64,000 bases of DNA from Nitrosospira multiformis (lineage in GTDB: Bacteria; Pseudomonadota; Gammaproteobacteria; Burkholderiales; Nitrosomonadaceae): positions 1,364,001 to 1,428,000 of the forward strand of contig NZ_FNKY01000001.1 of assembly GCF_900103165.1 (NCBI RefSeq). Reading direction: 5' to 3'. The first letter of the stretch is position 1. Each line of letters starts with the position of its first letter. The notes under the pieces are model-generated. The model did no database searches. It saw nothing but the letters and a program-made list of their open reading frames with translations, and had not been told where the DNA came from. Below, piece by piece: positions 1 through 64,000 of the stretch. The position numbers were made by a program, and so were the translations under genes.

Positions 1-401
1 ACCGAAAGGCCTCGTAGCTGACCTATCGAGGCAGCCACTCCTCCCTGGAGTGCCAATGCGGCAGTCAAGGTTGAGACGTAGTTCAACCCCAGAGGTCGAG
101 ATTTACCGCTGGCTCGTCCATGCACCGACATGAGCCCGCAAGCCGCCTGCATGATATTTTCAGTCACAGAAGCTTGCCTGGAGGTGTCATCCCATCTCGT
201 CACGCCGCATATGACAGGCGTGGTATGAGGAGTCTTGAATTCAAACGAGAGTACGGCATTGTCCGCCGAATTCTCGTTTGGAGCGATTTCCATGCCCAGT
301 GCGGTAGACTGGTAAATCAGCGAAGATGCGATGGCGGTAAAATCAGGCGCCGGGTTTTTTAATGCGCCCGCTATCACACAACCCGTTAATGTTCGATTCA
401 T
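1..401 (-). CDS. family III (CaiB/BaiF-like) CoA-transferase, N-terminal part, runs off the window
   Basis: Reading the minus strand from an ATG at 401 gives an uninterrupted frame of 133 residues to the window edge, so the 3' part of the gene is missing. It begins MNRTLTGCVIAGALKNPAPD. The stretch QAACGLMSVHGR followed by PLGLNYVSTLTAALALQG resembles the N-terminal half of class III CoA-transferases, where a similar Q-x-x-x-GLMS-x-(T/H)G segment precedes an A/G/L-rich helix. The conserved catalytic Asp of that family would lie beyond the visible part. It starts 39 nt after the sulfur-carrier gene on the same strand, so it is probably the next gene of that operon. The open frame is certain; the family call is from pattern memory. 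Confidence 0.5.
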   Translation of the reverse strand, partial: MNRTLTGCVIAGALKNPAPDFTAIASSLIYQSTALGMEIAPNENSADNAVLSFEFKTPHTTPVICGVTRWDDTSRQASVTENIMQAACGLMSVHGRASGKSRPLGLNYVSTLTAALALQGGVAASIGQLRGLS

Positions 402-440
402 GCTCATATTTCTTATATATGAAAAAGGGTTGGATTCCGT

Positions 441-713
441 TTATCCTCCGGCGACGGCGGGCAGAATGGTTAACGAATCGCCATCTCGCAGGCTTGTGGA
501 AAGACCGTTACCGAAACGAATGTCATCATCATTCACGTATATATTGATAAAGCGGTGCGCTTTTCCTTCGGTGATCAGTTTTTCCTTGACGCCCGGATAC
601 TGCTGTTCCATCTGTTCGATGACTTCAAGAACATTGAAACCGGAAATTTCGATACGCTTGTGATTGTTGGTGAGCGGTCTGAGTATGGTTGGGATATTCA
701 CGGTGATTGGCAT
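441..713 (-). CDS. ubiquitin-like sulfur carrier protein (MoaD/ThiS/CysO family)
   Basis: A 90-residue protein ending in Gly-Gly (PAVAGG). Proteins of this fold carry a C-terminal diglycine that an E1-like enzyme adenylates and converts to a thiocarboxylate, which then donates sulfur to a biosynthetic target. The middle contains LEVIEQMEQQYPG and the end has LRDGDSLTILPAVAGG, both typical of MoaD/CysO. The ATG at 713 has AAGGA about 7 nt upstream. It lies between a JAMM protease (which could trim residues added after the diglycine or release a product) and a CoA-transferase-like gene, all on one strand. The gene context argues against a molybdopterin or thiamine role and for a dedicated secondary-metabolite or cysteine-type thiolation route. 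Confidence 0.85.
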   Translation of the reverse strand: MPITVNIPTILRPLTNNHKRIEISGFNVLEVIEQMEQQYPGVKEKLITEGKAHRFINIYVNDDDIRFGNGLSTSLRDGDSLTILPAVAGG

Positions 714-829
714 ATTTATTCCTTTGGAAATTCATTCTTGAGAGAAACCAGAAATCGTGGATAAGATAGTAAGGCTGATAAAGATTTGACTTTGGTTAAC
801 GTCAAAGCTCGCTATGGAATCCGAGTTTC

Positions 830-1273
830 TTAAGCCACCATTGCCAATTCCCACCCTGTTTTGTATGACTCCAGTATTCTCACCCGCTCTTCGGTAACCA
901 TCCCGTCCGCGATGCGGAAACTGCGAATCTCTTCTCCATGCCTGGCGTCTGTTGGAATAATGACGTAATGGGAGCGGGGCTCGGTCGCATGCTTGACGTC
1001 GGTACGGCTCGGATAGGCTTGCGTACCGGTGTGCGAGTGATAGATGACGATCGGCTCTTCACCTCGCGCCTCCATCGTTCTCCAGACCTGCAGCTGCTGC
1101 TGCGGGTCGAACTCAAAGAAAGTCTCTGAGCGGGCCACATTCCGCATGGGGATCAGACGTAATGGAAGATTGGATCCTTCGAGGCCGGCGATGACGCCAC
1201 AGGTCTCGATGGGATGATCTTTGCGTGCTTGAGCAATCATTGCCTCAACAAGCTTAGCGTGTATGGTCAGCAT
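830..1273 (-). CDS. JAMM/MPN+ metalloprotease (Mov34 family, Mec/QbsD/PdtG-like)
   Basis: A 147-residue single-domain protein. The zinc-binding JAMM signature is visible as HSHTG near residue 79 followed by S and D in YPSRTDVKHA (H-x-H-x(n)-S-x-x-D); the upstream Glu is in IETCGVIAG. Small bacterial JAMM proteins next to ubiquitin-like sulfur carriers cleave the carrier C-terminus, either to expose diglycine or to release a carrier-bound amino acid, as Mec does for CysO-cysteine. It lies between the E1-like gene and the carrier gene. An AGGAG about 11 nt before the ATG supports the start. Family assignment is strong; the substrate is inferred from neighbours. Confidence 0.88.
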   Translation of the reverse strand: MLTIHAKLVEAMIAQARKDHPIETCGVIAGLEGSNLPLRLIPMRNVARSETFFEFDPQQQLQVWRTMEARGEEPIVIYHSHTGTQAYPSRTDVKHATEPRSHYVIIPTDARHGEEIRSFRIADGMVTEERVRILESYKTGWELAMVA

Positions 1274-1381
1274 ATTTTTTCAACTCCTGATATAAGTATG
1301 TTGATCGAAACGACAAAAAATCTCTGTCCTGCCAAAAAAAGCAATTTTTCAAAATCTGGTGAATGATGGGTAACCAGTCAA

Positions 1382-1419
1382 CGCGCTAGGTAGAGCAGGA
1401 CCGCGGTGGCAGAGTAAAC
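1382..1419. repeat. short two-part intergenic element, copy A
   Basis: CGCGCTAGGTA (1382-1392) followed after 15 nt by GGCAGAGTAAAC (1408-1419). The same pair, with a 12-nt gap and one substitution, recurs at 12815-12849 just before the CRISPR-Cas locus. Its function is unknown. Confidence 0.45.
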
Positions 1420-1465
1420 GGTTACGATGAAAAAATAGAAACGGTGATTTGCTTACACGCCTCGA

Positions 1466-2638
1466 CTAATAACGAGGTAGAGACCGATCCACATCTCTAA
1501 TCCACGCTAAAATCCCGCCATCCAGGCTTTTAACGTTTGTAAAGCCTTGCTTGCGCATCTCAAAGAGAACATCCTTGGAACGAACGCCCATCTTGCAATG
1601 AAGTACAATGAAATCCTCTTTATTGAATTGGGATAAGACATCCTCGGACATTATTTTATTTTTGGGGATATGATTGGCGCCTTCGATATGAACAATGTTC
1701 CATTCTTCGATTCCGCGCACATCGATCAACTGCAAGTCTGTGCCGCTTTCCCGCATTTTTTTTAGCTCCAATGCGCTGATTACCGGCACATCCGTTTTAC
1801 TATCAGTTACCGCCCGCTTTTGTCCGCAAAATTCCTGATAATCGATCAATCCGGTTATGGGAGTTCTCACGGGCGCCCGCCGTATCGGAATAAATCGATA
1901 GGTCATATCCAGCGCATCATAGACAGCAAGCCGGCCAAGCAGGGTATCACCCAGCCCGGTAATTAACTTAATAGCCTCTGTTGCCATGATTGCCCCGATC
2001 GAAGCACAGAGGATGCCTAATACTCCGCCCTCCGCGCATGAGGGCGCCATTTCGGATGGCGGCGGTTCGGGGTACAGATCACGATAGTTCAGACCGCCTC
2101 CACCCGGCGCATTTTCCCAAAAGACGGAAGCCTGCCCTTCGAATCGGAAGATGGATCCCCAGACATAGGGCTTTTCCGCAAGCACACAGGCATCGTTGAC
2201 AAGATAGCGCGTGGAGAAATTATCCGTTCCGTCCACAATCAGGTCATAACCCGAGATTATTTCTACGGCATTGGTTGCTTCGAGGCGTTCGTTATGAAGC
2301 TGAACGTGAACATAGGGATTTAACTCGTTGACCGAGTCTTTCGCGCTCCTGGATTTGAATCTGCCAATATCCGATTGTCCGTGAATGATCTGTCTTTGCA
2401 GATTGGATTCATCGACAATATCGAAGTCAATGATTCCCAAAGTCCCCACTCCGGCTGCCGCGAGATACAGGAGCACCGGGGACCCCAGACCCCCGGCGCC
2501 TATCACCAGGACTCTGCTGTTCTTGAGGCGTTGTTGTCCTTCCAGACCAACGTCGGGAATCAACAGATGACGGCTGTACCGAGAAATTTCATCGTTGGTC
2601 AAGTCTTCAGAAGGGTGTACTAGTGGTAGCAACTGCAT
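1466..2638 (-). CDS. E1-like adenylyltransferase with C-terminal rhodanese domain (MoeZ/PdtF-like)
   Basis: A 390-residue fusion. Residues 1 to about 260 are a MoeB/ThiF-type E1 domain with the nucleotide-binding loop VIGAGGLGSP, the ISRYSRHLLIPDVG entry motif and the conserved Cys in PSCAEGGVLG. The MoeB zinc CxxC pairs are not evident. Residues about 285-390 are a rhodanese domain with active-site Cys in HCKMGVRSKD. Such proteins adenylate the diglycine of a sulfur carrier and pass persulfide sulfur from the rhodanese Cys to form the thiocarboxylate. The ATG at 2638 follows a strong GGAGG at good spacing and is preferred to the TTG one codon upstream. It lies 101 nt after the TonB receptor stop and upstream of the JAMM and carrier genes. 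Confidence 0.9.
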   Translation of the reverse strand: MQLLPLVHPSEDLTNDEISRYSRHLLIPDVGLEGQQRLKNSRVLVIGAGGLGSPVLLYLAAAGVGTLGIIDFDIVDESNLQRQIIHGQSDIGRFKSRSAKDSVNELNPYVHVQLHNERLEATNAVEIISGYDLIVDGTDNFSTRYLVNDACVLAEKPYVWGSIFRFEGQASVFWENAPGGGGLNYRDLYPEPPPSEMAPSCAEGGVLGILCASIGAIMATEAIKLITGLGDTLLGRLAVYDALDMTYRFIPIRRAPVRTPITGLIDYQEFCGQKRAVTDSKTDVPVISALELKKMRESGTDLQLIDVRGIEEWNIVHIEGANHIPKNKIMSEDVLSQFNKEDFIVLHCKMGVRSKDVLFEMRKQGFTNVKSLDGGILAWIRDVDRSLPRY

Positions 2639-2739
2639 CAAAAACCTCCATGTTTAAAACATAAAACTCGTCATCAATACTCACCGGTCTCAACAGAGAT
2701 CCATTACCCACGCCTTGCTTTATAACCGTGCCTTCGTAT

Positions 2740-4698
2740 TCAGAAGCTCGCGGATAAGCCGATTTGACCCCAGCGTCCCGGCATGGGATACCCTGGGCGA
2801 TAGGCATAGTTGGCATCCAAAAGATTTTCCATGGCCACGAAAATTTCACCTCTTTTACCCAGCATCGGCATCCGGTGAGATACACGCGCATTCATGATTA
2901 CAAATGAATCGACTTCCTCGGTGTTGATGGCTCCCGCCGCGCGCGGGCGGCTCAGCGCCAAAATACTGGACTGATACTGAGTATCGACTGTCAGGCGGAT
3001 GGGCCCCATCTGCCCGTTTATACCCGCTGTGACCGCCCGCTTGGGTGTATAGGGCAAATTGTCGATGCTGGGGTCGAGCAGGGTCAGGCCGCCAAATACG
3101 GTCCAGTTCGGCGTGATATTTTGTCTGATTGCAATTTCGGCGCCGCGCATTACATAGGTACCGAGATTCAAAAACTGGGGAGGGGGCGGAACATTGGGCG
3201 GGAAGCCAAAGATATAGCGATTTTTCACCTGATCGATAAACAGGCTGATGTCGATCTGCGTTGATTCCATGGGAGTCAACTTCACGCCGACCTCGGCGTG
3301 ATTGAGCTCTTCCGCGGAGAGTTGCTTCCAGCTTTGTCCCAGCGGGGGAATCAGGGAGGAGAGAATCGGCGCATCCAAACCCGGATAATTGATACCGCGC
3401 GACACATTACCAAATACCGTAATCCTCTCGGATATCAGAGACAGGCCGGCGTGTGGCGAGGTTCTGGTTCGAAATTCGCTATGGTCATAAACGCGCATGC
3501 CGATTGCTGGCACGAGTGACCAGCCTTTGCCTAGATCGATCGTTTGGCTCAGTGCAATGTAGGGCGAAGTAACGCGAAAAGTCGGCGAATTAAAGCTGCC
3601 CTGCGGTGCTGGCGCCACGCGATTGAATCGCGAATCACCCGAGACCCAGTCGCTATCCAGTCCGGCAATAATAGCCCCACCTTTCCATAAAGAGAACTCT
3701 TCTTTCCAGCGAACGCCAGTCATCTGGAAATTATTGAACTGATTCCCTTCCAGTCCGGGTTGGTGCAGCCAGTTGCCTTCTCCTCTGTTGTGGTAAACAC
3801 GAAGGTCGCCACGCCAGTTACCATGACGATGCGATGCAAAAACAGAGACCATTCCTGCCTGGGTATTGTATTGCGGCGCCACAGCAGGTACTGGGAGACG
3901 ATTGTCACCCGGATCGCGTGCCTGGTTATTGACATAAAGAAAGCTCGTGCCAATCGACCAATTGGCATTCAGCCGCAAACCAATGCGTCCCATTACATTA
4001 TTCAATTCGCCGCTTGCATTGGGCCGGTGACCATTCGACTGGGCATGACCCTGTGCCAGCATGAAATCCACGTTACCCCGGCGGCCGACCAGATCCACCT
4101 GCTCGATGAAGGTGCTAAAGTAGCCCCCGGATATTCTTCCGTTGGCCTGAATACCATCCTCGATTGCGCGTTTGGTTTCCAGGTTGATCGAGGCAAAGTT
4201 GTTACCGTTGATTTGCGGCTGCGGACTTTTGTAGACAGTGATGGACTGCATGCCATTGACCGGTAACAGGTCGAGCAATGGATGATTCCATACTCCCATG
4301 TAAAACGGGATGCCATCAATGTAAGTCTTGATTTCACTGCCTGGACGGCTTACGCCCATTCCGCGAATATAGACGGCGCCGCCCTGATCGCCGCCAAAAC
4401 CGCCCACCGGGTTATAGCGTGATATTTGCACCCCGGGGGTGCGGCGAAGTGCCGTGGCCAGATCGAATGCATTCTGGTCGCGTAACTGGCTTTCGCTGAC
4501 CACTGCAGATGTGCTCGAAAACGGGTCGATGAGAACGCGATCAATAATCGGATTAGCCGTCACGACAACCGGAGATAGTGTAGTGCCCGGAACTGGAGTT
4601 GTACTCTGTGCCATTGAAAATCCTGAGAAGATCATTATTACGACGGCGGATGTTACGGTGACTGCGGTTTTTTTTCTTTTCATTTTCCTTATTTTCAT
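2740..4698 (-). CDS. TonB-dependent outer-membrane receptor
   Basis: A 652-residue protein with a basic, hydrophobic signal peptide ending near SGFSMAQ, a plug domain (VVVTANPI, then LATALRRTPGVQISRYNP and VYIRGMGVSRPG) and a C-terminal 22-strand barrel region ending in an aromatic residue (IGLSASF), the usual outer-membrane insertion signal. Such receptors import metal chelates, cobalamin or sugars using TonB energy. As first gene before the E1/JAMM/sulfur-carrier set it probably takes up the metallophore those genes help to make; this is inference. The start is uncertain: ATG 4698 is taken, ATG 4683 and TTG 4725 are in frame. Three tandem 17-bp repeats lie upstream. The ligand cannot be read from the sequence. 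Confidence 0.9.
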   Translation of the reverse strand: MKIRKMKRKKTAVTVTSAVVIMIFSGFSMAQSTTPVPGTTLSPVVVTANPIIDRVLIDPFSSTSAVVSESQLRDQNAFDLATALRRTPGVQISRYNPVGGFGGDQGGAVYIRGMGVSRPGSEIKTYIDGIPFYMGVWNHPLLDLLPVNGMQSITVYKSPQPQINGNNFASINLETKRAIEDGIQANGRISGGYFSTFIEQVDLVGRRGNVDFMLAQGHAQSNGHRPNASGELNNVMGRIGLRLNANWSIGTSFLYVNNQARDPGDNRLPVPAVAPQYNTQAGMVSVFASHRHGNWRGDLRVYHNRGEGNWLHQPGLEGNQFNNFQMTGVRWKEEFSLWKGGAIIAGLDSDWVSGDSRFNRVAPAPQGSFNSPTFRVTSPYIALSQTIDLGKGWSLVPAIGMRVYDHSEFRTRTSPHAGLSLISERITVFGNVSRGINYPGLDAPILSSLIPPLGQSWKQLSAEELNHAEVGVKLTPMESTQIDISLFIDQVKNRYIFGFPPNVPPPPQFLNLGTYVMRGAEIAIRQNITPNWTVFGGLTLLDPSIDNLPYTPKRAVTAGINGQMGPIRLTVDTQYQSSILALSRPRAAGAINTEEVDSFVIMNARVSHRMPMLGKRGEIFVAMENLLDANYAYRPGYPMPGRWGQIGLSASF

Positions 4699-4847
4699 TT
4701 GAGTGGCCGGTGTCAGTGAAGACAAGGCCAGATCGTGCCAGTGGCATATTATTTTCTCTAATCTTATGACAAAAGCTTGTGAGCTTATTGCAGGCGCTCG
4801 TATGACTGCTGGCGGAAAATATAATGGAAATCGATAAAATTAGGAAT

Positions 4848-4898
4848 GTGGCATATTGTCACACGCGGCAAGTTGTCGCATGTGTCATATTGCCGCAC
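4848..4898 (-). promoter_or_regulatory. three tandem 17-bp operator-like repeats upstream of the TonB receptor
   Basis: Read on the minus strand, 51 bp divide into three consecutive 17-mers: GTGCGGCAATATGACAC (4898-4882), ATGCGACAACTTGCCGC (4881-4865) and GTGTGACAATATGCCAC (4864-4848). The rough consensus is GTGCGACAATATGCCAC. The period of 17 bp and head-to-tail arrangement suit a regulator that binds direct repeats, as many AraC-family activators of siderophore genes do. The block ends about 150 nt before the receptor start. The regulator is not in the window. Confidence 0.6.
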
Positions 4899-4936
4899 CT
4901 ATTTAATGATAGTAGCCATGCGGATTTAAGCTTGAT

Positions 4937-4972
4937 ACTCCCCGTAAAAATTCTCCGCGGAGTGTTTTTTTT
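4937..4972 (+). terminator. rho-independent terminator-like hairpin with T8 tract
   Basis: ACTCCCCG pairs with CGCGGAGT (one mismatch) around an 11-nt loop and is followed by GTTTTTTTT on the plus strand. No plus-strand gene ends here; the neighbouring receptor gene is transcribed leftward. It may end a short RNA or attenuate transcription toward 5141. Confidence 0.55.
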
Positions 4973-5140
4973 GGCAACTTAGTTGACAACTAAGTCTGAA
5001 AAATCGGCAATGAATTCAGAGGTTCGTTAAATAAGGAAAGGTTCAAAGAAATAGTAAAGCGTATATATGATGAATATATAAATGGTGGAATTTTTGAGTA
5101 ACCCGTATCGGACTGGCATTTGTATCTATAGAATGCCCTT

Positions 5141-7645
5141 ATGAACATCATTAAGCTTTCCTTCCGAATGCTTCGCCGTGACTGGCGCGCAGGTGAATTG
5201 CGCGTGCTGGCCTTTGCGCTGGTAATCGCCGTGGGTGGTATGACCACGGTGGGATTTTTTGCCGACCGGGTGCAACTGGCGCTTTCCCGCCAAGGCAATC
5301 AGCTGCTTGGCGCGGATCTGATAATTTTTGCCGACCATCCCCTGTCCCCGCATTATGCGGATGAAGCGAAACGGCGCGGACTGACTGTTTCCACCGCGAT
5401 TAAATTCCCCAGCATGGCCGCGAAGGGGGAGACCAGTCTGCTGACCGAGATCAAGGCGGTTACCGCCGGCTATCCCCTGCGAGGCGAATTGCGCATCAGT
5501 GAAGATTTCAGCGATGTGTCATCTCCCCGGCCTACGCATATCGCCAATGCAATTCCCGCACCCGGATCGGCATGGGTAGATGAGAAGCTCATGATTCGTC
5601 TTGGGCTCAATCGGGGCGATACGATTGAGCTGGGCGCAGCACACTTTACTGTGACTGCGTTGATAACGCAGGAGCCGGACTATTCGATTGGTTTCATTAA
5701 TTTGCGGCCGCGTGTATTGATCAACAAGGTTGATCTGCCTGCGACCGGGTTGGTGCAGCAGGGGAGCCGGGTTGGCTATCGTCTTCTGGTTTCGGGAGAA
5801 GATGGCGTGGTGGAAAATTTTCGGAGTTGGGCTCAGTCGCATTTGACACTGGGAGAAAGAATCGAAGGCATCCGCGATGCCCGCCCTGAAATCAAGTCGG
5901 CGCTGGAGCGGGCGGAGAAATTTCTCAGTCTGGCCGCCCTTGCAAGCGTGGTGCTGGCAGCGGCGGCAGCGTCGCTTGCCGTGCGCCGTTTCACGCAGCG
6001 CCATCTCGACGGTTGTGCCGTGATGCGTTGTCTGGGTGCCAGCCAGGCGTCAATGCTACGCCTCTATCTGTGGCATTTCGCCGCACTGGGATTGATCGCC
6101 AGCGGGGCCGGCTGTCTACTCGGTTTTTTCGCACAGGAAGCGTTGACTTTTTGGCTCTCGGGGCTGGTGAAGGCGGAATTGCCGTATCCCAGCGTGTGGC
6201 CTGGCGTGCACGGATTGCTGACCGGCATGGTGTTATTGCTTGGCTTTGCACTGCCGCCTCTACTCAATTTGCGCAGCGTGTCCGCATTGCGCGTATTGCG
6301 CCGGGATATCGGGATGACAAACACTCACAGTCTGACGGGTTACGCGTTGGGACTGATAGCGCTAGCGGCACTATTCATGTGGAAAGCTGGCGACGTGCGT
6401 CTGGGTGCTTCCGTCATGGGCGGATTCGCCGCGGCAATAGCGGTTTTTGGTTCCCTGGGATTTCTACTGGTAAAAGCCTTGGCGCATATGCGGGGTCAAA
6501 CAGGCGGTGCGCTGCGCTATGGATTGGCAAGTATCCGGCGGCGCGCCACCGCCAGCGTGGTGCAGGCAGTGGCGCTGGGATTGGGATTGATGGCGTTGCT
6601 GGCGCTGACACTGATTCGAGATGATTTGCTGCAAAACTGGCGCACCAGCCTGCCCCCGGACGCACCCGATCATTTTCTGGTAAATATCCAGGATGACCAG
6701 CTGGAGCCGCTGGCCGCATTCTTTGACCAGCATGGCCTCAGGCGGCCGCCGGTTTTTCCCATGGTTCGCGGGCGCCTGACAGCGATCAACGGTAAGGCCA
6801 TAGCGGCCGGGGATTATGCCGACATCCGCGCCAGACGGCTGGTTGAGCGCGAATTCAATCTTTCGTGGGCAGAGGAAATGCAGAGCGATAACCAGATTAT
6901 CGAGGGCCAGTGGTGGAAAAAGGGAGATAAGGGAAAGGCGATGATGTCCCTGGAGGAGGGTATCGCAAAAACGGTCGGTGTCGGCCTTGGCGACACATTG
7001 ACATACGACGTGGCGGGCAGCACGTTTTCCGCCACGATCACCAGTCTGAGAAAGGTGGACTGGGATACGTTTCACGTTAATTTTTTTGTGGTTACACCGC
7101 CCGGCGTACTGGAAAAATATCCGGCGACCTACATCACCAGTTTTCATCTGCCACCGGAGCGTATGGAGGTGACAAACAAGCTGATCAAAGCCTTTCCCAA
7201 TCTGCTTGTGATCGATGTGGCAACTATCATCAGTCAAGTCCACAAGGTGATTGAACAGGTGACCAAAGCGGTCGAATTTGTTTTCCTGTTCACGCTGCTG
7301 GCGGGATTGGCGGTACTGTATGCCGCGATTGCTTCCACCCAGGACGAACGCATTCACGAGGCCGCCATATTTCGTACGTTGGGGGCCAAGCGTAGCCAAT
7401 TAGCACGCGCCTGGGCCGCCGAATTTGCCATACTCGGCGGGCTGGCCGGACTTTTCGCCGCAGCGGGGGCCAGTGCGCTGGGCTATGTCATCGGTGAATA
7501 TGCGTTGAATTTAACCTACACTTTCGACCCATCGATATGGCTGACCGGCTTGCTTTCGGGAATGATAGGCGTCACCGTGGCGGGACTGATGGGGACTCGC
7601 TCCGCGCTTTCAACTCCACCACTCATGACACTACGGAAAGTTTGA
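5141..7645 (+). CDS. FtsX-family ABC transporter permease (YbbP-like)
   Basis: An 834-residue inner-membrane protein with the double-FtsX layout of YbbP: a first membrane helix (about 20-42), a large periplasmic domain, a block of helices (about 255-480), a second soluble domain, then three C-terminal helices in a classic FtsX domain (TLLAGLAVLYAAIASTQDER, FRTLGAKRSQL). The sequence RTLGA-K-R in the coupling region is typical of MacB/FtsX-type permeases. YbbP usually works with the ATPase YbbA, encoded next to it, and with the lipase TesA in lysophospholipid or lipoprotein handling. Here no ATPase gene is adjacent, so its partner must be elsewhere. ATG 5141 fits the N-terminus MNIIKLSFRMLRRDW. 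Confidence 0.85.
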   Translation: MNIIKLSFRMLRRDWRAGELRVLAFALVIAVGGMTTVGFFADRVQLALSRQGNQLLGADLIIFADHPLSPHYADEAKRRGLTVSTAIKFPSMAAKGETSLLTEIKAVTAGYPLRGELRISEDFSDVSSPRPTHIANAIPAPGSAWVDEKLMIRLGLNRGDTIELGAAHFTVTALITQEPDYSIGFINLRPRVLINKVDLPATGLVQQGSRVGYRLLVSGEDGVVENFRSWAQSHLTLGERIEGIRDARPEIKSALERAEKFLSLAALASVVLAAAAASLAVRRFTQRHLDGCAVMRCLGASQASMLRLYLWHFAALGLIASGAGCLLGFFAQEALTFWLSGLVKAELPYPSVWPGVHGLLTGMVLLLGFALPPLLNLRSVSALRVLRRDIGMTNTHSLTGYALGLIALAALFMWKAGDVRLGASVMGGFAAAIAVFGSLGFLLVKALAHMRGQTGGALRYGLASIRRRATASVVQAVALGLGLMALLALTLIRDDLLQNWRTSLPPDAPDHFLVNIQDDQLEPLAAFFDQHGLRRPPVFPMVRGRLTAINGKAIAAGDYADIRARRLVEREFNLSWAEEMQSDNQIIEGQWWKKGDKGKAMMSLEEGIAKTVGVGLGDTLTYDVAGSTFSATITSLRKVDWDTFHVNFFVVTPPGVLEKYPATYITSFHLPPERMEVTNKLIKAFPNLLVIDVATIISQVHKVIEQVTKAVEFVFLFTLLAGLAVLYAAIASTQDERIHEAAIFRTLGAKRSQLARAWAAEFAILGGLAGLFAAAGASALGYVIGEYALNLTYTFDPSIWLTGLLSGMIGVTVAGLMGTRSALSTPPLMTLRKV

Positions 7646-7812
7646 TTAACCTGAATCCGCCCTGTAGCGAACTCATCACAAGGTGGAAGATCAAGTATGC
7701 GTCAAGAGTCTTTGTGGACAGGGTGCCTAATTGAAAAATGAGCGGTCAACCGCTGGTTCGGGTTAACGTCAAGGAATTTGTTGTTTACATTTTGAGCAGG
7801 TAGATTGGTAAA

Positions 7813-8976
7813 ATGGTTCGGCGCATAGCTCATCTTGATATGGATGCTTTCTACGCGTCGGTCGAATTGCTGCGCTACCCCGAGTTACATGGATTTCCTG
7901 TCGTGATTGGTGGACAGAGTGATCGGCAACCGGCGCTCCTCAAGAATGGCAACCGCCTTTTCGCACGGCTGCGCGATTACGCCGGACGCGGCGTGGTGAC
8001 CACAGCCACTTACGAGGCCCGCGTTTTCGGCGTCTTCTCCGGCATGGGGCTCATGAAAGCTGCGCAACTGGCGCCGGATGCGATCCTGCTGCCCGCAGAT
8101 TTTCACGCCTATCGCCATTATTCACGGCTTTTTAAATCTGCCGTAGCCGGGATCGCTCCCCGGATCGAAGATCATGGCATTGACGAGATCTACATCGATC
8201 TGAGCGAGCTGCCGGGCGATACGATGACGCTTGCCCGGCGCATCAAACAGGCGGTATATGAAACCACTGGGCTCTCTTGTTCCATCGGCGTGACACCCAA
8301 CAAACTGTTATCGAAAATCGGTTCGGATCTCGAAAAACCGGATGGCCTCACCATTCTGGGCCTGCCGGATATTCCCAGCCGGATCTGGCCTTTGCCGGTC
8401 AAGAAAATCAATGGTATCGGCCCCAAGGCAACCGAGAAGCTCGCGGCGCTTGGCATCACCACCATCGCCGAGTTGGCGGGAGCCGAGCCCTCATTTCTGC
8501 AGATGCACTTCAGCCCTGCCTATGCTCGCTGGCTGCATGACGTTTCTCACGGGATTGATGACCGTCCGGTGATCACGCATGCCGAGCCCAAGTCGATCAG
8601 CCGGGAGACCACTTTCGAACGGGATCTCCATGCCCGCCAGGATCGTTCCATTCTCACGGAAATTTTCACGGCGCTATGTACCGATGTGGCACATGACCTG
8701 CAGCGTAAGGGTTACCTCGGCCGTACCATCGGTATCAAGTTGCGGTATGCCGACTTTCGCACCGTAACCCGCGACCTTACGCTATCCCTTCCTACCGCCG
8801 ATCCCGTTATCATTCGCCGGGCGGCCGAGGAATGCCTGCGGCGCGCGCCGCTGAATCGGAAGCTGCGGTTGCTGGGCGTGCGAGCCAGCGCGCTATCTTC
8901 AGGGGGCGCTGCGCAGAGTGCTGGCATATCCCGCCAAAGAGAGCTGCCGCTGACCGCATCCATCGAAAAGCAATAG
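7813..8976 (+). CDS. dinB: DNA polymerase IV (Y-family translesion polymerase)
   Basis: A 387-residue Y-family polymerase. The N-terminal catalytic motif HLDMDAFYASVE (Asp9, Asp11) and the second catalytic motif GIDEIYIDLSE near residue 123 are present; the usual Ser before IDE is Gly here. Thumb helix-hairpin-helix (KINGIGPKATEKL) and little-finger region follow. The C-terminus contains QRELPL, similar to a beta-clamp binding motif. The enzyme copies damaged DNA with low fidelity. It stands alone, 167 nt after the permease gene. No obvious LexA box was seen upstream. The length is slightly above the 350 of E. coli DinB. Confidence 0.93.
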   Translation: MVRRIAHLDMDAFYASVELLRYPELHGFPVVIGGQSDRQPALLKNGNRLFARLRDYAGRGVVTTATYEARVFGVFSGMGLMKAAQLAPDAILLPADFHAYRHYSRLFKSAVAGIAPRIEDHGIDEIYIDLSELPGDTMTLARRIKQAVYETTGLSCSIGVTPNKLLSKIGSDLEKPDGLTILGLPDIPSRIWPLPVKKINGIGPKATEKLAALGITTIAELAGAEPSFLQMHFSPAYARWLHDVSHGIDDRPVITHAEPKSISRETTFERDLHARQDRSILTEIFTALCTDVAHDLQRKGYLGRTIGIKLRYADFRTVTRDLTLSLPTADPVIIRRAAEECLRRAPLNRKLRLLGVRASALSSGGAAQSAGISRQRELPLTASIEKQ

Positions 8977-8990
8977 GAAGCAGCGAGCCC

Positions 8991-9284
8991 TCAAGGCTTC
9001 CGGTCTTTGCGCAGCCAGCGGAAAAAGAATACGTAAATGAAGGCTGGTACGAAAGGAAGAATCCATGGAAACATCTGTGCAAGCCATGCGGCATAGAAGC
9101 TGTTCATATAGCGAGCCTTGGCCGAAACGCAGGCCTCCGCGGCGGGCAGGCGGCAGGCGAGCTCGATCTCCAAGGATACCTGGGCATGGGCGCGCCAGAG
9201 CCAATATGCCATGGATGCCGCAAAAATGATCAGCAACAGTGTAAACAGCGTTACACCGCCTTTTTGTCGCGAGATTGGTTGCAT
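8991..9284 (-). CDS. small membrane protein of unknown function
   Basis: A 97-residue protein with two hydrophobic segments (TLFTLLLIIFAASMAYWLW near residue 13 and PWILPFVPAFIYVFFF near 72) and a basic tail RWLRKDRKP. The ATG at 9284 gives MQPISRQKGG and has a purine-rich stretch upstream; a TTG 23 codons earlier is also in frame. It converges with dinB with only 14 nt between stops; the inverted GGAAGC/GCTTCC spanning 8977-9001 could serve both ends. No family recognised. Confidence 0.55.
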   Translation of the reverse strand: MQPISRQKGGVTLFTLLLIIFAASMAYWLWRAHAQVSLEIELACRLPAAEACVSAKARYMNSFYAAWLAQMFPWILPFVPAFIYVFFFRWLRKDRKP

Positions 9285-9519
9285 TTCTTCCCGCTCCCCG
9301 GAAGGAGGGCTTGATTTGAAGAACAGGAAATTCAATGGCTTTGTTCGAGCCAAGTGTCGGATGGGCGGGAAATCCGATCGAGCTAATACTTTCTTTCCTG
9401 GAAGCTCAATCCCTCACCCCGTCGAATGATGTACTCCGGGTGAAATGTTGTCAAGTGATGGGTAATTCGGAAAGCAGATCCTTGATAACACGTCTGCATT
9501 TTTAATCGGGATAACCGAT

Positions 9520-11172
9520 TCAGGCGTTACGAAAGCGTGTTCGTTTGACGAGTAAAATGGCCAGTAGCGGCAGCGCAAAGCCGATGGCGGTCACGGTGAT
9601 CAGGAGCAGGCCCAGTTCACTATAATCGGCGGGTACCGTGATCTCGGCGGTGACAGGGTCCTTCACCTCGCGGGCAACCACAAAGATTTGATTCATGTAC
9701 TTGGTTGCAAGCTGCGAAGCAGACAGAGCAAGGTTGGTGAATGAGGCCATTACCGCAAAAAAGGTCGCCTTGAGCTTTTCCGGCGCCGAGTTGGCGATCC
9801 ATGCCAGCATCGGGATCATGGCGATCTGGCCCAGGGGCGACTCCAGCGCGGTATCGATAACGGCGATAAACCGGGCGTCCACGACGCCGCCGGTAAGGGA
9901 AGCAGTCCACTCATGCAAGCCGAAATACATGCCGATTACCGGTAATGACAGGAAGGTTCCAGCGATGGTAAGTGCGCCGATGATATAGGCAATCGAACGC
10001 TCAGCCATGAAGCGGCGAAAAATGAACATTCCGGCGAGCGTCAGCGTCGCGCCAATCAGCGACAATGCGGCAAGAAACTGTTGATCGAAACCCAAGTCGT
10101 CGATCATCCACCATGTCGAACCGGCGCCCGGCCCCGGCATGGCGCGGAATACAAATATCAAAACTGCGGTACCCACCAGCACGTTGCGTGCCTGGGGTTC
10201 GAGTTCTCCGGTTAGCCGCCACATCAGAAATAGCACGATTGCCATGGAAACGCAGAAGACGATTTCTTCCCCGCCGGCAACGCGACTGAGACCAACGCTC
10301 AGGGAGACCGCGGTAAAGGCCAATCCGCCGCCGAGAATCCACCAGTTGACCGGAGGCGGCTCGCTATCGACACCAAGCAATGCCTCGCATTCTTCGCGGC
10401 TATGCCCTAATGCCGCAAACCGCGCCATATCACGCCGCCGCAGCCAGGTAGCGAATAAAACCCCGAAAACCGAAACCAGGGGGATTATCAGGGCGAGCTC
10501 ATAGATGGACAGATAAGTGGCCGCCTTCTCCGCTTCGGGCAGCTCACCGACACCCTGCAACAGGAAGACATTCATCACCGAAACCAGCACTCCGCCGCTG
10601 ATAATGGCAACACGCCCCAACGTTTGCATGGTGACATGCATGGACTTGCGATGATCCAGCGCCAGGGGCTGCCCATACTCGTCCGTACGCGGCACCGCTT
10701 CGACTGTCATGGCATCCGCAACCACGTCCTGCAGTACGTAGCCGATAGGGGCGAGCAATGCCGCGGTAACGTACCAGGCTTCCACCGTGGCTATGGCGCG
10801 CATTGCGTCCGTGTGGCCAAGCAGCCCGATCATGATCAGCAGGCTTACCGTAATGAGGCCTGCACCCAGATATACGAGCAGCCCCTTCCAGCGCCATACC
10901 AGGTCGACCAGATGGCCGAGCGGCATTTTCAACGCCCACGGCAGCATCATCCAGAACCCGAGTGCCGCCAGAAACTCGGCGGAAAGACCCAGCCGCTCCT
11001 TGACGTAAAATGTGCCCACGATCCCTGTTAGGCCGGAAATGCCGGCGGCGGCATAGACCATGAGCGGCGGCAGATACGACAAACGCATTTCCCGTCCCAA
11101 TGCGAAAATATTGGCATCGAGCCAGCGGTCCACAGCAGCAATGAATCCAATGGAGGGGGGTGGGGTTGTCAT
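9520..11172 (-). CDS. MFS transporter, BT1 (folate/biopterin) type
   Basis: A 550-residue polytopic protein with about twelve hydrophobic segments. The N-terminal half has the BT1-type pattern: TFYVKERLGLSAEFLAALGF, WALKMPLGHLVDL, and APIGYVLQDVVADAMTVEAV, where the last is the conserved loop before helix 5. Members transport folates, biopterins or unknown solutes and occur in plants, cyanobacteria and some proteobacteria. Substrate here is unknown. It is on the same strand as the squalene/phytoene synthase gene, 149 nt downstream of it, and may be co-transcribed. The start ATG at 11172 is followed by MTTPPPSIGFIAAVDR. Confidence 0.7.
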   Translation of the reverse strand: MTTPPPSIGFIAAVDRWLDANIFALGREMRLSYLPPLMVYAAAGISGLTGIVGTFYVKERLGLSAEFLAALGFWMMLPWALKMPLGHLVDLVWRWKGLLVYLGAGLITVSLLIMIGLLGHTDAMRAIATVEAWYVTAALLAPIGYVLQDVVADAMTVEAVPRTDEYGQPLALDHRKSMHVTMQTLGRVAIISGGVLVSVMNVFLLQGVGELPEAEKAATYLSIYELALIIPLVSVFGVLFATWLRRRDMARFAALGHSREECEALLGVDSEPPPVNWWILGGGLAFTAVSLSVGLSRVAGGEEIVFCVSMAIVLFLMWRLTGELEPQARNVLVGTAVLIFVFRAMPGPGAGSTWWMIDDLGFDQQFLAALSLIGATLTLAGMFIFRRFMAERSIAYIIGALTIAGTFLSLPVIGMYFGLHEWTASLTGGVVDARFIAVIDTALESPLGQIAMIPMLAWIANSAPEKLKATFFAVMASFTNLALSASQLATKYMNQIFVVAREVKDPVTAEITVPADYSELGLLLITVTAIGFALPLLAILLVKRTRFRNA

Positions 11173-11321
11173 AAGAATATTTTTTAATGATTGTTACCCG
11201 GACTGCGTCCTAACGCGTCTTTGCCGGCATTATCTTCGGATTGCGTGCTTTGCCCCGCCTGGGCTCTCGTGAATTCTCCGGAAAAATTACCGGGTTAGGT
11301 TGCGCCGACGCGCCCGCGGGT

Positions 11322-12392
11322 CTACGGCTCAGACAAGATACCTTTGAGACGGTTCCAGTAGGCGGTCGCTACGTATTCATTGGCGCAGGTAAGTATTGTT
11401 ATTGCCATTACACGATACACAGTGCCGCGGGGCGCCTTCACATTGACGGCGGGGTTGAGTAAATCAGGAGCAACCAAGACGCGTTTCAACGTCTCGCCAG
11501 CCAATAAAATTGGCCACATGCAGGCTAATCGCTGGCGAATCTCGGATCGAGGAATAGCCAGGGTGTACCGCCAACCCTCATCCAGATGTGCCATGGCAAG
11601 CTGGATGAGCCGATTCAAAACGGGCCTGAATTTCGGCAGATTGTCTTCATCCAGCAAATCAGCAGGCCGCAATCCGGCTTCTTGCAGGAGCGGCTCCGGC
11701 ACATAGCAGCGGCCATTATGCAGGTCACGGGCGATGTCCTTTACAATATTGGTAAGTTGCAACCCTTTTCCAAATCTCACACCCATGGTGGACATTTTCG
11801 TGACATCCCACCGGGCCATTTCCGGGCTATGCGCGCAGACCATCCTGGTCCAGAATTCTCCGACACAACCTGCAACATAGTAAGTGTACTGATCCAGCTC
11901 GTCCAGCGTGGATAATGCAGTAAGCTGCCCGGCTGATTCACCGGGAAACCGGGTCAGATCCATTTCCATTCCATTGGGCAGGACCTCCATCAGCCATTGA
12001 ATGCGCTCCCGATCTCCGGCGGAGTATGTTTCATACAATTTCAAACAGTCCTCCAGCCGCTGGAGAAGGATGCTTTCAGCGGAGTCTTTCTGATGAGGAA
12101 TAAGTACGGCCTGAATCTCCTGGATAGCCTTCCAGTCAATCTTATGAGTTTGAAACTGCGCTCGAAACTGATTCAGGTATTTCAGGCGTTGCCCACGATC
12201 GATAAGATCCGTATCGGCGATGGTATCGGCCGCGCGTGCAAACAGATACGACAGTCCCATCTGATCGCGCACCCCTGCCGGCAACACGTTAAGGGTGAGG
12301 TAAAACGACCGGGAGACCTGCTTGAGAATGTCATGCAGAAGCTCGTGTGTGGCGGGATCGGTGCTCAAAGATAGGAATTCCAAGACGCTCAA
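11322..12392 (-). CDS. squalene/phytoene synthase family protein
   Basis: A 356-residue head-to-head prenyl synthase. Both Asp-rich substrate motifs are visible: DTIAD in FARAADTIADTD near residue 57 and DIARD in TNIVKDIARDLHNGRCYVP near 220. The family condenses two farnesyl (or geranylgeranyl) diphosphates to squalene or phytoene. The sequence SFYLTLNVLP near the start looks closer to squalene synthases than to the HpnC/HpnD pair. The start is a TTG at 12392; no in-frame ATG lies before the first conserved block and no clear ribosome site was seen. A CruF-like carotenoid gene lies 22 kb away, so hopanoid and carotenoid roles are both open. Confidence 0.82.
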   Translation of the reverse strand: MSVLEFLSLSTDPATHELLHDILKQVSRSFYLTLNVLPAGVRDQMGLSYLFARAADTIADTDLIDRGQRLKYLNQFRAQFQTHKIDWKAIQEIQAVLIPHQKDSAESILLQRLEDCLKLYETYSAGDRERIQWLMEVLPNGMEMDLTRFPGESAGQLTALSTLDELDQYTYYVAGCVGEFWTRMVCAHSPEMARWDVTKMSTMGVRFGKGLQLTNIVKDIARDLHNGRCYVPEPLLQEAGLRPADLLDEDNLPKFRPVLNRLIQLAMAHLDEGWRYTLAIPRSEIRQRLACMWPILLAGETLKRVLVAPDLLNPAVNVKAPRGTVYRVMAITILTCANEYVATAYWNRLKGILSEP

Positions 12393-12573
12393 TCAGGGCC
12401 GAACATTACATGGTGCCGAACCTGAACGTCAAGACATTGCGTTTTTCAAGTTGGTATTTAGGAAGAGAAACTTCAGATTTTGAGCGTGTGGCGTTAATGA
12501 AGCCGCAATAAAAACGATAATTTGGAGCCCAAGCAAAATCAGGGCAGATTCATTGTTTATGCTGCTTGCGTAG

Positions 12574-12600
12574 GATGGGTGGAGTGTAACGTAACCCATC
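12574..12600. repeat. REP-like imperfect palindrome
   Basis: GATGGGT and ACCCATC (7-bp arms) flank GGAGTGTAACGTA. The GGGT-TACG-ACCC style of repeat is common between genes in many proteobacteria. A related remnant (TAGCGTAACTCACC) follows near 12630. Confidence 0.5.
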
Positions 12601-12760
12601 GAAAGATCTTACGCAAAATGGTTGAAGCATAGCGTAACTCACCAATCAATTGAAATAACACTGTTGCACATGGCTGACACCGCCGCTTGGAATCAACAGC
12701 GCAGAGACTATCTCAAACTCGGAAAGTAGTACTTTGGTCTAATTGTGACGACGAAATCTA

Positions 12761-12775
12761 TGATACATAGTATCA
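12761..12775. promoter_or_regulatory. inverted repeat upstream of the cas genes
   Basis: TGATAC-ATA-GTATCA, 6-bp arms with a 3-nt centre, 81 nt before the first relic ATG. It overlaps an AT-rich stretch that could hold the -10 of a cas promoter (TTGTGA at 12743 is a possible -35). It could be an operator; there is no direct proof. Confidence 0.35.
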
Positions 12776-12814
12776 AAAAGGCTTTGCTATATGCGAAAAA
12801 GGGATAATGGTTAC

Positions 12815-12849
12815 CGCGCTAGGTATTGGAATAAGATGGCGGAGTAAAC
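12815..12849. repeat. short two-part intergenic element, copy B
   Basis: CGCGCTAGGTA (12815-12825) and GGCGGAGTAAAC (12838-12849) with a 12-nt gap; it pairs with copy A at 1382-1419. It lies 7 nt before the cas3 relic start. Confidence 0.45.
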
Positions 12850-12855
12850 AAGAAA

Positions 12856-13180
12856 ATGACAAATGAGAATCAAGATGAAGTGGATGACATGAGCCATATA
12901 CTTATGGCTCATGTCAGGAAAGATGCCGATGGCGTCTGGTACGAGCATTTATTAAATGACCATTTACAAAAAGTTTCTCGCTTGGCAGGTGGATTCGCTC
13001 ATACGTTTGGTGCCAGCGAGTGGGCGGAACTCGCAGGTTTATGGCACGACCTTGGCAAATACTCAGCGAGCTTTTAGGACTACATAAAGATCTGCCAGCG
13101 GTTATGAGCGGCAAGATGCTCAGGGCGCAATGGGCCTTGATTATGGGACCACTTTATACAACCAAGCTCAGTTAGCATAA
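12856..13180 (+). pseudogene. decayed HD-nuclease domain of a second cas3
   Basis: The frame from 12856 (or ATG 12889) encodes MSHILMAHVRKDADG and LAGLWHDLGKYSASF, matching the start of a Cas3 HD domain (compare [15 protein letters not shown] in the intact cas3 downstream). It stops at a TAG at 13075 where related proteins have FQDY, so CAG to TAG is likely. In-frame DYIKICQ follows, then the reading continues in the next frame from 13097 as SGYERQDAQGAMG and a degraded QAQLA up to a stop at 13180. This is the usual path of an HD domain. Identity with the intact Cas3 is only about 40 percent by eye, so it derives from a different cas3 rather than a recent tandem copy. Confidence 0.8.
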
Positions 13181-13205
13181 ATGATCAGTATGGGCACCAG
13201 CTACC

Positions 13206-15689
13206 ATGAGTAATGCCGCTTTATACATCGCGCATCAACGAAAGTCGGATGGAGCTGTCCAAAGTCTGGAGGTCCATCTACTTGAAGTTTCGCGTATTGC
13301 GAAGTCCTTGGCAGCCAAAATCGGCTTGCAGGATCAGGGTGAATTGATTGGTTTGCTCCATGATTTAGGCAAATATAGCAGTGAGTTTCAGCATTATCTG
13401 AAATCCGCCGTTGGTTTGATAGACCAAGATGAAGATGAGTTTATCGATGCAAGAGGCATGAAAGGAAAAGTGGATCATTCCACTGCCGGAGCTCAGCTCG
13501 TTTGGCAGGAGCTTGCCAACCACGGTGAAATCGGACGGGTTGTAGGTCAAATACTCTCCTTGTGTATTGCCTCTCATCACTCCGGTTTGATTGATTGCCT
13601 ATCCTCTGACACCAGCAGTTTTGGAGAAGATCGTTTCACAAAAAGAATCAACAAGTCCGATAATCGCACCCATCTTCAGGAAGCTATCGCGAAAATGGAT
13701 AATACCGTTACGGTGCGCTTCCGTGAATTAGCAAATAGCCCTGAAATCATTAAAGGTATTAAAGAATCCATTAGCAAAATTGTGCGTAGAGAAGAACTCG
13801 GGGATGAGCAGATTATCCGGTTCAAGGTGGGGCTGTTAGTTCGATGCTTATTTAGCTGCCTGATTGATGCTGACCGCATGAATAGTGCTGATTTTGAAAA
13901 GCCTCACGCTGCAAAGACAAGGCGGAACGGACAATACAGCGAATGGACACACTTGATATATCGGCTTGATAATTACCTATCAAGTTTTGTGGCCAATCAA
14001 TCCATCGACAAACTTCGCGCTAATATTTCTCTACATTGCCGGGACAAAGCGGGGAATGGGAAAGGCATCTACACCCTGACAGTTCCTACAGGCGGAGGCA
14101 AGACACTTTCCAGCCTACGCTTCGCTTTGCATCACGCTGAAAAGCACAAGATGGATCGGATAATTTACGCCATTCCCTTTACTTCCATCATTGACCAGAA
14201 TGCAGATGTGGTTCGGAAAATTCTTGAGCCGGATGGTGCGAAATCCAATAACGTTGTGCTTGAGCATCATTCCAATCTCATGCCGGAAGAGGAAAATTGG
14301 AAAACCAAAATGTTGGTCGAAAATTGGGATGCGCCGGTCATTTACACTACCAACGTGCAGATGCTTGAAACGCTGTTTGGTGCAGGTACACGCGGGCCAC
14401 GGCGACTGCATCAATTGGCGAATGCTGTATTGGTCTTTGATGAAATACAGACGCTCCCCGTCAATTGCATTCACCTCTTCTGCAACGCTATCAATTATCT
14501 AGTCGAGCATTGCGGCACGACAGTCGTGTTGTGCACAGCCACACAACCACTCATGGATATGGTGGAGCAATCAAAAGGAGCGCTACGCATCCCACCAAGC
14601 AATGAAATCATGCCTGATGTGGGTGAGCTTTTCAGGAAGCTCAAACGGGTCGAAGTTCTCAATCGGAGAAAGCCCGGTGGCTGGTCAGATAAAGAAGTTG
14701 CAACGCTTGCAATGGAAGAAGCCAAGAAAGCCGGTAGCTGCTTGGTGATCGTCAACACCAAGAAATCAGCCCAAGCGCTATTTCAGTTATGCCGCGATGA
14801 GAAGGCAGCCATGCCGATTTACCACCTGAGCACGAACATGTGCCCAGCCCACCGCCGCTTCATTCTCGATGAAATTCGGCAACGCCTTGAAGCCAAGGAG
14901 CCAATACTATGCATCAGCACCCAGTTGATTGAAGCGGGTGTGGATGTGGACTTTGGTGCAGTTATCCGCTCGGTTGCGGGACTGGACTCCATTGCGCAGG
15001 CAGCGGGCAGATGCAACCGGAACGGGCGGCGAGATATTGGGCATGTCCATGTCGTCAACCTCAGCGAAGAGCGCGTAGATATGCTCACGGATATCGCTTG
15101 TGGACAGCGCATTACGGAACGGCTTCTCGACGAGTTTGAAAAAGACCCCGCCCGATTTGATAACGACTTGCTTGGGCCGACCGCAATAGCGTGCTACTTC
15201 AACTATTATTTTGCGGAGCGCCGTGGCGAAATGGATTACCCAGTGGGTAGTAAAGTATTGGGGCATGACGACACACTGCTAAACCTGCTTGCTGGTAATG
15301 CCAATGCAGCAGAAGAATTTCACCGCTGTCAGGGTTCGCCATTCAATCTGTATCTTCGCCAGTCATTCATGGCTGCCGCCAAGGCGTTCAAGTCGATTGA
15401 TGCGCCAACCCGCGGCGTTATCGTTCCTTACGGAAGTGCAGGCAAAAAATTGATTGGTGAGCTATGCGGGGCATTCGATGTTGAAAAACAATTTAAACTC
15501 TTGCGCCGGGCGCAGCAATATACCGTCAACGTATTTCCTCATCAGTTAGAAAAGCTTCAAAAAGAAAAAGCCTCGCATGAGATACAGATGGGGGTGGATA
15601 TTCTCTATCTTGCAGACGCCCGCTACTACAACGAGGATTTCGGGTTGAGCTTAACCCCCGAAGGGAAAATGGAGGTTTATTGTGTCTGA
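13206..15689 (+). CDS. cas3: CRISPR-associated helicase-nuclease Cas3 (type I-C)
   Basis: An 827-residue HD plus SF2 helicase fusion. HD nuclease residues: His24, HD at 52-53, His91 in VDHSTAG and ASHHSG near 122-127. Helicase motifs: Walker A TGGGKT near residue 296, DEIQ (a DExH/D variant) near 411, TATQP near 440, and [10 protein letters not shown] as motif VI. Cas3 is recruited by Cascade after target recognition, nicks the displaced strand and degrades DNA while moving 3' to 5'. All key residues look intact. The gene starts 26 nt after the relic. Its last 8 nt overlap cas5c, so translation is probably coupled. It is the first intact gene of the cas operon. Confidence 0.95.
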
Positions 15690-16413
15690 TTTCAGAAGAA
15701 GCAGCATTGAATTCAAGGTCTGGGGGCGATTCGCGCTCTTTACTGATCCGCTGACAAAAATCGGAGGCGAGAAGTGTTCCTACCATATCCCGACTTACGA
15801 AGCGCTCAAAGGTGTTGCAAAGTCTATCTACTGGAAGCCCACCATTGTTTGGGTGATTGACGAAGTTCGGGTGATGAAGCGCATTCGCACTCAGACCAAA
15901 GGCACCAAGCCACTCGAGTATGGTGGTGGCAACACTTTGGCGATCTACACCTTTCTGTCTGATGTTGAATATCAGGTGAAAGCACATTTTGAATGGAATA
16001 TGCACAGGTCTGAGCTGGCGGAAGACCGCAACGAAGCCAAGCATCATATCGTTGCCAAGCGAATGCTGGAACGTGGCGGTCGCCAAGACATTTTCCTTGG
16101 CACCCGAGATTGCCAAGGCTATGTCGAACCCTGCAAGTTTGGCTCGGGTGAAGGAGCTTACGACACCGCTGGTGAGCTTGCTTATGGGCTCATGTTTCAT
16201 GGGTTTGATTATCCTGATGAGACTGGCGGCAATAATCTCCACACTCGTTTTTGGCAACCCACAATGGTGAATGGCGTGATTCGATTTATTCGCCCAGAGA
16301 ACTGTAAAGTTCGTAAGCTTGTCAGGAAAATGTCCGTCAAGAAATTTGAGCAAGGCCGGAATCTTCTTGGTGTAGAAAGCGAGGAACCTTTGTCTTTGCG
16401 GGAGTTGGTATGA
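15682..16413 (+). CDS. cas5c: Cas5c/Cas5d, pre-crRNA endonuclease and Cascade subunit
   Basis: A 243-residue RAMP protein starting with GTG inside the end of cas3. In type I-C systems this protein replaces Cas6: it cuts the repeat hairpin base and stays on the 5' handle. The Tyr of the known Tyr-Lys-His active site probably lies in KSIYWKPT, and the Lys-His pair is visible in [12 protein letters not shown]. The Gly-rich [11 protein letters not shown] is in the second half. It overlaps cas8c by 4 nt (ATGA). The family call is clear from sequence and operon position. Confidence 0.93.
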
Positions 16414-18392
16414 GCTGGATCCAGAAACTTTATGAGACGTATGGGCAATGTGCCAGTCAGAGAGATTCATCGGATAGCGATGTATCACTGGAACCAATAT
16501 GCCACACTTCCCAACAAGCCCACATTGAGGTGAGCCTTGACAACAATGGGCGGTTTTTACGCGCCAATGTAATTCCGAAAGGGCAAGGCGTGACACTTGT
16601 ACCATGCACAGAAGCATCTGTTGGTCGGGCAGGAAGCAAGCCCGTCAGTCATCCGCTTTGTGACAAACTCCAATACCTTGCGGGTGATTTTATTAAGTAT
16701 GGCGGTGTGGTTAAATCGGGATTTGCAGGCGAGCCAACAGAACCTCATAAGATTTACCTGTCTCTTTTGTCCGACTGGGCGAATTCATCTTTCGCGCATC
16801 CAAAAATAACTGCGATTCAAACTTATGTACAAAAGGGGAATTTGCTTGACGATCTTGTGCGAGAAAAAATCTTACCCATTGATGAGGATAAACAGTTGCT
16901 GGCGGAGTGGATAGGCGATAAAAAAGAAGCGCCATCGATATTTGGCATCATGCCTAATGGCAACCCCCCTGACGGCGCTGTCATTCGCTGGCGAGTAGAA
17001 ACCCCCGGGGAAGCATTGCCGGAAACATGGAAAGATCAGGGTTTGATAGATGCCTGGATTGGTTTTTACACCAGCCAAAAAGATAACAAAGGTTTGTGTC
17101 TGGTCACAGGTGAAAATCTGAGTTTGGCCGAGCAACATCCTTCCAAACTCAGACATGGTGCGGATAAAGCGAAATTTATTTCATCCAATGACACCAGCGG
17201 TTTTACATTTCGCGGGAGATTTGTTGATGCTGACCAAGCATGTGGTGTGGGCTTTGAGGTCACACAAAAAGCACATAACGCGCTACGCTGGTTGATTGAC
17301 TCCAAACGAAAGCAGGCTTACCGAAATGGCGATCAGGCTGTTGTCGCGTGGACTGTATCCGGCAAAAGAATACCTGCCCCGACGGACAATTCTTTCGAGC
17401 TATTTGGTGTCGAAACAGATGGTCCGGATACCCAGCAATTGCACGAGCAAGTATATCAAGGTGATGCAGGACAAGCTTTTGGGCAGCGACTTGCAAGGTT
17501 GCTTGCTGGGTATCGTGCTGAACTCGGTTCTACCAATAAAGTTATGGTGATGGGGCTGGATTCAGCAACCCCCGGTCGTATGGCGATGACCTACTATCGA
17601 GAACTCGACCACACCGAATTTCTTGACCGAATTGAGGCATGGCATAGAGACCATGCCTGGTATCAAAACTATGGTCAGGATTCTGGTAAGGAAGTGAAGT
17701 TCATCGGTGCTCCAGCCCCTAAGGATATTGCTGAGGCTGCTTTCGGCAGCAGGAATGAGAAGCTACTCAAAGCAACTGTAGAACGTTTACTACCCTGCAT
17801 TATTGATGGGCACCTGATCCCTCGTGATTTGGTGGAATCAGTAACCAGAAGGGCTTGCAACAGACTAGGGATGGAAAGAAAAAAGCGCAATGGCAAGATA
17901 TATGAGGATGAGTGGGAAAAAGTGTTGGGCATTGCCTGTGCATTATTTAAAGGCTATCACAAAAAAAGGGGTTACCAAATGGCATTAGAACTGAATCGAA
18001 CCAGCCGCGATTACTTGTATGGCCGACTTTTGGCAATTGCGGAGAATATCGAGAAATTTGCGCTCGATATGACAAAAGAGTCACGAGATACATCGGCTGC
18101 AAAACTCATGCAGCGTTTCGCCGATCATCCGAACTCGACATGGCGAAACATTGAGCTTTCATTGGTTCCCTACAAGTCGCGCCTCCGTTCAAGAGCACCG
18201 GGATTTTTATATACAAGGGAAAGGCAACTTGATGAAGTCACCTGTTTGTTTCAGGGTGACGACTTCATGGATGAAAGAAAACTATCTGGGGAGTTTTTGC
18301 TGGGTTATCACTGCCAACGACAGGCACTCCGAATCAAGCCTGAAACGGAGCAAGATGAGAATACTGAAACCACTACTGCCAAAATCAATTAA
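16410..18392 (+). CDS. cas8c: Cas8c/Csd1, large subunit of type I-C Cascade
   Basis: A 660-residue protein that fits the Csd1 family in length and place. It begins [14 protein letters not shown], a typical Csd1 start, and contains SGFTFRGRF and ALRWLI, both familiar from the family. The large subunit recognises the PAM (commonly 5'-TTC in I-C) and starts R-loop formation. In some I-C systems an internal start in this gene makes Cas11; an internal AAAAAAAGG-ATG-like site near 17960-17980 (GGTTACCAAATG) might be such a start at [16 protein letters not shown], but that is inference. It overlaps cas5c by 4 nt, and cas7 begins 10 nt after its stop. Confidence 0.93.
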
Positions 18393-18402
18393 GGAAGACA
18401 TT

Positions 18403-19248
18403 ATGAGCACATTGCAAAACAAAATCGACTTTGCCGTTGTCCTGCGCGTTACTCACGCCAACCCTAACGGTGATCCACTTAACGGAAACCGCCCACGCGC
18501 CGACTACGACGGCTTTGGGGAAATTACCGACGTTTGTATTAAACGTAAGCTCAGAGATCGATTGCTGGAGAGTGGCCAAAGTATTTTTGTACAGTCCGAT
18601 GATCGAAAAATAGACGGTGCCAGAAGCCTAAAAGCTAGAGCAGATGCTGCACTTGGAAAAAAACTTGGCTCAAGTGAGACAGCAAAATTGGCTTGTGAAC
18701 AATGGTTCGACGTTCGTGCATTTGGTCAGCTTTTTGCGTTCAAGTCTGACAAGAAAAGCAAAAGGGAAGCTGACAGCGAAGGCGATACCGGCGTATCCAT
18801 TGGCATTCGTGGCCCCGTCACTGTTCAGTCTGCGTTCAGCGTGGAACCAGTCGATATCAGCAGCACACAGATCACCAAAAGCGTTAGCGGCGAAGGAGAC
18901 GGCAGCAAACGCGGTTCCGATACAATGGGCATGAAACATCGGGTTGACAAGGGAATTTATGTTTTCTATGGCAGCATGAATCCGCAATTGGCTGAACGAA
19001 CAGGGTTCAGCGATGCCGATGCTGAAACCATCAAGCAGTTGCTACCAAAGTTATTAGAGAACGATGAGTCATCTGCAAGGCCAGCGGGAAGCATGGAAGT
19101 TCTGAAAGTGATTTGGTGGAAACACAACTGCAAATCAGGTCAATATTCCTCAGCTAAAGTACATCGCAGTCTGGCGGTGCAGCCTGATGGCGGCATGCAG
19201 CTTGATACGCTTGATGGTTTGTCTCATGAAATTCTTGGTGGTTTTTGA
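18403..19248 (+). CDS. cas7: Cas7/Csd2, backbone subunit of type I-C Cascade
   Basis: A 281-residue protein, the size expected for Csd2. The ATG at 18403 follows AAGGAAG and gives MSTLQNKIDFAVVLRVTHAN; the frame is open further upstream but that is cas8c sequence. Motifs NPNGDPLNGNRPR and GDTGVSIGIRGPVTVQSAFS are characteristic. Several Cas7 copies coat the crRNA and bind target DNA. It lies between cas8c and cas4 in standard I-C order. A 45-nt gap to cas4 follows. Confidence 0.95.
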   Translation: MSTLQNKIDFAVVLRVTHANPNGDPLNGNRPRADYDGFGEITDVCIKRKLRDRLLESGQSIFVQSDDRKIDGARSLKARADAALGKKLGSSETAKLACEQWFDVRAFGQLFAFKSDKKSKREADSEGDTGVSIGIRGPVTVQSAFSVEPVDISSTQITKSVSGEGDGSKRGSDTMGMKHRVDKGIYVFYGSMNPQLAERTGFSDADAETIKQLLPKLLENDESSARPAGSMEVLKVIWWKHNCKSGQYSSAKVHRSLAVQPDGGMQLDTLDGLSHEILGGF

Positions 19249-19293
19249 ATAAGGCTCGAAAGAAGGGCATAACGTAAACGTCGAAGGCTGGTA

Positions 19294-19917
19294 ATGGTTG
19301 ACGACTCCAGTGAACCCATCATGATTTCCGCGCTACAGCACTTCAGCTACTGTCCACGACAGTGCGCCTTGATTCATGTCGAGCAGCAATTTTCCAGCAA
19401 CGTTCATACGGCCCGAGGTGATGCTGTGCATGCTCATGTGGATAAGCCAGGATGGGAAGCGCAACCGGGTGCGCGTGTGGAGCGGGCGCTGCCAATCTGG
19501 TCCGACCGTCTTGGCTTAACGGGCCGATGTGATGTCGTAGAGTTTCGCCACGATGGCAGTATTTATCCCGTGGAGACCAAGCATGGTCCACGCAAAGCTA
19601 AAGTACACGATGATTTGCAGCTCGCCGCGCAGGCGCTCTGCCTGGAAGAAATGACAGGCAAATCAATCCCGCGTGGGGCGATTTATCACCACTCTTCCCG
19701 CCGTCGGCGAGAGGTAGTGATAACTGACGCATTGCGCCGTCAGGTAGAAGAGGTAACGGAGGCGGTACGCGTCTTGCTGGCTTCCGGCAGACTGCCGCCG
19801 CCAGTGAACGACGCACGTTGCAAGGAGTGTTCGTTGAAAGATATTTGCCAGCCGGAAGCGTTAACGGCTAAACCAGCGCAAACGGCCTTGTGTTCATCTC
19901 TTTTTATGCCCGATTAA
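19294..19917 (+). CDS. cas4: Cas4 RecB-like nuclease
   Basis: A 207-residue protein with the Fe-S cysteines of Cas4: one in FSYCPRQC near residue 18-24 and a C-terminal cluster in CKECSLKDIC. The nuclease motif reads YPVETKHGPRK (PVE-x-K), and LAAQALCLEEM is the QxxxY-like region. Cas4 joins Cas1-Cas2 in selecting and trimming prespacers so that spacers come from PAM-flanked sites in the right orientation. It is 6 nt upstream of cas1. Confidence 0.94.
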   Translation: MVDDSSEPIMISALQHFSYCPRQCALIHVEQQFSSNVHTARGDAVHAHVDKPGWEAQPGARVERALPIWSDRLGLTGRCDVVEFRHDGSIYPVETKHGPRKAKVHDDLQLAAQALCLEEMTGKSIPRGAIYHHSSRRRREVVITDALRRQVEEVTEAVRVLLASGRLPPPVNDARCKECSLKDICQPEALTAKPAQTALCSSLFMPD

Positions 19918-19923
19918 ACCAGT

Positions 19924-20958
19924 ATGCGGCAAATCCTCAATACGCTTTACGTAATGACACCTCATGCCTATGTGCATCTGGAGAACGATACGCTACGGAT
20001 TGACGTGGAGCGTCAAAAGAAAATGCAAGTGCCGCTTCACCATCTTGGCTCCGTGGTCTGTTTTGGCAATATTATGGTTTCTCCCGCATTGATGCATCGT
20101 TGTGCCGATGACGGCATCAGTCTGGTACTGCTCGATGGCAACGGACGCTTCAAGGCGCGGTTGGAAGGGGCAGTGAGCGGGAATATCCTGCTGCGGCAGG
20201 CACAGTATCGCATGGCGGGTGACGGACAATTCTCTCTAGCAGTGGCACAGGCAGTAATTGCGGGAAAGTTGCGGAATTCTCGGCAGGTGCTGATGCGTGG
20301 TGCGCGCGAAGCGGACGACGAACATGACCAGAAAGTATTGAGCGGGGCGGCGGAGTCTTTGGCTCGTTCGATTCGTAATCTATCGGTAACTGGCGATCTC
20401 GATGTGGTGCGTGGAATCGAGGGCGATGCCGCGAAGATCTATTTCTCTGCGTTACCGTGTCTCGTGCGTCGTAACATACGTGAGTTTTTTACGATGAACG
20501 GACGTTCGCGCCGTCCGCCTCGTGATCGCTTCAATGCGCTGCTATCATTTCTTTACTCGATGGTAATGAACGATTGCCGTTCGGCACTGGAAAGCGTGGG
20601 ACTGGATCCTCAATTGGGTTTTCTCCATGCCGTGCGTCCCGGACGGGCAGCGTTAGCGCTGGACTTGATGGAGGAGTTCCGCGCTATTTTGGCGGATCGA
20701 CTGGCCCTGACTTTGATTAATCGTGGTCAAATTACCGCCGATGATCTCAAGGAACGTGAAGGCGGAGCGGTATATCTGGAAGGTGATGCGAGAAAGGCTG
20801 TGGTGGTGGCATATCAGGAGCGCAAGCAGGAGGAAATCACCCATCCATTGCTGGAGACAAAAATATCTATAGGGTTATTGCCGCAACTTCAGGCGCGTTT
20901 CCTGGCGCGAACCATACGCGGCGAGATGGACGGATATATACCCTTTCTGGCGAAGTAA
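19924..20958 (+). CDS. cas1: Cas1 integrase (type I-C)
   Basis: A 344-residue Cas1. The metal-binding residues are visible: Glu in [11 protein letters not shown] near residue 162, His in [10 protein letters not shown] near 228, and Asp/Glu in [10 protein letters not shown]. The N-terminal strand domain starts [20 protein letters not shown]. It integrates prespacers at the leader end of the array together with Cas2. cas2 begins 2 nt after its stop. All catalytic positions look intact, consistent with the many acquisitions in the array. Confidence 0.96.
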
Positions 20959-20960
20959 CC

Positions 20961-21251
20961 ATGCTCATTATCGTGACTTACGACGTATCAACCGAAACCC
21001 GGGAAGGGCGAAAAAGGCTGCGGCGTGTGGCGAAGATATGCGAAGGGATAGGGCAGCGTGTGCAAAAATCGGTGTTTGAGTGCCGGGTTGATTTGATGCA
21101 GTACGAAGAGCTGGAGCGACGGTTGTTAGCAGAAATGGAGCAGAAAGAGGACAATCTTCGCATATACCGTTTGACTGAACCGGTTGAGTTGCATGTGAAG
21201 GAATACGGAAATTTCAAGGCAGTAAATTTTGAAGGACCTCTGATTGTTTGA
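20961..21251 (+). CDS. cas2: Cas2, integration complex scaffold
   Basis: A 96-residue ferredoxin-fold protein starting [12 protein letters not shown] with the conserved Asp at residue 8, followed by [22 protein letters not shown]. It dimerises between two Cas1 dimers in the adaptation complex. It is the last cas gene, directly upstream of the leader and array on the same strand. Confidence 0.96.
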
Positions 21252-21432
21252 GGCGCGCGAACCCTAAGTGATGGCGAAATAGTGGGGGTGTTCGCGCTTT
21301 GGCCAGGTATCTGGCAAATATGAGAAATTCCATGCAGATTCTATTTTTCAGATCGCTTATTCGAACTAAGGGCAAGGGGTTCGCGCATTCGCAGGAAAAT
21401 TTTCTGTTGTATGATGAAGTTGTAGTTGTACT
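21252..21432 (+). promoter_or_regulatory. CRISPR leader
   Basis: 181 bp between cas2 and the first repeat, AT-rich toward the repeat. It contains GTTCGCGC twice in direct orientation (21290-21297 and 21379-21386) and an inverted copy GCGCGAACCC at 21255-21264. Leaders hold the array promoter and the integration signals; which of these motifs matter is not known. Confidence 0.75.
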
Positions 21433-24400
21433 GTAGCGCCCAGCGAACTGGCTGGGCGAGGATTGAAACTAACAGGACGGCGAGCAGAAGGTCTCATAAT
21501 AAAAAGTAGCGCCCAGCGAACTGGCTGGGCGAGGATTGAAACGCTTTGCAGAGTGAGAGATTGATCCTCACACTTAAGTAGCGCCCAGCGAACTGGCTGG
21601 GCGAGGATTGAAACCCACCAGGTGCAACAGATAACATAGGGTTTAGACCGTAGCGCCCAGCGAACTGGCTGGGCGAGGATTGAAACACGTTGATGCGCAG
21701 TATTGGACATGCGCTCCTGAGTGTAGCGCCCAGCGAACTGGCTGGGCGAGGATTGAAACATCAGAAGTGAATTTTGTATGCCAGAAATAGTCTGTAGCGC
21801 CCAGCGAACTGGCTGGGCGAGGATTGAAACTTCATCCAGGCCGAATCCTGGGCATTTGCAAAATTGTAGCGCCCAGCGAACTGGCTGGGCGAGGATTGAA
21901 ACCAATTTTCCGCCCATAATTGTATTGGTGTAGGCGTGTAGCGCCCAGCGAACTGGCTGGGCGAGGATTGAAACATGGAATGAGGCTTTAAATCGCGGAT
22001 CAATGTCGGTAGCGCCCAGCGAACTGGCTGGGCGAGGATTGAAACTTTATAGATTTAATAAGATAGGAACTTATCCACGGTAGCGCCCAGCGAACTGGCT
22101 GGGCGAGGATTGAAACTTGTGTCTCGTGATATTTGCTGGCGTAGCGTCCGCGTAGCGCCCAGCGAACTGGCTGGGCGAGGATTGAAACATACCATAGTCC
22201 GATCGGTACGGACTCAGTTAGGTGTAGCGCCCAGCGAACTGGCTGGGCGAGGATTGAAACTCCGAAGAGATCCACGTTGACAAGTACCTGAATCGTAGCG
22301 CCCAGCGAACTGGCTGGGCGAGGATTGAAACAATTCTGTAGTCATAGGTTATCCCTGTTATATGGGTAGCGCCCAGCGAACTGGCTGGGCGAGGATTGAA
22401 ACATACCATGCGTCTCCGTCTGTAGAGTTGTGCTGAGGTAGCGCCCAGCGAACTGGCTGGGCGAGGATTGAAACTAGTTCCCGCGCGATTATGAAGGATG
22501 GCGCATGGGTAGCGCCCAGCGAACTGGCTGGGCGAGGATTGAAACGCTGTAGACATTGAACATGCTACCGAAATGGCCGCGTAGCGCCCAGCGAACTGGC
22601 TGGGCGAGGATTGAAACCGGGATATCCATGACAAACGGACCATACAGACGCCGGTAGCGCCCAGCGAACTGGCTGGGCGAGGATTGAAACACCTCGCTTG
22701 CATCTGATCTCTTGCCGACTCTGATGTAGCGCCCAGCGAACTGGCTGGGCGAGGATTGAAACTGGCGCATTTAGATCTGGATATCCAGCAGCCGCCATGT
22801 AGCGCCCAGCGAACTGGCTGGGCGAGGATTGAAACCCCGTTTCGAGCCCTCGTATTCCGGTCCGGACAAAGGTAGCGCCCAGCGAACTGGCTGGGCGAGG
22901 ATTGAAACATGATCGTAGTAATACCTCTCTGATTTGCTCAGCGTAGCGCCCAGCGAACTGGCTGGGCGAGGATTGAAACCTCTCCACCAGCCTCTAAGGC
23001 ATAAGCCAGCCGCGTAGCGCCCAGCGAACTGGCTGGGCGAGGATTGAAACGCTTTCGATGGACGTAAAAAAGCCCTCGGGTGAGGGGTAGCGCCCAGCGA
23101 ACTGGCTGGGCGAGGATTGAAACGAGTTCAATCGAATTATCGGCAACGAGCGGATCAGGTAGCGCCCAGCGAACTGGCTGGGCGAGGATTGAAACTGAAG
23201 CACGGCGGGATTCTTATCCATGCGCGCCGGTAGCGCCCAGCGAACTGGCTGGGCGAGGATTGAAACTGCCCCACATCGAAGGTCGTTACCTGGACGACCT
23301 GTAGCGCCCAGCGAACTGGCTGGGCGAGGATTGAAACTAATGTGCCGCTGCGGATTGAAGAGAAATTGACGTAGCGCCCAGCGAACTGGCTGGGCGAGGA
23401 TTGAAACCTTAATTGATCGAGCTAGGGCGGATTGCCCCCCAGTAGCGCCCAGCGAACTGGCTGGGCGAGGATTGAAACATGATCACGTGGGAAATGTTAT
23501 CCGTCATGGTTTGTAGCGCCCAGCGAACTGGCTGGGCGAGGATTGAAACATCCACAATCCAAGCGATGATCGGAGGATTGAAACGTAGCGCCCAGCGAAC
23601 TGGCTGGGCGAGGATTGAAACTATCACGCCCTCTTTATGTAGAAAATCAATTCGCGTAGCGCCCAGCGAACTGGCTGGGCGAGGATTGAAACCCGCGCGA
23701 GATGTAAATGGCCTGCCATGGGACGAGGTAGCGCCCAGCGAACTGGCTGGGCGAGGATTGAAACCATTTAAATGGCGCACAGACAGAATATGCCCATGGT
23801 AGCGCCCAGCGAACTGGCTGGGCGAGGATTGAAACGTGTTAGGAATGGTTGAATCTCCATCCGTAATTTTGTAGCGCCCAGCGAACTGGCTGGGCGAGGA
23901 TTGAAACGAACCTGAAGCGGATCAATGAAGTCGAGGCCGAAGTAGCGCCCAGCGAACTGGCTGGGCGAGGATTGAAACACTGTCAACCCACCCCTGAATC
24001 ATGTTAGCCATGTGTAGCGCCCAGCGAACTGGCTGGGCGAGGATTGAAACTATTTGGACATTATACCCCTCATCTACTAAAAGAGTAGCGCCCAGCGAAC
24101 TGGCTGGGCGAGGATTGAAACCATCCTTACCGACACTGGCTTGCTCGACACCGATCGTAGCGCCCAGCGAACTGGCTGGGCGAGGATTGAAACATCGTGA
24201 TCGCAAGCACCCCGGTTACGGCGTCATACGTAGCGCCCAGCGAACTGGCTGGGCGAGGATTGAAACGACTACACGAAGTATATCCGCTTGGCTGCCAATG
24301 GTAGCGCCCAGCGAACTGGCTGGGCGAGGATTGAAACCTAATATCGACATGCCTTGTGCGCTCGCGCCGTGTAGCGCCCAGCGAACTGGCTGGGCGAGGA

Positions 24401-27326
24401 TTGAAACTGTAAAAGTTCCAGCTGGCAATACTTCCCACTCACCGTAGCGCCCAGCGAACTGGCTGGGCGAGGATTGAAACTGCAATGGATTTCTGGAACT
24501 CACGCGCGCACAGGTAGCGCCCAGCGAACTGGCTGGGCGAGGATTGAAACTTGAGCGCGACGCGCGAGGCGGTACTCGCTATACGTAGCGCCCAGCGAAC
24601 TGGCTGGGCGAGGATTGAAACCTAAGATTTATCAGGAAACTGAAACTTCTTCTGCGTAGCGCCCAGCGAACTGGCTGGGCGAGGATTGAAACGGATATCA
24701 GGAGCGTTGGGCTGAGTATCGCTATTGTAGCGCCCAGCGAACTGGCTGGGCGAGGATTGAAACGTTTGCATTCCAAGACTGGTGGTAATGAGCTGTAGTA
24801 GCGCCCAGCGAACTGGCTGGGCGAGGATTGAAACTTGAGCGCGACGCGCGAGGCGGTACTCGCTATACTGTAGCGCCCAGCGAACTGGCTGGGCGAGGAT
24901 TGAAACAGCTTCACCGACTGCAGGGGTTGATCCATGTCGTCGTAGCGCCCAGCGAACTGGCTGGGCGAGGATTGAAACACAAATCCGATATTCAACGATG
25001 TCGCATTCCGAAGTAGCGCCCAGCGAACTGGCTGGGCGAGGATTGAAACCTCTTCAACAGGTGCTCCATCGTCGGTTGCCTCAGGTAGCGCCCAGCGAAC
25101 TGGCTGGGCGAGGATTGAAACATCATAAAACCTCCTATAGTCGGGTGGTACATCATGTAGCGCCCAGCGAACTGGCTGGGCGAGGATTGAAACCTGAATA
25201 GCTACTAACGCAGCGCGATAGTCCGTGGTAGCGCCCAGCGAACTGGCTGGGCGAGGATTGAAACTGAAGCATGGTGTGGTTACCTGGGTTGGACTGGTGT
25301 AGCGCCCAGCGAACTGGCTGGGCGAGGATTGAAACTGAAAAATCAACCGACATGCCCGCCGATAGCGTTGGTAGCGCCCAGCGAACTGGCTGGGCGAGGA
25401 TTGAAACTGATCGATTGCGCCCTTATCGTCATTAGCCGCCGGTAGCGCCCAGCGAACTGGCTGGGCGAGGATTGAAACATACCCTTATCCCCTGAAAAGG
25501 TGCCGGACACTAGTAGCGCCCAGCGAACTGGCTGGGCGAGGATTGAAACGTTTGCAACTTCAACAAGATGCTAATTCTATGATGTAGCGCCCAGCGAACT
25601 GGCTGGGCGAGGATTGAAACTTTCAGATTCGTACTGTTCGTCCGATGCCGATGTAGTAGCGCCCAGCGAACTGGCTGGGCGAGGATTGAAACCAGACAAA
25701 ATGATAGAGGGGTATACGCATGACTGAAAGTAGCGCCCAGCGAACTGGCTGGGCGAGGATTGAAACCCTTTGATGCGCAGTATTAGACATCCGCTCCTGA
25801 AGTAGCGCCCAGCGAACTGGCTGGGCGAGGATTGAAACGCACTACAGGCGGACGGATGGTATCTAAGGCAAGAGTAGCGCCCAGCGAACTGGCTGGGCGA
25901 GGATTGAAACCTTATTAAGAACCGCCTGTTCGCCGAGCATGGCGAGTAGCGCCCAGCGAACTGGCTGGGCGAGGATTGAAACTGTTTCAAGGGCTGTGAC
26001 ATTGGCGGTCAAGGCAGCGGTAGCGCCCAGCGAACTGGCTGGGCGAGGATTGAAACTGCGGCCAAGGTAAACAAGACGTAAAATAATCGTGCGTAGCGCC
26101 CAGCGAACTGGCTGGGCGAGGATTGAAACTCTGGCTAATGGCACCAGACTGGCTACCTTCCGGGGTAGCGCCCAGCGAACTGGCTGGGCGAGGATTGAAA
26201 CGAACTAATCCGGGCGCAATTGCTGAAGAAAAAGCGTAGCGCCCAGCGAACTGGCTGGGCGAGGATTGAAACAATTTGTCGGTGGCGCTCCGGTGACTAC
26301 ATGGCGGTAGCGCCCAGCGAACTGGCTGGGCGAGGATTGAAACATTAGCGCAATGGGCTGTGTCCAGATTGTTTTCAGTAGCGCCCAGCGAACTGGCTGG
26401 GCGAGGATTGAAACAAATTCATCCACGAAATCATGGCCGTATTTGAAATGTAGCGCCCAGCGAACTGGCTGGGCGAGGATTGAAACGTAGACGCTGCCAT
26501 TTTCTACCTCGGTGGTTAGGTAGCGCCCAGCGAACTGGCTGGGCGAGGATTGAAACGGTTTCCGAGCGCAATTCAACTGGCGAGAACTTAGTAGCGCCCA
26601 GCGAACTGGCTGGGCGAGGATTGAAACTTGCTGTCGGGCAGACTGATCCATGCCTGATCATGTAGCGCCCAGCGAACTGGCTGGGCGAGGATTGAAACAA
26701 TAAAGGTCTGATTCAAAGTAGGAAGAGAAGTGTAGCGCCCAGCGAACTGGCTGGGCGAGGATTGAAACTCTAATGACTGGGCAAATTACAACGTGGCAAA
26801 CAACGTAGCGCCCAGCGAACTGGCTGGGCGAGGATTGAAACGTGTATATAAATCCAAGATTCACCGTGGCACGAGAGTAGCGCCCAGCGAACTGGCTGGG
26901 CGAGGATTGAAACACTTTCCGGTACCTCTACCACTGGAACAGCGTCTGTAGCGCCCAGCGAACTGGCTGGGCGAGGATTGAAACCTCGACGCCGCCAGGT
27001 TTGCTGCAGATACCGCTGTAGCGCCCAGCGAACTGGCTGGGCGAGGATTGAAACAAAGGTATTAAAGTCTGGCTCCCACATCAGCTTGGTAGCGCCCAGC
27101 GAACTGGCTGGGCGAGGATTGAAACATAGGTCGTACCATTGGGGATATCTTCTTCCTCAGGTAGCGCCCAGCGAACTGGCTGGGTGAGGATTGAAACATC
27201 AACTCAACCGTTACCGGGTAGCTCCCGCCGAGTAGCGCCCAGCGAACTGGCTGGGCGAGGATTGAAACGCATCTTCGGGATCGATCACCCCATCGGCCCA
27301 GGCCGTAGCGCCCGGCGAATTGGCTG
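21433..27326 (+). CRISPR. type I-C CRISPR array: 82 full repeats plus a degenerate terminal repeat, 82 spacers
   Basis: The repeat is 37 bp, beginning GTAGCGCCCAGCG and ending GGCGAGGATTGAAAC. Inside it CGCCCAGC and GCTGGGCG form a perfect 8-bp stem around GAACTG. The ending ATTGAAAC is typical of type I-C. Repeats start at 21433, 21506, 21578 and so on, every 70-74 bp, so spacers are 33-37 nt. As read, full repeats are identical except the one at 27161, which has a C to T change. A terminal copy at 27305 keeps only about 22 bp with two changes. Degeneration at this end and the leader beside cas2 show that new spacers enter at 21433. Unusual spacers are described in the findings. Confidence 0.98.
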
Positions 27327-27481
27327 TCCTTGCCACCGTAGCGCTGCACGAGTGTCGCTGGCGATAGCCCGGCAACTTTGCCAGCCTAGGCGAAGGTCAG
27401 ATTGGACGGATCGATGGACAACATTTGATCCAGCACGGCGTCAAGGGGAGCTTCGTTAGATATGCTTTTGGATCTTGCCAT
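27327..27481 (-). pseudogene. truncated TetR-family regulator, cut by the CRISPR array end
   Basis: From an ATG at 27481 the minus strand encodes MARSKSISNEAPLDAVLDQM, then LTFA, a TAG, and AGKVAGLSPATLVQRYGGKD. This is the helix-turn-helix start of a TetR repressor; the TAG replaces a residue that is often Gln (CAG to TAG). After about 52 codons the frame runs into the last, degenerate CRISPR repeat, and the ligand-binding domain is gone. It is divergent from the DHFR-like gene, a common arrangement in which the regulator controls the reductase. Confidence 0.7.
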
Positions 27482-27534
27482 GGATAATTTGTAAACGTAT
27501 ATTCATTTATAAAATCAATAGGAGGTTGGAACGA

Positions 27535-28071
27535 ATGGCGAGAATTCTCGGCTATATTGCCTCAAGCCTTGACGGCTTCATTGCGACCGACGATGACAAC
27601 CTGGACTGGCTCTTCCAATACAACGATATGGATTTGGGAGAACATGACTACAAGTTGTTTATCAAGGGTATCCGTACGGTTGTTATGGGGCGCGGCACCT
27701 ACGATTTTATCGCCAACGATCCGACTCCATGGAATTATGGAGACCAAAGGGTTTTGGTTGTTACTTCAAGCCCCATCGATCGCCCGAAAGGGGAACTTGA
27801 GGTGCGCAGCGACGTCGACGCTCTCATCGCTGAGTTGCGTGCATTGGAAGATGGTGACGTATGGATGGCCGGAGGCGGGCAATTGCAAATGACATTTTTG
27901 GAAAAAGGTGCCCTGGATGAGATCGAAATCTACCTCATTCCCGAGTTGTTGGGCGGTGGACGCCCGCTGTTTCCCGCTACAGGTTATCGCGATAGTCCAA
28001 AGCTGATTAGTGCGCAACAAATGGATAGAGGATGCGTACGTCTTCACTACCGCTTTGACCGTTTCGAGTGA
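27535..28071 (+). CDS. dihydrofolate reductase family protein (RibD C-terminal domain type)
   Basis: A 178-residue protein starting MARILGYIASSLDGFIATDD, the signature start of YyaP-type RibD-C proteins, with VVMGRGTYDF and WMAGGGQLQMTFLEKGALDE in the middle and IPELLGGGRPLF near the end. These bind NADPH and reduce pteridine or other small substrates; true substrates are mostly unknown. The ATG at 27535 has a strong AGGAGG 9 nt upstream and is preferred to an upstream in-frame ATG at 27475. Its divergent TetR neighbour is broken, so expression may be unregulated. Confidence 0.85.
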   Translation: MARILGYIASSLDGFIATDDDNLDWLFQYNDMDLGEHDYKLFIKGIRTVVMGRGTYDFIANDPTPWNYGDQRVLVVTSSPIDRPKGELEVRSDVDALIAELRALEDGDVWMAGGGQLQMTFLEKGALDEIEIYLIPELLGGGRPLFPATGYRDSPKLISAQQMDRGCVRLHYRFDRFE

Positions 28072-28107
28072 GCCGAAAATTGTCGCAAAACTACCGGAGA
28101 CTGTGAC

Positions 28108-28191
28108 ATGCTTCACCGCCAGGTGGGCGACTTCCTGGACATCGCCTTAAGCTTCATGGTGCTGTATTTAGGCGTGGTGATCTGGCGTTGA
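28108..28191 (+). CDS. possible 27-residue hydrophobic peptide
   Basis: MLHRQVGDFLDIALSFMVLY followed by LGVVIWR, preceded by CCGGAGA about 7 nt before the ATG. It would form one membrane helix. It lies 36 nt after the DHFR-like gene, so it could be co-transcribed or be the remnant of a longer gene. No family recognised. Confidence 0.3.
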   Translation: MLHRQVGDFLDIALSFMVLYLGVVIWR

Positions 28192-28205
28192 CTGACAGCA
28201 TTTGG

Positions 28206-28224
28206 GCATCACGCGTCGTGATGC
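28206..28224. terminator. stem-loop between convergent genes
   Basis: GCATCACG-CGT-CGTGATGC, perfect 8-bp arms, between the plus-strand DHFR-like gene and the minus-strand dehydrogenase gene. There is no T tract on either side, so this is a weak or bidirectional terminator candidate. Confidence 0.4.
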
Positions 28225-28231
28225 AAGCATA

Positions 28232-29497
28232 TCAAGATAATATTAATCCCGGCATATTCTCTCTACGTCTGACCCATAGCGCTATCAGAATCATTCCCGC
28301 CAGCATCATCGCGTAACTTTCCGGCTCCGGTATGGCGGTAATCATTCCAATCTGGCCGTTGAGGCTCACCAGATACAAATTACCAAAGCCATCTTCGCCG
28401 AATGAAGAAATTCGTCCGGAGATGCCGGTTGGAGATAGCAGTTCGGCGGTTCGGTCAGTGAGGTCCGTAATGCCGGAGCCGATGAAGCGGAAAGACATCA
28501 CGTGGTCGGTAACAAAGTCGGCGAAGAAGTAAGTACCTTGCAGGCCATCGATCAGCGATCCGCGGTATACATAGCCGCCGGTGATTGAAGCGCCTAAACC
28601 GTTATGATCATATTCGAAGATTGGTGGCGTGTGATTTGAAGGTTGCGTATCGTTAGGAAAATTCAACCCGGTTCCCTCAAACACGCGCCAGCCGTAATTG
28701 GCGCCGGCACTGCCGATGTTGATTTCTTCGCGATTGTCCTGCCCGACATCAGCGATATAGAGAGCGCCGGTTTCCCGGTCGAAGCTGTCGCGGTATGGAT
28801 TACGCAGTCCGTAAGCATAGATTTCAGGGTTGATTCCGGGGTTGCCATTCGCCAGATTGCCGTCGGGAATCGCGTAGCCATATTGTGTGGTGTCATTGGG
28901 GAAGCGGTCGGCCGCTACGTCGACACGCAGCATTTTGCCAAGATTATCCTTGAGGTTTTGCGCGCGATTATCTGGATCATCACGAGATCCGCCGTCTCCG
29001 GTGCCGATATAAAGATTGCCAGTCTCGCCGGGGCGAAAACCAATCCAGCCCGCCTTGTGGTTGCTGAATCCGGTCTGCGCAATGGTGATCACAGTCTGCG
29101 AGCTGGTGGCATCCGCTACATTAGGTTGGGCGGTGCTGGCTTGATAGGTGGCAACCACCGTATTGAGAGTGGTCTTGTCGATATAGTTGACATAGAAGCG
29201 TCGATTATCCCCGAAGTTCGGATCGAACGTCATGCCAAGCAGGCCACGCTCACCCCTGGTATCGACCGAGCCGGATAAATCGAGGAACGGGGTTGGCAGC
29301 ACTGCCCCATTCTCGAGGATCTTGATCAAACCGCCTTTCTCGACAATGAACAGGCGTGAATCCCCCTCGGGCGCAGTGGCGAACAACGGCTGCTCAAGGC
29401 CTGTCGCGACGATCCGGGTTTGCAGGGCGGGAACCGTTTGAGCAAATGCGACGCCGGCAAATACGGTAGCGAATAGGGCAGAGAATATTTTAATCAT
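28232..29497 (-). CDS. PQQ-dependent glucose/sorbosone dehydrogenase-like beta-propeller with PEP-CTERM anchor
   Basis: A 421-residue secreted protein: signal peptide (ALFATVFAGVAFA), then a six-bladed GSDH propeller with IVATGLEQPLFATAPEGDSR, GERGLLGMTFDPNFGDN, YIGTGDGGSRDDPDN and YGLRNPYRDSFD. The last 30 residues form a PEP-CTERM tail: IPEPESYAMMLAG, a hydrophobic run and basic RRRE. GSDH proteins oxidise sugars or related aldoses with PQQ. The PEP-CTERM tail sends the protein to an exosortase, which must be encoded elsewhere. Enzyme activity is not certain because many propellers of this family have unknown substrates. Confidence 0.85.
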   Translation of the reverse strand: MIKIFSALFATVFAGVAFAQTVPALQTRIVATGLEQPLFATAPEGDSRLFIVEKGGLIKILENGAVLPTPFLDLSGSVDTRGERGLLGMTFDPNFGDNRRFYVNYIDKTTLNTVVATYQASTAQPNVADATSSQTVITIAQTGFSNHKAGWIGFRPGETGNLYIGTGDGGSRDDPDNRAQNLKDNLGKMLRVDVAADRFPNDTTQYGYAIPDGNLANGNPGINPEIYAYGLRNPYRDSFDRETGALYIADVGQDNREEINIGSAGANYGWRVFEGTGLNFPNDTQPSNHTPPIFEYDHNGLGASITGGYVYRGSLIDGLQGTYFFADFVTDHVMSFRFIGSGITDLTDRTAELLSPTGISGRISSFGEDGFGNLYLVSLNGQIGMITAIPEPESYAMMLAGMILIALWVRRRENMPGLILS

Positions 29498-29836
29498 GAT
29501 AGCTCCTCAGAATCGGAACCCATGGCGAAGTCATACCGGCACAGTATTTTCACCAAGTTTCCAATGGATGATTGGATCTCACTAAAAATAGTATCTCTTT
29601 TTATATAGAAAACTCAAAGCTGCGTGTCAACCCGAATATGAAAAATTACGTTTGTCAATTTATTGGCCAGACTTGTAATTCTTATGAATAAGCATAAGGG
29701 TACGTGCGCGAAATACTGTTTCGGTACAGCAGGTTCTTACGCATTTCGTTCTAATTTTTTACAGATTCGGTGCGCCAGCAAATAAAAATTAAGTTGCTAT
29801 ACTGAGTTTTTAATTGTCCCCGTTACTGGAGGCCGC
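29498..29836. other. intergenic region with divergent promoters
   Basis: 339 bp, AT-rich, between divergent genes. A TATACT at 29798-29803 may be the -10 for the macrodomain gene. Nothing else recognised. Confidence 0.4.
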
Positions 29837-30331
29837 ATGATTCATGAAGTAAGGGGCGATATTCTGTTGAGTCATGCCCAGGTCATCGCTCATGGGGTTG
29901 CTCCTGATGATCATTTCAATCACGGGTTGGCCTTGAGTCTGGGTGAGCAATGGCCGGCCATGGTCAAGGATTTCCGGCACTACTGCCACACTGCACAGCC
30001 GAAATCCGGTAATGCGTGGGTGTGGTCCGGTGCGATGAGTAAACGCATTGTCAATTTGCTTACTCACGAAGCGTTGCATGGTCCAGGTAGCGGATCAGGG
30101 CGTGCCACAACCAAGTATGTCAATGAGGCACTGCGTGAATTGCGTTATCTATTGGAGAATGACAAATTCACCAGCCTGGCGTTGCCGCGTCTTGCCACCG
30201 GCGCAGGTGGACTGGATTGGGATGTGGTGCGGCCACTGGTTGCGCATCATCTTGGTGAGTTGGCGTTGCCCATCTATATCTATACTCATTACGAGAAGGG
30301 AATCCAGGCCATCGAGCCGAGACCGGGGTGA
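29837..30331 (+). CDS. macrodomain protein (ADP-ribose binding/hydrolase fold)
   Basis: A 164-residue stand-alone macrodomain. The start MIHEVRGDILLSHAQVIAHG holds the conserved GDI-(L/T) strand and the adenine-contact region, and LPRLATGAGGLDW is the diphosphate loop (usual pattern P-x-(I/L)-(G/A)-(T/C)-G-x-G-G-L). Such proteins remove ADP-ribose from proteins or nucleic acids or bind ADP-ribose derivatives. GGAGG 6 nt before the ATG supports the start. It converges with the acylase gene and has no toxin-like partner beside it. Confidence 0.82.
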   Translation: MIHEVRGDILLSHAQVIAHGVAPDDHFNHGLALSLGEQWPAMVKDFRHYCHTAQPKSGNAWVWSGAMSKRIVNLLTHEALHGPGSGSGRATTKYVNEALRELRYLLENDKFTSLALPRLATGAGGLDWDVVRPLVAHHLGELALPIYIYTHYEKGIQAIEPRPG

Positions 30332-30428
30332 GCTTCTGTAATGGAGCAATGGGAAATCGATGATATTGGTTTCTTGCCCAATAGTGCAGTTCATCATGCC
30401 AAACTGGTTTTTGCTTGAATCTTAGTCA

Positions 30429-32834
30429 TCATGGCGCATTGGTGGCACGATGTGTGACGGGATGAAGTCGCAGGGTCTGCCGGGGTGGACCCGGCAGAAA
30501 CGGCGTTGGTTTGCCGGCAACCCAATCGGCATGACCGCTACCATAGTATGGCGAGAGCGGGTGGCCGCTCTGTCCGCCGGGCATTTCGAAATAGCCATGC
30601 TCTTCATCGCCTGGTGCGACCGCAAAACGCTGTGAAGCACCGAAATCCGGCGCTTGCACGCGTGGCATATGGATGTCACCAGGGAGTGCGTCTTTCCGCA
30701 TGTCCAGCCAGTTTGCGACAAATTCCGGCAGAATGCGGCTAAGCGGATGCCGGATGCGCGCGGTGTTACGCTCGCCCCAGCTGCGTTCGGCGATACCACC
30801 CGGCAGACTTTGCATGCGCATGGCCAAGCGTTTGGCACAGCTGACGAACAAGTCATCCCAGCCAGCGTAAACCGGCGGCAACAAGTGCTGTGGACGATGC
30901 TCGATCAATGTCCACACCACATATTCGGCCTGATTCAGCTTTGGCAGCACAAAGTTCGGGTCGTTGCGCCTGATGGCAGCGGCAAAGCCGCTGAGCACAC
31001 TGTCGATGACTTCCTGGCGGAATGCGCGCACCAAGCGATAAGCCACGGAATCCGTAGAAGCATGTCCGTTCCAATCGAGGAGCGCCTGCTGCATTTCGGT
31101 GCGCCAGGGCGCTGGTTCCATTCGATTCAAGGTGAGCTCGAGAAATTTTTTCCAGCGCGCGAGGAATAATGCGCGATCATCAAGCTGGATCGCCAGCATG
31201 CTGGCTGGCGAGAAGCGGTCATGTTCGCGCAAGCCGTCGCGAATTTGCATTGCGCGCGCGCCAAGGTCGTAGCCGCCATCGCCGAGCCGGTCGAGCAGCA
31301 AACCATCGACGGTACGTGCATTGGCGGTCCAAAGACGCCGCTCCGATGGATCGACAATCAGCGGGTACTGTGTGGGCATGAGCCAGCCATTCCATCCGGT
31401 ATCCGGTTTGCTCCAGTCCGCGGGAAGTGTTGGATCATAGCCGCTGGTCCGCGCGGGAATCCGGCCTGCGATGGTCCAGGCAATTCTGCCATCCCGATCG
31501 CCGACGATAAAGTTCTGGGCCGGAATGCCCGCATTCTGCGCAATTGTGATTGCCTCATTCACGGTTTCCGCCTGCTCCAGGAGAGTGAGCTCCATATTTA
31601 CCGCGCCAGGCCGGTGCGCGGCCCAGGCCAGCGCGAGCGGCGTACCGTCGTGGTCGGTAGCCAGGACAGGACCCCACTCCGTCTCGTACACATCCAGCGT
31701 CTCATCATCCCCGCCCCGTGCACGCAGGATTTCGCGTTGAATGGTAACGGAGCTCCATCCCGTCGCGCTGCGATAACGGGAAGCATCCTCCGGATGATGG
31801 ATAACGCGAACCCAATCGGCGTAATCACCATAACTGTTGGTAAAGCTCCAGGCGATCTTGCGATTTGAGCCGACGACGATGGCGGGTGTACCGGGCAGAC
31901 TGGCACCGATGATATCGTTCATGAGTCCGGTTTGGCGCGTGTTCGGATAGATCAGGCGCGTGCGGAACCAGATATTCGGTACACGAAGAACCAGATGCAT
32001 GTCATTGGCGATCAGTGCGGCACCAGCAGCCAATGAGCCAGCGACCGCAAAGCTGTTACTGCCGGGAAGAAAGTCGTCGCTGTACTCATCGTCGTGCATG
32101 AGGCCAAGGTCAAGCTTGTGCAGATCCAGCTCGTCTGCGGAGGGAAGCCGTGGCCACTCAAGCGCCGTGCCGAAGAGCGGCGCATCCCATGCACCGCCAC
32201 CGGCGGTAAGAAACCGATAGGCGGCTTCCGGGAGAGCTGCGTGCATGGTGGAGAACGCAAGCTCGCGACGATTATCGCCACCACTCAGCATGAAGTACAT
32301 TGCCTTGACGACCAGTATGCTGTCCTCGCTGCGCCATGCAAGCGGGCGTGCGCGCGTCAGTAGATACGGAAATGGCCGCACCATCAGGGCATCGAGACCC
32401 TCATTCACGCCATCGCGATAGACATCGAGCAATTCGCGCTGTATGGCTGGTAACCCTTCCAGTATTGCCGACGCACGTGCGCGCATGCGATGCATCCGTG
32501 CTTTGCGGTCCGCCGGCAACGCGGCAGGCCCGAACAATTCGGCCAGTTCTCCGGCTGCCTTGCGCCGCATCAAATCCATTTCGAAAAAGCGCTCCTGCGC
32601 ATGGACATAACCGAGTGCCCGAACCAGATCGTGACGATCCTGCGCGCGTAGTGTCACGCTGCCAAGCGCATCTCGCTCGACGGTTACGGGCGCGGTCAGC
32701 GCCGTCATGTCCACTGTTCCGTCGTATTGAGGCAGGCTGCCGCGTAGCACCAGCCATGCGGTGCCTACTAGCAGCAATGTCAGTATCAGTAGTCCAGGCA
32801 GGAGCCGGGAGATCTGGCGCAGCACGGCGGTCAT
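30429..32834 (-). CDS. penicillin acylase family protein (Ntn hydrolase)
   Basis: An 801-residue precursor with an N-terminal hydrophobic anchor or signal (LLPGLLILTLLLVGTAWLVL). The alpha subunit region has LGYVHAQERFFEMDLMRR, and the autocatalytic site is PGSNSFAV, where Ser259 would become the N-terminal nucleophile of the beta subunit. ANDMHL and PGTPAIVVGSN follow as in acylases of penicillins, acyl-homoserine lactones or other amides. After transport the chain cleaves itself into two subunits. The substrate is not evident; quorum-signal degradation is only one option. The DUF1499 gene lies beyond its promoter side. Confidence 0.9.
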   Translation of the reverse strand: MTAVLRQISRLLPGLLILTLLLVGTAWLVLRGSLPQYDGTVDMTALTAPVTVERDALGSVTLRAQDRHDLVRALGYVHAQERFFEMDLMRRKAAGELAELFGPAALPADRKARMHRMRARASAILEGLPAIQRELLDVYRDGVNEGLDALMVRPFPYLLTRARPLAWRSEDSILVVKAMYFMLSGGDNRRELAFSTMHAALPEAAYRFLTAGGGAWDAPLFGTALEWPRLPSADELDLHKLDLGLMHDDEYSDDFLPGSNSFAVAGSLAAGAALIANDMHLVLRVPNIWFRTRLIYPNTRQTGLMNDIIGASLPGTPAIVVGSNRKIAWSFTNSYGDYADWVRVIHHPEDASRYRSATGWSSVTIQREILRARGGDDETLDVYETEWGPVLATDHDGTPLALAWAAHRPGAVNMELTLLEQAETVNEAITIAQNAGIPAQNFIVGDRDGRIAWTIAGRIPARTSGYDPTLPADWSKPDTGWNGWLMPTQYPLIVDPSERRLWTANARTVDGLLLDRLGDGGYDLGARAMQIRDGLREHDRFSPASMLAIQLDDRALFLARWKKFLELTLNRMEPAPWRTEMQQALLDWNGHASTDSVAYRLVRAFRQEVIDSVLSGFAAAIRRNDPNFVLPKLNQAEYVVWTLIEHRPQHLLPPVYAGWDDLFVSCAKRLAMRMQSLPGGIAERSWGERNTARIRHPLSRILPEFVANWLDMRKDALPGDIHMPRVQAPDFGASQRFAVAPGDEEHGYFEMPGGQSGHPLSPYYGSGHADWVAGKPTPFLPGPPRQTLRLHPVTHRATNAP

Positions 32835-32946
32835 ATAGGAAGCGTAGAAGTTGGAAACGGTTGTGCCGGTGCCAGCTTGCCTTGGCGCATCCGGTTTCCG
32901 GGAACCAGGCTTGCGGCCAACCGAGGCTCATGCTGATCAAGCAAAC

Positions 32947-33435
32947 TCAGGAAGATTCTAGTTTTTGGCGGATGAACTCGATACGTTCGCGGTTTACGCC
33001 TAAATCGCTGCTTCCCAGGCGCGAGGACGAGCGTACTTGAATCACGCCCGCAGCCGGGTCAAACCAAAACTCGGCGTCATCCACATACTTCATGATCCGG
33101 GTAGTAAATTGTGCGTAAAGATAATCGGGGTCCATTTTGACTATTTGCGCGCCGTTCATCGTCTTGATGATGCTGGCGATGCGGGTCAGCGTGGCGGCGC
33201 CGTCATCCTTCATCGATAGTGGCGCGATGCTGGCATACGCACGCTGAGGATGGTCCGGGTAGAGCGATGCCTGACTTGAGACACTGTTTGGGGTTTTTGA
33301 GGGAGGCTTAAGTCTTCCCTCATGCACACCCAGATCGGTGGGCGGCGTGCCCTTCAGCAGCCCGAGTTGACCCGCAAGGACTCCCGTGATGATCACGAGG
33401 GCAATGATAATAAGCAGCCACTTAATAATAACCAT
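32947..33435 (-). CDS. DUF1499 family protein
   Basis: A 162-residue protein with one N-terminal membrane helix (WLLIIIALVIITGVLAG) and a DUF1499 domain: LGVHEGRLKPPSKTPNSVSS near residue 35, YLYAQFTTRIMKYVDDAEFW and IQVRSSSRLGSSDLGVNRER near the end. Function is unknown; the family is usually membrane-attached. ATG 33435 is chosen over the TTG six codons upstream. It is on the acylase strand, 112 nt upstream of that gene, so they may be co-transcribed. Confidence 0.85.
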   Translation of the reverse strand: MVIIKWLLIIIALVIITGVLAGQLGLLKGTPPTDLGVHEGRLKPPSKTPNSVSSQASLYPDHPQRAYASIAPLSMKDDGAATLTRIASIIKTMNGAQIVKMDPDYLYAQFTTRIMKYVDDAEFWFDPAAGVIQVRSSSRLGSSDLGVNRERIEFIRQKLESS

Positions 33436-33491
33436 AGTGAGATCCCGCCGCAAACTGAAGTAATAGAGAAGACGATGTGTTTAGCAGCTCC

Positions 33492-33542
33492 GCCGGATTT
33501 TTAATTTTTTGCTTCGATTCTTCAAATCCGGCAGGCTGCCCG
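33492..33542. repeat. inverted repeat GCCGGATTT/AAATCCGGC
   Basis: 9-bp arms (33492-33500 and 33534-33542) around a 33-nt AT-rich loop, downstream of the cytochrome gene. The CTGCCGGATTT core (minus strand) is also the end of the dispersed repeats at 38.4 and 56.9 kb. Confidence 0.5.
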
Positions 33543-33608
33543 CGGATGCGGTCATGCTATCATTCTATGTATTCTTCCATTTTGGATAATGGCTTTCCAC
33601 TCGGTAGC

Positions 33609-33917
33609 CTACTTGGTTTTGCTGTTTGAGAGTATAAATTCCGCTAAGCGTTGCGCTGACTCACCCTTGATATTGGGGAATGCGGGCATGGACATGCTTC
33701 CTTTATGTATTTTCTGGATAATGGCATCCTTGTTCGCCACGGCGGCAGTCAATGTCATCACATTGCCGGCTGCTTCCGGCTTGTGGCATTTGGTGCAGTT
33801 TGCGTAGAATATATCTTCCCCGCTTGCACTCTCGGGTGGCGTGTAACTATCGGTCTTCGAGCAACCAACCAAACTCGCCAATGCAGAAACCGCTAACAGC
33901 AAGGTTATTTTCTTCAT
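33609..33917 (-). CDS. lipoprotein c-type cytochrome (single heme)
   Basis: A 102-residue protein with a lipobox signal (SALASLVGCSK; Cys19 is the likely lipidated residue) and one heme site CTKCH at 41-45. The sixth ligand is probably the Met in GSMSMPAFPN. The fold is of the small class I cytochromes. It likely sits on the periplasmic side of a membrane and passes electrons; no partner oxidoreductase is adjacent. ATG 33917 follows an AGAAT-type purine stretch. Confidence 0.9.
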   Translation of the reverse strand: MKKITLLLAVSALASLVGCSKTDSYTPPESASGEDIFYANCTKCHKPEAAGNVMTLTAAVANKDAIIQKIHKGSMSMPAFPNIKGESAQRLAEFILSNSKTK

Positions 33918-34101
33918 TTTTTATTCTCCAATTTATTGTCTGAGGGTGGGGATTCTGGAATTACTTTTCATGGATAAGTATTATCCTGATTATATCCCGT
34001 CAGCCTGATAGTTCAGGTACTGTATTGCCCGGCGCCAGTTTTGAGCGCGGCCATGAAATATGGTGTGTTGCCTGTGCGAGTAGAATTTCCTCAGACTGGA
34101 A

Positions 34102-34998
34102 TTATTCGGAACTTCCCGAGTGACCGAGGAGCCGCAGGGCCAGCAGCAAAGTCAGCGGAAGATAAATGAGCAGTCCCGTCATGCCGAGAAGTGATTCACC
34201 AATCCAGAATGTGACAGTGAGATTGAAGATCAATACGCCATAATAGAGACCGCAACCCAGAAGTATATGCCCGGTCACCGACCGGTCAATGGAGAGACCG
34301 GTCTGAAGGAGCTTGCGATCCAAAGGAAGATAGGCGCAAAGCGAGAGGAAGCCGACAACAGCCCAGCCAAGATAATTTTCCACGGGTACACCAAAGTGTG
34401 TGCCGGGATCAGGGTAGTAATAAATCTGACCGAGGAACCAGCGCTCCCCGCGAAGCGCGACCGGATCAATGATGATGTCGATGAAGACGAAAAAAAGAAT
34501 GGTCAGGAGCATAACAGGCCAGCCCGTTCTTGTAGCGAGAGGGAACTGCATTCTGATTATGCCGCCCCGCCCGGTGTTCCGTTTGCTGAAGGCGGGCAGG
34601 AGAAAAGCCAGAGCCATGCAGTAACTCGCATAAAGAAGGAAAGGAAATGAGAGAGAATCCATAAATGGAATATCCGTGATATACAATTCCTGTCCGACGG
34701 TCGAACCGGTATAGTGGTACCAGCCAAACGGGATACCGGTGCGGGTGGAAGAGAACTCGCACAGAAGTGCCACAATCCATGCGATTACGAAGAAATACCA
34801 AGTTCTCCGCCAACCGATCAGGCGGGGTGCAGAGAATAGGAATGCCGCGAGAAATGCGAATACATAAGGGCGGAGGATAATTGTTTTAAGGAAGAGGCTC
34901 AAGAATTCCATCAAGGTTCCATCGGTTCGGGGAGTCAGGCTCACAATTCCGAGATGCCGTTGCAGACTCCCATCCATATTGTTTATTATGCGATTCAA
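34102..34998 (-). CDS. carotenoid biosynthesis protein, CruF/DUF422-like membrane protein
   Basis: A protein of up to 298 residues with seven or eight hydrophobic segments. The motif EFSSTRTGIPFGWYHYTG followed by GQELYITDIPFMDSLSFPF is characteristic of the CruF/bisanhydrobacterioruberin hydratase family, and DIIIDPVALRGERWFLGQIY is another conserved block. Members hydrate carotenoid end groups (1',2'-hydratase). The start may be ATG 34998 or ATG 34908, just before the first helix. No other carotenoid gene is adjacent; the squalene/phytoene synthase is 22 kb away. Confidence 0.75.
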   Translation of the reverse strand: MNRIINNMDGSLQRHLGIVSLTPRTDGTLMEFLSLFLKTIILRPYVFAFLAAFLFSAPRLIGWRRTWYFFVIAWIVALLCEFSSTRTGIPFGWYHYTGSTVGQELYITDIPFMDSLSFPFLLYASYCMALAFLLPAFSKRNTGRGGIIRMQFPLATRTGWPVMLLTILFFVFIDIIIDPVALRGERWFLGQIYYYPDPGTHFGVPVENYLGWAVVGFLSLCAYLPLDRKLLQTGLSIDRSVTGHILLGCGLYYGVLIFNLTVTFWIGESLLGMTGLLIYLPLTLLLALRLLGHSGSSE

Positions 34999-35203
34999 AA
35001 TTCCCTTGTTGCAGCGTATGACTGCTGCAATGTATGAGATTATCGGGCATTTATGGTATCGAATGCTGAGAAATCAACGATATCAATGAATCTGCCGTAT
35101 ATCTCGCTTACTCAATCAATCATGCAATGTAGCGTAGAACTGAATCCATATCCGGATCTTCAATAACCTATAGAGATCAAAATACAGTTTTGATAACTCC
35201 ATC

Positions 35204-38200
35204 GTGAGGCGTGCGCTCAAGTTTCTTGCCCTTGTTGTCCTGATCCTGCTTCTCGTCGCGCTGACTATTGCCGCTTTCCTTCTCTACTGGGAAGCGGAAA
35301 CTTCCACATACCAGGCACACCGTCTCGGAAAGTTGGCCGATGAGCTGAGCTGGGAAGTAAAAAGCGGACCGAGTGAGGATTCCCATTTTCCGCAATCAGG
35401 ACCCTATGATATACGTCTGGGCTATAGCCGATTGCCGGAGCTGCTTCATAATCTCGTCATACACGGTTTTCATGTGCAGGCGCAGGCACGAGCTTCCGCA
35501 CGCATGAAGGAACTTGTTGCGCAGGGCTTGTTTGTCCCTTATCACGAGAAAACCCAGGCTGGCCTGGAAATTTCCGCCGGCGGGGGGCAACCATTGTATC
35601 GCGCCATATTCCCCAGCCGTGCTTACGAAAACTTCGAAGCGGTTCCATCGTTGGTGACGAACAGCCTGTTATTCATCGAGAATCGCGAGTTGCTGGATCC
35701 CACTCGCCCAAGAAAGAATCCCGCTATCGAATGGGATCGGCTAGGCAGGGCAATACTGGACAAGATAATCCAGGTCTTCCGTCCCGAACACGGCGTCGTA
35801 GGGGGCAGCACGCTGGCAACACAGATCGAGAAATACCGCCATTCCCCCAACGGAATGACGATTACGCCGCAAGACAAACTTCAGCAGGTCGCGTCCGCCT
35901 CCGTGCGCGCTTACCTGGACGGGGAGGAAACGTTATCCGCCCGTAAGCGTATCGTAGTGGATTATCTCAATACGGTCCCCCTCGCCGGTGCCGCAGGTTT
36001 CGGCGAAGCGAACGGACTGGGAGATGGTCTATGGGTATGGTACGGCCTGGATTTTGATGAAACCAATCATATCCTCGGTTCCCAATTCGTCGAAGGTGAT
36101 GCTCTTATCGAGCCGGCGCGCTTCTACAAGCATGTACTAAGTCTGATCATCGCGCAGCGTAGACCTTCCTATTATCTCCTCGCTGGACGCAAGTCGCTTG
36201 AAGAACTTACTAACAGTCATCTGCGGGTGCTTGCCCAAGCTGGCGTGATTCCTCCCAGCCTCAGGGATGCCGCGCTGGAAATCCCGTTACGCTTCCGCAA
36301 TACCGCGGCACCTGAAGAAATCAGGAACTTCTCCGCTCAAAAAGCCGTTAATGCGGTGCGCATGCGTCTCGCGTCCCTGCTCGGATTAAAGCGCATGTAT
36401 GATCTGGACCGGCTGGATTTATCGGTGCAAAGCACTCTTGACCAAGATCTCCAACAGAAAACCACTGATATGCTGCGCCGGCTAAAAGACCCGGAATATG
36501 CAAAAGCGGCGGGACTTTACGGGTCCCGTATGCTGGATACGGAGGATCCGGGCAAGATTGTCTACAGCTTCACGCTCTCGGAATTGACTCCGGAAGGAGC
36601 GAAATTCCGGATTCAGGCTGATAATTTCGATCAACCCCTGGATATCAACAAAGGGACCAAGCTTGATTTGGGTTCCACCGCGAAATTAAGAACGTTGGTA
36701 ACTTACCTTGAAATTGTCGAAGCACTGCATGGAAAATATGCGGCGTTGGACAAGAAATCTTTACTTAAACAAGAGGTGGATCCAAGCGATATGCTTAGCC
36801 GCTGGGCGATCGGTTATCTACTGCAGAGCCCGGACAAGAGTCTGGCAACCATGCTGGATGCCGCCCTGGAGCGCAACTATTCGGCCAATCCTGACGAACG
36901 TTTTTTTACGGGTGGCGGTGCGCATGTATTTCACAATTTCACGCGTGAAGACAATCGCAAGTTTCTGAGCGTCCGCGAGGCAACGCTGAAGTCAGTCAAT
37001 CTCGTATACATCCGTCTGATGCGGGATATCGTGCGCCACTATATGTTCCACATTGCGGGTTCGTCCGCCAAGATACTGAAGGACGCCGGGGACCCTGACC
37101 GGGAAGGGTACCTCAGACGATTCGCGGACAAGGAAGGTAAGCAGTTCATTAACCGGTTTTATTCTAAATATAAGGATAAAACGGCGACACCGGATATGAT
37201 TCGTAGCGTTTTCTTTGCCAGCTTCCGGCACACGCCGCGCCGTTTGGCAGCCGCATACCGTTACCTTTATCCCGATTCGACATTCGCGGAATTCGAGAAG
37301 TTTATGCGGCCGTATCGGTCCGTTTTTAAACGCCTGACCCCGGATTTTCTTCAAGATCTTTATGAGGGCTACGGCCCCGGCAAATACTCACTGGCCGATC
37401 AGGGCTATATTGTCACCGTCCATCCCCTGGAGTTATGGCTGGTGCGCTATTTGACCACTCATCCGGGCGCTCAATATGCGGATGTGATCAAGGCCAGCAC
37501 TGATGAGCGGGTAGCTGTCTACCGCTGGCTGTTCACGACGAAATACAAGAACTCGCAGGATAGCCGAATTCGCGGACTTCTGGAGATTGAAGCATTTCTT
37601 GAAATTCATCGCAGCTGGAAGCGGCTCGGCTATCCTTTCGATTCACTGGTGCCGTCGCTCGCCACCGCTATCGGGAGTTCGGCGGACCACCCGGCTGCAC
37701 TTGCTGAACTGATGGGCATCATTCTCAATGACGGAGTGCGGGTTCCAGCGGTGCTGATCGAACGCCTGCACTTTGGCGCGGGCACGCCTTTCGAAACCAT
37801 CGTCGAGCGGGTGCCCGTCCAAGGAGAAAGGATTTTTTCCCCTGAATTGGCAGCGGCGGTGCGTGGCGTGTTAACCGACGTGGTGGCGACGGGAACTGCT
37901 TCGCGACTCGCCCGCGCCATGGTGGAAGAAGATGGTAATGTGGAGGAGGACGGCAATGAAATTCTGATCGGGGGAAAGACGGGGACGGGAGATCACCGTT
38001 ACATTACCTTCTCGTCTCCGGGTGTCGTCAAGGAATCCCGTGCAGTAAACCGTTCTGCCACTTTTGTGTTCTTCATCGGCGATCGTTTTTTCGGAACGAT
38101 GACCGCATTTGTGCCGGGTGCGGATGCCGCGGATTATAAATTCACGTCGGCGCTTTCCACGCAAGTCGTGAAGCATCTCTTGCCCGTCCTGAAACCACTC

Positions 38201-38344
38201 ACCGATAAGGCTCAGCCGCTGCCTGAACAAATTTTGGAAAAAAAACCGATCAAACGCGAATTGCCTAAAGTGAAAAAAAAGTCTGAAATGAACAAAAGAA
38301 AGCCTGAAATGAATAAGAGAAAGTCCGAGATGAACTCGAGTTAA
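35204..38344 (+). CDS. divergent class A penicillin-binding protein (GT51 transglycosylase plus transpeptidase)
   Basis: A 1046-residue protein with GTG start, one N-terminal membrane helix, a GT51 domain and a transpeptidase domain. GT51 signs: FIENRELLD (usually ED-x-x-F) and GGSTLATQIEKY near residue 199 (usually GGSTITQQ). Transpeptidase motifs: STAK near 490 (SxxK), SVN in LKSVNLVYI (SxN) and KTGTGD near 924. It would polymerise and cross-link peptidoglycan. It is longer than PBP1a/1b and has an extra region of about 200 residues between SVN and KTG. The tail has three repeats of the type KSEMNKR, basic and repetitive. The transglycosylase motifs are unusual, so activity should not be assumed. 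Confidence 0.85.
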   Translation: MRRALKFLALVVLILLLVALTIAAFLLYWEAETSTYQAHRLGKLADELSWEVKSGPSEDSHFPQSGPYDIRLGYSRLPELLHNLVIHGFHVQAQARASARMKELVAQGLFVPYHEKTQAGLEISAGGGQPLYRAIFPSRAYENFEAVPSLVTNSLLFIENRELLDPTRPRKNPAIEWDRLGRAILDKIIQVFRPEHGVVGGSTLATQIEKYRHSPNGMTITPQDKLQQVASASVRAYLDGEETLSARKRIVVDYLNTVPLAGAAGFGEANGLGDGLWVWYGLDFDETNHILGSQFVEGDALIEPARFYKHVLSLIIAQRRPSYYLLAGRKSLEELTNSHLRVLAQAGVIPPSLRDAALEIPLRFRNTAAPEEIRNFSAQKAVNAVRMRLASLLGLKRMYDLDRLDLSVQSTLDQDLQQKTTDMLRRLKDPEYAKAAGLYGSRMLDTEDPGKIVYSFTLSELTPEGAKFRIQADNFDQPLDINKGTKLDLGSTAKLRTLVTYLEIVEALHGKYAALDKKSLLKQEVDPSDMLSRWAIGYLLQSPDKSLATMLDAALERNYSANPDERFFTGGGAHVFHNFTREDNRKFLSVREATLKSVNLVYIRLMRDIVRHYMFHIAGSSAKILKDAGDPDREGYLRRFADKEGKQFINRFYSKYKDKTATPDMIRSVFFASFRHTPRRLAAAYRYLYPDSTFAEFEKFMRPYRSVFKRLTPDFLQDLYEGYGPGKYSLADQGYIVTVHPLELWLVRYLTTHPGAQYADVIKASTDERVAVYRWLFTTKYKNSQDSRIRGLLEIEAFLEIHRSWKRLGYPFDSLVPSLATAIGSSADHPAALAELMGIILNDGVRVPAVLIERLHFGAGTPFETIVERVPVQGERIFSPELAAAVRGVLTDVVATGTASRLARAMVEEDGNVEEDGNEILIGGKTGTGDHRYITFSSPGVVKESRAVNRSATFVFFIGDRFFGTMTAFVPGADAADYKFTSALSTQVVKHLLPVLKPLTDKAQPLPEQILEKKPIKRELPKVKKKSEMNKRKPEMNKRKSEMNSS

Positions 38345-38379
38345 GGAACCTCCGGAATATTGCGAGACTCGCAAAATGG

Positions 38380-38500
38380 TTCAATCGCACCTTCCCGCGG
38401 AAGGCATCGCTCCGCCCCGCACGGTCGCATTCCGCGACGGTCCACCTTACCCGGTACCCAAAAATCGCGCACTTTACCCCGCCCCGCTGCCGGATTAAAG
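38380..38500. repeat. dispersed 120-bp intergenic repeat, copy 1
   Basis: It contains CACCTTCCCGCGGAAGGCA, a hairpin (CCTTCC/GGAAGG), a CATTCCGCGACGG stretch, CCCAAAAATCGCGCACTTT and the end GCTGCCGGATTAAAG. Copies 2 and 3 lie at 56.85-57.13 kb. No coding content. Confidence 0.6.
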
Positions 38501-38501
38501 T

Positions 38502-38603
38502 TCAATCATCACTGCTGATCCATCGTAAGAAAACGATTAATCCTAGAATAAATCCAAGACCTAAAACGGCCTTTAGAAATTCCTTGACGAACCAAAACAG
38601 CAT
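38502..38603 (-). CDS. possible 33-residue membrane peptide
   Basis: MLFWFVKEFLKAVLGLGFIL then GLIVFLRWISSDD: a single hydrophobic helix with charged ends. It lies 43 nt downstream of the DUF2905 gene on the same strand. The ribosome site is weak (GGATC, 14 nt upstream). Composition is protein-like but this is not proof. Confidence 0.35.
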   Translation of the reverse strand: MLFWFVKEFLKAVLGLGFILGLIVFLRWISSDD

Positions 38604-38646
38604 AGATTCATAAAGATCCAATTATTCTTTCCTTTCAAAAGGGCGG

Positions 38647-38850
38647 TTATTTCCGGGACCACCACCACAGCAACAGTGACAGGAAAAGGGATACCAGCAG
38701 GCCCGTGGTCAGAGGAAAGTAAAGCCTGAAATTCTCCCGTTCGATAATAATGTCTCCCGGCAGCCGCCCGAAAGGCAGTTTCGACAGCCACGGCCATGCG
38801 AGGCCCATAAACACCAGCAGTATCCCGAGCAAGATGAGTAGGCGTTGCAT
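38647..38850 (-). CDS. DUF2905 family small membrane protein
   Basis: A 67-residue protein with two hydrophobic segments separated by LPFGRLPGDIIIERENFRLY, the conserved loop of DUF2905 (LPGDI, then F-Y/F-P). ATG 38850 gives MQRLLILLGILLV and the normal family length; a longer frame upstream is out of register with family size. Function unknown. Confidence 0.85.
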   Translation of the reverse strand: MQRLLILLGILLVFMGLAWPWLSKLPFGRLPGDIIIERENFRLYFPLTTGLLVSLFLSLLLWWWSRK

Positions 38851-38975
38851 AACGATGCGGCGGGGATTGGGTTTGCCTGGCGCAGCGAAACATAATTCTG
38901 TTCTCCACAACGTTTAGCTGGTTTTGCGCCGTGAGCCTCCAATTATCCCTTGCAAACCCTCCAGATTGATGACAG

Positions 38976-39650
38976 TCAGGGCCGGCATGAATCTTGAACG
39001 ATACGTTTGAGAATGTGCAGCCGGTCATGAAAAAAATGTTCGGCGCCAGGAACGACAACCACCGGCAATTCCTGAGGGGCGGCCCAGGCCAGGACAGTCT
39101 TGAGAGGAACCACGTCATCCTGATCACCGTGAATGATAAGGATATCCGTGATAGGTTCCATGTCCTGTCCGGCGCCGGGATGAGCGATGGGTGGAACGTT
39201 CAATCGTTCCACCGATGGCGCTACCATGATTAATTTTTGCGGCCTGAGCCGTTGCGCGGCATACGCCTGAATTGCCCCGCCGAAGGAAAATCCAACCAGC
39301 ATCAATGGCGGAGACTCATTGAAGGCGGAAGCAAATTGATTTCCGGTGGTTTCAACCACCGCAAGCACGTCTTCGATCTCGCCCGTCCCATTGTCGTTAC
39401 CTGAGTAACAATTACCTTCGCTTTGTTCCACACCGCGAAAATTGAATTTGACTGCGATGAATCCCAGTTCGAGCAAAGTCTTGAAGAGGGTATAAACAAC
39501 CTTGTTGTTCATCGTTCCGCCATACAGCGGGTGAGGGTGCGCAATGACGGCTATACCGCGTGGATGATCAATATCCGGCTTGGCCAGAACCGTTTCCAGC
39601 TTTCCCGCAGGACCATCAATAAAAAACTTTTTGGGACGTGAATCCAGCAA
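38976..39650 (-). CDS. alpha/beta hydrolase (YfhR/dienelactone-type)
   Basis: A 224-residue hydrolase. Oxyanion region AHPHPLYGGTMNNKVV, nucleophile elbow GFSFGG, Asp in HGDQDDVVPL and His in PGAEHFFHDRL make a full Ser-Asp-His triad. The HPHP-x-x-GG-x-MxN motif is typical of a proteobacterial group often annotated as CocE/NonD-like or OsmC-like hydrolases. The substrate is unknown. It is 27 nt downstream of the ferredoxin gene and probably co-transcribed. Confidence 0.88.
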   Translation of the reverse strand: MLDSRPKKFFIDGPAGKLETVLAKPDIDHPRGIAVIAHPHPLYGGTMNNKVVYTLFKTLLELGFIAVKFNFRGVEQSEGNCYSGNDNGTGEIEDVLAVVETTGNQFASAFNESPPLMLVGFSFGGAIQAYAAQRLRPQKLIMVAPSVERLNVPPIAHPGAGQDMEPITDILIIHGDQDDVVPLKTVLAWAAPQELPVVVVPGAEHFFHDRLHILKRIVQDSCRP

Positions 39651-39677
39651 TGAGCGCAGCCCTATAATTCGCCTGTG

Positions 39678-39989
39678 TCAGATTCTCAGCCGTTCGACCA
39701 CCCGGCCATTTTTCAGATGTTCCTCAATGATTTCATCGATGTCTTCCTTATCCACATACGTATACCAGACATCTTCCGGATAGACCACAATAACCGGCCC
39801 CTCATTGCAACGATCAAGACATCCCGCATTGTTGATCCGCACCCTTCTGTTCTTGCTGTCGAGCCTGAGCGCCTTGACACGATCCTTGGCGTAATCGCGC
39901 ATGACTTGAGCGCCATGATTATTACAGCACGCTGCTCCCGCTTCGCGCTGATTGACGCAGAAAAATACGTGCCGCTGGTAGTAGCTCAT
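39678..39989 (-). CDS. thioredoxin-like [2Fe-2S] ferredoxin
   Basis: A 103-residue protein with a Cys pattern of the thioredoxin-like ferredoxins: Cys11 in VFFCVN, the CC of GAACC, then GCLDRCNEGPVIVVYPEDVW. Cys11, a Cys in GAACC and the two of GCLDRC are the likely cluster ligands. The family is related to the NuoE/HoxF clusters and is often called (2Fe-2S) ferredoxin domain protein. It probably carries electrons in the cytoplasm; its partner is unknown. The hydrolase gene follows closely. Confidence 0.88.
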   Translation of the reverse strand: MSYYQRHVFFCVNQREAGAACCNNHGAQVMRDYAKDRVKALRLDSKNRRVRINNAGCLDRCNEGPVIVVYPEDVWYTYVDKEDIDEIIEEHLKNGRVVERLRI

Positions 39990-40098
39990 AAAAAATATTT
40001 TAGAAGTGGGTGGCTAAAGATTATACCGGAACGGATGAGTATTTCCATGGTGGATGGCTATATCGGCGAAGTGTGGTTGTGACTGGACAGGCCGCCGG

Positions 40099-41217
40099 CT
40101 ATCTCAATTTTATTTCGGTCCATAACCGGCTTAGCAGACGGCGTTGCTTGCGGTCAAGGTCACGAAGCATTTCCAGCCGGCTGAGCAATGCAGTGTCTGG
40201 AAATATCGCTTCGTTGTTGGCAATTTCAGGCCGGATATATTGCATTGCATCCGTGTTGGGATTGCCGGATCCGATGAGATTGGTCAGCTCGGCGGAGTTT
40301 CTTCCGTCCAGCATGAAATTAATGAATTGATGAGCGAGATCGGGACGGTTCCCGCTTCGATGCAGCACCATGCTGTCGAGTGCCAGCACCGCGCCCTCCT
40401 TTGGGCTTGCGTAGCTGATCGTGAATTCACGCTTCGTCTTTGCGGCATCAAGCGCCGCCTGAAACATGTCATTAGAATATCCGTGCGCCACCCACAGGTT
40501 GCCTACCGCCAACTCCTTGACATAGCTGGTGTTGCTGAAAGCTGCCCAGTAAGGCTTCGCACGCACGATCAGTTCCGCTGCCTGCTTCCAGTGCCCCTCA
40601 TCGGTATCGTTAACCGAATAGCCCAAATACTTTAGTGCCGCCGCCATCAATTCTCGCTGACTATCGAGTACGGTTACGCGACCCTTGATTTTTTCCAGGT
40701 ATTTCGGCTCAAAAATGATTGCCCAGGTATCGGTAGGTAAACCGAGCTCCTTTATTTTTTCCTGATTGAAGCCGAGCAGGGTAAGCGTATAGGCATAAGG
40801 AACGGAATACTTGTTGCCGGGATCGAAAGCGGTATCGAGGTATGCGGAATTGATGTTTTTGAGATTGGGCAGTAACGATTTATCCAGCGGCTTGAGTGCG
40901 CCCTGCCGAATAAGCGTATCCATCGCGTTGCCGGTGGGGACGATAAGATCATAGCCAGTCGCGCCGGCCGCCAGCTTCGCCAGCATTTCCTCGTTGTCGG
41001 AATAATAGTCCTGCGCAAGTTTGCAATGGCAGAGTTCCTGGAAGCGCTCGATTATTCGCGGCGCGATATAGTTATTCCAGTTGAATAGATGAAGAATATT
41101 TTCGGCCGTGCTGGCCGTATTCTGATCCTGTCTTGTACAGCCCGTAACGAATGGAATCAGCCACGCGAGCAATAAAAATGATATCAGCGGTAAAGTGAGC
41201 AAACGCCGTGAACTCAT
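40099..41217 (-). CDS. potD: polyamine ABC transporter substrate-binding lipoprotein PotD/PotF
   Basis: A 372-residue periplasmic binding protein with a lipobox (WLIPFVTGC, Cys27). LFNWNNYIAPRIIERF at the mature start, TGYDLIVPTGNAMDTLI and YAYTLTLLGFN are typical of PotD. It would bind spermidine or putrescine and deliver it to PotBC. The ATG shares one base with the potC stop (TAATG), so translation is coupled. It is the last gene of potABCD. Confidence 0.93.
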   Translation of the reverse strand: MSSRRLLTLPLISFLLLAWLIPFVTGCTRQDQNTASTAENILHLFNWNNYIAPRIIERFQELCHCKLAQDYYSDNEEMLAKLAAGATGYDLIVPTGNAMDTLIRQGALKPLDKSLLPNLKNINSAYLDTAFDPGNKYSVPYAYTLTLLGFNQEKIKELGLPTDTWAIIFEPKYLEKIKGRVTVLDSQRELMAAALKYLGYSVNDTDEGHWKQAAELIVRAKPYWAAFSNTSYVKELAVGNLWVAHGYSNDMFQAALDAAKTKREFTISYASPKEGAVLALDSMVLHRSGNRPDLAHQFINFMLDGRNSAELTNLIGSGNPNTDAMQYIRPEIANNEAIFPDTALLSRLEMLRDLDRKQRRLLSRLWTEIKLR

Positions 41218-42020
41218 TATTTTACTATTCCGGGCGGCATTTTGACTCCGCCCGATGAAGTGCGCGATTCCAGCCTGGCCGCGATGATGATCATGACCAG
41301 CGTAAGCAGCATCAGCAACGTGGAAATGGCATTTACTTCCGGCGTCACCGCGACCTTTATCATGGTATAGATCTGGATGGGGAGTATCGGTTCGCCGACA
41401 CCTTTGGTAAAGAAGGTAATGACGAAGTCATCAATGGACAGGGTGAACGACATCAAGGCACCCGCCACCACCGCCGGCATGATAAGCGGCAAGGTAACAA
41501 GGCGGAAAGTCTCCCATCGGGATGCACCGAGATCGCGTGCCGCCTCAAAGATGCTTTCATCCATGCCCTGAAGCCGCGCCCGTACGATAATGGCGACGAA
41601 GCCGATACAAAACGTGGTGTGCGCGATGATGATGGAAACCATGCCGAGCGTCATGTTCAGGACTTGCAAAAAGAATAGCAACAACGACACACCCAGCAGG
41701 ATCTCAGGCATTGCCACCGGCGTGAATACCAATATCGGCAGAACCTTGAGTTTGTATCGATGTATCGCCAGGCCGGCCATCGTGCCAAGCACGGTGGCGC
41801 TAAAACTCGCGCTGAGTGCGATGATGAGCGAATTGCGCGCGGCGGTGAGCATTTCCGTGTTGTTGAACAGCGCCTGGTACCAGGACAGTGTAAAGCCCAC
41901 CCACTCGGCATTCAGCCTGGAGTCGTTGAACGAATACATCACCACGATCGCGAGCGGGATATACAGAAAGGCGTAGATCAGCACCGCTACGAACCACAAC
42001 CAGATACTGCCGCGGCTCAT
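41217..42020 (-). CDS. potC: polyamine ABC transporter permease PotC/PotI
   Basis: A 267-residue permease with six membrane helices. The cytoplasmic EAA loop reads EAARDLGASRWETFRLVTLPL. The ATG at 42020 (MSRGSIWLWFVAV) overlaps the end of potB by 4 nt (ATGA) and is the correct start, although the frame stays open much further upstream inside potB. Together with PotB it forms the membrane channel of the spermidine/putrescine importer. Confidence 0.93.
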   Translation of the reverse strand: MSRGSIWLWFVAVLIYAFLYIPLAIVVMYSFNDSRLNAEWVGFTLSWYQALFNNTEMLTAARNSLIIALSASFSATVLGTMAGLAIHRYKLKVLPILVFTPVAMPEILLGVSLLLFFLQVLNMTLGMVSIIIAHTTFCIGFVAIIVRARLQGMDESIFEAARDLGASRWETFRLVTLPLIMPAVVAGALMSFTLSIDDFVITFFTKGVGEPILPIQIYTMIKVAVTPEVNAISTLLMLLTLVMIIIAARLESRTSSGGVKMPPGIVK

Positions 42021-42931
42021 GCTACGCGCTGTCCGGTGGCGGAGCGCGCGAACCATGTCGCCAGCCCGGCGATGGATAGCACCGCCAGTGTCAGCATGAT
42101 TGAAAGCGCCGAACCGAAAGGCCAGTCGCGGGTACCGAGGAATTGATCCTTGATCAGGTTGCCGATGAGAATATCGCCCGTACCGCCCAGTATATCGGGC
42201 ACCGCGAACATGCCCAGCACCGGAATGAATACCAGCGCGGAGCCTGAAAATACACCCGGCAGGGATAAGGGCCAAGTGACGCGCCAGAAGCGCTGCCACC
42301 CGGTGGCGCCAAGATCTTGCGCCGCATCCAGCAGGGAGGGATCGTGCTTCTCCAGATTGGTGTAAAGCGGCAATATCATGAACGGCAGGTGCACATAAAC
42401 CATGCCTACCAATACCGCGAACGGCGAGAACAACAATGTCACCGGCCCGATGCCGAATGCGTCGAGGATGGCGTTGATGAAGTGGCTGAGTGCGGATTCC
42501 GGTCCGAGAATGATTACCCAGGCATAAATGCGGATGAGGAAATTGCTGGCGAACGGCAGTACCACCAGCAGGACCATCAGATTGCGGAAGCGTTTTTCGC
42601 TGCGTGCGATCAGCAATGCCAGCGGATAGGCCATAATGAGGCAAATCAACGTGGTGGCTAGCGCGACGCCGAAGGATTTGAGGAAAATTCTGGCATACAG
42701 AACGTCGCTGAAAAAGAACTGGTAAGCCTCCGGTGTGAGTCCATATTCGCCGGGAATTTTTCCCACGGGCGCGGCAATGGGTGCCAGGCCCCCAAACTCA
42801 CCCGGAAAGCGGAATGAGGTGAGAATCATGATCAGGCTCGGCGCGACAAAGAAAACCACCAGGAACAATAGTGGCGGACCACTCACCAGGAATCTGGCGG
42901 CACGGTTCTCTCTCGGAGTTTCCTTAGTCAT
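42017..42931 (-). CDS. potB: polyamine ABC transporter permease PotB/PotH
   Basis: A 304-residue permease, six helices; EAA loop DAAQDLGATGWQRFWRVTWPL. ATG 42931 gives MTKETPREN and overlaps potA by 8 nt, with AAGG-type purines nearby; the frame is open further upstream but within potA. The periplasmic segment between the first two helices is longer than usual (about residues 35-75). It is co-translated with potA and potC. Confidence 0.93.
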   Translation of the reverse strand: MTKETPRENRAARFLVSGPPLLFLVVFFVAPSLIMILTSFRFPGEFGGLAPIAAPVGKIPGEYGLTPEAYQFFFSDVLYARIFLKSFGVALATTLICLIMAYPLALLIARSEKRFRNLMVLLVVLPFASNFLIRIYAWVIILGPESALSHFINAILDAFGIGPVTLLFSPFAVLVGMVYVHLPFMILPLYTNLEKHDPSLLDAAQDLGATGWQRFWRVTWPLSLPGVFSGSALVFIPVLGMFAVPDILGGTGDILIGNLIKDQFLGTRDWPFGSALSIMLTLAVLSIAGLATWFARSATGQRVA

Positions 42932-44009
42932 TGAGGAAAATACCCGCATCGTGGCGCCACGAGACGCCGACTTCATCCCCAACTTCGAAAAATGTGGCGC
43001 GTCCCGGTGATGAGTTGGGCAGCAACGCCTCGATATAAGCGCCATTGGAGAGTTCCACGATATAGGTCGTGACATCTCCGATATACAGAAAATCATGTAC
43101 TTTGCCGATAAAATGGTTCTTCAACCGAGGCTCTTCCGAAGGATGGGAAATTCGAACCTGTTCGGGACGAATTGCCATCACGCCGTTATCGCCCACTTTT
43201 GCACCTTCCTTCCCGGCAGTGATCACTTCGCCCAGCTCCCCTATATCAAGCTTCAGGTGCGAAGGTGCGGCTTCCACGATCTTTGCATTCATCATGCTGA
43301 TCTTGCCGATGAAATCCGCCACGAAACGGTTTCTTGGGAAACCGTAGATTTTGGAGGGCTCGTCAATCTGTTCAACATTGCCGTGATTCATTACTGCAAT
43401 GCGATGTGACAGCGCCAGGGCTTCATTCTGGGCATGGGTAACGAAAACGAAGGTAACGCCTACTTCCTTCTGAAGGTTGATGAGTTCGATCTGCATCTCC
43501 TCGCGCAACTTCGCATCCAGCGCGCCCAGCGGTTCGTCCAGCAGCAGTAGCCGGGGGCGATTGACCAGTCCTCTGGCAAATGCCACGCGCTGTTTTTGCC
43601 CGCCCGACAATTCGTGTGGAAAACGGTTGCCGAAATCCGGTAAACGCACGCTATCCAGCGCGTCTCCAACCCTGGTTTTTATTTCTTGCGGCGTTTTTCT
43701 CGCCATCTTGAGCGGGAATGCGATATTGTCCGCTACCGTCATATGCGGAAACAACGCATAGGTTTGGAATACGGTATGGACGGGGCGTTTTTCCGGCGGC
43801 GTGCCCACCATATCCTTGCCGTCCAGAAGAATTTGACCGGAATCGGGAAGATCGAATCCGGCGATCATTCGCAAGAGCGTGGTTTTGCCGCAACCCGACG
43901 GCCCCAGCAGCGTGAAGAACTCACCTGTCTCAACGCTAATGCTGACATTATCGACCGCGGTGTAGCTGCCAAAGCGCCGGGTTACATTACGGATTTCCAG
44001 GAGCGACAT
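42924..44009 (-). CDS. potA: polyamine ABC transporter ATPase PotA/PotG
   Basis: A 361-residue ABC ATPase: Walker A GPSGCGKTT near residue 36, signature LSGGQKQR, Walker B LLLLDEPLGALD and a switch His in VTHAQNEAL. The last 120 residues are the TOBE regulatory domain. First gene of potABCD on the minus strand. Upstream (44010-44217) no regulatory element was recognised. Confidence 0.94.
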   Translation of the reverse strand: MSLLEIRNVTRRFGSYTAVDNVSISVETGEFFTLLGPSGCGKTTLLRMIAGFDLPDSGQILLDGKDMVGTPPEKRPVHTVFQTYALFPHMTVADNIAFPLKMARKTPQEIKTRVGDALDSVRLPDFGNRFPHELSGGQKQRVAFARGLVNRPRLLLLDEPLGALDAKLREEMQIELINLQKEVGVTFVFVTHAQNEALALSHRIAVMNHGNVEQIDEPSKIYGFPRNRFVADFIGKISMMNAKIVEAAPSHLKLDIGELGEVITAGKEGAKVGDNGVMAIRPEQVRISHPSEEPRLKNHFIGKVHDFLYIGDVTTYIVELSNGAYIEALLPNSSPGRATFFEVGDEVGVSWRHDAGIFLND

Positions 44010-44217
44010 AGTCGTGCCATTGAAAAATCGGGGATTTTACCAAAATTCTTTCAGATCGCCGCGTCTGGTATTGCCGCCGCATATACATGACACTCATAGA
44101 GTGCCTCGTGGAGTTGATGTGGAGCGGGGTGGATCCAGCCCGCGGCGGGACGATCAGATTTGCCGGGTTTTTGTCTCCTTGTATGGGGGAGAACCGATGG
44201 CTCGGAAACTTATAACC

Positions 44218-45732
44218 TTATTGCAACATCTGCCACAGCATTGCTACCGCCAACAACATCACAAGGATGGAAAGCAAGCGATTCTGACGTTTTTTTTCCA
44301 CTACAAATTCACTCATTTTTTGTTCCAGCTCCTTTGTGCGGATTTCGCTTAAGGAATGATGAAGCAGACGGGGAAACTGCGGCAGCATTACCGCCCAGCT
44401 TGATGCCTCTTTGCCCAAACGGCGGGTGAGTCCGCGCCAGCCGAGTTGTTCAGACATCCAGTTTTCCAGGAATGGTTTTGCGGTTGTCCACAGATCAAGG
44501 TCGGGGTCGAGATCGCGCCCCAATCCTTCGATATTCAATAGGGTCTTTTGTAACATTACCAGTTGCGGCTGGATTTCGACGTTGAACTGGCGCGATGTCT
44601 GAAACAGACGCAACAATACGCGGCTAAAGGAAATTTCCTTTAGCGGTTTGTCAAAAATAGGTTCGCAAACGGCACGGATCGCAGTTTCAAAATCATCAAC
44701 ACGGGTATTTTTCGGTGCCCATCCCGCCTCGACGTGCGCTTCTGCGACGCGCTTGTAATCACGGCGAAAGAACGCCAGGAAGTTCTGCGCCAGATAATTC
44801 TTGTCCTCGTCAGTAAGCGTCCCCATTATGCCGAAATCCACCGCAATGTAACGGCTGTCACTGCCAACAAAAATATTACCGGGATGCATGTCGGCATGGA
44901 AATAGCCGTCACGGAATACCTGGGTAAAAAAGATTTCCACGCCGACGCGGGCGAGTCTTGGGATATCCACCCCCTGCTCGCGTAATGCCGTTACGTGGCT
45001 AATCGGCGTGCCTTTTACGCGCTGCATCACCATGACACCGGAATAGCAGTAGTCCCAGTAAACTTCCGGGACCAAAAGCAGGGGGGAATCAAGAAAATTG
45101 CGCCGCAACTGACTGCAGTTGGAGGCTTCGCGCATGAGATCGAGTTCGTCGCCCAAATGCCGGGAAAATTCGTTCACCACTTCGCGTGGTTTCAATCGTT
45201 TGCCGTCAGGCCACAGCGCTTCAACCAGCCAGGCGCCGGTCTCCATCAATGCCACATCATGAGCGATTATCGGGGCAATGCCGGGGCGCAGCACCTTCAC
45301 CGCGACTTCTGTGCCATCTTGCAGCACCGCCAGATGGACTTGGGCGATTGATGCGCTGGCTACCGGCTCCGCGTCGAATAGCAGGAAGACTTCGTTGACA
45401 GGTTTCCCATAGATCTGCTCCAGTGTCGCAAGGGCGAGGCTGGAAGGAAACGGCGGAACCTGATCCTGCAGTTTGGCCAGTTCGTCGGCGATATCCTGCG
45501 GCAGAAGGTCGCGGCGGGTGGAAAGCATTTGGCCGAACTTGACAAAAATAGGTCCCAACGCTTCCAGCGCCAGACGGAGGCGTTCACCACGAGCCCTATC
45601 CAGCCGTCGCCAGAATGTGGCCAGCTTGACAACAGGTCGCAAGAAACGCAGCCGCTCATGGCCGAGAAAAAATTCATCAAGGCCGAAACGAAATGCTACC
45701 GCGAGTATTTTGAGAAGACGAAAGAAACGCAT
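44218..45732 (-). CDS. ubiB: ubiquinone biosynthesis atypical kinase UbiB
   Basis: A 504-residue ABC1/ADCK family protein. The family-specific KxGQ motif is in [16 protein letters not shown], the Ala-rich loop is [13 protein letters not shown], catalytic loop HADMHPGN and metal-binding DFGIMGTL. Two hydrophobic stretches at the C-terminus anchor it to the inner membrane. It supports coenzyme Q synthesis, probably through ATPase activity. It follows ubiJ and the Tim44-like gene on the same strand. Confidence 0.95.
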
Positions 45733-45838
45733 TTATTCCGAAAACGCCAGTTCATCCGTAGTTGGAAACCTCTGAGTAAGCGATCTGCGTTTGCCGCAAC
45801 GCGCTTCAAGAAGTGGTTCCTTAATAATCTTCTCAGGT

Positions 45839-46447
45839 TTATAGAGGTGTTTTGTTACCTTGTAGCCTATCGGCTGCCAAGGCTATTACCCGCTCTTCCA
45901 ATTGTGCTGCATCGTCCCGCAATGCATTTATTTCCTGAACAAGCCCGTGCATATCAATGGGTTTGGCCAATAGCGGCTGCTCTTCCGTCAGATATTCCAC
46001 CAGCGTCTGAGACAGGTTGCGAATGGTTTCCGTATGCCAATGCATCAGACGGTCGCCAGCCTGCACCACGCGATGTGCGACGATATCACCCACTACCCCG
46101 CTTAAATCCTGCTCTACGTCCCAATGCAGGTTTTTTCCGATATGGAGAATTTCTTCGGCAAATGCACTATCGCCGGAAATCCGGATTTCACGGTAGGCGT
46201 CCTCCTCATGGGCAAGCAGGCGTGGCAATAAACGGGGAGTCAGGGTGAAGACAGCGTCGTCCGGGACGCCGCTCGATGCGGTGGATACCTCGCCGCTGGC
46301 CTGTACCGTCAGGGCGAGGTTAAGGAAAGGCGGAAGGCGAAAACGCGCAGTCTTGCCCGCACAGGGTTGTAACCGTTTGCGCGCCCAACTTTCCCCACGC
46401 AGCAGGTGGTTGAGCGGGGCTATCGCGACGGATGCCAACATGACCAC
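45839..46447 (-). CDS. ubiJ: ubiquinone biosynthesis accessory factor UbiJ (SCP2 domain)
   Basis: A 202-residue protein. The N-terminal SCP2 lipid-binding domain is seen in LNHLLRGESWARKRLQPCAG and ISGDSAFAEEILHIG; the C-terminus (EINALRDDAAQLEERVIAL) is a coiled coil. UbiJ binds ubiquinone intermediates and organises the soluble Ubi complex. It lies between the Tim44-like gene (5 nt away) and ubiB, an order common in betaproteobacteria. Confidence 0.9.
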   Translation of the reverse strand: MVMLASVAIAPLNHLLRGESWARKRLQPCAGKTARFRLPPFLNLALTVQASGEVSTASSGVPDDAVFTLTPRLLPRLLAHEEDAYREIRISGDSAFAEEILHIGKNLHWDVEQDLSGVVGDIVAHRVVQAGDRLMHWHTETIRNLSQTLVEYLTEEQPLLAKPIDMHGLVQEINALRDDAAQLEERVIALAADRLQGNKTPL

Positions 46448-46452
46448 TAAAT

Positions 46453-47319
46453 CTAGGAAACCTGTTGAATTCCCGCCAGCAGCCAGACGGATTCAGGGTC
46501 CTTAAGGTTTTTCTGCACGTGCCAGATTTCATCAAACGCTTCCGGTGAGCCGCCGGGGGCTTCGCGTAGCTGCCCATTGAAGCGGACACTGGCGATAGCC
46601 AGGTCTTTTTCGGTAACGACTTCAAGTAAATCCGCGTTAATAGTCATCACCTCGGTTCTTTGGGGTGCATCGTTGCGCTCGTTGATCTGCATGCTTATTT
46701 CGGCGAACATTTCGGGAGTGGTGTATTCCCGGATATCACTCACGTCGCGCGCATCATTGGCCGCTTGCAGGCGAATGAACGAAGTTTTGGCATTGCGCAG
46801 AAACGGCTCCACCTGAAAATCAGCAGGAATATTCGCTGTGCCACTTTGTGCAGGCGTGGCCGTCGTACTTGCTGTAGATGCTGCTGGCGCCGGGGTCGTC
46901 GGAGGAACATGGGTGTTTCCGGTATTTGCTTCCATACCCGAATACTGCATCGGACGCGTAGACTGTTCTTGCCGCGACCTGCGCATCATGCGCACGACAA
47001 AGAATACCGCGGCCATCAGCGCGGCCAGCATCAGTACATCCATCATGTTGATACCTTCGAATGCGCCACCCATGAAAAGCGCTGCCAGCAATCCGCCCGC
47101 GGCTAAACCCGCCAGGGGCCCCATCCATTTACTGCCACCTGCGGCTGCGGCGGGCGCGGCAGAAGGCGCTTGTCCGGGCTTGGGTGCGGCTTGCGGACTC
47201 ACAGCTTCACGTTGCTTGCCAATGCTTTTACCCCCGCCAAAGCGTTTTGCTTCAGCATCAAAGGCGGCCAATCCGAAGCTAAGAATGGCCAAGGTGAGCA
47301 GGGTCAATATTTTCTTCAT
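46453..47319 (-). CDS. Tim44-like domain protein
   Basis: A 288-residue protein: signal peptide (LAILSFGLAAFDAEA), an Ala/Pro-rich linker, two glycine-rich hydrophobic segments (GPLAGLAAGGLLAALFMGGAF and VLMLAALMAAVFFVV), then a C-terminal Tim44/MRPL45 domain (FLRNAKTSFIRLQAANDARD and MTINADLLEVVTEKD). The KRFGGGKSIGKQR segment after the signal is typical of bacterial members. Function unknown; membrane-bound. It leads the Tim44-ubiJ-ubiB group. Confidence 0.88.
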   Translation of the reverse strand: MKKILTLLTLAILSFGLAAFDAEAKRFGGGKSIGKQREAVSPQAAPKPGQAPSAAPAAAAGGSKWMGPLAGLAAGGLLAALFMGGAFEGINMMDVLMLAALMAAVFFVVRMMRRSRQEQSTRPMQYSGMEANTGNTHVPPTTPAPAASTASTTATPAQSGTANIPADFQVEPFLRNAKTSFIRLQAANDARDVSDIREYTTPEMFAEISMQINERNDAPQRTEVMTINADLLEVVTEKDLAIASVRFNGQLREAPGGSPEAFDEIWHVQKNLKDPESVWLLAGIQQVS

Positions 47320-47823
47320 GAAGGTCTCCTGAAATAGGGTTGAAGCGGAGAGTATAGCACTATCGATTCATTCGAACGGGAGACTGTATTATGAAAATAA
47401 TCGATATCTGGCGCGCGGGGAATTTGTAACATGCGCACATCTGGCTGACATACCAAGCCAATGGAAATGGTATCGTCTTATTTGCCGGTTAGACTTGCCG
47501 ATTGAAGGGAATACTTACCATAATCGCCGCCGGAGAAAGCAATCCTTGATGATTTCGTATTATGAGAGTTTTTCTTACTTCCGCATATATTGTGTAATCA
47601 GTTGTAATCCTGAAGAACGCTGATAGTATGTGGAGGTTTATTTGATAACGCCATGATTGCCGTTGCTTTTTACGACACCAGACTTTATGGCCGTCAATAT
47701 TTCGAGCGAACGTCGGAGCCGGGCGACCCCGTTTTTCCGGGGGTTACTTTAAATCCGGCGAGCTGCTAATGATTTTGACGCGTTACAAGCAGATCGCATT
47801 CCCATGATATATATATAATCAAT
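47320..47823. other. 504-bp intergenic region before the GGDEF gene
   Basis: It holds a 38-codon reading frame at 47653-47769 (listed separately), a GC-rich hairpin near 47729-47745 and an AT-rich stretch with TATAAT at 47814-47819 just before the next start. No complete gene seen. Confidence 0.4.
47653..47769 (+). pseudogene. possible N-terminal relic of a D-lactate/2-hydroxyacid dehydrogenase
   Basis: The 38-residue frame reads MIAVAFYDTRLYGRQYFERT and then SEPGDPVFPG before the stop. The start resembles LdhA-type proteins (M-x-(I/L)-A-x-(F/Y)-x-T-(K/R)-x-Y-D-(R/K)-x-(Y/F)-F). The rest of the gene is absent. The similarity is short, so confidence is low. Confidence 0.3.
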
Positions 47824-48729
47824 ATGACCTCAGATCACGGCTCATCGCGGACGTCGACGGTGGATAGCTCTCCGTTGCTGGTAAAGGCACTTGAAAAAAG
47901 CCTGGAAGTGAAGGATAAGGTGGAGAAGTGTGCTAATGAGCTTTCTACCGTTAACGAAACGATAAAGAAGGAGATGGCGGCTGGTATTACATTGCATCAG
48001 GCGGAAAAAGCGCTTGCACAAAGCGAGAGCGTGGAAGATAGGGTGCATGAGTGCGCAGGTGAGCTGAATGAAGTCAATAATGTTCTGGCACAGGAAATTG
48101 ATGACCGCAATAAGCTCAATCGAGAATTGATCGAAACGCTGCAAGAGCTGTCCACTACACAAAATGTTTTATCCGATTCACAGAATGTGCTGGCGATTGC
48201 GCATGAGGTGGTGGAGGAGGCAAAACAACGTACATTGCGCGATTTTGCTACAGGAATTCCCAATCGTGAGCTATTCAACGATCGCCTCGACCAGGCGATT
48301 GCCCTTGCCAGGCGGTGCGACTGGATATTGGCAGTGATGTTTATTGATCTGGATGGTTTTAAGCAAATTAACGATACGCATGGTCATGCCATCGGTGACA
48401 GGGTCTTACAGGTTGTGGCACAGCGATTGTACGAACAGGTTCGTAGTGAAGATACCGTCTGTCGTTATGGCGGTGATGAGTTTCTTTATCTATTGGTCAA
48501 CCCTCGGAGTATCGCAAATATTCAAAGGGTTGCACATAACGTGTTCGATCGAATTTCGCAAGCTTTGTTTATCGATGATCTGACGCTGACCGTTGCACCC
48601 AGCATCGGTGTTGCGGTGTATCCTGGTGATGCAAGTACGGGCCAGGAACTGGTGGCGAATGCCGATGCCGCCATGTATCGGGCGAAAGAGAAAAAAGCCG
48701 GTTGTATCTTTTTCGCTTCGATTCCTTAA
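47824..48729 (+). CDS. diguanylate cyclase with N-terminal coiled coil
   Basis: A 301-residue protein. Residues about 20-135 are heptad-rich coiled coil with two related segments (VKDKVEKCANELSTVNETIK and VEDRVHECAGELNEVNNVLA), likely an internal duplication. The GGDEF domain follows: DLDGFKQINDTHGHAIGD and the intact active site YGGDEF. The RxxD inhibitory site is not obvious before GGDEF. It should make cyclic di-GMP. No membrane helix or receiver domain is visible. The start at 47824 has no ribosome site and lies 4 nt after a TATAAT sequence. Confidence 0.92.
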   Translation: MTSDHGSSRTSTVDSSPLLVKALEKSLEVKDKVEKCANELSTVNETIKKEMAAGITLHQAEKALAQSESVEDRVHECAGELNEVNNVLAQEIDDRNKLNRELIETLQELSTTQNVLSDSQNVLAIAHEVVEEAKQRTLRDFATGIPNRELFNDRLDQAIALARRCDWILAVMFIDLDGFKQINDTHGHAIGDRVLQVVAQRLYEQVRSEDTVCRYGGDEFLYLLVNPRSIANIQRVAHNVFDRISQALFIDDLTLTVAPSIGVAVYPGDASTGQELVANADAAMYRAKEKKAGCIFFASIP

Positions 48730-48789
48730 GTCCAGCTGGCTGCTGACGCCACAAGAGTGCGTCAGGCCTTATTATGAGGAACCTGTACT

Positions 48790-49692
48790 GTGGAAAATAT
48801 TCAACGCATTGTCGTCGCCACGGATTTTTCTTCCCGGGCCGATCAGGCGGTGCGCCGCGCCGCGAAGCTGGCAGCCGGACACAAGGCAGTATTGTATTTA
48901 CTGCACGTTCTTCCGTCGTTTCCGCTTGAAGCCTTCAAGCATTTAATGACGGACACTCCACTGGAAACGGAACAGAGACTCTACAATCAAGCCAAGGTAA
49001 TACTGCAAAAGAAGGCTGAAACACTTGCCAGCGAGGGATTGGACGTCAAGCATCACGTTGCGATCGGGAGAGCCCATATTGAGATCAATCACTACGCTGA
49101 ATCCCACCAGGCCGATCTGGTCGTGATCGGCGATCAGGGCGAAAGTTTTCTTAAGGAATTCTTTTTGGGTACTACCGCATCAAAAACTCTCGGGAAGGGT
49201 CATCATCCGTTGCTGATCGTAAAACAGGAGGCCGGGGATCCGTATCATCGCGTACTGGTGCCGGTGGACTTCTCGTACCCTTCACGGCTGGCGCTACAGA
49301 TGGCGCTGAAAGTTATCCCCGCCGGAATAGCACCGATAGAGGTTTCAATTCACGTGCTGCATGCGGTTGAGACCCCGCTTGAACGGAAAATGCAGCAAAG
49401 TGGTTTAGAAGCGGAAACGATTGCGCTCTATCGCACCGATGTTCTTTACCGTGATCGTTGTGCCATGGAGAATATTATTGTCGACTGCGCATCTGGCGAT
49501 ACCCGGGTGACTTCCATTGTCGAGTACGGTTCTCCGCCTGACGTGATTCGGGACAAGGCACGATCTCTCGGTATCGATCTGATTGTCATTGGCAAGCGCG
49601 GAGAAACGGAGCTGGACGAAGCGCTATTCGGGTCCGTTACCAAGCATGTTCTCTACGAAACGCCATGCGACGTACTGGTGGTCAGCCCGTAA
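48790..49692 (+). CDS. tandem universal stress protein (two UspA domains)
   Basis: A 300-residue protein with two Usp domains. The first begins IQRIVVATDFSSRADQAVRR and has VVIGDQGESFLKEFFLGTTA; the second begins YHRVLVPVDFSYPSRLALQM and ends LIVIGKRGETELDEALFGSV. The second keeps a G-x2-G-x9-G-(S/T)-like nucleotide site, less clear in the first. The start is GTG with GAGGA upstream. It lies 60 nt after the diguanylate cyclase gene and may be co-transcribed. Confidence 0.9.
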   Translation: MENIQRIVVATDFSSRADQAVRRAAKLAAGHKAVLYLLHVLPSFPLEAFKHLMTDTPLETEQRLYNQAKVILQKKAETLASEGLDVKHHVAIGRAHIEINHYAESHQADLVVIGDQGESFLKEFFLGTTASKTLGKGHHPLLIVKQEAGDPYHRVLVPVDFSYPSRLALQMALKVIPAGIAPIEVSIHVLHAVETPLERKMQQSGLEAETIALYRTDVLYRDRCAMENIIVDCASGDTRVTSIVEYGSPPDVIRDKARSLGIDLIVIGKRGETELDEALFGSVTKHVLYETPCDVLVVSP

Positions 49693-49790
49693 GACAAGCA
49701 CGGGTAAACGCATGCGCAATTTCTTGTGACTACGGAACCTTTGAATGAGTCTCCGAGTTTGCCGGCAACACGCTCTTGTTCAGAGGTCTC

Positions 49791-49997
49791 TTAGCCCCCA
49801 TTAGGGGTTGTTGGGGGCTTGGTCTTGCGCAGGTTGGGCACCCCCATCAGTGATGCAGCATCACGTTCGTCCACGGGCAACTGCATTCCAGCGTACGCGA
49901 AGCGGTAACGCCGGCCGGTTATTGGGCCAAATGCGGTGAGGCCTGTCTTCCCGACATACTCAAAATATTGCGCGCTTGGTGTTTGGGGCGTGTGCAT
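49791..49997 (-). CDS. 68-residue protein of the 50-kb cassette (FEYVGKTGLT-type)
   Basis: MHTPQTPSAQYFEYVGKTGL then TAFGPITGRRYRFAYAG and LPVDERDAASLMGVPNLRK. The core F-E-Y-V-G-K-T-G-L-T-x-x-G-P-x-T-G-x-x-Y-R-F is a pattern I associate with small proteins near phage or virion-like genes, but no function is known to me. Start ATG 49997; a GGGGAG lies 16 nt upstream. The frame continues upstream into the DUF1360 gene, which is a shadow. It ends in a hairpin. Confidence 0.6.
   Translation of the reverse strand: MHTPQTPSAQYFEYVGKTGLTAFGPITGRRYRFAYAGMQLPVDERDAASLMGVPNLRKTKPPTTPNGG
49793..49819 (-). terminator. hairpin overlapping the stop of the 68-residue gene
   Basis: AGCCCCCA and TGGGGGCT form 8-bp arms around 11 nt. 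No T tract follows on the minus strand, so a rho-independent terminator is only possible. Confidence 0.4.
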
Positions 49998-50046
49998 GAT
50001 ACGTGAGGGAATACTCCCCTCTGTTCTCTTGATCTGTGGCGCAGAC

Positions 50047-50391
50047 CTATTTCTTCCGCAACATCCCATCGTCGTCCTCCGGGTCCTCGGTGTAGGTCGC
50101 AAACGGGACTTCATTGGACCTGGTTGTCGCTCGCTCCAGAAGAATGGCGGCACCGGAAAGTGCAAACCACAGTAATACCCATTCCTTCCAGTCTTCGCCA
50201 ATCAGCCAGGCCACTGGCGCCGCGACCCACAGACTCAAACAGTAAAAACAATCGAACAGTTCAGCGAAGAATCCATTATTCGCTCGCCGCCGAAATTCGG
50301 CTAGCGACTGCCAAGGGCCATCCTCAGCGGCGAGCAGGTGCGTAATTCTCCAGACCGCCAGTATCCCGACAATCAACCAGTAGAAACGCAC
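50047..50391 (-). CDS. DUF1360 membrane protein
   Basis: A 114-residue protein with three hydrophobic segments: FYWLIVGILAVWRITHLLA, FYCLSLWVAAPVAWLIG and WVLLWFALSGAAILLER. The motif FDCFYCLSLWVA (C-x-x-C-x-S-x-W) and WRITHLLAAEDGPW are the DUF1360 signature. DUF1360 occurs in spore-coat and phage-related contexts; its function is unknown. The start is GTG 50391, one nucleotide after the stop of the 721-residue gene (TGAgGTG), so translation is probably coupled. Confidence 0.8.
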   Translation of the reverse strand: MRFYWLIVGILAVWRITHLLAAEDGPWQSLAEFRRRANNGFFAELFDCFYCLSLWVAAPVAWLIGEDWKEWVLLWFALSGAAILLERATTRSNEVPFATYTEDPEDDDGMLRKK

Positions 50392-50392
50392 C

Positions 50393-52558
50393 TCACTGCT
50401 GGATGCCAAGCAAGTACTGTACCGGTCCGAACGAATCTTCAGCCGAATTGTACCCGTTGGTTCGGCGCATCGTTGCGCCAACATTTACGGAGAACGTGCA
50501 GAATGGCTGGTCCGGTGAAAGCCAATTGCCGCTGTCCGGAATGATATATGCCGTTACATAATCGGCAGCATCAGCCAGCGGCTCGTCTGGTGGTCGCGTT
50601 CCGAACAATTGACCGCAATTGACAGCGCTTCCGTGAGTGTAAGTGCCAGAGAGGGCGCCACTTGTCTCACCTGCCGGTCCCGTTGTGCTCTTGATGGGGA
50701 ATCCGCCAATGTTGCCTTTACGCACAGTCAGGCTGTAAGAGCCAAGGAATCCCCGGTTCTGAACCGCCTTGAAGAGTACGGTGAGCTTTGCGGGATCGGG
50801 TTCACCAGTGAGGCTGAACAACGCACAGTCTCCTCCCGTTTGCGCTCCCATCTGTACGGAAGGCAGATCAAGGTCGGGTATCGTATTATCAATATACATC
50901 GTAACTGTATCGGTGGCGCCCACGACAAAATTTCCCGCGGCATCGTATCCCTGTATCTGGAACTGGACGGTACCGGGAGAGGGTGCGTAGGCTGGCGAGC
51001 CGCCGGCAGTGTTGATTACCGCCTTTAGAAACCAGTCTGAGGCTGCCCAAGCCAGGTTCTGTTCAATGTTGTCATAGGCTTTTGCCGCGATCATGCCCCC
51101 ACCATTCACGACCTCGAGATTGCGATCGAATGGCCCGATTTGTTGTGGCTGCAGAAAACCAATTTTCTGCAGGAACATACCCTCCTGATAGAACTCCCAT
51201 GCGCCGAATCCCATCCCCACCTTACGCCGGTGGCGAATCGTGTACTGCGTGACCGCTGTTCCACTGCCGATGAAGCAGCCGAAGAGACGAACCTTGCCAG
51301 CCCATGCGGCACAGCGGGCTTGTGGCACGTCAGATAGTGACATGTCGGTGCAGGTGATGCGTCCATCGCCATCGAAAACCGTATCCGAGATTCCCAGGCG
51401 GATGGCGCCCAAGGACTGGATATTGCGGCCTCCCTGGCATCCCATTCGTGCCGGCTTTGGGAAGCAAAGGTCGACGCGTTTAAATACCGGCACATTCCAG
51501 TAGGGTGCGCTTTCGAAGGCAACACCCCCGGGCGCCATGGCATCCAGGACTTTTGCAATGAGATCCGGCATTGACTGCACGACTTCGTCTTCACCGGTGC
51601 CGACATCAATGCTGCTTTCTTCAATGAACTCGGCGATTGATCGCGAGAAGCGAAAAACATAGTTGCCATTCCGATCTGTAACGGTCTGACCGAGATTCTC
51701 TCTATTGCCGGTGCCAGAGTATGCGCCCCCGCCCAGTTCGGTACCCGTACGGTCGTACTCTTCAAAGCTGATGGGAAATCCAGCGAGCGTTTGAGTGGTG
51801 CAAATCGGAATGACTCTGTCGAGTATGGAACCGATAGCGACACGATCGATTGCGAGGGTAGCGCCTGCCGTGACATCCGTAATAGCCGCTGTCCGTACAC
51901 GGAATGGCTGCCTCGCCGCTTCCGTGGGTCTGGCGCGCGCGCGGTTCGCGTTTTCACCGGGCAGGCGTATGACCTGTACTCGCCTTGGCGGAATCAACCT
52001 GTTTTCGTCCAGCGGAATCATCATTGGAACGAATGGCGGCGGATCGGGCTGTGGAATCGGTTTGACCCGTACCCGCTCGGGATACAGAGTCTCGATTGCC
52101 TTGCGTATTGGCGGGTAGGTCAGTGCGCGACCTAGAGCGGCCCAGGAGTCGATGATGAGCCAGTCGCGCCTGCATGGGAAGAAGCAAAGTCCGCTGTAGG
52201 ATGTTGCGCTGCCGTAGACGACAAAGTCGGTTGCGGTAATGGGAGTGGAGCACGTGAGGATCAGGTCATTGAAGTCCTCATCGCCACCCGCATCGTTGCT
52301 TTCGATATCGAACTGATATTGTCCGCCGGAGGCCGTCGGGAACTTGATCTGGTCCGCTGAATCGATGAATCCCCCTCCAGGATTATTTTGAATCTGGATG
52401 TGCCAATTGTCTCCAGTAACGAGAACAGCGGGTGTGATCACGTCACCAGCATAGGTACCATTTCCGGAATCTGCCCCGGCAATAACGAAGCGTTGTGCAA
52501 ATGCGGCGTTCTTCGATTTGACCGATACGGTCCACGCACCCTGCATAGGTATAGCCAT
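50393..52558 (-). CDS. 721-residue protein of unknown function with a Ca-binding-like N-terminal domain
   Basis: No signal peptide. Residues 1-105 look like a beta-sandwich ending in SNDAGGDEDFNDLIL, an acidic loop like the DFNDL motif of DUF4114-type calcium-binding domains. A Pro-rich linker (about 160-200) follows, then a segment rich in Cys and aromatic residues, and beta-rich repeats with VTMYIDNTIPDLDLP near 570. The shape suggests a structural, appendage-like or particle-associated protein more than an enzyme. It is the first gene of a three-gene minus-strand cassette with the DUF1360 protein and the 68-residue protein. I do not recognise the family. Confidence 0.75.
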   Translation of the reverse strand: MAIPMQGAWTVSVKSKNAAFAQRFVIAGADSGNGTYAGDVITPAVLVTGDNWHIQIQNNPGGGFIDSADQIKFPTASGGQYQFDIESNDAGGDEDFNDLILTCSTPITATDFVVYGSATSYSGLCFFPCRRDWLIIDSWAALGRALTYPPIRKAIETLYPERVRVKPIPQPDPPPFVPMMIPLDENRLIPPRRVQVIRLPGENANRARARPTEAARQPFRVRTAAITDVTAGATLAIDRVAIGSILDRVIPICTTQTLAGFPISFEEYDRTGTELGGGAYSGTGNRENLGQTVTDRNGNYVFRFSRSIAEFIEESSIDVGTGEDEVVQSMPDLIAKVLDAMAPGGVAFESAPYWNVPVFKRVDLCFPKPARMGCQGGRNIQSLGAIRLGISDTVFDGDGRITCTDMSLSDVPQARCAAWAGKVRLFGCFIGSGTAVTQYTIRHRRKVGMGFGAWEFYQEGMFLQKIGFLQPQQIGPFDRNLEVVNGGGMIAAKAYDNIEQNLAWAASDWFLKAVINTAGGSPAYAPSPGTVQFQIQGYDAAGNFVVGATDTVTMYIDNTIPDLDLPSVQMGAQTGGDCALFSLTGEPDPAKLTVLFKAVQNRGFLGSYSLTVRKGNIGGFPIKSTTGPAGETSGALSGTYTHGSAVNCGQLFGTRPPDEPLADAADYVTAYIIPDSGNWLSPDQPFCTFSVNVGATMRRTNGYNSAEDSFGPVQYLLGIQQ

Positions 52559-52674
52559 GATCCATCTCTCCCCGTAATTAGAAAATTTAATTCCCGCTAC
52601 GTTTTCAATCTAGACCAAGATCCGCGTATGTCAAGATGAATGACAGCTTACCCACACACCATCGATATTTTGCA

Positions 52675-53514
52675 TTAGTAAATTTTGCGTTCTAGTTTCA
52701 CCTCATGCAGCACAGCCGTTGCCAGCTCCTCAATGGATTTGTTGGTTGCATCAAGGTAGGGAATTCCTTCCTGGCGCATTAGCGCTTCAGCTTCCCGCAC
52801 TTCATATTCGCAATTCTTGAGAGACGCGTACTCGCTGCCCGGTTTGCGTTCATTGCGTATCTGGTGTAGCCGTACGGGATCGGTGGTAAAGCCAAACAGC
52901 TTATCACGCAGATTCCTGAGCTCTGCCGGTAGCTGCCGGTAGCGAAAATCCTCGGGAGTAAGGGGATAATTGGCGGCACAGATACCATATTGCAATGCAA
53001 GATAAAGACAGGTAGGGGTCTTTCCGCTGCGGGAGACCCCTATCAGAATAATGCCGGCCTGCTGCCAATTTCTATGTGAAATGCCATCGTCGTGTTCCAG
53101 GGTATACCTTATCGCTTCGATACGGTGGCCGTAATCCATACCGTCCTCCACCCGATGGGAATGCCCCATGGTATGCGACGAACGTATGCCCAGCTCGGTT
53201 TCCAGCGGACTAATGAAAATATTAAAGCAATCTAGGTGGAGGGCGTTGGCGGAGTCGAGAATGGCTCGAATCTCGGGATTCACAAACGTACTGAATATCA
53301 GGGGTCGCATACCGTCCAGGACGGCGCAATCATTGATCTGCGCCACAATGGTTTCAGCTTTTTCTGTAGTATCCAGGTAGGGCAGGGTGATTTCAGTAAA
53401 AGACAGGTTTTCAAATTGCCTTAACAGGCTGTGCCCCAGCATCTCGATGGTGATGCCGGTACGGTCGGAGAGGAAGAATGCGCTGCGCCGGGGTGGCCTC
53501 GCTATAGTTGACAT
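52675..53514 (-). CDS. ppsR: PEP synthase regulatory protein (kinase/pyrophosphorylase)
   Basis: A 279-residue DUF299 protein. The P-loop [10 protein letters not shown] is near residue 155. [19 protein letters not shown] at the start and [19 protein letters not shown] are family features. It inactivates PpsA by ADP-dependent phosphorylation of a Thr near the catalytic His and reverses this with phosphate. ATG 53514 gives [17 protein letters not shown]; the frame is open upstream. It is divergent from ppsA with about 108 bp between starts. Confidence 0.95.
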
Positions 53515-53622
53515 TTGTTGTAATGCGCCAATAATGTAACTGTGATCAAAATATCGCGTTTTGACATGTAACACAATCCAGCCGGGCACGATGCTGCCGC
53601 AAATGTGCGAACGGGGGTGGAA

Positions 53623-56034
53623 ATGAACGATTCACGATATGTAGTCTGGTTCGACGAACTACGCCTCACCGATGTGAGCAGCGTTGGTGGCAAGAATGCC
53701 TCGCTGGGGGAGATGATCAACCAATTGTCTCGTGCGGGAGTTCGGGTTCCCACCGGTTTTGCCACGACAGCGGGTGCTTATCGCGATTTTCTTGCTCACC
53801 GCGGTCTCGCGCAGCGTATCGAAAATGCCCTTGCAACCCTGGACACCGGAGATGTCGAGGCGTTGGTGACGGCCGGTGCGCAAATTCGTGCATGGATAGT
53901 GGAGACGCCATTACCGGCGCGGCTGGAGCAGGAAATATCCATTGCCTACGAGAAAATGTTGCGGGAAGCGGAGACCCACGACATCTCCGTGGCGGTGCGT
54001 TCCTCTGCAACCGCCGAAGATTTGGCCGATGCCTCCTTCGCGGGACAGCAGGAAACTTTTCTCAATATACAAGGACTGGATAAATTACTGCAAGCGGTCA
54101 AAAACGTATTCGCTTCGCTCTACAATGATCGTGCCATTTCCTATCGCGTCCACCACGGATTTGCCCATTCCGAAGTAGCACTATCCGCCGGCGTGCAACG
54201 GATGGTGCGCAGCGACATCGGCGCTTCCGGCGTAATGTTTACACTGGACACCGAATCGGGTTTTGACCAGGTAGTACTTATTACAGCTGCCTATGGTCTA
54301 GGCGAAACCGTAGTGCAGGGTGCGGTTAATCCCGACGAATTCTATGTTTACAAGCCTGCGCTGGAGCAGGGAAAACCCGCGATCCTGCGGCGGAATCTCG
54401 GTTCCAAACTCATTAAGATGCAATTTGCCGCAAGTCACGAAACCGGCAGTCCGGTGGAAACACTGGATGTGGATGAAGCAGAGCGCAGGCGGTTTTCCAT
54501 CACCGATACGGATGTGGAGGAGTTGGCGCGCCACGCACTCGTCATTGAGCGGCATTATCAAAGACCGATGGATATCGAATGGGGCAAGGACGGCATCGAC
54601 GGTAAGCTCTATATCCTGCAAGCGCGGCCCGAGACGGTGCAGGCCCGGGCAGGCGGGGAGATATTGCGGCGCTATCGCTTGAAAGGCAAATCGGAAGTAT
54701 TGATATCGGGGCGTGCAATTGGTCAGAAAATAGGCATCGGGCCAGTGCGTCTGATCTTGAATGCCAGAGAAATGTCGCGGGTGCAAACCGGCGACGTATT
54801 AGTAACCGATATGACCGATCCCGACTGGGAGCCGGTAATGAAACGCGCCGCCGCCATCGTCACCAATCGCGGCGGCCGCACTTGCCATGCCGCAATCGTT
54901 GCGCGTGAACTGGGTATTCCGGCAGTGGTGGGCTGTGGTGACGCGACCAGCGTATTGTCTGAGAATCAAATGGTTACAGTATCCTGCACGGAAGGCGATA
55001 CCGGCAATATTTACCGCGGTGTGCTGGAAACCGAAGTGATTGATCTCGCGCTGGAGCAGATGCCAAAGCCTCCAGTCAAGATTACCATGAATGTGGGTAA
55101 CCCGGAGCTGGCGTTCGATTTTCAGCGCATACCCAACGATGGCGTAGGGCTGGCGCGATTGGAGTTCATCATCGCCCGCATGATCGGAGTACATCCCAGA
55201 GCGGTACTGGATTATCCCGATGTCCCGCCGGATTTGAAAAAGGAAGTGGAAAACCAGTGCGCGGGTTATCGTGATCCGGTCAGTTTCTACGTGGAGAAGC
55301 TGACCGAGGGTATCGCTACGCTGGGTGCCGCATTTTTTCCCAAACCGGTGATCGTGCGCTTGTCGGATTTCAAGTCCAATGAGTACTCCAGTCTCATTGG
55401 CGGGCAGCAATATGAACCCAAAGAGGAAAACCCGATGCTGGGCTTTCGCGGCGCTTCGCGTTATATAGCGGAAAATTTCCGTGACTGCTTTGAACTGGAA
55501 TGCCGGGCATTGAAAGAAGTGCGCGACAAAATGGGGCTTACCAATGTGGAAGTCATGATCCCGTTTGTGCGAACGGTGACCGAGGCCAGACGCGTGGTCG
55601 AGTTGCTGGCGGCAAATGGCCTGAAACGGGGCGAGAACGGGCTACGCCTGATCATGATGTGCGAGATTCCGTCCAATGCGCTGCTGGCGAATCAATTCCT
55701 GGAGTACTTCGATGGTTTTTCCATCGGATCCAACGATCTTACCCAACTGACTCTGGGGTTGGATCGCGATTCCAGCCTGGTGGCCGAATCCTTCGACGAA
55801 CGCGACCCGGCGGTGAAAACCTTGTTGCGTCTGGCCATACAGGCGTGCCTTAAAGCGGGTAAGTACATCGGGATTTGTGGTCAGGGGCCATCCGATCACC
55901 CTGATCTGGCACAATGGCTTATGAAGGAAGGTATTGAGAGCCTCTCACTTAATCCTGATACAGTGGTGGAAACTTGGCTGTATTTGGCGGAAGAAGCAAA
56001 AAAATCGGTATTGCCTCAGAGCGAAGCCGTGTAA
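53623..56034 (+). CDS. ppsA: phosphoenolpyruvate synthase
   Basis: An 803-residue enzyme converting pyruvate, ATP and water to PEP, AMP and phosphate. The N-terminal ATP-grasp domain starts [20 protein letters not shown]; the swivelling domain has the phosphorylated His in [17 protein letters not shown], with the regulatory Thr just before; the PEP/pyruvate domain contains [16 protein letters not shown] and the catalytic Cys in [12 protein letters not shown] 53623 follows GGGGGTGGAA. It is paired with its regulator PpsR. In an autotroph it would serve gluconeogenic flux. Confidence 0.97.
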
Positions 56035-56063
56035 CTCCCAGATCACGTCTATTGAGGACCACC

Positions 56064-56678
56064 ATGGCAAGAAACAGCACCCCGCGTCATATTGGTTTCA
56101 TTCCTGACGGAAATCGCCGTTGGGCCCTGGACCAGGGTTTGCCTAAAGAGCAGGGGTATGTTCATGGCATCGATCCGGGATTGTCATTGTACGAAATATG
56201 TAAAGAACGCGGGATCCCCGAGGCTTCTATTTATTGTTTTACGCAGGATAATACCAAGCGACCTTCCGCTCAGAAGCTTGCATTTACCGATGCATCCGTG
56301 GCATTTGCTTTTGAGATTGCGCGGCGCGGCGCGGCGCTGCTGGTCGTTGGTGATGAAACCTCGGCACAATTTCCCAAGGTCCTGGACGTGTTCAGGCAGC
56401 GCCAGGGCACCGGGATGAAGGTGAATCTCCTCATTAACTATGGCTGGGAATGGGACCTGGGTGGTCTTAAGAATGGGAGCCTGCGTTCAAACGAAGTTTC
56501 ACGCCTGGATCTCATAGTGCGATGGGGAGGCGGGCGCCGCTTGAGCGGTTTTCTTCCGGTGCAATCGGTGTATGCGGATTTTTATGTTCGAGACGAATAT
56601 TGGCCGGATTTTGATCCCCAGCATTTCGAGCACGCGCTATCCTGGTTCAAGAGGCAGGACCGGTCATTTGGCGGGTGA
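56064..56678 (+). CDS. short cis-prenyltransferase (undecaprenyl diphosphate synthase family)
   Basis: A 204-residue protein. The catalytic Asp is in IGFIPDGNRRWA; the second motif is FTQDNTKRPSAQ (usual form S-x-E-N-x-x-R-P); the last is VRWGGGRRLSGFLPVQSVYADF. It is about 50 residues shorter than UppS, and the usual H-x-x-G segment after DGNRRWA reads QGYVHGIDPG. Members make linear Z-prenyl diphosphates. It may be a second enzyme making a shorter product beside a normal UppS elsewhere. ATG 56064 is preferred; the frame extends upstream into ppsA. It follows ppsA by 29 nt. Confidence 0.82.
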   Translation: MARNSTPRHIGFIPDGNRRWALDQGLPKEQGYVHGIDPGLSLYEICKERGIPEASIYCFTQDNTKRPSAQKLAFTDASVAFAFEIARRGAALLVVGDETSAQFPKVLDVFRQRQGTGMKVNLLINYGWEWDLGGLKNGSLRSNEVSRLDLIVRWGGGRRLSGFLPVQSVYADFYVRDEYWPDFDPQHFEHALSWFKRQDRSFGG

Positions 56679-56844
56679 TTCAATCGACCATTCAACGGCA
56701 CCTGCTACTCGCATCCCGAATGAAACATGCGCCATCCTGTATTGAACCCAAATTCGGCAGTTGACCGCTCATTTAATAGATCAGTATTATGATTAATAAC
56801 AATATCTCGTATTATTTCACGCTCACCTTCTGGGTGAGTTCGCT

Positions 56845-57000
56845 ACGGGGCAGATTGCACGGTTTTTACGGCGCATGGCAGTGTTGCAACTCCTTGGAAT
56901 GGAATAACCATTCCGCGTCGTTGCGCCTTGCCCTGCACCCCAAAAACCGCACACTCCGCCCCGTCCAACTGCCGGATTTAGGTTGAACTTAAATCCGGTC
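56845..57000. repeat. dispersed intergenic repeat, copy 2
   Basis: It contains CATTCCGCGTCGTTGCGCC, CCCCAAAAACCGCACACT and AACTGCCGGATTTAGG. It ends in a hairpin in which CCGGATTTA pairs with TAAATCCGG. Related to copy 1 (38.4 kb) and copy 3. Confidence 0.6.
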
Positions 57001-57004
57001 CCGT

Positions 57005-57130
57005 TGCGGGTCACACCTTCCTGCGGAAGGCACTCTCCATCCTCGCGGTGTTGCACCATTCCGTATCGTTACGCCCTTGCCCTGTGACCCCCCACAGCAG
57101 CACACAACCCATCCAACTGCTGGATTTAGG
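57005..57130. repeat. dispersed intergenic repeat, copy 3
   Basis: It contains CACACCTTCCTGCGGAAGGCA (hairpin arms CCTTCC/GGAAGG), CATTCCGTATCGTTACGCCC and AACTGCTGGATTTAGG, in the same order as copies 1 and 2. Confidence 0.6.
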
Positions 57131-57577
57131 GTGAAGATCAGTGAACAGAATGTCTTTTTTCTGATCCATTAATCGGATAATTCGCTTTTCAGCACGATTG
57201 CCTGATCACACTATTCAGGTCCGGCCACGGCACAACTTCCATGTCCCAATTTTGTTGCCGCAGCGATTCCACGAGGTGCCGTTCTTATACGTAAGATAAT
57301 GATTTTACTATGGTTAGCATCGATCGCTTTACGGCCGCATTTTTTGTCATTATCCCTAAGCACTAAATTCAAGATTTCACAAATTAATCACATCTATGTG
57401 ACATCTTCTTGACATATGGTGTGGCAGTCTGTTCATCATGAAATATACATAGAGCAAGAATTATTCTATACATTTCATAAAGCGGGGAAAGTAATTCATG
57501 AGCTCGTCCGCCCTATTAGGCTATTCTTCAGGCAACTGCCAGGTGCTTATCTCATGTTGGATTAAAGGAGAGATACT

Positions 57578-57979
57578 ATGAAGCAATTGCTTTTTCATGT
57601 TTTGATGGTTTGTCTGTTTCTCCCCATCCTGTGGTTAATCGGTATTTCATTAAATGACTATGGCTTCCCTTTAATGGAAAAATACCACGATAAGTCCATA
57701 AAATTTTTCGTCGCACTTCCTTACTGCCTGCTTATTGCGGCATCGTTATATGGATCTGGTTGGGTTGCAGAGCGCTTATCCGGTTCTCTGGTAAGGAAAT
57801 TCGGAAAACCCGATGAAAATCCCCAGCTTGAAACCGGATGGCCGACCAAGGTGTTCGACCCGAAACTCATGGAAAAGAATCGTTCTGTTTTCATAAAAAA
57901 TGTCGACAACTGGTTAAAAGATAATATGCTGGCAAGAGTGATTTTTGGCCTCATTATTGGCCTTGTCATAGTTTTGTAA
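57578..57979 (+). CDS. membrane protein of unknown function
   Basis: A 133-residue protein with three hydrophobic segments: LLFHVLMVCLFLPILWLIGI, FVALPYCLLIAASLYGSGW and LARVIFGLIIGLVIVL. The middle region (KPDENPQLETGWPTKVFDPK) is soluble. AAGGAGAG upstream of ATG 57578 is a good ribosome site. No family recognised. A small-RNA candidate follows 139 nt downstream. Confidence 0.65.
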   Translation: MKQLLFHVLMVCLFLPILWLIGISLNDYGFPLMEKYHDKSIKFFVALPYCLLIAASLYGSGWVAERLSGSLVRKFGKPDENPQLETGWPTKVFDPKLMEKNRSVFIKNVDNWLKDNMLARVIFGLIIGLVIVL

Positions 57980-58318
57980 TGACACCAGAACGGGTTGTAG
58001 CTGCTTTGGGTTTTATGCCCGTTTGCTGGTATATTCATAAACAATAAAGAAAAACTAGATTTAATGTGTTGATTGGGGCGCTGTCATAAATCCTGCATGT
58101 TGGTCTGATAAGATCATTCCAGGTGTTTACATTTCCCCTTTTGTAAACATCCTGGATCGCTATCTCCTCTGGTAGTGATCACCGAGCCCGGCCACGGTGA
58201 ATTCCGTCCCGGGCTTTTTTTTGACCGGAAATCGTGCCACTCGCGCGACGGGCGTTGATTCAACCTGAATCTGGCAGCTGGATGGGTGGAGTATGCGATT
58301 CTTTTCCTAAAATCCAGC
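57980..58318. other. intergenic region containing the small-RNA candidate
   Basis: 339 bp between a plus-strand and a minus-strand gene. Apart from the structured stretch at 58119-58222 it is AT-rich and shows no gene. Confidence 0.5.
58119..58222 (+). ncRNA. small-RNA candidate: two anti-Shine-Dalgarno hairpins and a terminator
   Basis: Hairpin 1: CCAGG-TGTTTACA (58119-58131) pairs with TGTAAACA-T-CCTGG (58142-58155, one bulged T), loop TTTCCCCTTT. Hairpin 2: ATCGCTA (58156-58162) pairs with TAGTGAT (58173-58179, one G-U), loop TCTCCTCTGG. Hairpin 3: AGCCCGG (58185-58191) and CCGGGCT (58209-58215) with an eight-T tract, a rho-independent terminator; TCACCG/CGGTGA (58179-58184 and 58195-58200) can form an alternative stem. 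A GATAAG at 58107-58112 is a possible -10 that would start RNA near 58119. The pyrimidine loops could pair with ribosome-binding sites. It could instead be processed from the 3' end of the gene at 57578. Confidence 0.6.
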
Positions 58319-58597
58319 TCAATGCTTTGTTTGTCCCGATCCTCCACAGACGTTCAATAGCACGCCTATCAGGTTCACCATGCCGTCAATGAGCAAATCC
58401 AGATGCTCCTTGTCGGGCTCGAATGCACGCAATAATGCCAGTGTTTGATCTACCGGCACTTCCCCATGGTTTATCTGATGGTGCGCAAGATTCAAGGCAA
58501 GCAGTCGCGCGCATTCCGCAAGCTGCTCTTTTGTCGCTTTCTCCATCAGCATATCCGCCAGTTCATATGTCTGGTCGAACGTTGACATCTCAGTCAT
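58319..58597 (-). CDS. small acidic helical protein of unknown function
   Basis: A 92-residue protein starting MTEMSTFDQTYELADMLMEK, helix-rich, with EQLAECARLLALNLAHHQIN. Composition and codon use look genuine. ATG 58597 has no strong ribosome site (ATTATGACTGAG); ATG 58588 is an alternative. Function unknown. Confidence 0.55.
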   Translation of the reverse strand: MTEMSTFDQTYELADMLMEKATKEQLAECARLLALNLAHHQINHGEVPVDQTLALLRAFEPDKEHLDLLIDGMVNLIGVLLNVCGGSGQTKH

Positions 58598-58970
58598 AAT
58601 ATTTGCCTGTTATGAGGTAAATCCAATTGCGTACCGATTACGCCCGTTCATGGATTCTCTCCGCCTATCCCTGCTCCAAGCGAGCATAAATGAGAAACGC
58701 CAGATTCGTCGTTCCGCTCGTGTTCAAGAGACGAAAAATAGTCAATCAGCGGGAGAAATCATTCCCTCGCATGTTAACCGCATTGCCAGGTTTTACTATT
58801 GGACTGAAGTACGCCTATCTGACTGATGGGCAAGGAGCAAGCCGGGACATTAAAAAGTCACTGATGGCCTGCGGGGAAGCGAATCGGAGAAGCGGTGCGT
58901 GAGAAATTGGTAACCCTGAACTGCCAACGCGTATCGATTGAATTTTACTTGCGGGTGATATGCTGCATTC
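58598..58970. other. 373-bp intergenic region
   Basis: A 70-codon plus-strand frame (58690-58902) exists but has no ribosome site and basic, patternless composition. Nothing else recognised. Confidence 0.35.
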
Positions 58971-59303
58971 TTATTTCTTCCGTCTGTCACGCTGCCGTCT
59001 CTCCCCCGTTTCCTCCCTATTTGTCTCGTCCTCGGGTTCATTAGCATTAGCGGCATTGGGTTTGCAAATATCGGACACAATCTGCAGAGCCCTTTGGTGA
59101 GCCGAAGTAATGGCTGCTTGAGATTCGCCACCCTTGGCAAGCGTTTGCAGAAGATCAACAAGCTCTTTTTTAGTGTGGGAAGGCAGCGTTGCCATAAGAG
59201 CCTCAACGATGTAATGAGACCGTTGAAGTTCCTCAAGCGAGGGGCCCGAGACTTGCTGAGTGGGTTCAATAACTTCCTTATTTGATGCTTTCGCATGTTT
59301 CAT
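58971..59303 (-). CDS. 110-residue protein of unknown function
   Basis: ATG 59303 follows TAGGAGAT with good spacing. The protein is helical (LEELQRSHYIVEALMATLPS, ELVDLLQTLAKGGESQAAI) with a highly charged tail (EPEDETNREETGERRQRDRRKK region). Function unknown. It is one of several small proteins in this gene-poor stretch. Confidence 0.6.
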   Translation of the reverse strand: MKHAKASNKEVIEPTQQVSGPSLEELQRSHYIVEALMATLPSHTKKELVDLLQTLAKGGESQAAITSAHQRALQIVSDICKPNAANANEPEDETNREETGERRQRDRRKK

Positions 59304-59366
59304 GGCCAATATCTCCTAAAGAGGCTACGAGCACGATGCACTCTCAATACCTCGGGATCAATCTAT

Positions 59367-59567
59367 TCAATGGCGCCGGCCATGGCTGCGCCGGTCGGGT
59401 AGCTCTCTCTCACCGGGGCCTTGCTGATTATTGGGATCGGGCCGTCTTCTACTATATTGCCGCCTTTCCGGTCCCCTTCGTTTATATTCCCGCTTTGAAT
59501 TCAAGTCTCTGGAAGGAAAAGAACGGAATAAGGGAATAACATTGGGCGGCAGCGATGAGTCATCCAT
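59367..59567 (-). CDS. 66-residue basic protein of unknown function
   Basis: MDDSSLPPNVIPLFRSFPSR followed by an Arg-rich tail with ERRQ, RRR, DRRSHGRRH. AGGACT lies just upstream of ATG 59567. The tail resembles the charged tail of the 110-residue protein downstream (GERRQRDRRKK). The Arg-rich composition makes it uncertain. Confidence 0.4.
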   Translation of the reverse strand: MDDSSLPPNVIPLFRSFPSRDLNSKREYKRRGPERRQYSRRRPDPNNQQGPGERELPDRRSHGRRH

Positions 59568-59915
59568 TTTCATAGTCCTATCATTGATCGATCAAATTCA
59601 AATTTAAGTGGAGCCTGATGCCGGATCATTTGCGCCGTCAGGTTTAATACTCTCGTCTACACTGTTTCCATTAAGGAAATCGAAAACATACCTGTGCCAA
59701 TCTTAGCATTCCCCTTCTAAAATGACAAAATCCCTTGCGGATGGATGCCATGAGCATTCAAGAAAGCGGTTGGAAGGCAGGGGATTGAGTCAAGTACGCG
59801 GCTATATGACAGGTGTCACGGCGTGGTGTTCATTACCCTGTTGTGATGCCCGTTGATCCGTGCGATCCTTCTAATATTAAAGTGAGACCTATCAACCATT
59901 TTTAAGGAGTTCAAC
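59568..59915. other. 348-bp intergenic region
   Basis: AT-rich; no gene or strong repeat recognised. It contains the AAGGAG ribosome site of the next gene at its right end. Confidence 0.35.
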
Positions 59916-60095
59916 ATGTCAGCAGCCTCGGATGCAAAAAGAATGTTTGTTGAAAATCTCAATTCATTTGGCAATGAGCAAAGTCAGCCGGAAAAATATA
60001 AGCTTTACCTTGGCCTGATCTATCTGGTTGCATCGGTAGAACAGATCCAACAGGATTTGGATCAAATTAAGCAACTATTAGCCAAACGGCATTAA
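59916..60095 (+). CDS. 59-residue helical protein of unknown function
   Basis: MSAASDAKRMFVENLNSFGN then YLGLIYLVASVEQIQQDLDQ and IKQLLAKRH. ATG 59916 has AAGGAG 9 nt upstream. The C-terminal half is an amphipathic or coiled-coil helix. Function unknown. The composition is clearly protein-like. Confidence 0.6.
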   Translation: MSAASDAKRMFVENLNSFGNEQSQPEKYKLYLGLIYLVASVEQIQQDLDQIKQLLAKRH

Positions 60096-60302
60096 ATTTC
60101 TATATCCATATGCAGAAAAGCCTGCAATTCTTGCGACAAATGGCAATTTTTATCGTTGGCGGCGAACAGGTATTGTCGGCCCCAGGAAACAAGTCGTGCC
60201 CGGAAAATCGGAACAACTATGCATGTGGAAGTCAGTATCAGGTAAATTGTTTCAAGGGCTATGGAAAAGTGTGGCTTCTCTATATTTTTACTATTTTGAA
60301 AC

Positions 60303-61148
60303 CTAGAACTCTTCGTATCGGGCGGGATCCTGATCGGAGGTACGGCCGTCCGGGCGCGCGAGGGTAGCGATTACGTTCATATCTTCAGGCGAGAGCTCGA
60401 AGTGGAAGATGGACAGATTCTCGATCTGGCGCTCCCTGGAGGCCGCCTTCGGCAGCGGGATTGCGCCGAGCTGGACATGCCAACGCAGGATCACCTGCGG
60501 GATCGTCTTGCCGAGGCGATCGGCAACGGCTTTGATTGTTGCGTCCTGAAGAAGTTGGTTCGCCCGACCGAGCGGGCTCCATGATTGCGTGACGATGCCA
60601 TGGGACTTGTCCCACATGCGCTGCTCGGCCTGTGGAAAGTATGGGTGCAATTCAACCTGGTTGACGCTCGGCGTTTCGCTCGTCTCATCTATGATCTTCT
60701 CCAGATGTTCGGGCAGGAAGTTACACACGCCAATGGAGTGGATAAGCCCCCGCGTCCTTGCCTCGACGAAGGCTTGCCAAGCTTCGGTATAGAGGCCTTT
60801 GCTCGGGTTAGGCCAATGGATAAGATAAAGGTCGTAGTAATCGAGCTGCGCCCGGTAGAGCGATTCCTCGATGGTGGTGATCGCCTCGTCGAAGCGATGA
60901 TGGCGTCCGGGCAGCTTCGAGATCACGCGCAATTCCTCGCGCGGAACGCCTGCTCGCCTGATCGCTTCGCCAACGGCGCCCTCGTTTTCGTAGTTGAAGG
61001 CGGAATCGAGCAGCCGATAACCCGTCTTGATGCCGCTGACGATACTTGCTACTCCGGCTGAGCCATTCAGTCTATAGGTGCCGAAGCCGATGGCGGGCAA
61101 GGTAGTGCCATCGTTGAGCGTGATGTCGGGGATAGAAACATTCGTCAT
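60303..61148 (-). CDS. aldo/keto reductase
   Basis: A 281-residue AKR. LPAIGFGTYRL at the start, then the tetrad: Asp in YRLLDSAFNYENE (the Tyr is N-YENE), Lys in VISKLPGR and His in YLIHWPNPS. SIGVCNF and LPKAASRERQIENL (cofactor binding) follow. It reduces carbonyls with NADPH; substrate unknown. Its start region precedes a transposase relic, and the stop lies next to a small-gene region. The sequence resembles DkgA/YeaE types. Confidence 0.93.
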   Translation of the reverse strand: MTNVSIPDITLNDGTTLPAIGFGTYRLNGSAGVASIVSGIKTGYRLLDSAFNYENEGAVGEAIRRAGVPREELRVISKLPGRHHRFDEAITTIEESLYRAQLDYYDLYLIHWPNPSKGLYTEAWQAFVEARTRGLIHSIGVCNFLPEHLEKIIDETSETPSVNQVELHPYFPQAEQRMWDKSHGIVTQSWSPLGRANQLLQDATIKAVADRLGKTIPQVILRWHVQLGAIPLPKAASRERQIENLSIFHFELSPEDMNVIATLARPDGRTSDQDPARYEEF

Positions 61149-61221
61149 CGTCTTTTCTTTTGCATTCTTATTGTGCTGGGGTTTGGTCTGCTACGTGGGC
61201 TGTCTGAGCTGGACGATGGGG

Positions 61222-61810
61222 TCAAGTCTTGTTTCTTGCTAGTCGTTGCTCATTCATAATGCGACTCACTCGGGAGTAATCCAATCTGAAATGATCCCCG
61301 ATCTCCTTCATACTGTAACCACCGTGGCATAAGCATCGAAGATCACCTCGTCTCGTCCATGTGCCTCGTCGATCTGGGTTAACGGCTTTGGTGGTGGCCG
61401 TCGCTGGGCGGTAGGGATTTCTCGATAAAAAGCATCCGCATCGAGAGTGCGCTGCAGGCTCGCCACAAATTTATCAGAACCCAGAAAAATCTGGTTCTTC
61501 AATTTCTCCCACGGCCCCGGTTGATGTTTACCGTCTGCCACAAAATCCATGTAACGCCGTATGGCCTCGCGACGATGCTCAGAAAAGGCAGCCAGAAGCC
61601 CGTCGATTGTCAGCCAGGACGGTCTCTCACACAGCCTCGCCGTGGCGCGATAACTGCTCCATGGACCATTGGTCTGGAGCATGCACCATACGAGCCCTGA
61701 CCGGATTGAGGACAACATAGCGGGCCAGTTCCAACAGGTACGATTCCTTCTGCACGATAATCGCCTTGTAACGGCCCTGGAATACATGCCCCGCCCGTCT
61801 GACCCCAGGT
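61222..61810 (-). pseudogene. frameshifted REP-associated tyrosine transposase (RAYT, Y1_Tnp)
   Basis: Three frames give consecutive parts of one RAYT protein. Part 1: GHVFQGRYKAIIVQKESYLL and ARYVVLNPVRARMVHAPDQW. Part 2 after a one-base insertion near 61660: WSSYRATARLCERPSWLT, FSEHRREAIRRYMDFVADGK and LKNQIFLGSD. Part 3 after another shift near 61325: GGYSMKEIGDHFRLDYSRVS. The N-terminal part with the HUH motif is missing, so the gene is dead. RAYTs mobilise REP palindromes; a REP-like hairpin lies just upstream. Confidence 0.8.
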
Positions 61811-61870
61811 AGGATCTACTGGACTACTTGAAGCGTAGTGATAATCAGGCATGCATCGGAACCGCCATAC

Positions 61871-61897
61871 GGTGCAATGCGCATTGCTTATTGTACC
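61871..61897. repeat. REP-like palindrome next to the RAYT relic
   Basis: GGTGCAAT and ATTGTACC (one mismatch) flank 11 nt. The outer sequence CCATACGGTGCAAT is repeated in inverted orientation at 62900-62913. Confidence 0.55.
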
Positions 61898-61908
61898 CTA
61901 CATCTCAG

Positions 61909-62448
61909 CTATGCTGTGATGGGAGGTGTTGAATCTGCCAGGGCTTCCTGAAGCTTTTTCTCCTGCTCGGGAGACAGGGACGTTCGCATGACCTTGCCTT
62001 TAATGCCAGAGAGCTCCGCCAGAACTCTTTCCGGCTGCGCCTTACGTACGAGAATGAAAAGTGCCGACGAGTTGATGGGAATGGTTTTGCCCAACGACTT
62101 GATGAAATCATCGTCGATGCCGTAGTCGGAGAGCGAGCCGGACAGCGCACCTGCCCCGACGCCGATTGCACCGCCCAATATAAAGCCGGCAAAGGGATGT
62201 AGAAATAGCAGTCCGACCAGGGCTCCCCATAAGCTGCCGGAAATGAAAATAAAACTGGAACTGGTCGTCGATCCGGTAGTGGTAAGATTAATGCTCTGCT
62301 TGAGGTGGATCTTGCCGGCCTCGTCGCGGATGACGACAACGGCGTCCTCAAGATCTATCAGGTGTTCCTTTTTTAATTTGGCAAGCTTGAACAAAACACG
62401 ATCGGCTTCTTCGGCATCTTTAAAACCCACTACAACCAGTTCAGACAT
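61909..62448 (-). CDS. DUF1269 family protein
   Basis: A 179-residue protein starting MSELVVVGFKDAEEADRVLF, then LIDLEDAVVVIRDEAGKIHL, and a glycine-rich hydrophobic hairpin (FAGFILGGAIGVGAGALSG) in the middle. This is the DUF1269 pattern, membrane-associated, often stress-linked and of unknown function. ATG 62448 has GGAGAAAA upstream. It sits between two pieces of REP-associated transposase. Confidence 0.88.
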   Translation of the reverse strand: MSELVVVGFKDAEEADRVLFKLAKLKKEHLIDLEDAVVVIRDEAGKIHLKQSINLTTTGSTTSSSFIFISGSLWGALVGLLFLHPFAGFILGGAIGVGAGALSGSLSDYGIDDDFIKSLGKTIPINSSALFILVRKAQPERVLAELSGIKGKVMRTSLSPEQEKKLQEALADSTPPITA

Positions 62449-62750
62449 ATTTTTCTCCTGTCATAAAGATATTGCTAGCCGGAATGCATAAAACTATCCG
62501 GTCAAATTTCCGAAAGAAAGTTCATGGGGATCTTTTGTGTTCTTCCCTCCATCGGTCAATGGGGTTCATGAGACGCAAATTGTTCCACTTGAACTGGGAT
62601 TTGGACGATGCCTAGCCTGCGGCTGCAATGGGAATAATATAGTAATTATCGGATCTCATTGCGCCGGTCTTCCGTTCGGCGCCGTACAGAAAAGAGTGGG
62701 GCATACGGTATGGAATGCGCTTCTGGCATGACATAAAAAAGACGGCGGAC

Positions 62751-62879
62751 TCAAGTCTTGTTTCTTGGCATTGCCAATCGTTGCTGTTTCACAATACGGC
62801 TCACCCGGGAGTAATGCAATCTGAAATGATCCCTGATCTCCTTCATACTGTAACCACCGCTGGCGTATGCATCATAACG
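62751..62879 (-). pseudogene. orphan C-terminal fragment of a second RAYT transposase
   Basis: The minus strand encodes YDAYASGGYSMKEIRDHFRL then HYSRVSRIVKQQRLAMPRNKT and a stop. It matches the C-terminus of the relic at 61.2-61.8 kb with several differences and keeps the frame that is broken there. Nothing of the rest of the protein is present. Confidence 0.7.
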
Positions 62880-62880
62880 A

Positions 62881-62907
62881 TGCAATAAGGCTAACCACCT
62901 ATTGCAC
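62881..62907. repeat. REP-like hairpin beside the RAYT fragment
   Basis: TGCAATA-A-GG pairs with CCTATTGCA around CTAACCA (one bulged A). The following ATTGCACCGTATGG is the inverted copy of 61863-61876 sequence. Confidence 0.5.
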
Positions 62908-62932
62908 CGTATGGATTGCGTCTTGCTGCGTT

Positions 62933-63982
62933 CTACCTGAATGCATTGATTACAATGTGCGACAGAATCCGCCGCCGACGCATCGCAAATCCAAAGACTC
63001 CCAAGCCGAGTAACGCTAAAGTGCTGGGTTCTGGCACGGTGGCCAAAGACGTGAGGCCACGCAAGGTCTGACCACCACCAATGGCACCGATGGAAGTGGC
63101 GTTTCCAGAAGCCAAGTCAATCGTGACCAGATCCGAAAAGAGGCTACCAGGCGCTGTCAACACGGCAAAAGCGACATTATTGGCTGTGATCTCAAGCTCG
63201 GCCAATTCCGACGTGTCGAAGCCCAACGCACCTATCGTGGTCAGTACTCCAAGGTTTGGGTTCAGCGGGCTGCCCCCGGGGGTGCCTATGCCGCTGCCAG
63301 GATGGCCGCCTTGAAAAACAAGGATGTCCAACACAGAGTCGATGTCGTACATCGTGGTTTCGTCCGCACCGGAAAAATTATTATTATAGGCTTTCGCGAC
63401 GATGTGGGGAGCGCTCCCCGCGTTGGGGTCCCCCGCGGCGAAGGCCAAGTTTGCGTCAGATTGCACACCTAGCGTCGCCGGATCGAAGTCGACCACCGCT
63501 CCACTGTCGGGATCAATCCGCTGGTTTTGCGAAGTGTTACTGACTAGGCGAAGGCGGTCGTATTCGGGATTAAAGTCAACACTGAACTTTGTGCCGCTGA
63601 GAGCCACGGCAAAGGCGTTGCCGACCGGGGACGCCATTCCGCTGATCATGTCAATGGTGTAAAGGTGATTGGTGCTTCCCACCCCGTAGATTAGTCCGTT
63701 GGCTGGTCTCCGATCGATGCTTACGATTTCTTCATTGAGCTGCAAGCCAGTGATAGCCACGTTGTGGCTGATCACGCCAGGCGTAGCACTATTGAAAGTT
63801 AACAGATGATTCGACGTCGTGAGCCCGACGAGTAGTGCGGCTCTCGCTTCCCTGTCTCCGCCGAGAAGCAAGCCTAAGATAACCAGACCAAATGCGATCA
63901 GTCCTCGCATCTCCACCCTAATGAAATACGTAACACCCATACAGTTGGCTTCAGATGCAACAAGTTTCGACATTTCGTTCAT
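62933..63982 (-). CDS. DUF4394 protein with PEP-CTERM anchor
   Basis: A 349-residue exported protein. ATG 63982 follows a strong AAAGGAGG; a second ATG at 63910 lies right before the hydrophobic signal (LIAFGLVILGLLLGG). DUF4394 blocks: LLVGLTTSNHLLTFNS, IVSIDRRPANGLIYGVGSTN, YDRLRLVSNTSQNQRIDPDS and AKAYNNNFSGADETTMYDID. The C-terminus is PEP-CTERM: VPEPSTLALLGLGVFGFAMR then RRR. The domain is beta-rich, of unknown function. Exosortase processing is expected, as for the dehydrogenase at 28.2 kb. Confidence 0.92.
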   Translation of the reverse strand: MNEMSKLVASEANCMGVTYFIRVEMRGLIAFGLVILGLLLGGDREARAALLVGLTTSNHLLTFNSATPGVISHNVAITGLQLNEEIVSIDRRPANGLIYGVGSTNHLYTIDMISGMASPVGNAFAVALSGTKFSVDFNPEYDRLRLVSNTSQNQRIDPDSGAVVDFDPATLGVQSDANLAFAAGDPNAGSAPHIVAKAYNNNFSGADETTMYDIDSVLDILVFQGGHPGSGIGTPGGSPLNPNLGVLTTIGALGFDTSELAELEITANNVAFAVLTAPGSLFSDLVTIDLASGNATSIGAIGGGQTLRGLTSLATVPEPSTLALLGLGVFGFAMRRRRILSHIVINAFR

Positions 63983-64000
63983 GTAGGCCTCCTTTGATTG

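Follow-up and report, generated by a model that had tools for sequence, protein, structure and literature searches.

Which product does the gene cluster at the left end of this Nitrosospira multiformis sequence make, and which metal, if any, does that product serve? The window, a stretch of 64,000 nucleotides (contig NZ_FNKY01000001.1, positions 1,364,001 to 1,428,000), begins inside this cluster. A preliminary description had likened it to the Pseudomonas pdt locus and proposed a new thio-metallophore. We consider it about an even chance (roughly 0.5) that the genes here make a small thiocarboxylate metallophore, export it and take it up again, possibly to obtain copper.

Gene content of the locus

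Five successive minus-strand genes had been described at the start of the window, and all five frames are in place (Table 1). The receptor matched the Plug domain (6.5e-16). Its top NCBIfam model was that of a general siderophore receptor, at 85 bits against a cut-off of 223.5, and on the TIGR01778 copper receptor model it was not a member. The E1 protein matched ThiF (4.9e-78) and rhodanese (1e-16) and scored 624 bits on NF005902, below the cut-off of 647; the pattern C..G.R was conserved in 72/72 of its homologues. The corresponding pattern of the JAMM homologues, E...HxHx7SxxD, was found in 66 of 67, while the sulfur carrier used as a query returned one genome match only at E<=0.001. The frame at 1-401 had been taken for the start of a CoA-transferase. 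Although this fragment (3-407) alone reached only 15.6 bits on CoA_transf_3 (cut-off 23.3), the complete 629-aa protein scored 210 bits in two stretches, bearing out the assignment. The G[TLV]D[FY] motif with its catalytic-type Asp was present in 76 of the 77 homologues called, the exception (L093) being split into two frames.

An AMP ligase or a transporter had been suggested as something to look for to the left of position 1. An AMP ligase and an MFS transporter are both encoded there, together with an acyl-CoA-dehydrogenase-like (ACAD-like) enzyme. The preliminary description had seen no cysM, and cysM, moaE and thiG are all missing from the nine frames annotated over 14 kb to the left of the window. 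The thiocarboxylate reading, modelled on the pdt core, is thus upheld by the ligase, the remainder of the CoA-transferase, the ACAD-like enzyme and the MFS protein. The locus also encodes a GH88-like protein whose fold is clear, and a second acid residue, which we take to be D149, is invariant in its aligned homologues. It is a doubtful candidate for a working unsaturated glucuronidase, the D88 position (2fv0 title) being Ser or Ala in 29/29 aligned homologues.

Table 1. Features of the locus. Coordinates marked L002 convert as window position = L002 position - 14000.
Feature	Position	Strand	Remarks
TonB-dependent outer-membrane receptor	2740..4725	-	661 aa from TTG; ATG at 4698 the likelier start
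MoeZ/PdtF-like E1 with C-terminal rhodanese domain	1466..2641	-	391 aa
JAMM/JAB metalloprotease, PdtG-like	830..1273	-	147 aa; Prok-JAB 2e-30
ThiS/MoaD-like sulfur carrier, PdtH-like	441..713	-	90 aa; ThiS 9e-15; C-terminus ...VAGG
Two-domain type III CoA-transferase, PdtI/PtmU4-like, first 135 of 629 aa	1..407	-	CoA_transf_3
Palindrome TGYGRCA-N3-TGYCRCA, 17 bp, three head-to-tail copies	4847..4897	.	upstream of receptor gene
CoA-transferase, whole gene	L002:12518-14407	-	CoA_transf_3 210 bits
AMP/CoA ligase	L002:10857-12521	-	AMP-binding 203.6 bits; 4-bp overlap with CoA-transferase gene
ACAD-like flavoprotein	L002:9655-10869	-	
MFS transporter	L002:8284-9591	-	
Alpha/beta hydrolase, divergent	L002:7402-8334	+	
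Porin	L002:5914-7431	-	
GH88-like (GH88-fold) protein	L002:4755-5900	-	
Amidohydrolase	L002:3415-4734	-	

Distribution of the cluster and of its upstream box

Of 23 Nitrosospira genomes, 15 carry the CoA-transferase (69-100% identity, own genome counted), and among Nitrosomonadaceae genomes it was found in 35 of 125. A comparison of 82 loci, with named relatives taken from a scan of genome contigs (best 80 of 309 relatives), showed the five core genes, for E1, JAMM, carrier, CoA-transferase and ligase, as a group in 72. Because of these Nitrosospira and locus counts, the gene order cannot be put down to chance. In a class-wide sample of 369 genomes, the own genome was the sole match at E<=1e-50. 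The same cluster is carried by a contig labelled N. europaea (L032). Row 4a of Table 1 in Iyer et al. 2006 lists N. multiformis and Nitrosomonas europaea with the five-gene core, there called siderophore biosynthesis (PMC1779556). The presence of the core in these genera is already known since 2006 and is not new; among open-licence PMC texts, that paper alone was found to deal with thiocarboxylates in Nitrosospira or Nitrosomonas. What survives of the proposed new thio-metallophore is the thiocarboxylate core but not the novelty of that core, and the metallophore part is deduced from the receptor, the transporter and the regulation.

The receptor was present in 15/15 CoA-transferase-positive Nitrosospira genomes and in three of the eight negative ones, one of these three being partial. 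Receptor and amidohydrolase stood without the biosynthetic block in genomes G002, G009 and G017, and in a second copy in G003. In the relatives' loci outside Nitrosospira, the receptors were 44-65% identical to the window receptor.

Upstream of the receptor gene lies a palindromic box, exact at 4847-4863 and with one mismatch each at 4864-4880 and 4881-4897. In 25/25 Nitrosomonadaceae loci examined, the 700 bp before the first gene of the cluster contained the box, against 0/25 PigD/E-type loci. Across the 25 Nitrosomonadaceae loci the upstream DNA (17.5 kb) carried 55 boxes and the remaining 499.6 kb carried 7; a receptor-only locus (L095) had none just upstream. The 3.5 Mb genome holds eight exact sites, and the reversed-pattern control gave none. 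This repeated box upstream of Nitrosomonadaceae loci is a new observation.

Exact copies elsewhere in the genome precede a RegB/RegA-like pair, a bufferin-type operon, TonB-ExbB-ExbD and TonB receptors. The HvfB/HvfC bufferin-type genes scored 437 and 280 bits, both over cut-off; both RegB/RegA-like proteins fell under their NCBIfam cut-offs. In 3/3 further genomes the box again stood before RegBA, BNR-TonB, Trx-TonB-ExbB and a PEP-CTERM gene; a RicR/CsoR-like gene (86 bits against a cut-off of 175) recurred in one of the three. Only in the own genome does the box precede a TIGR01778-like copper receptor, which scored 344 bits against a cut-off of 472. This receptor was absent from the 7 kb compared in G006 and G007 and represented by short fragments alone in G021, and was rejected as a fixed regulon member, which lowers our confidence in the copper metallophore readings and slightly raises it in the first two alternatives given below. 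Bufferins respond to copper excess, so the box-sharing set is not purely for copper scarcity. RegA acts mainly in redox control, and RegA/PrrA sites are palindromes of a GCGNC-N5-GNCGC-like form. The box resembles published RegA/PrrA ChIP sites, such as GTGACAATTTGTCCC at cydA (PMC5359404). This suggests the RegB/RegA-like pair as a candidate regulator acting through the box.

Other genera offer a further link to copper. Related receptors outside Nitrosospira stand next to a gene from a single family of small secreted proteins in 9/10 loci, and 4/4 of these proteins tested matched NF033672, 'copper uptake system-associated protein'. DUF2946 was found in six loci of this type. A tree of these receptor/copper-type loci gave no single clade and several deep branches with low support. 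The Nitrosospira locus itself holds no copper-specific protein. NF033672 had no match in the own genome, an absence weakly shown since the control genomes were silent too.

Proposed pathway and its alternatives

Gene content, synteny, conserved catalytic residues and box conservation are direct observations, from which we infer every reaction, the metal and the regulator of the following scheme. Sulfur would reach the rhodanese domain as a persulfide. The E1 enzyme would adenylate the C-terminal glycine of the carrier, leading to a thiocarboxylate, with the JAMM protease releasing carriers that bear a tail. The ligase may convert a carboxylic acid to its acyl-AMP/CoA form, and the two-domain CoA-transferase, via its conserved Asp, could then exchange the activated oxygen for the carrier sulfur to give a thioacid. 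The ACAD-like flavoprotein would desaturate or aromatise the scaffold, the MFS protein would export the thioacid product, and the metal complex would re-enter via the TonB receptor. The RegA/PrrA-like box may tie the locus to a few TonB receptors, TonB-ExbB(D), the bufferin-type operon and the RegB/RegA-like pair. Copper as the main metal is a tentative choice, somewhat less secure than the scheme itself.

The product might instead be a conventional siderophore for iron, similar to PDTC and thioquinolobactin (PDTC itself or a closely analogous compound), in which case the links to copper would be incidental. The same core yields PDTC and quinolobactin (PMC1779556; PMC6006322), products of the characterised relatives that PMC1779556 describes as siderophores. 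The ACAD, MFS and GH88-like genes are common to the Nitrosospira and Pseudomonas loci, and the receptor's top NCBIfam model points the same way. However, a consensus scan upstream of the receptor gave no convincing Fur box (best 12/19 in the window), and Fur regulation was set aside, as the upstream regions of 12 Nitrosospira loci match at 11-13/19 only. The genes that set PDTC loci apart (see below) are also missing, and the box is common to bufferin-type genes and, in the own genome, the copper-receptor gene. We regard this alternative as rather unlikely. It is less probable still that the thioacid is secreted for a purpose other than metal uptake, as a signal, antibiotic or sulfur-transfer intermediate, while receptor and amidohydrolase handle another substance. 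Thioacid cassettes do serve antibiotics too, for example thioplatensimycin (PMC6006322), and where receptor and amidohydrolase occur alone they may act independently; against this, the receptor accompanies the CoA-transferase in every positive Nitrosospira genome and the box is common to TonB receptors and TonB-ExbB(D). We consider it very improbable that the locus is a sulfur-carrier or protein-conjugation system (Moco, thiamine or SAMP-like) with chance neighbours: the E1, JAMM and carrier families overlap SAMP/MoaD families, but ligase and two-domain CoA-transferase recur beside them across the loci compared, and moaE and thiG are not among the annotated genes.

Ammonia oxidation is copper-dependent. 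In its most far-reaching form, the thiocarboxylate metallophore reading would make the product the first chalkophore known in ammonia-oxidising bacteria, a non-peptide thiocarboxylate capturing copper for ammonia monooxygenase under a RegB/RegA-type copper/redox switch, with some congeners that have lost the pathway keeping the receptor and stealing the compound; taken as a whole this is a speculative proposal, and we think it unlikely. A 2022 review tabulates no siderophore or chalkophore synthesis for N. europaea, and its available open-licence PMC text, Table 1 included, names no chalkophore of ammonia-oxidising bacteria (PMC9693385). A thiocarboxylate copper ligand would change the view of metal acquisition by nitrifiers, account for the copper-type neighbours of thioacid clusters in other genera, and be a compound with a potential effect on nitrification. 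The box defines a concrete, testable regulon.

Comparison with known systems

Methanobactin of methanotrophs, which supplies copper for a copper-dependent monooxygenase, is alike in possible role only. It is made by a ribosomal peptide route, and no MbnA, MbnB or MbnC match was found at the Nitrosospira locus. The MbnB-family gene of the own genome is HvfB, in the separate bufferin-type operon. The ptmA3/ptmU4 cassette differs in belonging to an actinobacterial antibiotic, and a TonB receptor is not expected in an actinobacterium. It is alike in pairing an acyl-CoA synthetase with a two-domain type III CoA-transferase with a conserved Asp, a pair shown experimentally to transfer sulfur (PMC6006322). 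The qbs locus of thioquinolobactin, as described in the literature, has the same sulfur-transfer core (PMC1779556), but no kynurenine/xanthurenate genes are among the annotated neighbours of the Nitrosospira locus.

The match to Pseudomonas pdt claimed in the preliminary description holds for the core and fails beyond it. E1-rhodanese, JAMM, carrier, CoA-transferase and ligase follow in the same order (pdtFGHIJ core; the pdt letters follow gene order alone, PMC3570484 Table 2), and ACAD-like, MFS and GH88-like genes come after the ligase here too. In contrast, the Nitrosospira locus is without the PigD/PigE-like pair (pdtL/pdtM, as judged by gene order; present in 25 relatives), the methyltransferase, the second MFS and the AraC gene. 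The annotated frames of L002 and of the window's cluster part include neither the AraC-type regulator PdtC nor the methyltransferase PdtP, and a PigD search of the own genome gave no match, its control also being silent. Pseudomonas PigD/E-type loci also have a different upstream box, and their receptors lay mostly beyond the compared flanks; receptor cluster c25 (L058 and four more loci) did not group with the window receptor. By its gene complement, the Nitrosospira locus differs from a plain PDTC locus. The operons of Iyer et al. 2006 come from the same genus or family and have the same five-gene core; the available text of that paper (PMC1779556) says nothing of the rest of the operon, the box, the links to copper-type genes or the receptor-only loci described here.

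Gene content and distribution of the locus

The preliminary description placed five minus-strand frames at the left end of the window, and all were found, each matching the family named. The window spans C1:1364001-1428000 of the 3.5-Mb source genome, from which 14 kb to its left were added (L002; subtracting 14000 from an L002 coordinate gives the window coordinate). In L002 the reported CoA-transferase-like start, a frame at 3-407, extends into a protein of 629 aa that matches CoA_transf_3 in two stretches. The AMP ligase and transporter sought left of position 1 are both there on the same strand: the ligase gene overlaps the CoA-transferase gene by 4 bp and is followed by genes for an acyl-CoA-dehydrogenase (ACAD)-like protein and an MFS transporter. 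Further along L002 are genes for an alginate-export-type porin, a GH88-like protein and an amidohydrolase; the single divergent gene in this part encodes an alpha/beta hydrolase. Of 66 called homologues of the sulfur carrier, 50 terminate in GG and 16 have short, variable tails, in agreement with a tail-trimming protease role such as that described for QbsD in PMC6006322.

The GH88-like protein had no Pfam match at E<=0.01. A profile built from 29 homologues matched the unsaturated glucuronyl hydrolase 2ahf (3e-30), and the AlphaFold model of the Nitrosospira sp. NpAV homologue (pLDDT 91.7) matched 2fv0 at TM 0.79-0.80. With Ser or Ala at the D88 position, the protein may catalyse a different reaction. 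A GH88-like gene also lies near the thioacid cassette of three Actinobacteria (Streptomyces, Streptantibioticus; L079, L083, L091), which suggests a common step.

Relatives were collected by a profile search of genome contigs with the CoA-transferase alignment (A1). Among the best 80 of 309 relatives, the closest CoA-transferase was that of NpAV (90%), followed by other Nitrosospira/Nitrosovibrio, Nitrosomonas (56-68%), and then Ralstonia, Hahella, Rugamonas, Pseudomonas and others. The full-length protein occurs in 15/23 genomes of the genus, and matches at E<=1e-100 in 35/125 genomes of the family (one partial). In the CoA-transferase and ligase tree, the Nitrosomonadaceae form one clade (support 1.0), within which a Methylobacter sp. 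MAG (E6, L072) branches off first. The cluster of this MAG is Nitrosospira-like (CoA-transferase 75%), its neighbours being porin, hydrolase and amidohydrolase genes, and represents either a misbinned contig or a transfer. The methanotroph Methylosinus sp. Ce-a6 (L069) has the sulfur core with an RND pump nearby and ACAD, MFS and amidohydrolase genes across E1 on the other side. In Nitrosomonas sp. MAG_42 (L031), ~8 kb separates the 157-aa start of the ligase from the remainder of the match.

TonB receptor and copper-type neighbours

The window's receptor was found in 18/23 Nitrosospira genomes, comprising 15/15 with the CoA-transferase and 3/8 without it (one receptor partial; one genome lacking the CoA-transferase, G002, only 80% complete), an association of p = 0.0017 by Fisher's test with kinship among genomes ignored. 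The amidohydrolase gene directly follows the receptor in these three genomes (L095-L097) and in an additional G003 copy (L098), the biosynthetic block being absent as one unit. L096 and L098 look decayed; the upstream box described below directly precedes L096-L098 and was not found directly upstream of the L095 receptor. Two histories fit this arrangement: synthesis was lost and uptake retained, or synthesis was acquired next to an uptake pair.

Outside Nitrosospira, ten loci have a receptor of the same sequence cluster, and a gene of the small secreted family c17 adjoins it in nine. All four c17 proteins tested (L039, L040, L055, L067) scored 125-132 bits, above the cut-off of 50, against NF033672, 'copper uptake system-associated protein'. 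DUF2946 genes occur in six receptor/copper-type loci, all six tested being confirmed by Pfam. These loci are not one clade in the CoA-transferase and ligase tree, in which several deep branches are poorly supported.

The upstream palindrome and its candidate regulon

Aligning 12 Nitrosospira upstream regions revealed tandem palindromes, TGYGRCA-N3-TGYCRCA. With up to two mismatches, the window holds 10 matches vs 3.0 expected, and 0/100 shuffles reach 10. The cluster begins with the receptor gene in Nitrosospira and with the E1 gene in Nitrosomonas, and 25/25 Nitrosomonadaceae loci have a box (<=1 mismatch) no more than 700 bp upstream of this gene; being kin, these loci are not 25 independent cases. 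L046 was excluded, its contig starting inside the CoA-transferase, and L072 is not part of this count. These loci have 55 boxes in 17.5 kb of upstream DNA vs 7 in the remaining 499.6 kb, with a shuffled rate of 0.0021 per 700 bp. No box was found upstream of E1 in L072 with up to three mismatches. Elsewhere, a box lies near the receptor, c17 or E1 gene in 4/11 other receptor/c17-type loci (L039, L062, L067, L081), and the sole one-mismatch match in L069 is ~0.9 kb upstream of E1, within another called frame.

The source genome has eight exact sites and no match to the reversed-pattern control; the 23 genomes of the genus have 4-13 each, with one control match in four. At 4/8 sites, a Plug receptor, of which the genome has 14, lies within ~2.1 kb downstream. 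Recurrence was scored over all exact sites of three further genomes (G006, G007, G021; 20 regions), two regions (L125, L130) being without clear counterpart.

Box palindromes and exact box sites of the source genome, with recurrence in three further genomes
Feature	Position	Context	Bits	Recurrence
Box palindromes	4847-4897 of window	Upstream of receptor gene		
Exact site		Before RegB/RegA-like pair	265 + 192 (cut-offs 350, 250)	3/3
Exact site	Operon L108, genome C1:809500-817500	Before EF-hand secreted protein and HvfB/HvfC bufferin-type genes	437 + 280 (above cut-offs)	2/3
Exact site		Before BNR-like protein and TonB receptor		3/3
Exact site		Before the cluster described here		2/3 (G021 without cluster)
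Exact site		Before thioredoxin-TonB-ExbB-ExbD (named from sequence); sigma-factor-like gene on opposite side		Trx-TonB-ExbB 3/3
Exact site		Before small secreted protein near RicR/CsoR-like gene	86 of 175	1/3
Exact site		Before second TonB receptor		2/3
Exact site		Before PEP-CTERM protein, then TIGR01778-like copper receptor	344 (cut-off 472)	PEP-CTERM gene 3/3

In the bufferin-type operon, the EF-hand protein has GxCG-like motifs and HvfB/HvfC are maturation genes. In G006 and G007 no copper-type receptor follows the PEP-CTERM gene within the 7 kb examined, and in G021 it is present only as fragments, a point against the copper interpretation. The box is similar to sites recovered by RegA ChIP in R. 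capsulatus (for example GTGACAATTTGTCCC, PMC5359404), and we infer that RegA is its putative binder. RegA itself is described as binding copper (PMC9147068); in the promoters of one study, its sites could not be located because the motif is degenerate (PMC5506826).

Assignment and comparison with pdt and ptm systems

The locus very likely encodes a thiocarboxylate pathway (probability about 0.85), and it probably makes a metallophore. Copper as the main metal has less than even odds. According to a 2022 review (PMC9693385), N. europaea produces no siderophore and no chalkophore, whereas an aerobactin pathway is credited to N. eutropha; a genome paper mentions siderophore synthesis genes in N. 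communis, unnamed in the passage concerned (PMC4714114). Since a contig bearing the label N. europaea ATCC 25978 (L032) carries the cluster, the review's statement on that species should not be taken as settled.

The claimed match to the Pseudomonas pdt core stood as a core of that kind; the PigD/PigE-like pair is missing from the Nitrosospira locus, so this is no plain PDTC locus. Genes were called and clustered across the compared loci to compare gene content. A PigD-like and/or PigE-like gene occurs within the examined flanks of 25 loci, 17 named Pseudomonas; in the one scored (L041), PigD reached 662 bits (cut-off 950) and PigE 1429 (cut-off 850). Their gene order fits the P. fluorescens F113 string pdtCKPELMFGHIJON, as given in Table 2 of PMC3570484, which would make the pair pdtL/pdtM, letters assigned by order alone. 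Within their examined flanks, 0/25 have the window-type receptor, c17 or DUF2946 genes, and 0/25 have the box. In place of the pair, one may speculate that primary metabolism provides the acid precursor, for instance a lysine-pathway dihydropyridine.

Both N. multiformis and N. europaea are listed by Iyer et al. (2006, PMC1779556) with the PdtF-G-H-I-J set, under siderophore biosynthesis. In the study of Dong et al. (2018, PMC6006322), PtmA3, an acyl-CoA synthetase, and PtmU4, a two-domain CoA-transferase, were shown to form a thioacid together with sulfur-carrier proteins; the thioacid group is recorded there for Actinobacteria, Betaproteobacteria and Gammaproteobacteria. Neither core nor chemistry is therefore new here. 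Common to the Nitrosospira locus and many proteobacterial loci are ACAD-like, MFS and GH88-like genes near the ligase.
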